DNA of 30,486 nucleotides from a virus: positions 1 through 30,486 of IMG/VR virus record IMGVR_UViG_3300017788_000116; one strand, given 5' to 3'. The position numbers were made by a program, and so were the translations under genes. The notes below the pieces were generated by a model, which had not been told where the DNA came from, did no database searches, and worked only from the letters and a program-made list of their open reading frames with translations. Below are positions 1 to 30,486 of this stretch, piece by piece (positions within the stretch are counted from its first letter, which is position 1; each line of letters starts with the position of its first letter).

Positions 1-1619
1 ACAAGAACACTTGTGCTGTCGTAGGGAATACCATAAATCTTACCATTTGGTGCTAGAACACCTCCTATCCATTTATCAGCTCCACTTAAAATACCAGAAC
101 CATCTTGTGTTGTGGTGATTGCAAATCCTACTGTTCCTGCTGTTCCTACAGTTGGATTACTGAAGTTTTGTGGTGTCTTTGGAACAAATACTACATTTCC
201 ATCACCAGAAGTTGCAACAGTAAATCCAGCATCACTTGACATTTGTGTGGTGATGCTATTACCAACAGAGATTGCAGAAGCACCAGAAGTAATGGCAATA
301 CCTACACTTCTACCTGCTCCTACAACTGCTGGTGTTGATCCTGCTCCTGCAACATTAAACCAAACCACAACATTTTGTTCTGCTGCTGTGACATTAATTG
401 CTGATGCTGTTCCACCTGGACCATAAATTGTGAAGTAAGTATTGTTTAAATTTCCAGCAACATCAGTTCCACAACCAACTGTAATGATCTCATAGTTTTG
501 TCCAGGGAATTGAATGTCATTTTCAGTTCCTGGGAAACTGAATAAGTTTCCTGGTGCTGATCTATAAGAAGTTCTGTTTGCAATATTAGATTCACCAACT
601 ACTTGTAAAGTTTCTGTTGGATTTGTGGTTCCTATACCAACATTACTATTCACTCTATAAATTGGGCTGGTACTTCCATAACCAGGATTTGAAGCACTCC
701 AAAGTGCATCACTATAAATTGGATTGTATGCAATAAACTCAACTTCATCATTGAGTGATGCACCAGTAGTTAAACCTACCGTTGTTCCATTCGTTGCAGT
801 ATATTCATTACCATTTAATTTAGAACCGTTCAGATAAACGTCAAGATAACTATCGCTGATATAATCAACCGTAAACTCAGTTTGCCCAGCACCAGCAATG
901 ACTAGAGTCTTTGTACGATCAGAAACACCAGAGACTAAAGTTCCTCCTGTTACATAAGTGATAATTGATACTGTGTCTCCAGCATTTGCACCAACATTTA
1001 AGACAACAGAAGTTCCATTGGTTGCAATATACTCACTCGCATCTAAGTAAACACCATTGACATAAACATCAACATATCCAACAGTATAACTTACATTGAA
1101 AGTTGTTTGCCCTTCAGTAGCAGTAAAATCTCTAACGGTTCTTGAAAAAACAGTTCCAGCAACACCAACACCACTTCCAGAAATGCTGATGTCAATAGTT
1201 TTTGTTGTTGAATTATAATTAAAAGTATTTCCCGTCCCAACAAAGTTTAGAGCAGTAATAACACCAGTTACTACATTAACTCCAGCAGACTGAATGCCAA
1301 TATTAAATCCGCCAACAGCAGTTACAACACCAGATATACGAGCATCACCTTGAACTTGTAAAGCTGATGTTGGATTTGTGGTTCCTATACCAACATTTCC
1401 AGCGGTAAAATAAACATTGTAACCAGTGCTTCCTACTCCAACTCCCCAAGGATTAACCGTAATGACTGTAGTGCCTACACCAACTCCACCTTGATCTTGT
1501 TTAAGAAACAACTTGCCATCATAAGTATTCAGCCCTAACTCGCCTAGAGATAAATTACTTGTTGATGGAGTTTTTCCAGGGACAGAAGATCGTTTAATCT
1601 TAATCGTTGGTTCAGCCAT
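1..1619 (-). CDS. Tail fibre protein, C-terminus cut by the window edge
   Basis: The minus-strand frame is open without a stop from an ATG at 1619 to the left edge, giving 539 visible residues. The N-terminus carries the segment LGELGLNTYDGKLFLK, a hallmark of T4-like cyanophage fibre proteins. It is followed by VGIGTTNPTSALQVQG, which recurs further on as VGIGTTNPTETLQVVG. Between these copies lie two tandem modules of about 60 residues (near 957-1143 and 730-920) with the pattern LDVYLNG...YTATNGT..V.L..GA. The last visible residues contain NGKIYGIPYDST, a motif of repeat-type beta domains. The role is probably host recognition at the tail or baseplate periphery. The gene is the last of the minus-strand structural block and has its own late promoter just upstream. 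The receptor is unknown and the true length cannot be seen. Confidence 0.85.
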   Translation of the reverse strand, partial: MAEPTIKIKRSSVPGKTPSTSNLSLGELGLNTYDGKLFLKQDQGGVGVGTTVITVNPWGVGVGSTGYNVYFTAGNVGIGTTNPTSALQVQGDARISGVVTAVGGFNIGIQSAGVNVVTGVITALNFVGTGNTFNYNSTTKTIDISISGSGVGVAGTVFSRTVRDFTATEGQTTFNVSYTVGYVDVYVNGVYLDASEYIATNGTSVVLNVGANAGDTVSIITYVTGGTLVSGVSDRTKTLVIAGAGQTEFTVDYISDSYLDVYLNGSKLNGNEYTATNGTTVGLTTGASLNDEVEFIAYNPIYSDALWSASNPGYGSTSPIYRVNSNVGIGTTNPTETLQVVGESNIANRTSYRSAPGNLFSFPGTENDIQFPGQNYEIITVGCGTDVAGNLNNTYFTIYGPGGTASAINVTAAEQNVVVWFNVAGAGSTPAVVGAGRSVGIAITSGASAISVGNSITTQMSSDAGFTVATSGDGNVVFVPKTPQNFSNPTVGTAGTVGFAITTTQDGSGILSGADKWIGGVLAPNGKIYGIPYDSTSVL

Positions 1620-1647
1620 ATGGCAATAATCCTCGGTATATACCTAT

Positions 1648-1672
1648 AAAAAATGAAGAGTTATGTAACTCT
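1648..1672 (-). terminator. Hairpin with U tract, or 5' hairpin of the fibre mRNA
   Basis: On the minus strand, arms AGAGTT and AACTCT pair around a four-base loop (1657-1672) and are followed by TC and a run ending in six T (1648-1653). This could be a weak intrinsic terminator for read-through from the giant gene upstream. A late promoter octamer lies six bases before the hairpin, so a new transcript would begin at about its first arm, and the same element could be a 5'-terminal stabilising hairpin. The stem is only six base pairs. Confidence 0.45.
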
Positions 1673-1677
1673 CCAGT

Positions 1678-1685
1678 TATTTATC
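1678..1685 (-). promoter_or_regulatory. Late promoter octamer GATAAATA before the tail fibre
   Basis: The minus strand reads TGATAAATAAC here. This is one base from the T4 late promoter octamer TATAAATA and lies about 60 bases upstream of the fibre start at 1619. The TGA stop of the 1807-aa gene (1684-1686) overlaps the octamer. The gp55-type sigma factor and gp33 would be the readers. Only gp33 is inside this window. Confidence 0.6.
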
Positions 1686-4600
1686 AGATCGTGATTGCAC
1701 TATGTACAATCTTAAATGTTGTGATTCCAGAGTAAGTTGGTTTTGCAGATAAAACTAGATTTGATCCACTGATATCAACGGAGAATGCAGCAAGTTGAAC
1801 TCCTGTTGTGACTTCATTGAACTGAGAAACATAAGAAGTTGTTCCGTCATGAACTGTTCCAAGTTCAATCATTTGATGAGTTGATCCAAGGCTGACTTGA
1901 ACTTGATACTTTGCACTTCTGAATGTCGTTGCAGACAGAGTGTGAATTCCAGTTGAAGAAGTTGTTGATAATGCAACGGAAGTAACTCCAATACCATTGA
2001 TATTGCGAATATTAATAACTGCAAGTGGATTTGTTGTTCCGACTGAGATGTTACCAGAAATATAAGCATCACCAGTTACTTGGAGTTTTTGATTAGATAC
2101 TCTTGTGGAAGTTGCAGAACCAACAACCAAAGTATCAACAAAAGTTGAAATGCCAGTTATATATGCACTTCCATTAATCGTAATACGATTTGAAGTAATT
2201 GTTGTGAAGTTTACAGGGTTTCTAAATGTAGCAATGCCTGTAACATCAAGAGAACCACAAAGAGTTGGGCCGAATTGAACTGATCCAATAGTCTTAATTG
2301 CACGATCTGGATCTGTCAATCCAATACCAATCTTATCGACAAGTAGAGTAAATGAATCTCTATCTGTACTGATCGGAGCAAATCTCTTCCAAGAATCAGT
2401 CCATACCCAACCTAAGAATTTTCCAGAATCAGGAACATCACGAAGAACAATATCACCTGATTGTCCAGTAGTGGTTGGTGTTGCAATTCCTACAGTAATT
2501 TCACTTGCATTATCAGATTCACCCTTAACTAAGAAACTATTTGACTCAATTTTATTTGTTGATGTAACTTTATTGGAGAACAAAACTGGGCCAGAGAACT
2601 CACTTCTGACAAGATTTCCAGATCCACCATCAACTCTAATACGATCTCGAATCGTAATATCATCAAAGATACCACTGAGTTTTCTCTCAGAAGTTGTTGT
2701 ACCATAATAATCAAAGATTGGAGCTTCAAGTGTTTCTTCTTGTGCAGTGTTTGAACTGAGTCTTCTATTACCAATGTAGAAGTCACCAGACTCATTCATA
2801 CCTGTGTAGACAACTACACCACCAGATTCAGCATTTCTTTGTGCAAGAAGTTGATCTTGAATTGTTAAGGCTTTAACTTGTCTTTGTGGAAGTGAAGTTG
2901 AGTAGTTACCTGGGCCAAATCCCATGTATTCAAATGAATGGTTTGATGCACGAACAAATGAAGGCCTTCTGAATTCTGATGGAATAACCTTAATTTTTCT
3001 AACTTCACTTCCAGATGTGTGAGTTGATGGTTTTGTACCCAATAAACCACGAAGAATTGAAACACTCGCAGAAGTTGGTTGATCAACTACTCTTACAATC
3101 TCCTCATCAAGTTGTAAGAAATCACCTTTATTGATCAGATTGTTAGTGGAGATTCCTGCAGAAGATGCGGTGACAGAAATATCTGCAGACAAGTAAACTG
3201 TAGTTCCATCATACAATGGAATCAGTCTCTTAGAAATGTTTTCGTTTGTAGAATCTGCATCGCCACCGTTGGCAGAAATATTACCTTTTACAATATATGA
3301 AGGGCCACTATATGATGGTAAAGATAATCCTGTTCCAAGTCTAACGGTAAATGTTGATATTCCTACTCTACTATCAACTAGATAAGTTCCATTAAAATGA
3401 GTTTGGGAAGTACCAATGATTGAGAATCCATTATTGACAAATAATCCATGAGATGTAGATCCAGTCGAAACCGTTGCAATACCACTTGTAGAATCATAAA
3501 CAATTGAAGTAATGCCAACAGCAAAGTCCGAAACGTATACAAAACCACCAGAAGTATAAGTTCCACCAGTTGTAGAAATCGCAACAGTAAACTGTTTGGG
3601 GCCTTTGATTGATGTAATCTTAAAGGTTCCATTATAGGGATTTGATTCACCACCAAATCCAGTTGTTGCAACTCCAACAACTTGAACTACCTTATCTACA
3701 TCATTGCGGATAACAGAAACTGTAAATGTTGCATTATTATTTCCTGCACCTAAAGTTGTAAGAGTTTCGCCAACAACGTAACCACTTCCAGAATCAACGA
3801 TTTCAAAAGTATTAATTGCACCACCAGATACTGTATTGATATTAATTGTTAATCCAGATCCTGTTCCAATTCCTGTTGAAACTAAACGAACGTTTCTTGT
3901 ATTGGCAGAGTATCCAGATCCACCAGAAGTCTTAGATAAAGAAAATACTGGATTTAATCTATGGGAGTTGGTTGTGAAAATTGTTGCAGCAGTACCAACA
4001 GAAGTCACATTTGTGATTCCAATTGCTACATTGGTTGACTCTAACAAATCAATAACCGTCTCTTTAGTGATGGAATTTCTTGCATCATTTAAAATAACTC
4101 TTCCAGTTGGATATCTTAAAGCAAAACTTCTAGATTGTTCTGGATCGGAAAGGTAGTTATCTCTATCTTGTTGTGGATAAAGATTTCTAACTGGTTGTTG
4201 ATATTTTTCACCACTGAAGTTTGAAGAGGAGGCCTCTACATTATTCTTGAGTAAGGTTAGATAGTAAATTCCATCTCTCTTATTTGGAGAGTGTTCTTGA
4301 ATAATTTCTCTTCTGAATACTGAGAAGATTCCTTTATATTCATTTCTAGAAACAACAGGAAGATTTCCATCTCTAACCGTTAGATCATTAGTAAATGAAC
4401 CTGGGTTATCACTTAAAGAAAACTTAAATGTCTTAGAATCATCAACAGAAGTAATTGTGTAGATTCCATTAAATCCATCATTATCCGTTCCAGTTGTGTT
4501 TAATCCACTCACAACTTTAGAAAGTTTTACTACATCACCAGATAAAAATCCATGTGGTTTTTCAGTTCTTACAGAAGCGATTCCAGAAGTCCAAGAAGCA

Positions 4601-7107
4601 TTTGCAATAATTTTTGGATTTCTTAAAGCATCAATACTTGCAATTGTTGCAGATTCATCTCCAGAGTTAATCGATACTGTGCTTGACTCTTGAAGAATAA
4701 ATCCATCTGAAGGTGGTTTTGCATCTTCAAATTCTTTTGGAATTACATATCGAACTCTATAAGTTCTATCAGTAATCGTTCTATCGTCAGATCTTCTCTT
4801 AAAGTAAGCAACTGGAGACTGTTCATTGAATACTGTGGTTCCAAGAGAAACCATATTGGTTCTAATTTCATTAGTAGAATTAGATTGCAAATACCACTGA
4901 GAATTGACAGTATCATACTGAATTGGGTGTCCAAATTCTCCAGGAATTTTATCAACTACACGACTAACAATTCTTAATTTTCCGCCATTTGATTGGACAT
5001 CATTAATTGGAATTGGAGTAGAAGCTGTTGCATTATTGAAGTTTTCAGCGAGTTTAATATGAGTTGAAACTCCCGTAGTAATTGCATAGTAAATTGATTC
5101 ATTCTCAATACCATCAGGAATATCACCATTTTCTGCAACAACAATCAGTTTTTCGCCCGATGTAAAATTGTGAGATTGAGTTAAAACAATAGTTTCATTA
5201 GCTAAAACTTCATTAATTCCAGTTCCTCTATAAACATTGAAAGACTTTTCTCTGGAAGTTGAAGAACTTCCTTGCATGTAAATTAGAGATGAGAATGTTG
5301 ATACAATTCCACTAATTGTGACGTTTACATAAAGTCTATCGTTTTGTCTTCCACCAATCTTATAAGAATCGATATTATATGGAGGGGCAATATCTGGATC
5401 AGAGTATCCTTCAATATAAAGTTTATCAGTGTATCCTACTCCAGCATTGATAATTTTGTTTGTGTCTAGACTTAACCAAGGAATATTTTGTTCTGGAGGA
5501 TTTGTCTCTTTGGGAGGAACAATGTGAGTAATATATCCAACATCATCTCTCGCAAATGCATCGTTTCTAAATCCAACTGCTTTTAATGAGTTAGCACCAA
5601 AGTTGGAGTTTGAGTTTGTAATTGACTGATCTCCACCAGATTCAGATACGAAATGATTTGCAAATCCAATCGCAAAAATAGATACGTTCTGAATATAAGC
5701 ATTATTAGAACTCTTAATGTGGAAGTTTCTATACTCTGGTTTGTATACAGCTTCTGGATCTACATGTAAAGATACTGATGATCCTAAGACTGTTTGATCT
5801 TGGTAGATTCCATTATTATATTTCAAGAAAGCATTATCATCTTTCTGTAATCCGATTCCAGTGTATTGAGCTAGAACAATACTTTTAAATCCAGTTGCTT
5901 TACTTCCATCTGCATGTAATCCGTTTATACCATAAACGGATCTCGTTGTCACATTGAAAATGTAAGGAGATGCAGATGAAACTGTATCAGATTCAACAAT
6001 AACCTTTGAGTTCGCAAGGAATGAAACGTTTGGAAGAACGTTTGATGGAATTGAACCAGCGTTATATGTAAATTGTTTTGTATTTGTATCAGAAACAGAA
6101 CTTACAACAAAAGATCCATTATAAACATTTGTATTAGTAGTAATTCCAATGATACGAATTGGAGTATCAACCGATAAATTATGATCTAGATTTGTAGTAA
6201 CTGTAATAACTGTTGTGCCAGTTACTCCATTTCCAGAACGAATTGATGTAATACCTAAGTCAGAAGATGCAACTTCACCAACAATTCTATATTCATCAAC
6301 CTTAGGTTCAAAGTCTGTAGAAGCTGGAAAGTCGGGAATAGATCTTCCAGATGGAATACCATAGGCTTGTGCAACTTTATAGTAATACATCTGAAGATCA
6401 GTTGTATCACTATTACCAACACCGACTACAGGATTTACACCATCAGCATACTCAAACGTAGTGAGTTTGTGGTGCGAAAAAGATGTAGAATTGCGAGTTT
6501 CATTGTAGTCTTTATAACAGAATCCATTTGGATCTGCATCAAAAATAGAAAAGGTTGAAATATAACATGCACCAGTAACTTTAAAAATTGCCGATCTTTC
6601 GATATTATCATCTTCTGGATCAGGAACAAATAAAGGCCTGATTTTAGTTTTACGGAGATCTAAACCAATCAGAGAAGTTCCTCTAGGAATAATTACACCA
6701 CCACCAACACTATTGAAAGTGTATAGAATGTTTGAAGAACTGTTTAAATCTAAGTTAGAACTTTCTAGAATACCAGTAGGAATATAACTACCGATTGTAT
6801 TACCATTTACATCTTTGTAAACTGCAGTTCCAGAACTATCATAAACACTATATCCTGGCCTGTTATCTACAATATGTTCTCCAGGATATAAAATAACAGT
6901 GGTTTTATCAAACTTATCATTACTTCCTCCAGAAAGATAAGAAAATCTTGATGCTTCAATTAAAGCTCTCTGAATTGTCTTAAAGGGCCTTGTTAAGGAA
7001 TTTCCTTGATTACTAATCGAATCTGTAGCATCAATGTCATTGGGATTTACATATAAAAGGTTCCCTTCAACATTCTTGATAAGATTTTCTAATCTACTAA
7101 GAGCCAT
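1684..7107 (-). CDS. Giant virion structural protein with beta-helix N-terminus (1807 aa)
   Basis: Residues about 18-60 hold a YVNPND...G.S.TRPFKTIQRAL pattern, typical of the start of pectate-lyase-like beta helices. A VIIPRGTSLIG and TGACYISTFSI region follows, which also fits a right-handed helix. The middle contains about four copies of a 60-70-residue module with the theme HGL..GD.V.I.G....NGTY.V.SV....F (near 6060-6220, 4400-4600, 3570-3980 and 3320-3490) and one GGSGY/GSGY module. The C-terminal part has GIGLTDPDRAIKTIG and SVGTTNPLAVINI, the same motif family as the next fibre gene. It is probably a baseplate-attached fibre or wedge-peripheral protein. It is far larger than any T4 baseplate protein, and I cannot assign a T4 gene number. 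A late promoter lies 31 bases upstream of its start. Confidence 0.85.
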   Translation of the reverse strand: MALSRLENLIKNVEGNLLYVNPNDIDATDSISNQGNSLTRPFKTIQRALIEASRFSYLSGGSNDKFDKTTVILYPGEHIVDNRPGYSVYDSSGTAVYKDVNGNTIGSYIPTGILESSNLDLNSSSNILYTFNSVGGGVIIPRGTSLIGLDLRKTKIRPLFVPDPEDDNIERSAIFKVTGACYISTFSIFDADPNGFCYKDYNETRNSTSFSHHKLTTFEYADGVNPVVGVGNSDTTDLQMYYYKVAQAYGIPSGRSIPDFPASTDFEPKVDEYRIVGEVASSDLGITSIRSGNGVTGTTVITVTTNLDHNLSVDTPIRIIGITTNTNVYNGSFVVSSVSDTNTKQFTYNAGSIPSNVLPNVSFLANSKVIVESDTVSSASPYIFNVTTRSVYGINGLHADGSKATGFKSIVLAQYTGIGLQKDDNAFLKYNNGIYQDQTVLGSSVSLHVDPEAVYKPEYRNFHIKSSNNAYIQNVSIFAIGFANHFVSESGGDQSITNSNSNFGANSLKAVGFRNDAFARDDVGYITHIVPPKETNPPEQNIPWLSLDTNKIINAGVGYTDKLYIEGYSDPDIAPPYNIDSYKIGGRQNDRLYVNVTISGIVSTFSSLIYMQGSSSTSREKSFNVYRGTGINEVLANETIVLTQSHNFTSGEKLIVVAENGDIPDGIENESIYYAITTGVSTHIKLAENFNNATASTPIPINDVQSNGGKLRIVSRVVDKIPGEFGHPIQYDTVNSQWYLQSNSTNEIRTNMVSLGTTVFNEQSPVAYFKRRSDDRTITDRTYRVRYVIPKEFEDAKPPSDGFILQESSTVSINSGDESATIASIDALRNPKIIANASWTSGIASVRTEKPHGFLSGDVVKLSKVVSGLNTTGTDNDGFNGIYTITSVDDSKTFKFSLSDNPGSFTNDLTVRDGNLPVVSRNEYKGIFSVFRREIIQEHSPNKRDGIYYLTLLKNNVEASSSNFSGEKYQQPVRNLYPQQDRDNYLSDPEQSRSFALRYPTGRVILNDARNSITKETVIDLLESTNVAIGITNVTSVGTAATIFTTNSHRLNPVFSLSKTSGGSGYSANTRNVRLVSTGIGTGSGLTININTVSGGAINTFEIVDSGSGYVVGETLTTLGAGNNNATFTVSVIRNDVDKVVQVVGVATTGFGGESNPYNGTFKITSIKGPKQFTVAISTTGGTYTSGGFVYVSDFAVGITSIVYDSTSGIATVSTGSTSHGLFVNNGFSIIGTSQTHFNGTYLVDSRVGISTFTVRLGTGLSLPSYSGPSYIVKGNISANGGDADSTNENISKRLIPLYDGTTVYLSADISVTASSAGISTNNLINKGDFLQLDEEIVRVVDQPTSASVSILRGLLGTKPSTHTSGSEVRKIKVIPSEFRRPSFVRASNHSFEYMGFGPGNYSTSLPQRQVKALTIQDQLLAQRNAESGGVVVYTGMNESGDFYIGNRRLSSNTAQEETLEAPIFDYYGTTTSERKLSGIFDDITIRDRIRVDGGSGNLVRSEFSGPVLFSNKVTSTNKIESNSFLVKGESDNASEITVGIATPTTTGQSGDIVLRDVPDSGKFLGWVWTDSWKRFAPISTDRDSFTLLVDKIGIGLTDPDRAIKTIGSVQFGPTLCGSLDVTGIATFRNPVNFTTITSNRITINGSAYITGISTFVDTLVVGSATSTRVSNQKLQVTGDAYISGNISVGTTNPLAVINIRNINGIGVTSVALSTTSSTGIHTLSATTFRSAKYQVQVSLGSTHQMIELGTVHDGTTSYVSQFNEVTTGVQLAAFSVDISGSNLVLSAKPTYSGITTFKIVHSAITI

Positions 7108-7137
7108 GTGCTTATGATGGATTTTTTCTTCTGTTAG

Positions 7138-7145
7138 TATTTATC
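7138..7145 (-). promoter_or_regulatory. Late promoter octamer GATAAATA before the giant structural gene
   Basis: The minus strand reads GATGATAAATACTAAC in the 60-base gap between the 478-aa and 1807-aa genes. The octamer ends about 31 bases before the ATG at 7107, a suitable distance for a late transcript with a short leader. A second AT-rich stretch (AATAAATATAG) lies just upstream and could be an alternative. Confidence 0.6.
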
Positions 7146-7167
7146 ATCCAGAAAAATACTATATTTA

Positions 7168-8604
7168 TTAAGTTATGATTCCAGAGATTGCATTATTATT
7201 CAGATAAGTCTTAAGTGTATTACCAGTTGAATTTTCTTCTTTAAGTTTACCGAGAAGTTGTCTTTGCCCCCAAATCTGAATGTTTAATGTATTTCGTTCT
7301 TCTCTTAGAGCAGTTGCAATTTGCAATCGAGTATTAATTGTTGAAGTTCCAGATGCAATATCAGCCTCTGCAGCATCAGCAATAGTAATTGCATTAGTTA
7401 ATGCAGTTTGTTGTGTAGAACAAGATCCAAGACTAGTAACTCTTGCAGTATCATCAGGAAGAATTATTACTCCCACTCCAGAAAAATAAAGATAACCAAC
7501 ATCACCTTCAGATGCATCAACCCAATTTCCACTCACTAATTTTTGTGGTTTTACAGTAAATCCAACATCATAATAAATTTTTCCAGCACTCACTTGAGGT
7601 TTAGATATTGCACCATTTCCATCTCGAAGATCGACTCCTTCTAATTCTGGCCTCCAACTTTGAGATGCAGAAGGATAACCTTGATTTGTAAATTCAACCT
7701 TAACACCTTTACCAATAGTTGATGAGTTCATAATTCCAATCGTTTGTGGAGAATATGGACTTCTTCCAAACGGAATATCAAAATTTCCAACCTCATCTGC
7801 AGATTTTAAAATTTGAAACTCTACAAAAGATCCATCTGACTCTGGAGCAGAAACACTTGCAGAAGCATTAGATTCTACAATAAATTTATAAACAACTGAC
7901 TCAGTTGAAAGTCCAGAATTGATAACAGATAAATCAGCTACTGTAGTTCCAATACCGACAATTTCATTATTTTCTGTGGTAAATACTCCATCTTTTTTAC
8001 AAATTAAAAGTTGTCCTGTAGTAATACTACTCAAAGTTTGACTACTATAAGATGTCAAAGCAGTAACAATCGTACTTCCTGTGCCTACAGTTCCAATAAA
8101 TCCGGCAACAAAAGAATCAACAACATCCTCAGTATAAGCTTCATCATAATAACGAATGCCATACAAGTTTTTGGACTGCACTGCAAGTAATCCAGAAGAA
8201 TGAGAAGATCTCCCATCAGGAGCACTAGAAATATAGGTTATTCCAGTAAACCCCGAGGTTGTAGTTTTAGTGCATGTGTAAGTATGTATGTTATAATAAC
8301 CGGCGCCGGCGCCGGCGCCGCCAGGAGCGGTGCTAATTCCAGTTCTCCTCCAAAAAAGATTTGTTCTACAAGCCGCGGTAATTCTATCAGCATAAGCAGT
8401 TTTGACATCTTGAAGTTTGTTATTGACATTTGTAATATCGTCAAAAACAACCTTATCAATACTTTTAATTGCAGTATCTAATGGCGTCTTTTCATTATCA
8501 AGAATAATGATTTTTTCTTTGAAAAATTCTGTTTGTTCTTGATTTGATTTAATTCTATTATTAATTCTTTCTTTTATAACTTTAGAAGTTTCAGACTCAG
8601 GCAT
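7168..8604 (-). CDS. Structural tail protein with helical ends (478 aa)
   Basis: I do not recognise a named family. The N-terminal 75 residues are charged and helical (KVIKERINNRIKSNQEQ and onward), fitting a coiled coil. The middle is rich in Gly, Ser and Thr with beta-type patterns and includes a GGAGAGAGYY stretch encoded by a GC-rich palindrome. The last 90 residues are again helical (TNAITIADAAEADIASG, then TALREERNTLNIQIWGQ). Helices at both ends around a beta core are common in fibre or collar proteins of myoviruses. The gene sits between the oxygenase and the giant fibre gene and is preceded by a late octamer. It is most likely a virion protein. Its exact place in the tail is unknown. 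Confidence 0.8.
   Translation of the reverse strand: MPESETSKVIKERINNRIKSNQEQTEFFKEKIIILDNEKTPLDTAIKSIDKVVFDDITNVNNKLQDVKTAYADRITAACRTNLFWRRTGISTAPGGAGAGAGYYNIHTYTCTKTTTSGFTGITYISSAPDGRSSHSSGLLAVQSKNLYGIRYYDEAYTEDVVDSFVAGFIGTVGTGSTIVTALTSYSSQTLSSITTGQLLICKKDGVFTTENNEIVGIGTTVADLSVINSGLSTESVVYKFIVESNASASVSAPESDGSFVEFQILKSADEVGNFDIPFGRSPYSPQTIGIMNSSTIGKGVKVEFTNQGYPSASQSWRPELEGVDLRDGNGAISKPQVSAGKIYYDVGFTVKPQKLVSGNWVDASEGDVGYLYFSGVGVIILPDDTARVTSLGSCSTQQTALTNAITIADAAEADIASGTSTINTRLQIATALREERNTLNIQIWGQRQLLGKLKEENSTGNTLKTYLNNNAISGIIT
8300..8322. repeat. GC-only palindrome of GGCGCC repeats inside a coding region
   Basis: Positions 8301-8320 are built from three overlapping GGCGCC units and read the same on both strands. 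In the 478-aa gene they encode part of a Gly-Ala run. The surrounding sequence is strongly AT-rich, so the block stands out. It could form a very stable hairpin in either strand. Confidence 0.85.
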
Positions 8605-8615
8605 GATTAGTTCTT

Positions 8616-9344
8616 TTATTGACTATTTATTTTTCTCCACAGAGAAGGATCCAAACGACTATATTCGCATTTAATATAATCTTCTTTCAGAGTCAAAGTT
8701 ATATCTCCACAAATCGAGATTCTTTGCCCCTTTCGTTGAACCATTTGCATTGTAGAATGCATCATTGAACTTGGAAATAAAACCACAGTTCCTTCAATTG
8801 GGGTTACAGTATAGTTATTACAGTTATACTTATTATAACCCGAAATTAGATTATATTTACCACTGTTAGTAGTTTGAAACATAAACTCAGAGACTTCATT
8901 ATTATTCTCCGATTGATGAAAGCAAAGTTTATCAGAAGTCTCATTACAATTTAGATAATAACAAAAAGATATATCACTACTATTGTGAGTATGAATTTTG
9001 ATATTTGGAAGATCTTCCTTGTGAATGTTCAACCAAGATTTTGTAACATACACATTTATCAAAGACTCATTGACATTTAAAACTTTCAAATACTGTCTTA
9101 CATTTTGATCTAAACACTTAAAGAATTCAGAATATTTTTGTTCATGATGTAAAAAATATCTTCCAGAGTTTTCTGGAGATTGCAATTCTTCTCTAGGAAG
9201 ATCTTCAGCATAATGCCAATAATCAGAGAGTTCTTGTAGATATTTATTCTTAAATTCTTGATGACAAGTTACTTCACCTCTATAGACTACAGTTGGAAAG
9301 ATTTCATAAACTTCATGATTTAGATTCACCTTTGTGTCTTGCAT
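8616..9344 (-). CDS. 2OG-Fe(II) oxygenase, putative
   Basis: The product fits the phage and cyanobacterial 2-oxoglutarate/Fe(II) dioxygenase family. It has an iron-binding HTHNSSDISFCYYL segment, a distal histidine in VVLFPSSMMHSTM, and an arginine for 2-oxoglutarate in RISICGDI. This is the usual HxH/D...H...R order of the double-stranded beta-helix fold. Such enzymes hydroxylate a substrate using O2 and 2-oxoglutarate. The substrate is unknown. The ATG at 9344 is preferred over a GTG at 9356 because it has a GGTGG/GGGA sequence just upstream and a shorter overlap. The gene overlaps the end of the 336-aa structural gene and is flanked by virion genes, so a virion protein could be its target. 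That last point is inference. Confidence 0.8.
   Translation of the reverse strand: MQDTKVNLNHEVYEIFPTVVYRGEVTCHQEFKNKYLQELSDYWHYAEDLPREELQSPENSGRYFLHHEQKYSEFFKCLDQNVRQYLKVLNVNESLINVYVTKSWLNIHKEDLPNIKIHTHNSSDISFCYYLNCNETSDKLCFHQSENNNEVSEFMFQTTNSGKYNLISGYNKYNCNNYTVTPIEGTVVLFPSSMMHSTMQMVQRKGQRISICGDITLTLKEDYIKCEYSRLDPSLWRKINSQ
8624..8631 (-). promoter_or_regulatory. Possible late promoter octamer AATAAATA before the 478-aa gene
   Basis: The minus strand reads AAAATAAATAGTCAATAA, inside the last codons of the oxygenase gene and about 20 bases before the ATG at 8604. It differs from TATAAATA at the first base. The short leader and coding overlap make it less certain than the other late sites. Confidence 0.4.
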
Positions 9345-10323
9345 AATCCCAACCACCTATAGCATACTCCCTATTATCTCCTGGATAGTCATCTGGTGTC
9401 AAGCCTTTATATTCAACTTGTAATTGATCATGTGTTACTCTTTCAGCAAACACTGTGTAATGACAATGAACTGAAGATCCAGATGCATTTCTAACTTTTA
9501 TTTTTGTTCCCCACTCAACAATTTCTTCAACATAAAGTTCTTGATATCTTCCAATCGGAGTAAGATTCACAGTGATTGTTTCTGGCTTGCAAAGAGTTCT
9601 CCAGTAGTCAGGAAGTTCAATCGTATCAGAATCTTTCAATGTTCCACGAATATAAGCACCAACTTCTGGCCCTTCTAAACAAATATATCTCAAACGATGA
9701 TCTTCTTTTGTTGGATGAGGAATGTCAAATCCTTTTCCAGCAAGAGATAGTGCTTGTTTAGCGATAGCATAAGTTGCAGAAAGTGTTGTGACTGCATTTA
9801 CGACTTCTGCAGCAGTTAAAGTTCCAGCAACTGTTAGATTTGCGTTTTCAGCAGCAACACTCGCTTCTACTCTTGCACCTGCATCAGCCTTTGCACCAGT
9901 TTCTGCTTTTGCACCTGATTGACTCACCGTTCCAACATGAACCTCATTTGCAAAAAAGTTAAATGTTGGAGTTAACATTGTAATGCTTGCAGGATTCATC
10001 GTAATACCAGAAGTCAAATTGCAGGTTATAAGATGTTGAAGTGCATTGACAGACAACCCATTTCCAGGATAAGGGAGTGTGCCCAATCCATCAGCGCTGA
10101 TATTAATTGCATTTCCACCAGGAACAGATGTTGGTGATGGAACAATATTTAAAACTGCTGTTTGTTTAGCTGCAGTAAAAATAGCAGGTGCTGGCTGGCC
10201 AACAAAAATAGGCCCTGCAAGTAATCCGACTCCACCAGTAAGACTTACAGTTTCTGTTGGCAAGACAAGTTGTTTACCTAATGTGAAACAATCAGTTACA
10301 CCAAGATTTCCAAGGTTTGACAT
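9313..10323 (-). CDS. Structural protein with fibre-type C-terminal domain (336 aa)
   Basis: The first 110 residues are rich in Gly, Pro, Val and Thr (TETVSLTGGVGLLAGPIF). A central Ala-rich stretch around residues 138-165 (SGAKAETGAKADAGARVEAS) looks helical or repetitive. The last 140 residues begin KGFDIPHPTKEDHRLRYICL and continue LEGPEVGAYIRGTL, then TPDDYPGDNREYAI. This is a C-terminal domain found on many T4-like marine phage fibre and spike proteins. The gene follows the beta-helix needle gene with only three bases between stop and start, so the two are probably co-translated. GGAG precedes the ATG at good spacing. It may be a spike-tip or short fibre protein. The exact site in the baseplate is inferred from gene order only. 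Confidence 0.78.
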   Translation of the reverse strand: MSNLGNLGVTDCFTLGKQLVLPTETVSLTGGVGLLAGPIFVGQPAPAIFTAAKQTAVLNIVPSPTSVPGGNAINISADGLGTLPYPGNGLSVNALQHLITCNLTSGITMNPASITMLTPTFNFFANEVHVGTVSQSGAKAETGAKADAGARVEASVAAENANLTVAGTLTAAEVVNAVTTLSATYAIAKQALSLAGKGFDIPHPTKEDHRLRYICLEGPEVGAYIRGTLKDSDTIELPDYWRTLCKPETITVNLTPIGRYQELYVEEIVEWGTKIKVRNASGSSVHCHYTVFAERVTHDQLQVEYKGLTPDDYPGDNREYAIGGWDYARHKGESKS

Positions 10324-10326
10324 AAT

Positions 10327-10908
10327 TTATACTCCAAATACATTCGATAAAGTTTTTTGAATATTTACAATTTGTGTGAACAGTGATCCACTGTAAAGAT
10401 CTGTAGCGCAAGATGAATTAATGAACCCAGAAACACTATCTAGATAATTCTTTCCAATTAAACTAATTGAATGAGTTCCCGTAATTGCAGTTTTTGTTCC
10501 CTTGATTTGAATATCAGGAGCTTTAATTTGAACAGAAACGTTTGCACCAAGAAATATACTACCTTTCTTATCTTTTTTACTACCAGAAGCTTTGATAACT
10601 ACTTGTTCAGCATCAAGAATAATCGATCCAGTTTGTGCTTGCAAAAGAATATCACCTTTTGAAGCTTTGATTACTTTAGCTGGATTGAAAGGATTTTCAC
10701 TATTTGTATTAACTTTAAGATTTGCGCCAACAACTTCTAGAGAAGTTCCACCAGTTTTAAGAATTTGTCTTCCTTTGGAATAGAACTTAATGCCGTCACC
10801 TTCTCTAGTTTCCATACCCCACATGATTTTACCGTGAGGTTTCTCTTCACCACCACCGTGCATAGAGAAAGTTTCTCTACTTAAATTAAAGTACTCTTGG
10901 TTTGCCAT
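10327..10908 (-). CDS. Baseplate spike beta-helix protein, gp5 C-terminal-like
   Basis: The 193-aa product has repeated short beta strands of alternating hydrophobic residues, as in GDILLQAQTGSIILDAEQVV and VQIKAPDIQIKGTKTAITG. This pattern is typical of the triple-stranded beta-helix needle that forms the C-terminal third of T4 gp5 and of VgrG proteins. Here it is encoded as a separate gene directly after the gp5-like gene, with the stop of gp5 and the start of this ORF sharing position 10908. It probably trimerises beneath the hub to make the membrane-piercing needle. A role as a standalone spike is inferred from fold pattern and order, not proven. Confidence 0.75.
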   Translation of the reverse strand: MANQEYFNLSRETFSMHGGGEEKPHGKIMWGMETREGDGIKFYSKGRQILKTGGTSLEVVGANLKVNTNSENPFNPAKVIKASKGDILLQAQTGSIILDAEQVVIKASGSKKDKKGSIFLGANVSVQIKAPDIQIKGTKTAITGTHSISLIGKNYLDSVSGFINSSCATDLYSGSLFTQIVNIQKTLSNVFGV

Positions 10909-12968
10909 TATTTTCTAACACAATCGATGACTGTTATTGGGCCAGTTGAATCTGGATCAACAGGTTTTCCACCACGATATCTCATGATTGGAATTAACAC
11001 TGCACCCTCTCCAGTTGAAGTATTTATTTGAATAGTTGGTTTGCATCCACAGAAAATTTCTGAGGTTTTAACTTTGACTTTAATTATACCATTAATCGGC
11101 CCAGTTACAATTTCCATAACTGTAGCTTTACTTGGTTTCCCATCACAGTTTAGAACTGTGATTGTATCTGTAGAAGCATAGTTGAATCCTGTTTTTTTAA
11201 CGTAAACATCAAAAATAAATCCACATTTTGTTTTTGGATTTACACCAGTATCATCTCCACCAGTGCCGCCTCCACCAGTGCCGCCTCCACCAGTGCCGCC
11301 TCCACCAGTATCATCTCCACCAGTGCCGCCTCCACCAGTGCCGCCTCCACCAGTATCATCTCCACCATCAGATCCATCAGTGTAACCACTTCCACCATCA
11401 TCAACAATTACATCAGTTACAATTCCTCCATCCTCATCAATGATGGCGATTAAATTTCCACCACTACCATCACAATTATCTTCAACAGAAACAAAAGGAG
11501 AATCTACATATCCAGATCCACCATTTGTAACATCAGCGCCAATGATCCCACCATCTGCAGCATCAACTAAAAGGGTAGCAGCAGCACCAAAGCCACCACC
11601 TCCACTAAAGACGATTTTGGAACTACAAATTAAAGTATTATCACATTCACCAAAATCTTCTGATCCAAGATTGTCTAGAACTGCTCCCCAATCATCAAAT
11701 GTGGTAAATTTAACACCCTCTCCAGGATCCCAAGTGGATGGTGTCGGACAAGGAACAACGTCACAACTTGAAATAAAATTTAAAACAATTCCAGCATACT
11801 CAAGAGCTTGAGAAACCACGCTTCCAATTGAACCAAGGGCCCCACCAATTACATCATTAATCTGAGATAAAATTGGAGAAAGATTTTCATCAATCCAATT
11901 ACTAATTTCATTAAAAATAGTGCTTAAGATATTGTCAACTGTACATTTTACAACATCAAATAATTTATTGATCAATCCAAAAAGAACTTCTAAAATTAAA
12001 TCAAGAAGAAGATCTAAAAGTTTTTCAAACAAACACCAAATCAAATCCATGATTGTTCTGGTTGCTTGTCCAGTCTCAGGATGCAGTGATTTGGGGATAA
12101 TTGTTCCTACAAAAGTATTAACGGCTGTTCCAACTTTTGAGAGAACAAAGTCTCTTGCCTTGGTGATTAATCCACTAATCACTCCCAACATCTTTTTAGC
12201 AAGAATCTTAATTTCACTATCAAGATTTACGATCTCTTGTAGAACTGGATCAATATACAATTCTTGGAATTGTTGAATCTGCCTCATGCGATTCATAAAT
12301 TCCGTTATGAATTTAGTAATCCTTGAGACATCATCATTGCCACAGGGATTTGGTGTGGTAATTGGATCTAATGTTGGTTGAACAAAAGCAGCAGAAGCTT
12401 TTGTTTTGCCTGGAATTGGAACACCATTTTTTGTAGGTTTTTCTGGAGTTCCAGCATCAGTTTCTTCACCTGTTGCAAGATTTTTACCACCACTTTGTTC
12501 ATCTCCTTTTTGTTTAACAAGATGAAGATTTGTTCCTTCTTTTTTGGGATTATATGGTTTAAAAGAATAACTTTCTCCTTCAGCAAGAGACTTGGCTTTC
12601 TGAAATGTTTGTCTATAAAAAGATCCAAAAATAACTGGTTGTTGACAATCATCTCCATCCATGAAGAAACCAAGAACAGTTTCCCCACCTTGAATGTTGT
12701 GCAGATCGCCAACACCATTCATACCAGAGCCCTGTCCAGTTGGAACTAGAACATGAGCCCAAGGAAGATCTTCATCATTTAAATCTGGCGGTGGTGGGTG
12801 ATATCCAAGAATTCTAACTTTAACACGATAATATTGACAGTCTTCTTTTTCCTCAAGTGTTGCAGTTTTACTCCATCCACTTGAAGTTGGATCAGCTACT
12901 TGTCCAAGCCACCACTTAAAACCATCTCTACCAATAAAGTTACTTGGAAAAAAAGACTGTTCAATCAT
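10908..12968 (-). CDS. gp5: Baseplate hub protein gp5-like, without lysozyme domain (686 aa)
   Basis: The N-terminal 120 residues resemble the gp5 OB-fold: IGRDGFKWWLGQVADP, YYRVKVRILGYH, then LPWAHVLVPTGQ and GETVLGFFMDGDDCQQPVIF. A helical, hydrophobic central part (residues about 215-400) follows. Next come GGSGY-type beta repeats (TNGGSGY and DDGGSGY), a low-complexity Gly/Asp/Thr stretch of GGGGT and GGDDT units, and a beta-rich C-terminus. T4 gp5 carries a lysozyme domain between its OB-fold and needle. I see no lysozyme motif here, and the needle and wall hydrolases are separate neighbouring genes. The gene overlaps the 72-aa gene upstream by eight bases. It should form the central hub under the gp27-like ring. 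Confidence 0.85.
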   Translation of the reverse strand: MIEQSFFPSNFIGRDGFKWWLGQVADPTSSGWSKTATLEEKEDCQYYRVKVRILGYHPPPPDLNDEDLPWAHVLVPTGQGSGMNGVGDLHNIQGGETVLGFFMDGDDCQQPVIFGSFYRQTFQKAKSLAEGESYSFKPYNPKKEGTNLHLVKQKGDEQSGGKNLATGEETDAGTPEKPTKNGVPIPGKTKASAAFVQPTLDPITTPNPCGNDDVSRITKFITEFMNRMRQIQQFQELYIDPVLQEIVNLDSEIKILAKKMLGVISGLITKARDFVLSKVGTAVNTFVGTIIPKSLHPETGQATRTIMDLIWCLFEKLLDLLLDLILEVLFGLINKLFDVVKCTVDNILSTIFNEISNWIDENLSPILSQINDVIGGALGSIGSVVSQALEYAGIVLNFISSCDVVPCPTPSTWDPGEGVKFTTFDDWGAVLDNLGSEDFGECDNTLICSSKIVFSGGGGFGAAATLLVDAADGGIIGADVTNGGSGYVDSPFVSVEDNCDGSGGNLIAIIDEDGGIVTDVIVDDGGSGYTDGSDGGDDTGGGGTGGGGTGGDDTGGGGTGGGGTGGGGTGGDDTGVNPKTKCGFIFDVYVKKTGFNYASTDTITVLNCDGKPSKATVMEIVTGPINGIIKVKVKTSEIFCGCKPTIQINTSTGEGAVLIPIMRYRGGKPVDPDSTGPITVIDCVRK
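11242..11361. repeat. 15-bp minisatellite, eight units, inside gp5
   Basis: Eight tandem 15-bp units run from 11242 to 11361. Two unit types occur on the plus strand, ccaccagtatcatct (A, first base changed in the first copy) and ccaccagtgccgcct (B), in the order A-B-B-B-A-B-B-A. On the coding strand they give GGDDT and GGGGT. The length is a multiple of three, so unit gain or loss would keep the gp5 frame. The stretch probably works as a flexible linker. Confidence 0.95.
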
Positions 12969-13179
12969 CGTATACTCTACACTCTAAGGCATCTGGATTA
13001 TCATTACAATATAATTCTAACACAGTTGGATCATGATCATCCTCTGGATGATTTTCTCTATATCTCTCCAGTTGATCCAATTCTTCCTCCAAATGACGAC
13101 GACGATTTCCACTAGTATAAGGATCATCTATTTCTTTAATATCTTGTTCGATATGTTGATGAATTGTTTTCTTTTCCAT
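12961..13179 (-). CDS. Small acidic protein between gp27 and gp5 (72 aa)
   Basis: The ATG at 13179 is chosen over one at 13212 because GGAG lies about eight bases upstream and it avoids overlap with gp27. The product is charged and mainly helical (RRRHLEEELDQLERYREN) and ends in DNPDALECRVYDD, with two cysteines spaced in the C-terminal part. The stop overlaps the gp5 start by eight bases, so translation is probably coupled. I do not recognise a named family. The position between two hub genes suggests a hub-assembly or minor structural role, which is inference. Confidence 0.75.
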   Translation of the reverse strand: MEKKTIHQHIEQDIKEIDDPYTSGNRRRHLEEELDQLERYRENHPEDDHDPTVLELYCNDNPDALECRVYDD

Positions 13180-13183
13180 TGGA

Positions 13184-14470
13184 TTACTCCGATTCGATTC
13201 CATAACTATCACGAATAAGTTCTAAAGATGTAAAATTATTTTCACCTAACATACTATGTCTCAATTTGGAAATCATGTATTTACCACTAAGATTTCTATC
13301 ATATTTATCTCTCGTCGATCTAATATTTTGTCCAGTCTGTGCAATATTTAGTTGCACAATTTGCCCGGCAGATAATTCTAAGTTAAGTGGTAATGTAACC
13401 TTTACAGAATTTGCAAATAAAATATTGTATCGCATATAAGAATCCGCTTGATCTTTTGCAACTTGATCACTGTCAAACTGTTCTCCATCAGGATTTAAAT
13501 ATCCACGATCAAGAATTCTAAACATTAATCTAGAAGGAGAATTTTCTAAACCATTTGGCAAGCTAACACTACTAGCATCAGAATTTGAAGATTTTAAACC
13601 ACCACTATTATACTTATCAGAAAGTTTTGTAGTGATAACATCATAACTCATTTCATAAACATCATAAAATATTGAAAGGTGAGAATAAGCACCATTTCTT
13701 AGAGATTTAAAAACATCATTGTTTTTTACAATCTGAATGTCAGAAAAAGATCTATAAAATTGTGGATCGGATTTTTGTAGTGGGACATCACTTTGGAATA
13801 ATTCAATCACCTCTGAGGAATCATTAAAAGTATCATCAATACCTATGAAATTATAACCCTCTTTCGTCTCAAAAAACAAAAACCCACCCGATGAAGTTCC
13901 TTCAGATCCATTACTAGAATTTGATGCACTATTTGATTTAGGACATAACCAAGAAATTACATCAAATGGGCGTTTAAAAGATCCAATAAAAGTATAAGAA
14001 TTTTGAGTAGGATTTATTCTATCTGTGTTTCTTTGAGTTGCAATTAAATTATCATCTTCCAAAATTGATTGAATCGTAGAAGATATTGTAGCAGAGTATT
14101 TTCTAACAACACGACTTGTCTCGTTTTTCAAAAGATCATCGTTCATCAACCTCAGTGAAAACATTTGATTCTGAGATGTTGGCATGATAGAACTATTCAT
14201 CACACAAAGAGGATTTCCATCCTCAGTGCGGAAAGAAAGTATTTGTCTTGTTGGAAATTCAGACTCAATTTCAATATTGACAAGTTCGCCACCATTAATA
14301 GGCAATCTTCCAGCAACACCATCACCATCAACAAAAGTTAAATCACAAATAACAGTTGGAGACAATACATCCTCATAATAATCAATTCGAGAAATACCCC
14401 TAGTAAAGTCATTGGATTGTCCATTCTTCTCTAGAGATATTTCTTTAATTTTAAAATTAGAGATTGCCAT
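13184..14470 (-). CDS. gp27: Baseplate hub subunit gp27-like (428 aa)
   Basis: The N-terminus (MAISNFKIKEISLE, then GISRIDYYEDVLSPTVICDL and VDGDGVAGRLPINGGELVNI) matches the first barrel of hub proteins of the T4 gp27 and VgrG N-terminal type. The length is close to T4 gp27 (391 aa). The C-terminal part contains LPLNLELSAGQIVQLNIAQ and SGKYMISKLRHSM, typical of the second barrel and its closing strands. gp27 trimers form the torus that connects the tail tube to gp5. The gene follows the M23 gene by one base and precedes the 72-aa gene and gp5, consistent with the hub operon. The assignment rests on remembered family patterns and gene order. Confidence 0.82.
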   Translation of the reverse strand: MAISNFKIKEISLEKNGQSNDFTRGISRIDYYEDVLSPTVICDLTFVDGDGVAGRLPINGGELVNIEIESEFPTRQILSFRTEDGNPLCVMNSSIMPTSQNQMFSLRLMNDDLLKNETSRVVRKYSATISSTIQSILEDDNLIATQRNTDRINPTQNSYTFIGSFKRPFDVISWLCPKSNSASNSSNGSEGTSSGGFLFFETKEGYNFIGIDDTFNDSSEVIELFQSDVPLQKSDPQFYRSFSDIQIVKNNDVFKSLRNGAYSHLSIFYDVYEMSYDVITTKLSDKYNSGGLKSSNSDASSVSLPNGLENSPSRLMFRILDRGYLNPDGEQFDSDQVAKDQADSYMRYNILFANSVKVTLPLNLELSAGQIVQLNIAQTGQNIRSTRDKYDRNLSGKYMISKLRHSMLGENNFTSLELIRDSYGIESE

Positions 14471-14471
14471 T

Positions 14472-15473
14472 TTACTTCGTAGATGCTAATTGGAGAACGG
14501 ATAAGTAGTTGGATTGAACAGATCCTTTACCTCCAGAAGAAATTTGAGTTCCTTGTGACTGTTGTGATGGTTGTTGAATTGGAGAAGAAACTGCAGCAAC
14601 CTGTTGTTGAGTTTGTTGGGGTTTTAAAGCTTGTTGTTGGGGTAATTGTGGTTTAGGTTTTGTTTCATCTTTAGATGTACTAAAAGGAGCATTCATACTA
14701 TATCTATTCAATGGATCAAATTTATTCTTCAAAACTCCACCTGTCCAACTAGTTCCTGTTTCCCAATGTAAGTGAGGGCCAGTTACTCTTCCAGTTGTGC
14801 CAACTCGAGCAATGATGTCTCCCTTTTTAATATCTCCCTTACCCCTGTATCCATCTTGAACATGTCCATAAAGATGGTATATTCCCTTATTATCTACAAA
14901 TACAACAAAATTTCCCCAGCCTCCTGGATTAACTCCAGCATCAATAATTTTTCCATCAGAAATTGCCCTGAGTGGAGTTCCATCTGGAACAGCAAGATCC
15001 GTACCACCATGAGCACCAGTTTTTCTCTGTTCACCATATCTACCAGTGATAACGGGAGTAATTGAACCAGGAGCAACATATTCAATAGCCGCTACACCAA
15101 CACCTAAACCAGCAACTCCCAATCCAGCACCAGTTATAGCTTCTCTCAAAGTCGAAGGTTCCATATTCTCAAAAAGTTCTTCTAGATCTTTTTCCATCTT
15201 ATTTCGTTCTTCAATAAGAGCAACAATAATTTGTTGATAAGTTGCATTTTCTTGTTTCAATCCCAACATTTCCTCCATAATACCTGGAGGGATCATTTGT
15301 TCCGATTGTCTAACAGATAAACTTGATACAAGTTCATTAAGTTGTTCATTATTTTTTTTCTCAGATTCGATATAATTCTTACTAAATTTTGAAAGATTTT
15401 CTATTGTCCTTCCCAAAATAGGAGTCAATTTTTCTACATTTGAACTTAACTTTTGAACCTGTTCTATAGACAT
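14472..15473 (-). CDS. Virion protein with M23 metallopeptidase domain (333 aa)
   Basis: Residues 1-110 are helical and coiled-coil-like. Residues 114-132 are a Gly-rich hydrophobic stretch that might touch a membrane. Residues 144-255 form an M23 (LytM-type) endopeptidase domain. It has the zinc motif HGGTD (H155, D159), LYGH (H204) and PHLHWE (H234 and H236), so all catalytic and zinc ligands are present. The Gln/Pro-rich tail is probably flexible. M23 enzymes cleave peptide cross-links in peptidoglycan, fitting local wall digestion during DNA entry. It lies between the transglycosylase-domain gene and gp27, in the position of T4 hub genes. Domain identity is firm. Attachment to the hub is inferred. 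Confidence 0.88.
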   Translation of the reverse strand: MSIEQVQKLSSNVEKLTPILGRTIENLSKFSKNYIESEKKNNEQLNELVSSLSVRQSEQMIPPGIMEEMLGLKQENATYQQIIVALIEERNKMEKDLEELFENMEPSTLREAITGAGLGVAGLGVGVAAIEYVAPGSITPVITGRYGEQRKTGAHGGTDLAVPDGTPLRAISDGKIIDAGVNPGGWGNFVVFVDNKGIYHLYGHVQDGYRGKGDIKKGDIIARVGTTGRVTGPHLHWETGTSWTGGVLKNKFDPLNRYSMNAPFSTSKDETKPKPQLPQQQALKPQQTQQQVAAVSSPIQQPSQQSQGTQISSGGKGSVQSNYLSVLQLASTK

Positions 15474-15479
15474 ATCTTA

Positions 15480-16649
15480 TTACCCCACTTGGATTCCCAT
15501 TGAAAGAGCAGATATTGTGGACAATGGATTTCCAGAAAAAGGATCTCCAGTAGTTTGAGAAGAACCTCTTGTAGGATTAACTGGATTTTGTTGTGAAGTC
15601 AGAGCTGGAACAGATGCAATCATTCCTTGAGTATTTTCTGAAGGAGGTTCTGTTACTTGTGCAATTGATGAAGTTGAGTTTGGTTTAATTTTAGAGTCAA
15701 TGTTTGCAACATTAACAACTTTTGTTGGATCTGAGGATGCTCCATCCGACATAGAAGATCCTGAAGCACTGGCAGAACCAGAAGGTTTTGATGTTGATTG
15801 AGATGCTGATGTTGGTTTTGCGGAAGATTGGGATTTTTTTAATGCTTCTTGAGCAGCAGGTAAATAATCTTTATATTTTCCAGACTTATATACACTCCAT
15901 GCACTAAATCCAGAACTATCTTTTACTTTCTTAGCAGCATTTGCATTTGTTGCAGGATCTAAAAGTTGTTCATTTGATTCTATTCCAAACTCTTTTCTTC
16001 TAGCAGGGCCTAATTTACCAATCATGTTGATCTGCCAAAGCCCATATGAAAGATCATCTGTTCTTGGGTTATCATTTATCTCTCCAGATTTTCCACCAGA
16101 TTCTGCCATAGCGATTGCTGCCATAGTTGCAGCATCTTGATCTTTAAACCCAGCACTTTTTGATAGAGATACTAATTTTTCAACTCCAAGAGATCCTGAT
16201 GGAACAGATCCAGGTGTAGCACCAGGGCCTCCAGGTTCTCCACCATCACCCAAAACATTACCAAGAATTGATGCAAGCCCACCAGCTGCTAATCCACCAC
16301 CCAATAGTGCGGCGATACCGCCCATACCTCCGCCGGCTCCGCCGGCACCTAATCCACCACCTGCGGCACCAAGAACTTCATTACTTATTTCCGATTGTGC
16401 TGTTTTGCCAAGAACTCCCTTAGATATTAATTCCTGATTACCAATCAAACTCCTGAGGACAGAACTTTCTTGTTTTTGCCCAATAGAAACGATGGATGTC
16501 ATCATTCCCATTTCTTGCGTCAATCTCATAATAATCGATGTCAAATTCATAAAACTATTTGACAATCGGGTATCAGACTGATCCCTCAGACGGTTCTCAG
16601 TCTGAACTTGATTCTGGAGAGCGAAGAAAGCAGAGGGATCAATTGCCAT
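15480..16649 (-). CDS. Hub-associated protein with lytic transglycosylase domain (389 aa)
   Basis: The N-terminal 80 residues are amphipathic helix. Residues 95-140 are a Gly/Ala-rich hydrophobic stretch (GGGLGAGGAGGGMGGIAALL). Residues about 155-270 form an SLT-like lysozyme-fold domain with catalytic glutamate E183 in AIAMAESGGKSG, then SYGLWQIN (201-208) and SGFSAWSVYKSGKYKDYL. The tail is Ser/Pro/Thr-rich. The domain would cut glycan strands of peptidoglycan, complementing the M23 peptidase encoded next. The start codon overlaps the stop of the gp26 -1 extension (TAATG). SLT and M23 domains are often parts of tape-measure proteins in other phages, but this product is too short to set a normal T4-like tail length on its own. 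Confidence 0.85.
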   Translation of the reverse strand: MAIDPSAFFALQNQVQTENRLRDQSDTRLSNSFMNLTSIIMRLTQEMGMMTSIVSIGQKQESSVLRSLIGNQELISKGVLGKTAQSEISNEVLGAAGGGLGAGGAGGGMGGIAALLGGGLAAGGLASILGNVLGDGGEPGGPGATPGSVPSGSLGVEKLVSLSKSAGFKDQDAATMAAIAMAESGGKSGEINDNPRTDDLSYGLWQINMIGKLGPARRKEFGIESNEQLLDPATNANAAKKVKDSSGFSAWSVYKSGKYKDYLPAAQEALKKSQSSAKPTSASQSTSKPSGSASASGSSMSDGASSDPTKVVNVANIDSKIKPNSTSSIAQVTEPPSENTQGMIASVPALTSQQNPVNPTRGSSQTTGDPFSGNPLSTISALSMGIQVG

Positions 16650-16828
16650 TATTGTTGTTTTTGTTTTTGTTTAAGTTCTTCGAGATATTCTTTCAACAAC
16701 TCAAGATAGATTTCTCTTTCCCAAGGTAACATATTTTCAACTTCTGTTAATGAATATTTATGGTATTGCATGAGACTGAAGTTGACTCGATAGTAATTTT
16801 CTAAAGAATCTCTTGCAATACTTAGACG
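16649..16828 (-). CDS. Frameshift extension of gp26, gp51-like (59 codons)
   Basis: After the slippery site at the end of gp26, the -1 frame continues for 59 codons to a TAA at 16649-16651. It encodes RLSIARDSLENYYRVNF, then SLMQYHKYSLTEVENMLPW and EREIYLELLKEYLEEL, with a Gln/Lys tail. The segment is helical and charged and looks like real protein. The first ATG in this frame is at MQYHKY, only 40 codons from the end and without a Shine-Dalgarno sequence. Upstream the frame is closed by a TAA about ten codons before the slippery site. The simplest reading is a fusion of 298 residues made by -1 frameshifting. The alternative is a separate 40-aa small protein in the gp51 position. Confidence 0.65.
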   Translation of the reverse strand, partial: RLSIARDSLENYYRVNFSLMQYHKYSLTEVENMLPWEREIYLELLKEYLEELKQKQKQQ

Positions 16829-17544
16829 AAAAAACTTTGCAAACCCTCCAGAACGATTTTATTTTCTTTTTCAGTAACTGGATTGACAACTACAGTTTCA
16901 TAACGAAGTTTAGGCATTGTTCTGAAGAACTTTTCAATCCCCTTATATTGACGTGAATTAAGAGTCTCTAACCAATCAATAATTTCTTGTTCCGTACAAT
17001 CCGATCCTGCCCAACACTCTTCATCATCATAAACCATATCTACACATGATGCAACGATCTTATAGGAGAGATCTAGAATATCTTGTCTACTTTGAGGATT
17101 AAAGTTTTCTTTAATGAATTGATCATAAGAAGGATACTTCATTCTCACAGTCAACTTATCTGTCAATTGAATATCAGAAGTATGTTCTGGATCTTTTTGA
17201 ACTTCAATCTCATCAATATAAATGGTAAGAGGAACTTCAGTGACTCCATCATCCCCACAGGTAATTACAAGTTCAATTGCTTCTCCAATTGACTTGCCAC
17301 GAATGTTGAGAAACAAATACTCAATATCAAAAATAGGAAGATCTCTAACTTCAATTCCTTTAGTAAGGATACAAGCTTCCAATACATCAAAAAGTGCATT
17401 GTTAATTTGAGTAATATCTTCAGACTCCATTGCTAGAAGAAGAATCTTCTCTTCTTTTACAAAGAATGGGCGATACTTTATTTTTTTATTTGTCGAAGGC
17501 AAAACCAATTCATAGGTTGGTGCTGTAACTACAGGTAATGGCAT
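16822..17544 (-). CDS. gp26: Baseplate hub assembly protein gp26-like (240 aa)
   Basis: The start MPLPVVTAPTYELVLPSTNK followed by IKYRPFFVKEEKILLLAMES is characteristic of the T4 gp26-type family (T4_baseplate). Downstream segments such as DITQINNALFDVLEACI and IFDIEYLFLNIRGKSIGE fit the same family, and the length is near T4 gp26 (208 aa). In T4, gp26 is needed for hub assembly. The C-terminus ends ...LQSFFV at a TAA (16822-16824), three codons after a T TTT TTC slippery heptamer, so some ribosomes may read on in the -1 frame. It lies ten bases after the gp54-like gene. Confidence 0.85.
   Translation of the reverse strand: MPLPVVTAPTYELVLPSTNKKIKYRPFFVKEEKILLLAMESEDITQINNALFDVLEACILTKGIEVRDLPIFDIEYLFLNIRGKSIGEAIELVITCGDDGVTEVPLTIYIDEIEVQKDPEHTSDIQLTDKLTVRMKYPSYDQFIKENFNPQSRQDILDLSYKIVASCVDMVYDDEECWAGSDCTEQEIIDWLETLNSRQYKGIEKFFRTMPKLRYETVVVNPVTEKENKIVLEGLQSFFV
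16828..16834 (-). promoter_or_regulatory. Slippery heptamer T TTT TTC for -1 frameshifting in gp26
   Basis: In the gp26 reading frame the codons are AGT TTT TTC GTC TAA. The heptamer T TTT TTC has the canonical X XXY YYZ form, so both tRNAs can re-pair after slipping one base back. The -1 frame is then open for 59 codons. The zero-frame stop follows the heptamer by one codon. Confidence 0.65.
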
Positions 17545-17554
17545 AGTAAATTAA

Positions 17555-18256
17555 TCAAATATTTGTTGTATTTCTAGTTATATATCTGAGGAAAACCATA
17601 TGAACATTTAAAGTCAAGATATTTGCTTGCCCATACTGAACAGGCATTTTGGAAATATTAATCGGAAATGCATCCACAAACTCATAAGTTAAATAAGAAC
17701 TTCTAGTTCTAGATTCTCCAACATATCCTACATTCTTTTCAAATTTTGTCAATGCAAAATTCATTCTATAAGTGTCTGGATATCGAAAACGATTAATATT
17801 ACCTGCATTTAAAGCAGTGGGAACACTTTGCCCGCCAGAAGTACTTCTAACAGTTCCAGAAGAAAAGAAAGTTGGATTAATATAGTTAATCCACTCCTCA
17901 AAAAATCGAATTATTTTGTGATCGGAGTCTACATAAAAACTTAATCTAATTGTATTATTATCTCCATAACCTCTCATTCTAGGAAAATTTTCAACCATTC
18001 CCTGATAATCTCCCATGACAGGAAATAACTGAAAATTAGATCCAGGTAATGAAGTTGCATTACACATCAACTCCATTTTTTCAAAGAAAGTTAACCCATC
18101 CACACTTGACTGTAATCCAGCGGTGGATAAATAAGTTCTCAAACCAGATTTAGGTTGTCCAAAAGTAACTTTGAACTGATTGTTCATTGATACTTTTGAA
18201 AAAGCACCCTTAATTGATTCTATCCCATATTTTAATCTGGGAACATTTACAGCCAT
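17555..18256 (-). CDS. Tail-tube-fold baseplate protein, gp54-like candidate (233 aa)
   Basis: The sequence has the order expected of tail-tube-fold proteins. FKVTFGQPKSGLRTYLSTAG is followed by MELMCNATSLPGSNFQLFPV, FPRMRGYGDNNTIRLSFYV, DSDHKIIRFFEEWINYI and YVDAF-like strands near the end (YEFVDAFPINISKMPVQYG). The same signature appears in tail tube gp19 and in the T4 tube-initiation proteins gp48 and gp54. gp48 is encoded a little over 1 kb away on the plus strand and hub genes follow this gene, so the most likely identity is the tube initiator gp54. T4 gp54 is longer (320 aa), so the assignment is tentative. A second tube protein or gp3-like terminator is possible. Confidence 0.7.
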   Translation of the reverse strand: MAVNVPRLKYGIESIKGAFSKVSMNNQFKVTFGQPKSGLRTYLSTAGLQSSVDGLTFFEKMELMCNATSLPGSNFQLFPVMGDYQGMVENFPRMRGYGDNNTIRLSFYVDSDHKIIRFFEEWINYINPTFFSSGTVRSTSGGQSVPTALNAGNINRFRYPDTYRMNFALTKFEKNVGYVGESRTRSSYLTYEFVDAFPINISKMPVQYGQANILTLNVHMVFLRYITRNTTNI

Positions 18257-18257
18257 T

Positions 18258-18265
18258 GATAAATA
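18258..18265 (+). promoter_or_regulatory. Late promoter octamer GATAAATA for the gp4 operon
   Basis: The plus strand reads TTGATAAATATAG in the 38-base divergent gap, about 30 bases before the gp4 ATG at 18295. It is the only plus-strand late octamer seen next to a gene start and would drive gp4 through gp53. No comparably good octamer is visible on the minus strand for the divergent gp54-like gene. Confidence 0.6.
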
Positions 18266-18281
18266 TAGATTTAGATCTATA
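18264..18281. repeat. Inverted repeat in the divergent gap before gp4
   Basis: Arms TATAGAT (18264-18270) and ATCTATA (18275-18281) are perfectly complementary around TTAG. The repeat begins at the end of the late octamer and covers the expected start site and leader of the gp4 transcript. It could be a leader hairpin or a protein-binding site. It is AT-rich and may be chance. Confidence 0.4.
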
Positions 18282-18294
18282 GTATGTATAAGAG

Positions 18295-18738
18295 ATGTCA
18301 GAACCCCTCAAAGGAAAATACAGCCCAGTAAATTATAAGAAGTATAAAGGTGATCCCACAAAGATCATTTATAGAAGTTCCTGGGAATTGAAGTTTATGA
18401 GATATCTTGATTTGAATGAAAATATATTAGAGTGGGCGAGCGAAGAAATAGTTGTTCCATATAAGTCTCCAGTAGACAATAGATATCATAGATATTTTCC
18501 AGACTTTTATGTAAAATATATTGATAAAAATAAAAAAATAATTGAATCAGTCATTGAAATTAAACCCAAAAAACAAGTCGTTGGCCCACCAGTAAATCCA
18601 AAAAGAAGAACAAAAAGTTGGGTTAAAGAAGTTTATGAATATGCAAAAAACCAATCCAAGTGGGAAGCAGCAAAAGAATACTGTAAAGATAGATTATGGG
18701 AATTTAAAGTTCTTACAGAGGATGATTTAGGCATATGA
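18295..18738 (+). CDS. gp4: Head completion protein gp4
   Basis: The 147-aa product matches the T4 gp4 (gp50/4) family closely: GKYSPVNYKKYKGDPTKIIY, then RSSWELKFMRYLDLNENILE, EEIVVPYKSP and HRYFPDFYVKY, and the motif IEIKPKKQ. The length is the same as the family norm (about 150 aa). The PDF...EIKPK pattern resembles the PD-(D/E)XK nuclease fold, which has been proposed for this family. gp4 acts late in head filling and closing, before tails join. It is the first gene of the plus-strand operon and its ATGA overlaps the start of the next gene. Confidence 0.93.
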   Translation: MSEPLKGKYSPVNYKKYKGDPTKIIYRSSWELKFMRYLDLNENILEWASEEIVVPYKSPVDNRYHRYFPDFYVKYIDKNKKIIESVIEIKPKKQVVGPPVNPKRRTKSWVKEVYEYAKNQSKWEAAKEYCKDRLWEFKVLTEDDLGI

Positions 18739-19226
18739 GTATCGTTCAAGAAATTAAAAATAAATCAGGAAAAAAAGAACAAAGTTCTGAGTGGTATACA
18801 AAACAACTCAGTGATGCACTTAATCGATTTCAAAAAGTTGATTCTAATACAAGAGATACTGCTGGGTTAACAGTTGGACAACTGTATTTTTTTAGATATA
18901 CTCCACAAAAACCAAGAAAAGGATTAGTATATGATAGAAATCCTTTAGCGTTTATTGTAGAGTTTCAGGGTGATCGAATATTGGGTGTAAACTTACATCA
19001 TGCGCCGCCTCAAATTAGAAAAATATTAGCAAAATCTCTTCTAAATAACTTAGATGCAACATCTATACCTAGAAATTGCTATAGAACATATTATCTTGCA
19101 GGGTGCAGCAATTTCCAAAAGGTTCCTGAAAAATATTGGGAGGAGGTTTCCGATCTCCCAACAGAAAAATTTATTGATTCTGGATTATTAATTGATTCAA
19201 ATAAAGGTTGGACAACAAAAACTTAA
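18735..19226 (+). CDS. Conserved phage protein of unknown function (163 aa)
   Basis: I do not recognise a named T4 gene. The pattern DTAGLTVGQLYFFRYTPQKP...DRNPLAFIVEFQGDRILGVNLHH resembles a group of small T4-like marine phage proteins with a beta-barrel-like start (G.LYFF.Y.P......YD..PL...........G.NLHY). The C-terminal half is mixed, with NCYRTYYLAGCSNFQKVPEK. Its ATG overlaps the gp4 stop (ATGA), and the next gene begins directly at its stop. A virion assembly or DNA-packaging accessory role is plausible from the operon. No motif proves it. Confidence 0.8.
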   Translation: MSIVQEIKNKSGKKEQSSEWYTKQLSDALNRFQKVDSNTRDTAGLTVGQLYFFRYTPQKPRKGLVYDRNPLAFIVEFQGDRILGVNLHHAPPQIRKILAKSLLNNLDATSIPRNCYRTYYLAGCSNFQKVPEKYWEEVSDLPTEKFIDSGLLIDSNKGWTTKT

Positions 19227-19472
19227 ATGGCAGATTTACCCACTAAAAAAATATCAATCAACATTGGACAATATTATGTAACTTATGAAGCAAACTCAGA
19301 AAATCCATCTGCAGGGCAGATTTTGAGTGTTGCAAAAAATGATACTGTTTTAGATCCAACAAGTTCAGAAGCCATTAGTGTTGCAAGTGATGAAACGACT
19401 CAACTCACTTTAAAGAATTCATTAAAAATTGTAAATAGAGACTTATATACTTTAATTTTTGGAGAATCGTAA
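19227..19472 (+). CDS. Small conserved protein of unknown function (81 aa)
   Basis: The ATG follows the stop of the upstream gene without a gap (TAAATG), so translation is probably coupled. The 81-aa product contains KKISINIGQYYVTYEANSEN and an SLKIVNRDLYTLIF ending, mainly beta-type and acidic, with no cysteine, signal peptide or membrane segment. Its placement between gp4 and gp48 suggests a virion assembly role. I cannot name it. Confidence 0.7.
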   Translation: MADLPTKKISINIGQYYVTYEANSENPSAGQILSVAKNDTVLDPTSSEAISVASDETTQLTLKNSLKIVNRDLYTLIFGES

Positions 19473-19473
19473 G

Positions 19474-20532
19474 ATGAGTATTACAAACTTAGCATTTTCT
19501 CCAGAAGCAAATTCAATATACGAATCTGTTCAATCAAGTAATAGTAATCAAGGAACAGTTGAATCAAATCAACCAGCAACTCCAGCTGCAGGATCGAGTA
19601 GACAACCACCAGACTTTTCAAATAAAACTTTAATATATCCAGAAAAACTTTTAAGAAATCAAAGTGACTTCTTCCAGATAAAGGCTATTGAATATACTCC
19701 ACCAAATCAAGGTGGGCAATCAAGTCAACCTGGATTAAATAGTTTCTACCAATCTCGAACTCAACAAAATCTCAGAAGTGAAAGAAGTAAGGGAATGGTA
19801 ATCTTTCCGATGCCTGCAAAAGTCACTGACGTAAATGGAACTAATTGGGGAGAAGGATTTTTAAATCCTGCAGGTGCTGCAGCTGTTGGAGCATATTCTG
19901 CTGCAAGCGGAATTGCGGGTGGATTGATAAGCGGAGAACTCGAAAGTGGATTTAAATCTGCCGGAGGATTGTTAAGTGGAATAAAAGAAACTTTAACTGA
20001 TGCTGGGGCATACAGTTATGGATCCGCATATGCGACAACCCAAGCTATAAATCAATTTGGAATAAATCTAAACCCAGATGAACTCCTAGCAAGAACTCAA
20101 GGAACTATTTCAAATCCAAATGGAGAACTTCTCTTCAAAGGGCCAAGACTTAGAGGTTATTCCTTTGTATATCGAATGGTTCCAAGAAATAGAAATGAAG
20201 CTAGAACTATAAGACAGATTGTAAGATTCTTTAAACAATCAATGTTACCTCCAAAGAGTGGCATTCTTCTCAACACTCCACATGTCTTTTTCTTGGAATA
20301 CAAGAGAAAGTCAAATGGAGTTGTAAAAGCGTTAAATAAGTTTAAACCATGTGCTCTCACTGATTTTAACGTTGATAATAGTGCAGGAGAAGGTTGGAAC
20401 TCATATTATGATGAAACTGAGGACATTTCTCAACCAATTGCAACCACAATTCAACTCAATTTTACTGAATTGACTCCAATATTCCGAGAAGATTATGCAG
20501 AATTTTCAAATGTAGACGATGTAGGATACTAA
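19474..20532 (+). CDS. gp48: Baseplate tail tube cap protein gp48
   Basis: The ATG at 19474 is preferred to a TTG at 19459, because the sequence over that TTG (GGAG, 19461-19464) is the ribosome binding site of the ATG. The 352-aa product shows the gp48 order: KTLIYPEKLLRNQSDFFQIK, then GMVIFPMPAKVTDVNGTNWG, a Gly/Ala-rich hydrophobic middle (AAAVGAYSAASGIAGGLIS), and the tube-fold core GPRLRGYSFVYRMVPRNRNE with ARTIRQIVRFFKQSM and NTPHVFFLEY. The final IQLNFTELTPIFREDY is typical of the family. gp48 caps the hub and starts the tail tube. The stop overlaps the gp53 start (TAATG). Confidence 0.9.
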   Translation: MSITNLAFSPEANSIYESVQSSNSNQGTVESNQPATPAAGSSRQPPDFSNKTLIYPEKLLRNQSDFFQIKAIEYTPPNQGGQSSQPGLNSFYQSRTQQNLRSERSKGMVIFPMPAKVTDVNGTNWGEGFLNPAGAAAVGAYSAASGIAGGLISGELESGFKSAGGLLSGIKETLTDAGAYSYGSAYATTQAINQFGINLNPDELLARTQGTISNPNGELLFKGPRLRGYSFVYRMVPRNRNEARTIRQIVRFFKQSMLPPKSGILLNTPHVFFLEYKRKSNGVVKALNKFKPCALTDFNVDNSAGEGWNSYYDETEDISQPIATTIQLNFTELTPIFREDYAEFSNVDDVGY

Positions 20533-21185
20533 TGGCATACTTCGAATATTTACCCAAACTTAGATATCCATCTTTATCCCAAAAGGGAGATGATTATGAG
20601 TACACAACTGTAACAAACCTCTTCAGAAGAGGGAAAATTAGAGATGATATCTTCAATCAAACTGTTCTATTTGACAAGTATTCAATAGAAGGTAATGATC
20701 GTCCAGATAACGTTGCATACAAAGTTTACAATGACTCAGATCTAGATTGGATAGTTTTGTTGTCAAATAACATTATTAATGTTCGTGACGAATGGCCCAT
20801 GAACAACGTTACGTTTGAAAATTACATGAAAGAAAAATATCCAACAAATGCAGAAAGATATGCAGTAAAACACTACGTCACTACAGAAATTAAAGACAAT
20901 AGAGGTAGATTAATTCGTCCAGAGGGAGTCATAGTTTCTCCAGATAGTTATAACGATTATATATTTGAATACTTTTTAAATGGTAATGTTTTTACTGAAA
21001 CGAAGGAATCATTATCAATCGTAACTTTCGATGATTATGAACAACAATTGAACGAAGATAAAAGAAATATTTACTTAATCAAACCAAAATTCGTCCCAAC
21101 AGTAATCAAAGATATCGAAAGGATTATGAAATATGATCAATCTTCACAGTTTATAAACAAGACAATTAAAAAAACCTCAATATAA
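20532..21185 (+). CDS. gp53: Baseplate wedge subunit gp53
   Basis: The 217-aa product has the gp53 signature: YFEYLPKLRYPSLSQKGDDY, then TVTNLFRRGKIRDDIF, VAYKVYNDSDLDWIVLLSNN and INVRDEWPMNNVTFENYMKE. The tail around YEQQLNEDKRNIYLIKPKFV is the conserved LysM-like end. Its length is close to T4 gp53 (196 aa). gp53 clamps neighbouring wedges into the complete baseplate. It is the last gene of the plus-strand operon and is followed at once by a bidirectional terminator. Confidence 0.92.
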   Translation: MAYFEYLPKLRYPSLSQKGDDYEYTTVTNLFRRGKIRDDIFNQTVLFDKYSIEGNDRPDNVAYKVYNDSDLDWIVLLSNNIINVRDEWPMNNVTFENYMKEKYPTNAERYAVKHYVTTEIKDNRGRLIRPEGVIVSPDSYNDYIFEYFLNGNVFTETKESLSIVTFDDYEQQLNEDKRNIYLIKPKFVPTVIKDIERIMKYDQSSQFINKTIKKTSI

Positions 21186-21186
21186 A

Positions 21187-21218
21187 AAAATAGCCGGAAA
21201 ATTTTTTCCGACTATTTT
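21187..21218. terminator. Bidirectional intrinsic terminator between gp53 and gp32
   Basis: Arms 21187-21201 and 21204-21218 pair over AAAATAG and CGGAAAA, with one mismatch (21194 against 21211) and almost no loop. The flanking A and T runs give U tracts in both directions. The site lies exactly where the plus-strand gp4-gp53 operon and the minus-strand gp32 operon converge, and ends transcripts from both. Confidence 0.85.
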
Positions 21219-21241
21219 GCAATTAAAAAATGATTTTCAAA

Positions 21242-22129
21242 TCACTCTTCAGCTAACCTCTGGAAGTAACTAAGAGTATCATCGTCTTCTTCTTCCACTA
21301 CAGGAGAAGGAGTGGAACGAGATGTTGACACTGGTTGAAGATCTTCTTCCTCATTATCAAATGACTCATCACGAGGAACAGGTTGACTTTTCTTATTCAG
21401 AACACTGTTAAGACGAGTCTCAAGTTGTTCATAAGTCTTGAAGTTCTGTTCTGCAACAAACTCCTTGAGGGAGTATTCTTTTTTCCAGATAGATTCAAGT
21501 TCTTCATCATCAAGATCACAAAGAACTGAAGGGGAATCAAACTCAGACTTGTCATAGTTCGGATAACCGTCAGCCATACGAACTTTAAGTTTGAAGTTTG
21601 CACCTTTCCAGAGATCAAAAGCATCAATGGGATTTTCGTCCTCAAATTCTGGTTTGAGAGCACTAGTGATCTTTTCAAAGATTTTCTTACCATACTTGAA
21701 GAGAAATACTTTACCCTCGTTCTCGGGATGAGCAGGATCCTTAACAACGTAAATGTTACTGTGGTAAGACAGTTTACGCTTACGTTGACGAACTACTTCC
21801 TGATCAGACTTATTACCAGTGTTCCAGAGTTCACGATTCATTTCCGATACTGGATCCTTACGCCCAAGAGTAGTTAGGGAGTTTTCAATATACCATCCAC
21901 CAGGGCCTTGGAAGGCGTGACTCCAGACTTGGACAAAAGCATCATCCTCACCATCAGGGGGAGGAAGGAAACGAATCACTGCATAACCATTACCAGATTT
22001 GTCACGTTCAATCTTCCAGAAACGATCATCAGAACTAGATGAAGTCTTGTTCAGTTTCTCTACCTCTTGAACCAGACGAGCAGTAAGTGATCCAAGGGAA
22101 GATTGTTTTTTAAGATTTGCGAAAGACAT
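21242..22129 (-). CDS. gp32: Single-stranded DNA-binding protein gp32
   Basis: The N-terminal LKKQSSLGSL resembles the LAST motif used for cooperative binding. The OB-fold core holds NGYAVIRFLPPPDG, GGWYIENS, SYHSNIYVVKDPAHPENEG and VFLFKYGKKIFEKI, a near-direct match to T4 gp32. The C-terminus is very acidic (EEEDDDTLSYFQRLAEE), the usual partner-binding tail. The zinc finger of T4 gp32 (one histidine and three cysteines) is missing: the protein has a single cysteine, elsewhere. gp32 coats single-stranded DNA for replication, recombination and repair. A consensus sigma-70 promoter lies just upstream, and the bidirectional terminator lies just after the stop. Confidence 0.95.
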   Translation of the reverse strand: MSFANLKKQSSLGSLTARLVQEVEKLNKTSSSSDDRFWKIERDKSGNGYAVIRFLPPPDGEDDAFVQVWSHAFQGPGGWYIENSLTTLGRKDPVSEMNRELWNTGNKSDQEVVRQRKRKLSYHSNIYVVKDPAHPENEGKVFLFKYGKKIFEKITSALKPEFEDENPIDAFDLWKGANFKLKVRMADGYPNYDKSEFDSPSVLCDLDDEELESIWKKEYSLKEFVAEQNFKTYEQLETRLNSVLNKKSQPVPRDESFDNEEEDLQPVSTSRSTPSPVVEEEDDDTLSYFQRLAEE

Positions 22130-22170
22130 GTGTTTTTCCGTATACGTTGTATTCGATGTGTAACTTGTTT

Positions 22171-22199
22171 ATTATAATGGGCGAAGAAGGATTTGTCAA
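22171..22199 (-). promoter_or_regulatory. Consensus sigma-70 promoter for gp32
   Basis: On the minus strand TTGACA (22199-22194) and TATAAT (22176-22171) are separated by exactly 17 bases, a perfect match to the bacterial consensus. The expected start is near 22164, giving a leader of about 35 bases to the gp32 ATG at 22129. The TGA stop of the upstream 70-aa gene lies inside the -35 box. Confidence 0.88.
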
Positions 22200-22408
22200 T
22201 CCTCCACAACCTCAGTTTCAGAAACTGGAGTTTCAGGTTCTGATTCAGGCAGAGTAACTCCCAGTTGAGTTAAATATTCAACGACTCCTTGCAGTTTCAG
22301 AAACATTTCTCTTTTTACTGCAGTTTGAGCATTAAGTTGTTCAAGATCTGAAGCAAGAGAACGTTGTTGATCAAGTGCAGCTTGAAGATGTTGTTGTTGT
22401 TCAGTCAT
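22196..22408 (-). CDS. Small coiled-coil protein between gp59 and gp32 (70 aa)
   Basis: The first 50 residues are a Gln-rich amphipathic helix (HLQAALDQQRSLASDLEQLN, then VKREMFLKLQGVVEYLTQLG). The tail is acidic with Glu/Pro repeats (ESEPETPVSETEVVED). The start overlaps the gp59 stop by eight bases and the stop lies in the gp32 promoter. Phage genomes of this type often carry a small coiled-coil gene here. I cannot name a function. An accessory to replisome assembly is possible from context only. Confidence 0.78.
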   Translation of the reverse strand: MTEQQQHLQAALDQQRSLASDLEQLNAQTAVKREMFLKLQGVVEYLTQLGVTLPESEPETPVSETEVVED

Positions 22409-22994
22409 TTAGAATTTTCTCCTTAATAATTTTTTTGTAATTTGGAATATCAAGATTTAGAAATGGTGTGTATTTTTGAATCTTTAAACTACAAGATTCC
22501 CAGACAGGATCTTGTAAGATTTTATCATACTGTTTTGAAAATTTCAAGATCTGATTCAAGATAATCATAGTCTCTAATGAAATTCTTCCAGACAAATATT
22601 CTCTCAAAATCGGAGGATGTTGCCCTTTTGTTTCGAAGACTAAGTTAAACTCTTTGTCTTCAAACAATGATGAGATTTCATTCTTAAATATATATCGCAA
22701 ACTCTGCATTCTCTTTTGCCATTTAGTATGGTTTTCCTCACCAGAGGCAATAATCTCTCCTATCCATAACTTTGATGGATCAGAACATTCTACAAAGTTT
22801 GCAAGAAAATATTGTCGGATTTGTTCATCCGACTTTTGACGAGACATCTTCTCAAAGAAGTATTTGTCTTTCCGTTTGTTGAATGATGTTACTGATGATT
22901 TAATCTTTCCATTGTACTGAAAAAAATCATAGTTAGGTTTACTAAAATGATTTTTAAAGGCAAGATAACAACAGTAAACATCAAACGGTGTCAT
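22401..22994 (-). CDS. gp59: DNA helicase loader gp59
   Basis: The start MTPFDVYCCYLAFKNHFSK followed by NYDFFQYNGKIKSSVTSFNK and RKDKYFFEKMSRQK is characteristic of T4 gp59, which loads the gp41 helicase onto gp32-coated forked DNA. The length (197 aa) is close to the T4 protein (217 aa). The C-terminal part (LKIQKYTPFLNLDIPNYKKI) also fits. It sits between gp33 and gp32, matching the T4 order 33-59-32, and overlaps gp33 by four bases (ATGA). Confidence 0.93.
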   Translation of the reverse strand: MTPFDVYCCYLAFKNHFSKPNYDFFQYNGKIKSSVTSFNKRKDKYFFEKMSRQKSDEQIRQYFLANFVECSDPSKLWIGEIIASGEENHTKWQKRMQSLRYIFKNEISSLFEDKEFNLVFETKGQHPPILREYLSGRISLETMIILNQILKFSKQYDKILQDPVWESCSLKIQKYTPFLNLDIPNYKKIIKEKILND

Positions 22995-23245
22995 AGGGGC
23001 AATTTAGCTCTAGAACTTTTCTTCAAATAATTTAATTGCATTGCTTCACATCGAATTCTTTCTTTCAAAGGTTTTGAAATCAGTTTCGATACTGTCCCAA
23101 TATCAATTGTATTTTCATCACAATAAGTCACAATAGATTCAATATAAGTTAATCCACTGGTTCTAACTAGTTCCTCAATATCGTTTGAGAACTTTGATTG
23201 ACTTAAAAATTTGGATTCTAACTCTTTGATTAATTCATTTTCCAT
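22991..23245 (-). CDS. gp33: Late transcription co-activator gp33
   Basis: The 84-aa product has SGLTYIESIVTYCDENTIDI, then KLISKPLKERIRCEAMQLNY, the pattern of T4-like gp33 proteins. gp33 bridges the host RNA polymerase and the sliding clamp gp45, replacing part of the normal sigma contact and allowing late transcription from TATAAATA-type sites. The start overlaps the nuclease gene by 11 bases and the stop overlaps gp59. It would act on the late octamers identified in this window. Confidence 0.88.
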   Translation of the reverse strand: MENELIKELESKFLSQSKFSNDIEELVRTSGLTYIESIVTYCDENTIDIGTVSKLISKPLKERIRCEAMQLNYLKKSSRAKLPL

Positions 23246-23915
23246 AAGTTTTTAGGTTGTCATTTACAAATTCCTTAATGTATTGGATAAGTAATCGGAT
23301 ATACTTTTTCTTATCATACTCTTCATATACCACACATTCTCCATTTTCGCAAGCCATGATGATGACAAGTTTCTTGGCGACTAAACCAGTCAACTCATAT
23401 AACATACAGGCATATGCTACAGCCTGAACAAAGTAATGTTCAATCCATTCTTTTGGTTTTGGTTTCTTGGATGTTTTAAAGTCAATGATGGCAAGTTCGC
23501 CATCATACTCAGCAATACAATCTACTGTTCCTGCAACTCCAAGAACCTTACTATACATTGACGATTCAAGTGCATGAATATTGTCAATCTTATCCAGTTG
23601 AGGTGTTGCAATCTGGAACAAAAATTCCGACAGAGGAAGAACATCTGATGGGCAATCTAAGTTCTTCAGATAGAACTCAGCGAGAGTATGCATATCAGTT
23701 CCACGACTGGTTGCAGCCTTGGTAATCTTATCTGCCTCCTGTTCACCAACTTTTTTTCTCCAGTTGGCAAAGAACTGCCGATTCTTGTGACTTGTAACAG
23801 ATGTAATCGATACAAGTTTCAGCAGTTCTTCTTCATCAGGAACTTTATAATAACGAATACCATCGATAGTTTCCCTTTCAAGTTCAGGGAGATTCAACTC
23901 AATATGTTTAAACAT
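23235..23915 (-). CDS. PD-(D/E)XK nuclease, RecB/Cas4-like
   Basis: The 226-aa product has the full RecB-type order: H76 in GTDMHTLAEFYL, E117 in HALESSMYS, D132 in GVAGTVDCIAE, the metal motif LAIIDFKTSKK (D145, K147) and the QAVAYACM motif (Q164, Y168). I see no iron-sulfur cysteine cluster at the C-terminus, so it is not a complete Cas4. It probably processes DNA ends in recombination or repair. The start overlaps the phoH stop and the end overlaps gp33, so it is part of the replication operon. The exact substrate is unknown. Confidence 0.88.
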   Translation of the reverse strand: MFKHIELNLPELERETIDGIRYYKVPDEEELLKLVSITSVTSHKNRQFFANWRKKVGEQEADKITKAATSRGTDMHTLAEFYLKNLDCPSDVLPLSEFLFQIATPQLDKIDNIHALESSMYSKVLGVAGTVDCIAEYDGELAIIDFKTSKKPKPKEWIEHYFVQAVAYACMLYELTGLVAKKLVIIMACENGECVVYEEYDKKKYIRLLIQYIKEFVNDNLKTYGK

Positions 23916-24670
23916 TAAAAACCTAAATTCATTTTGTTTACAATATAAGACTTGACTAAACCAGATCTTACAATATCATCAACACCAAATTCAATACAAT
24001 CAAACTCTGGCATTGCTTGAAGGATACGAGTGAAATCAATGATTCCATTTCGTTCGTTTGTTCTAATCAAGTCAGTCTGAGTAGCATCACCACAGAACAT
24101 AATCTTACAATCTTCACCAACACGGGTGATAATTGAATCTAACTCATGGAAGTTAAGGTTCTGACATTCATCAACAATGATAATAGATCTATCAAAAGTT
24201 GTTCCACGAATGAAAGATGTGCTCCAGAAACTAATTGTCTCTTGAGCTTTGAGATTACCATACAACATCTCAAATTCTTGATCAGTTGACATCTCGAACA
24301 TATACTTTACCATATTCTTATATGGAATTTGGTAAAGTGAAGATTTGTCTTCATGATCTCCTGGAAGAAATCCAATTTCTCTTGTTGCGACAAGAGATCT
24401 CACAATGTAAATTTTATCATATGGTGTGACTTCATCAAGAACTTCTCGAAGTGCATTGTAGAGAGTGATAAATGTTTTACCAGTTCCTGCAGCACCATAT
24501 GCAAATAAATTCTTTCCTTCTTTATAAGCAGAGAATAACTTTTTTTGATTCTCTGTTAATGGTTCAATGTCAGTTAGAAAATCCAAATTAATTGGTTTCT
24601 TCCTTCTCATTTGTTTGGCACTCATTCCAATGCCTACTGGGCCAGAATCCTTTCTTCGTTTTGCGGGCAT
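23915..24670 (-). CDS. phoH: PhoH-like ATPase
   Basis: Walker A is FAYGAAGTGKTF (GAAGTGKT at residues 59-66) and Walker B is SIIIVDECQN (D167, E168). RSLVATREIGFLPGDHEDK and GDATQTDL are also typical of the PhoH family, a RecD-like helicase or RNA-related P-loop group. The length (251 aa) matches phage PhoH proteins. phoH is common in marine phages, but its role in infection is not settled. A link to phosphate stress is known for bacterial homologues only. The neighbours are a nuclease and small genes. No Pho-box promoter was seen upstream. Confidence 0.93.
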   Translation of the reverse strand: MPAKRRKDSGPVGIGMSAKQMRRKKPINLDFLTDIEPLTENQKKLFSAYKEGKNLFAYGAAGTGKTFITLYNALREVLDEVTPYDKIYIVRSLVATREIGFLPGDHEDKSSLYQIPYKNMVKYMFEMSTDQEFEMLYGNLKAQETISFWSTSFIRGTTFDRSIIIVDECQNLNFHELDSIITRVGEDCKIMFCGDATQTDLIRTNERNGIIDFTRILQAMPEFDCIEFGVDDIVRSGLVKSYIVNKMNLGF

Positions 24671-24674
24671 AAAT

Positions 24675-24917
24675 CTACAGTGTGTTTATATTTGATCCAG
24701 GCATCTGTTTGACACGACGTAGAACATCGTTCCAACCTGGATGAGATTTCTTCAATTTGTTTTGCCAATCACCAACTTCACCAACACCAGCTACACCAGC
24801 ACTCCAATCTTTATCCCAATCAGGATTATCTTTTCTCCACTGAGTATAAGAATCAACTGTCATTGACAGTTCTTGTTTTTCACCAGTAGTTTTATTGATA
24901 ACAGGGTATAAAGGCAT
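24675..24917 (-). CDS. FmdB-like small protein lacking cysteines (80 aa)
   Basis: The start MPLYPVINKTTGEKQELSM resembles phage proteins related to the FmdB zinc-ribbon family (MPTY...). All zinc-ligand cysteines are absent, so it is probably a derivative with no metal site. The rest is SYTQWRKDNPDWDKDWSAG, then GWNDVLRRVKQMPGSNINTL, rich in Trp and Asp. It is a conserved-looking gene next to phoH. The start follows the stop of the 51-aa gene at once (TGAATG, no gap). Function unknown. Confidence 0.72.
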   Translation of the reverse strand: MPLYPVINKTTGEKQELSMTVDSYTQWRKDNPDWDKDWSAGVAGVGEVGDWQNKLKKSHPGWNDVLRRVKQMPGSNINTL

Positions 24918-25073
24918 TCAGTTCTCCTCCAGGGATTCCTGGTTGTTATATTTAGTTGTAAACTCCTTCTTCAAATGTGAACGAACCTTTTGATAGAAGT
25001 CAAGAATGTCATGATTATTATTGTAGATTAATCCACATTGTTTTGCGATTTCAATTACTTCTTGATTATTCAT
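24918..25073 (-). CDS. Small protein downstream of thyX (51 aa)
   Basis: This short gene fills the 155-base gap between thyX and the next gene. The ATG at 25073 overlaps the thyX stop (TAATG), and the TGA is followed directly by the ATG of the FmdB-like gene, with GGAGG ahead of that start inside its last codons. It encodes MNNQEVIEIAKQCGLIYN, then HDILDFYQKVRSHLKKEFTT, and an acidic end. The product is helical with no recognisable domain. Tight fit on both sides is the main evidence that it is real. Confidence 0.68.
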   Translation of the reverse strand: MNNQEVIEIAKQCGLIYNNNHDILDFYQKVRSHLKKEFTTKYNNQESLEEN

Positions 25074-25762
25074 TAGTCAATCCTCAGGGATGGTTGAATT
25101 AGTTCGTCACAGTTGCAATCATCACATACCCATTCCAGTGCTTTTGCAACTGTAGGAAAGGCACAGATAAAGATGTTCTTAACAGACTCAGCGACATCCA
25201 TATGTTCTTTCTGAGTTCCATTGGCAGTTCTCAGTTGAATATAATGAATCCATGAACGGCAAGTGCCAGTCATATAGATTCGAGTGGGAGTTGCAAGAGG
25301 CAATACAAACCTTGCACATTCTTTTGCTACACCTTGAGACAGAAGAAAGTTGTAGGTGTCTTGTGCATCACGGAAGAGATCACTAATCATCTTATTCAGA
25401 AGAAAAGTTTTTTCTTCATCCATATCATCAATAGAATTTTGACGATTCTTAGTATCCTGACGGCGAAGTTCAGGAAGTGGGATATCATTTGATAGTAGAT
25501 TTGTATCAGCGTATCGTTGAGAAAACTCTTGATAAGTGAAACTACGATGACGAAGAATCTGTGCTGCAATTCCCCGAGTAGTCTCAATCTCCACTGTCAT
25601 ACTTGATTGTTCAAACACACTCCAGTGATTATGTTTGATGCAATAAGAAAGAAGTTTTGCGTAATCTGGATTGTCTTGGTTATTTGGATTACTCACTCTG
25701 GCAATATAAGCCATAGTCTTTTCAGCATCGGGAGTGAGTGAAATTAATTTAGCAGTATTCAT
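25073..25762 (-). CDS. thyX: Flavin-dependent thymidylate synthase ThyX
   Basis: The signature RHRSFTYQEFSQRY (residues 71-84) is a clear variant of the ThyX motif RHRxxSxNxxSxRY. HNHWSVFEQ (about 44-52) and RIYMTGTCRSWIHYIQLR are further family segments. The 229-aa length is normal. ThyX methylates dUMP to dTMP with FAD and methylene-tetrahydrofolate, supplying thymidylate for phage DNA. The start has no clear Shine-Dalgarno, and an intrinsic terminator ends only nine bases before the ATG. Translation probably depends on read-through or an unseen promoter. Confidence 0.95.
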   Translation of the reverse strand: MNTAKLISLTPDAEKTMAYIARVSNPNNQDNPDYAKLLSYCIKHNHWSVFEQSSMTVEIETTRGIAAQILRHRSFTYQEFSQRYADTNLLSNDIPLPELRRQDTKNRQNSIDDMDEEKTFLLNKMISDLFRDAQDTYNFLLSQGVAKECARFVLPLATPTRIYMTGTCRSWIHYIQLRTANGTQKEHMDVAESVKNIFICAFPTVAKALEWVCDDCNCDELIQPSLRID

Positions 25763-25770
25763 TCAGACAT

Positions 25771-25805
25771 TAAAAAACCTCTGGGTTTATTCTATCCCAG
25801 AGGTT
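25771..25805 (-). terminator. Intrinsic terminator before thyX
   Basis: On the minus strand ACCTCTGGG and CCCAGAGGT pair perfectly around a ten-base loop (25777-25785 and 25796-25804; one more A-T pair is possible), followed by a run of Ts (25772-25777). It ends transcripts from the 472-aa head-protein gene. The T run stops nine bases before the thyX ATG. Confidence 0.88.
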
Positions 25806-25820
25806 GTATTTTGTCAAGGT

Positions 25821-27239
25821 TTATTTTCTAGATCCTCTTCCACCACCCATTCCACCGCCAGCTGGTTTGTATCCAGTAGTAGAACCTACAAGTTTAGGGC
25901 CTACAATTTTGGGCCCTACAAGGTTTTGAGATCCCTTAACTCCAAGTGCTTGTTGACGTTTGATATCACTTGCAGCAGCCTTCTGGAGATCTTTTGCTTT
26001 TGCAGCTGCATCCGACTTTGCATATGCACCAGGATTAAATGTTCTACCAATTCTTTCAAAAGGATTTGTAGTTCCAGTTCCAGGAGCATCCGATCTCTTA
26101 TAAACTGCTTTACCTCCCTTAAATGCAAGATGCCCAACTTCAGACTTACCAGTTGTAGGATCTTTAACTACTGATGTCTTGGCAAGTTGAACGGTTTTTC
26201 TTTGTTTCCCCACACCTGTTGACATAAACCCAGTTCCATCTTTTGCTTTACTGAAGGTAGTCTTACCACCAATACCAGTCAGTGCTCCACCAGCCTGGCG
26301 TTGACGATTTTTAACTTGATCTGCCTTTAGTTCTTGTGGTGTCTTTCCAGCAACAGTATCAAATGCCTTACCAGCAGCACCTGATCCAGCCATATATCCA
26401 CCAATACCACCAATAACAGTTCCAACACCAGGAAGAATTGCTGTTCCTAAAGCTGCACCTGCTGATGCACCAGCTAATCCACCAGCAGTTTCAGTAGCAC
26501 CACCAGCAATAGATCTTTTCCAAGATTGCCCCTGAGATTTTCTATTCCAAGTCCTGAGTCCAACATCAACAGGAACAGCAGCCTTAGAAGCAAAACTTCC
26601 CACTCCCTTTAAAGCACCTAAAGCTTTGGTTCCTCCAGGAACTTTAGTCGCTCCAGCTTTAATAGCACCTTTTAACTTTGAAGCTTGAGAACCAATCTTC
26701 CTATTCATTTTTAAGTTTGCTGCCTGAACATTTCTAACTCCAGGAACTCTTTGCAATCCTTTATTTAAAACATTACCTGTTGCAGTTCCAGCAGCAGTAG
26801 GAGCATTAGTAACTTTTCCCGCAACATTCTTTACACTTGATCCAAAGTTTTTTAGAGACTGTTTTACTCCAGTTGGAGCATTTGGTTGCCCAGGAATAGT
26901 TGTATTGGGGCCAGTAAATCCTGAACTAGATGAAGGTTGAACTGAGGGTTTTGGTTTTAGACTAGGTGAAGGTTGAGATGAAACAGGATTTCTAGGATTA
27001 CCTTTTTTACCAAACTTACCTCTCCGAAGAGGAACAATTTTATTAGAAGCTTCTTCTTCAAGATACTCTTCTAACCATAAAATATTATATAAGTCTTCTT
27101 CGTCTAAACTTTCAACTACTAGAAATCTTTCAACCTCACTCAACTCTTCATAGAAGAAGTCAAATAAATCAACAGCTTCATTTAAGTTGAGTGGTGCTTT
27201 GTCTTCTGCTTCAGCAAAAAAGTAATTAAAAGTCTTCAT
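25821..27239 (-). CDS. Probable internal head protein with capsid-targeting N-terminus (472 aa)
   Basis: The first residues MKTFNYFFAEAEDKA closely match the capsid-targeting sequence of T4 internal proteins (MKTYQEFIAEA), which is cut by the gp21 prohead protease after L/I-x-E. A fitting site LNE occurs at residues 19-21. The next 70 residues are acidic and helical, and the rest is basic and Gly/Ala/Lys-rich (LKGAIKAGATKVPGGTKALG). Residues around 255-300 form a Gly-zipper hydrophobic stretch (GASAGAALGTAILPGVGTVI), as in proteins that enter membranes. It is likely packaged in the head and perhaps ejected with DNA. It has its own late octamer and terminator. A virion location is inferred. 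Confidence 0.75.
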   Translation of the reverse strand: MKTFNYFFAEAEDKAPLNLNEAVDLFDFFYEELSEVERFLVVESLDEEDLYNILWLEEYLEEEASNKIVPLRRGKFGKKGNPRNPVSSQPSPSLKPKPSVQPSSSSGFTGPNTTIPGQPNAPTGVKQSLKNFGSSVKNVAGKVTNAPTAAGTATGNVLNKGLQRVPGVRNVQAANLKMNRKIGSQASKLKGAIKAGATKVPGGTKALGALKGVGSFASKAAVPVDVGLRTWNRKSQGQSWKRSIAGGATETAGGLAGASAGAALGTAILPGVGTVIGGIGGYMAGSGAAGKAFDTVAGKTPQELKADQVKNRQRQAGGALTGIGGKTTFSKAKDGTGFMSTGVGKQRKTVQLAKTSVVKDPTTGKSEVGHLAFKGGKAVYKRSDAPGTGTTNPFERIGRTFNPGAYAKSDAAAKAKDLQKAAASDIKRQQALGVKGSQNLVGPKIVGPKLVGSTTGYKPAGGGMGGGRGSRK

Positions 27240-27263
27240 CTAACTCTAAAATTTTCCTCTTAT

Positions 27264-27271
27264 TATTTATT
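27264..27271 (-). promoter_or_regulatory. Late promoter octamer AATAAATA before the head-protein gene
   Basis: The minus strand reads AGAATAAATAATAAG about 25 bases before the ATG at 27239. It differs from TATAAATA at the first base. The TAA stop of the upstream small gene (27267-27269) lies inside the octamer. Confidence 0.5.
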
Positions 27272-27446
27272 CTTCTAAGAGTTTACTGATTACATTTTCA
27301 GTTCCATCCATCTTCTTTACCTGATACAAAGAAGATCTCATATACTTCTTCAGTTTCTTATAGCGTTTCATAAGTGGTTTAAGTTGATCTAGATCAACAT
27401 CCACATTTAGATCACCGCTTTTTACGTTCGGGTTTTGTATATCCAT
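27267..27446 (-). CDS. Small basic conserved protein (59 aa; start uncertain)
   Basis: The conserved-looking part is DLDQLKPLMKRYKKLKKYMR, then SSLYQVKKMDGTENVISKLL, a basic helical protein. The ATG at 27446 is chosen because the longer starts at 27530 and 27518 would overlap the upstream gene by over 100 bases, in a stretch whose codons suit the upstream frame better. No clear Shine-Dalgarno supports either start. The stop overlaps the late octamer of the next gene. I do not recognise a function. Confidence 0.6.
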   Translation of the reverse strand: MDIQNPNVKSGDLNVDVDLDQLKPLMKRYKKLKKYMRSSLYQVKKMDGTENVISKLLEE

Positions 27447-27774
27447 AGATCTTTGGATTAACTCTTCCGTCTGTCCACTTGATTGATTTGATTGCTGATC
27501 CGATTCCGAGTTTGTCATAATAACAGTCAAAGATTTTTACGATTGTATTTGATTGAACAATGTCATAACAGACACTACCTCTATACTCATAAGTCACAAG
27601 ATATGAATTAAGAGGTAGAGATTTATTTTCAGCAAGAGACTTATCACAATTCTCATGAATCATAAGAACTCCTGCTTTCCGATTGTTTTCTAAGTCACTT
27701 GTATCCCAAAAGGATTTTTTTGACTTAGGTTCTGTTTCCCCATTCGATTGTTGGGAAGGCTTCTGCGACGACAT
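27412..27774 (-). CDS. Conserved protein of unknown function (120 aa)
   Basis: After a Ser/Gln/Lys-rich start (MSSQKPSQQSNGETEPKS), the core is RKAGVLMIHENCDKSLAEN, SLPLNSYLVTYEYRGSVCYD, then IVKIFDCYYDKLGIGSAI and a basic end. This looks like a small folded domain with three cysteines in the core. The start at 27774 is preferred to 27801 because it shortens the overlap with the 149-aa gene. Both lack a good Shine-Dalgarno. Function unknown. Confidence 0.7.
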   Translation of the reverse strand: MSSQKPSQQSNGETEPKSKKSFWDTSDLENNRKAGVLMIHENCDKSLAENKSLPLNSYLVTYEYRGSVCYDIVQSNTIVKIFDCYYDKLGIGSAIKSIKWTDGRVNPKIYGYTKPERKKR

Positions 27775-28174
27775 TTTGAGTAATTCTATATTTCTTTCCA
27801 AGTTTCTTATCCTTTACTAAACATAATACTTCAGCTTCAGACTCATGAAGCCCTTCAAGCATTTGAAGAAACATCATCTCTTTTCGACTCTGAGAAAGAT
27901 CATTGTTTCCACCAGCTACAAAGTTATGAAACATTCGATGTTCATGAACCAAACGAGTATGTTCTGTTCCAGCAGGAGCATCGTTTGGAACATAAGGAAC
28001 CTCACCCTCTGGAAGGGCAGTCTTAATCGACTCATCAAAATTCCAGATAAGAAGTTTCTTAAGAGCAGGAGATTCATTCTCACGAAGAATCGATGCTTTC
28101 TCCTCTTTGGTTTTTGCGTTGTGTGCTTTCTGTAGAATTTCCGAAATCAGTGGATTTGTTGGTAATTTTGCCAT
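27725..28174 (-). CDS. Conserved cyanophage-type protein of unknown function (149 aa)
   Basis: The product begins MAKLPTNPLISEILQKAHNA and contains ALKKLLIWNFDESIKTALPE and GEVPYVPNDAPAGTEHTRL, then LSQSRKEMMFLQMLEGLHES. The composition is that of a soluble helical protein with no membrane segment. I recall similar proteins in many cyanomyoviruses, with no known function. The last codons overlap the next gene by about 50 bases. The start lies 17 bases after the stop of the small membrane protein gene. Confidence 0.8.
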   Translation of the reverse strand: MAKLPTNPLISEILQKAHNAKTKEEKASILRENESPALKKLLIWNFDESIKTALPEGEVPYVPNDAPAGTEHTRLVHEHRMFHNFVAGGNNDLSQSRKEMMFLQMLEGLHESEAEVLCLVKDKKLGKKYRITQNVVAEAFPTIEWGNRT

Positions 28175-28191
28175 ATCAGTTTAAATAAAAA

Positions 28192-28410
28192 TTAATAGTC
28201 TTCTTCCTCGTCATAATAGTTATCAAAGTTAAAGGCAATCAGTGTATTGTCGATGAGATTGCCATTTTCATCATACATTTCTGGATGAGTGCTAATCTTA
28301 ATTCTTTTTTTGAAAATATCTTTCGCAACAAGAACCATTAAACCACCCACTAGAAAAAACAAAAGGGAAAACATTATACTGAAAGTTAGAATGACTGAAG
28401 TGTAATCCAT
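28192..28410 (-). CDS. Small membrane protein (72 aa)
   Basis: Residues 6-29 form one strongly hydrophobic segment (VILTFSIMFSLLFFLVGGLM) followed by a basic stop-transfer sequence (KDIFKKRIK). The rest is soluble and acidic (HPEMYDENGNLIDNTLIAFN, ending in Asp/Glu/Tyr). The topology is probably N-out or N-in with a cytoplasmic acidic tail. The HPEMYDENGNLI motif recurs in cyanophage small proteins as far as I recall. A GGAG-like sequence (AAGGAGAAC) precedes the ATG. Function unknown. Confidence 0.8.
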   Translation of the reverse strand: MDYTSVILTFSIMFSLLFFLVGGLMVLVAKDIFKKRIKISTHPEMYDENGNLIDNTLIAFNFDNYYDEEEDY

Positions 28411-28411
28411 T

Positions 28412-28492
28412 CTAGTTCTCCTTTTGCTTGCGTTTCCTTATATCAAGAGAAAATTCAAAGTAAACTGTGATCTCTCTTTTAAAAAGGTTCAA
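28412..28492 (-). CDS. Very small basic protein (26 aa; start uncertain)
   Basis: The segment NLFKREITVYFEFSLDIRKR looks like a real protein end. A TTG at 28492 with GGAA six bases upstream is the preferred start. A longer frame begins at an ATG at 28621, but it overlaps the previous gene by 56 bases, crosses a strong hairpin, and its GGAG is only one base from the ATG. It ends just before the small membrane protein gene. Function unknown. Confidence 0.45.
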   Translation of the reverse strand: MNLFKREITVYFEFSLDIRKRKQKEN

Positions 28493-28531
28493 CAGTTTTC
28501 CAAATTGAAATAATATAACATTATTTTTTTG

Positions 28532-28558
28532 GAGTTTCTTCTTACGAAGAAGTAACTC
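28532..28558 (-). other. Strong RNA hairpin in a small intergenic stretch
   Basis: Arms GAGTT-A-CTTCTT and AAGAAG-A-AACTC (minus strand) pair with one A-A mismatch around a three-base loop. The hairpin is followed by a run of A, not T, so it is not an intrinsic terminator for the minus-strand genes. It lies in the 73-base gap between the 119-aa gene and the 26-aa gene and may be a leader structure or processing signal. Confidence 0.6.
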
Positions 28559-28565
28559 TACTCCT

Positions 28566-28925
28566 CTATTTAGAGGAATTTTTCCTGGTTCTTTTCTTCC
28601 TTGTATTTTTAAGTTTCTCATACTCCAATCCAGCAGTTATAATTCCTTCAAGATATTCTTTCATCCTGCGAACTTCTGGTTTAGAATACCCAGGATAAGC
28701 TTCTCGAATAAAAGAATCACCACCAGTTAAGAATGATTCAAACTCTTCAATTTGTTCTCGAATGATTCCAATGTAATGACATGAATTGAATTCTTCAATC
28801 ATAGTTTTAGAAACTTTCTCATCAACAAGATAATGATAGAAATCAAAGGTAAATTTTCTATGAAGAATGGCATCATCTATTACTCGATTCAATAAGTCGA
28901 TGATATCGCCCACAGAATTAATCAT
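28566..28925 (-). CDS. Conserved protein of unknown function (119 aa)
   Basis: The ATG at 28925 overlaps the glutaredoxin stop (ATGA) and is preferred to 28949. The protein is helical and charged (VGDIIDLLNRVIDDAILHRK, then MIEEFNSCHYIGIIREQIEE), with AYPGYSKPEVRRMKEYLEGI and a basic Lys/Arg tail. There is no membrane segment or known active site. It is probably co-translated with glutaredoxin and speD. Function unknown. Confidence 0.75.
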   Translation of the reverse strand: MINSVGDIIDLLNRVIDDAILHRKFTFDFYHYLVDEKVSKTMIEEFNSCHYIGIIREQIEEFESFLTGGDSFIREAYPGYSKPEVRRMKEYLEGIITAGLEYEKLKNTRKKRTRKNSSK

Positions 28926-29161
28926 ACAATCTTTTGTTCTTGCAGCCATTTTACAGTCTCTGTGCAGCCTCCAATTAATTTATCATTCAGAATAACTCTA
29001 GGAAAAGTCGAACCTGATCCAAACTGATTATAAAACTCTTCTCTTGTAAAGTCAACCCCCAGTTTATATTCTCTAAATTTTTGCCCAGTCATCTCTAGAA
29101 TCTGAACAACTTTAACACAGAAGGGGCAACCTTCTCTAGAATATACTGCAAAATTTTTCAT
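28922..29161 (-). CDS. Glutaredoxin
   Basis: The 79-aa protein has the active site CPFC at residues 12-15 (SREGCPFCVKVV), the cis-proline segment STFPRVIL (P54), and GGCTETV near the end, all typical of the glutaredoxin fold. It would reduce disulfides using glutathione and may supply electrons to ribonucleotide reductase during phage DNA synthesis. The reductase is not in this window. Start and stop overlap the neighbours (speD and the 119-aa gene) by ATGA steps. Confidence 0.93.
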   Translation of the reverse strand: MKNFAVYSREGCPFCVKVVQILEMTGQKFREYKLGVDFTREEFYNQFGSGSTFPRVILNDKLIGGCTETVKWLQEQKIV

Positions 29162-29505
29162 CTAATACCTCTTGAAATTAATTGTAAATTATGATGTTTT
29201 GATTGAAATGCATTGACTAGAAACTCACAAGCTAAAGATGGATCTGTATGATCTCCACAAGTGAATACATCCACTGCTGCATATTCTTTTTCAGGCCAGG
29301 TGTGAATACTCATGTGAGATTCTGAAAGTAAACAAACAGCTGTGATTCCTTGTGGAGTAAATTCGATTGCAATCTCTTCTAACAATGTGGCTTTTGCAAT
29401 CTGAATGGCTTCTCTTAGGGAAGATAAAATATATTCTTTGTTATTTAAGTATTCTTGATTTGAATTACATAGTTCAAGTATGTAGTGTCTTCCTAGATTT
29501 TCCAA
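29158..29505 (-). CDS. speD: S-adenosylmethionine decarboxylase proenzyme SpeD
   Basis: The product has the self-cleaving site LLSESHMSIHTWPEKEYA, with cleavage between E62 and S63 to form the pyruvoyl group, and the catalytic cysteine in VDVFTCGDH. The length (115 aa) is normal for the prokaryotic short form. SpeD makes decarboxylated SAM for polyamine synthesis, and speD is a known cyanophage auxiliary gene. The only usable start is TTG at 29505, since nearby ATG codons are out of frame and closed. A perfect TATAAATA late octamer lies about 30 bases upstream, so it is probably expressed late. Confidence 0.93.
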   Translation of the reverse strand: MENLGRHYILELCNSNQEYLNNKEYILSSLREAIQIAKATLLEEIAIEFTPQGITAVCLLSESHMSIHTWPEKEYAAVDVFTCGDHTDPSLACEFLVNAFQSKHHNLQLISRGIR

Positions 29506-29531
29506 TTCATATCATGCGTGTTTCTGAAAAT

Positions 29532-29693
29532 TTATTTATACTTATCCCTAACCTCGGAGATAATATCCATTGCTCTCCGAATACCATTAGGATACTTGAG
29601 ATCAGTTAAAGAGTTAGCATTCTTTCTTGATAGTTGTTCAACATGTTGAAGTCGATCAAACAATTCTTTGAAAAACTTATCCTCATCTTTCAT
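29532..29693 (-). CDS. Small helical protein before speD (53 aa)
   Basis: The ATG at 29693 overlaps the stop of the 95-aa gene (ATGA). It encodes MKDEDKFFKELFDRLQHVEQ, then NSLTDLKYPNGIRRAMDIIS and a short basic end. The charged helical pattern and exact overlap support a real gene. The late octamer of speD is formed by its last three codons (TAT AAA TAA). Function unknown. Confidence 0.65.
   Translation of the reverse strand: MKDEDKFFKELFDRLQHVEQLSRKNANSLTDLKYPNGIRRAMDIISEVRDKYK
29533..29540 (-). promoter_or_regulatory. Perfect late promoter octamer TATAAATA before speD
   Basis: The minus strand reads AGTATAAATAAATTTTC, an exact match to the T4 late octamer, about 30 bases before the speD start at 29505. 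The octamer is contained in the last codons and stop of the 53-aa gene. Confidence 0.75.
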
Positions 29694-29977
29694 ACAGATA
29701 CTTTCTCCCACTCACTTTCTGATAATTTGTTTTGATACCGTTTCAATTTCGTAGGAGATCTGGGTGGAACAGGAACAACTTCATTGGTTGGAAGCTGTTT
29801 TGGTATTTCAATGTCCACCACTGGGCCCATTAGAAACTTATTGCGAGTATAAGTTCTGTTTTGTGGATCAAATGCAATCATTGCAAGAGCATCCAGTTCA
29901 TCTCCACAATCTAAAAGTTTCCTTCCAGTCTTTTTATCTAGAACTGAAAAGTATTCTTCACTATTATACTTGTTCAT
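29690..29977 (-). CDS. Conserved small protein of unknown function (95 aa)
   Basis: The ATG at 29977 has AAGGA about ten bases upstream and overlaps the end of the 40-aa gene. Longer starts at 29998 and 30043 are less likely. The product contains YFSVLDKKTGRKLLDCGDEL, then DALAMIAFDPQNRTYTRNKF, a soluble mixed fold, and a Pro-rich basic tail (VPVPPRSPTKLKRYQNKLSE). Function unknown. It is one of a chain of overlapping small genes between psbD and speD. Confidence 0.68.
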   Translation of the reverse strand: MNKYNSEEYFSVLDKKTGRKLLDCGDELDALAMIAFDPQNRTYTRNKFLMGPVVDIEIPKQLPTNEVVPVPPRSPTKLKRYQNKLSESEWEKVSV

Positions 29978-30086
29978 CTTGAATATCCTTTTGTTCATTA
30001 TAGGATACTTTTTGCGGCCTGTAAAGTTGTGGCCAAGTATCACGAATTATTTCTGCAAGTTTATAAGGTGTCTCTGTTGTAATCAT
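29964..30086 (-). CDS. Very small protein (40 aa)
   Basis: The ATG at 30086 overlaps the stop of the 29-aa membrane peptide gene (ATGA), and the end overlaps the start of the 95-aa gene. It encodes MITTETPYKLAEIIRDTWPQ, then LYRPQKVSYNEQKDIQDEQV. Overlaps on both sides argue for real translation. No domain is recognisable. Confidence 0.5.
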   Translation of the reverse strand: MITTETPYKLAEIIRDTWPQLYRPQKVSYNEQKDIQDEQV

Positions 30087-30172
30087 TGTGGATATGCATT
30101 ATTTAAACCCCAGATAATAAAGATTCCAATGACTCCAAATATAGTCATTGCTGTAAAGATCGTTTTATACAT
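30083..30172 (-). CDS. Very small membrane protein (29 aa)
   Basis: The reading frame gives MYKTIFTAMTIFGVIGIFII plus WGLNNAYPQ, one clear membrane segment with a short polar end. It is close in size to small photosystem and cytochrome b6f subunits, but I could not match it to any of them. There is no good Shine-Dalgarno. The overlap of its stop with the 40-aa gene and its place next to psbD are the main support. Confidence 0.5.
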   Translation of the reverse strand: MYKTIFTAMTIFGVIGIFIIWGLNNAYPQ

Positions 30173-30180
30173 TTTTGTTA

Positions 30181-30255
30181 TTACAAGTATTGAGTAATAA
30201 ACATTATGAAAAGAAACACTCCAAAAAGTTGAAAGAGAAGGAGAATAAGAAGCAT
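30181..30255 (-). CDS. Possible hydrophobic peptide after the psbD terminator (24 aa)
   Basis: A 24-codon frame starts at an ATG just after the U tract of the psbD terminator and encodes a wholly hydrophobic peptide (MLLILLLFQLFGVFLFIMFI). It has no ribosome binding site. The hydrophobicity may simply come from pyrimidine-rich DNA, so this may not be a gene. Confidence 0.22.
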   Translation of the reverse strand: MLLILLLFQLFGVFLFIMFITQYL

Positions 30256-30282
30256 AAAAAAAGGAGTTCTTGTGGAACTCCT
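30256..30282 (-). terminator. Intrinsic terminator of psbD
   Basis: On the minus strand AGGAGTTC and GAACTCCT (30282-30275 and 30269-30262) pair perfectly around CACAA, followed by a run of seven T (30262-30256). It lies 11 bases after the psbD stop and separates psbD from the small-gene cluster and speD. Confidence 0.88.
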
Positions 30283-30293
30283 CTTATTTATTT

Positions 30294-30486
<193 letters not shown>

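Follow-up and report, generated by a model that had tools for sequence, protein, structure and literature searches.

The locus and its expression signals

The window analysed here, one strand of 30,486 nucleotides of viral DNA (IMG/VR record IMGVR_UViG_3300017788_000116), is a 30-kb fragment without the gp21/gp22 region. On its minus strand it carries gene P0001 (25821..27239 including the stop codon), which encodes a 472-residue protein and has a stop codon directly before its ATG. An earlier, sequence-only reading had set this gene apart as a unit with a late octamer and a terminator of its own, and both signals are indeed there. The late-promoter octamer AATAAATA lies on the minus strand at 27264..27271, 32 bases before the ATG, and in all 16 homologous genes checked (16/16) a late octamer is found between -25 and -34, compared with 3% of random 60-mers. 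A strong intrinsic terminator, composed of a 10-bp stem, a 10-nt loop and T6, follows 3' of the gene at about 25771..25805 (minus strand); the 70-base stretch folds at -20.1 kcal/mol, the stem is also present in L005, L006 and DSL-LC02, and our consensus scan missed the structure because its loop is too long for that scan. Late expression of the gene, as predicted from sequence, seems to us almost certain. A sigma-70-like promoter (TTGACA-17-TAGAAT, 25789..25817, minus strand; a consensus match only) overlaps the terminator and probably serves the downstream thyX gene.

Elsewhere in the window, positions 10908-12968 encode a baseplate/tail-cluster protein that contains a lengthy tract of GGGTGG-type repeats, and the tail hub cluster includes a protein (14472-15473) in which an M23-type peptidase domain can apparently be recognized by eye.

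The N-terminal tag and the predicted gp21 site

The 472-residue protein begins with MKTFNYFFAEA (residues 1-11; 27207..27239, minus strand), which shares 7 of 11 residues with the peptide MKTYQEFIAEA of T4 IPII and IPIII, as read from NC_000866. When 9,215 ten-residue stretches from proteins of the window were compared with the T4 peptide, no other matched it equally well; the resemblance to the T4 internal-protein targeting peptide proposed earlier holds. In the IPIII peptide of T4, the residues important for targeting are 4 and 7, and those important for cleavage are 8 and 10 (PMC9026906). At these positions our protein has F4, F7, F8 and E10, the first two thus coinciding with the T4 targeting residues. 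Its residues 8-10 read FAE, and a predicted cut after residue 10 would be non-canonical because residue 8 is neither L nor I. A canonical [LI]xE motif does occur further on, as LNE followed by A, at residues 19-21 (27177..27185, minus strand), the position originally given for it. That gp21 cuts here is plausible. T4 IPI shares the layout: as read from the T4 record, its targeting half is MKTFKEF, in which positions 4 and 7 are aromatic, and its canonical site is ITE|A at 17-19. Of the 18 homologues, 14 have a canonical LxE in the interval from residue 11 to residue 21. The nearest complete genome, DSL-LC02, encodes gp21, gp22 and gp23, all of which contain [LI]xE sites close to the N-terminus. 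Judged from sequence, removal of the tag by gp21 is a prediction that we hold with good confidence.

The body of the protein

Four further segments can be delimited, all on the minus strand: an acidic helical segment (residues 22-66; 27042..27176), a basic low-complexity linker (67-235; 26535..27041), a Gly/Ala-rich hydrophobic hairpin, predicted to be helical and of glycine-zipper-like character (236-298; 26346..26534), and a conserved C-terminal region (299-435; 25935..26345) with a predicted beta-meander at residues 327-382. The body had been described as basic, which is true of residues 67-472 (pI 11.2) and of everything after residue 21 (pI 10.3), whereas residues 1-66, on which that description is silent, make up a strongly acidic stretch (pI 4.05). 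The Gly/Ala-rich stretch could be located at about residues 243-298, and the glycine zipper attributed to it survives in part: zipper-spaced glycines in the protein are not more numerous than in shuffles (p about 0.3), but 6 of the 8 most conserved glycines of the hairpin (253, 257, 261, 265, 281 and 285) are in i+4 register.

Confidence in the AlphaFold model is low (pLDDT 49, with 70-78 in parts of the beta-meander), and the idea of a membrane hairpin is therefore based on sequence and on structural matches with Z below 8. SlyB and TraT are outer-membrane proteins with glycine zippers. They are among the hairpin's best structural neighbours (Z 5.9 for SlyB, 5.1 and 4.7 for TraT, all obtained with a low-confidence model), and an unrelated membrane protein shares first place, so we treat the likeness as suggestive only. 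Pfam yielded no ADP-ribosyltransferase (ART) family match for an ART catalytic domain in the protein; one sub-threshold Pfam match was set aside as driven by composition.

Homologues

A first tblastn search with the 472-residue protein returned just four phage records, and the family as finally assembled has 18 members including the window's own (DSL-LC02, DSL-LC03, S-SRM01 and the IMG/VR loci L005-L007 and L141-L150). The homologues in DSL-LC02 and DSL-LC03 lie in the same gene neighbourhood as in the window. All 18 carry the tag at residues 1-11, and in a 14-row alignment M1, K2, F4 and E10 are invariant, F4 in 14 of 14 rows, while F7 is kept in 13. The mean majority-residue fraction in the same alignment is 0.78 for residues 1-11, drops to 0.35 for 12-60 and 0.29 for 61-215, and rises again to 0.62 for 216-300 and 0.70 for 301-435. 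Residues 12-215 can scarcely be aligned among homologues; the protein's middle part changes fast while the tag persists. One locus, L007, has two tandem tagged copies, at 3001-3561 (truncated, 186 aa) and 3634-4872, an arrangement that recalls the clustered internal-protein genes of T4.

The sister protein in L005, 89% identical overall, contains an insert, TYHGTSETG...GKGVYTTPDKDVASKYA, near the start of the basic linker. The insert resembles the PARP/ADP-ribosyltransferase signature, matches Pfam PARP weakly (E 0.007) and, in a one-to-one hhalign comparison, aligns with stand-alone tagged proteins such as L073 at E 0.0004. The L073 family itself reaches Pfam PARP at E 0.002 at best, in one member, and its structure model is poor, with no significant fold match. 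For the insert we found no matching phage record. As far as its sequence goes, it is PARP-like and may represent a candidate effector module.

Tagged proteins in other viruses and in virions

A comparison of such N-termini across cyanophage proteins had been suggested. A DNA pattern for MKTF..F[LF].EA occurs at no fewer than 120 IMG/VR loci, counted over contigs without host assignment, and a rearranged control pattern at none; the tag's occurrence exceeds chance. Among the matches listed, 117 tagged proteins were long enough to cluster by BLAST, and they form about 51 unrelated families. Pfam names returned for ten family representatives, again among the matches listed, included ADPrib_exo_Tox (5.6e-9), GNAT acetyltransferase, methyltransferase, glucosaminidase, lytic transglycosylase, and nucleotidyltransferase with a zeta-toxin-like kinase. 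In L067, L114 and their relatives the tagged protein is a cytidylyltransferase-like domain fused to a zeta-toxin-like kinase domain. A late octamer stands within 60 bases upstream of 43/100 tagged open reading frames versus 253/1248 others at the same loci (p=7e-7, among the matches listed). A gp21-type protease is encoded by 11 of the 19 long tag-bearing contigs checked, and Gp23 by 10 of those 11.

Published virion proteomes connect the tag with particles. For S-CREM2, whose 52 MS-detected virion proteins are reported in PMC10665884, a strict tag motif occurs in 4/219 coding sequences, all four of them detected in virions (Fisher p=0.003): a SAM hydrolase (MKDFDSFLEE), gp13 (MKDLHSFLTE), an APH-like kinase (MKRFDAFLTE, GTG start) and a cytidylyltransferase (MKNFSSFLTEA). 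Shuffled N-termini give 0.03 matches on average. The strict motif had been defined once the first few of these proteins were already seen, and S-SZBM1 was for this reason used as an independent test. There the outcome (PMC9146016) is mixed: the strictly tagged small proteins gp191 and gp192 are absent from the 30 detected virion proteins, and the cytidylyltransferase, whose tag is one residue shorter (MRFRQFIIEA, a loose match), is among them. The virion-detected Cas9-like gp12 of S-CREM2 (OR473000, 7704-10313) has a tag-like RFASFMAEA internally, at residues 18-26.

The cytidylyltransferase T4-GC190 has also been detected in S-SM1 virions (PMC3037559). It is tagged in S-SM1 (MKKFSAFLNEA), S-SM2, Syn33, P-SSM7, S-SCSM2R and DSL-LC02; its homologue in the jumbo phage RaK2 has no tag. 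The cytidylyltransferase annotated in S-PM2 (AJ630128, 103632-104804) is likewise without one, in agreement with the report that S-PM2 virions lack the enzyme, although its gene there seems to be joined to a piece of its neighbour, the T4-GC71 gene. In their available portions, none of the three proteome papers mentions the tag.

Discussion

Our preferred reading places the 472-residue protein in a class of CTS-tagged internal head proteins of T4-like cyanophages. We consider it likely, as a whole, that it is an internal head protein of a T4-type freshwater cyanophage, targeted to the core by its capsid-targeting sequence (CTS), cut by gp21 and ejected with the DNA. The sequence of events would be as follows. 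The protein would be made late, and its N-terminal tag would bind the prohead core, so that it is built into the head. The tag would then be cut off by the phage gp21 protease; the likelier site is after LNE-21, in the manner of T4 IPI, and the alternative is after residue 10. The basic body would pack with the DNA and leave with it into the host, where the glycine-zipper hairpin may insert into a membrane. It would there hold in place or carry along the C-terminal region that is conserved, together with an effector-like insert in some relatives.

These steps do not all stand equally firm. Head targeting is very probable, supported by the tag in 18/18 homologues, by its presence in some 51 families and by its occurrence on MS-confirmed virion proteins of S-CREM2 and S-SM1; the packing in the head that was originally proposed is thereby well supported, if indirectly. 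Ejection with the DNA appears reasonably probable, and insertion of the hairpin into a host membrane is a tentative suggestion. The length of the protein, more than twice that of T4 IPIII (193 aa), was counted against the internal-head-protein reading, as were the mixed outcome in S-SZBM1, the phenylalanine at residue 8 and the low quality of the structure model.

Three other explanations can perceivably be offered. First, the protein might enter the head by its tag and, as is possible for IPIII, help the core to assemble or the DNA to condense, with no ejection and no role at a membrane. A basic body of pI 11.2 would suit such a function, the acidic N-terminal segment could bind the core, and T4 IPIII is known to affect head assembly (PMC9026906). 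However, this account leaves aside the hydrophobic hairpin, which is conserved and has its glycines at i+4 spacing, and the PARP-like insert of L005, and the fast-changing middle of the protein is more effector-like than scaffold-like; we regard it as somewhat unlikely. Second, a tape-measure-like or tail-lysin-like tail protein is called up by PHROG matches to a tail-associated lysin (E 2e-7) and a tape measure (E 6e-6), but these cover the Ala/Gly/Lys-rich middle, as composition would produce, and were set aside as such; moreover, the gene lies outside the tail cluster and no S-CREM2 protein with a tail annotation has the tag, which makes a tail function very improbable. Third, a late membrane-active protein of the producing cell, holin-like or acting in superinfection exclusion and with an N-terminus similar by chance, would accord with the late octamer, the hydrophobic hairpin and the resemblance to the surface-exclusion protein TraT, at Z 5.1 only, yet it has very little to recommend it given a tag kept in every homologue and shared by many unrelated soluble enzymes (some of them found in virions), and a rearranged control pattern without a single match.

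Returning to the internal-head-protein reading, we lean, with some reserve, towards a broader proposal, namely that the T4 capsid-targeting peptide serves as an all-purpose address for loading, used by some fifty or more unrelated families in cyanophages and other aquatic T4-like viruses, whose virions would inject a large set of swappable effectors. The candidates would include an ADP-ribosyltransferase, an acetyltransferase, a methyltransferase, peptidoglycan enzymes, nucleotidyltransferases and others, with the window's protein as a membrane-inserting member whose relatives are able to carry an effector module. An earlier suggestion is that the CTS may enable T4-like phages to load a variety of proteins (PMC9026906). 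In the non-subscription literature that we searched, no account of the tag being widely used in cyanophages came up; the terms "capsid targeting sequence" and "cyanophage" co-occur there in one paper, which has the second term only in its reference list. Enzymes have been reported in cyanophage virions in papers that leave the route of entry unstated, and a peptide address would explain how they are packaged. A tag that can be read would make the injected proteins of aquatic T4-like phages predictable from sequence alone. It would also allow direct tests of how hosts are taken over by phages that rank among the most abundant in water.

Comparison with known systems

The closest parallels are IPI, IPII and IPIII of T4, which like the 472-residue protein combine an MKT[YF]..F peptide, an [LI]xE motif and a basic character with a gene outside the main head cluster. 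In layout our protein resembles IPI, positions 4 and 7 being aromatic and the canonical site lying beyond residue 11. Outside the tag we saw no similarity to T4, and, unlike the T4 proteins, this one occurs in cyanophages and has an acidic segment, a glycine-zipper hairpin and a C-terminal region that is conserved in the family.

A second parallel is Alt, the ADP-ribosyltransferase that T4 packages in its head and ejects: the sister L005 has a PARP-like insert, and L090, another tagged protein, matches Pfam ADPrib_exo_Tox. The 472-residue protein itself has no recognizable ART domain. According to a 2010 review, cyanomyoviruses have no homologues of alt, modA and modB (PMC2984593). The S-CREM2 SAM hydrolase, APH-like kinase and cytidylyltransferase share the N-terminal tag and are MS-detected in virions; they differ in being enzymes, while our protein has no recognizable catalytic domain.

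Finally, phage polyvalent proteins and MuF-fused packaged effectors also comprise effector-like modules thought to be injected with the DNA. Packaged ARTs were deduced from MuF fusions and gene context in PMC9503650, a paper in which the words "cyanophage" and "Synechococcus" do not occur. Effectors of the polyvalent and MuF kind were deduced from fusion to MuF or portal domains or from their gene neighbourhood, whereas for the protein described here the signal is a short peptide tag.
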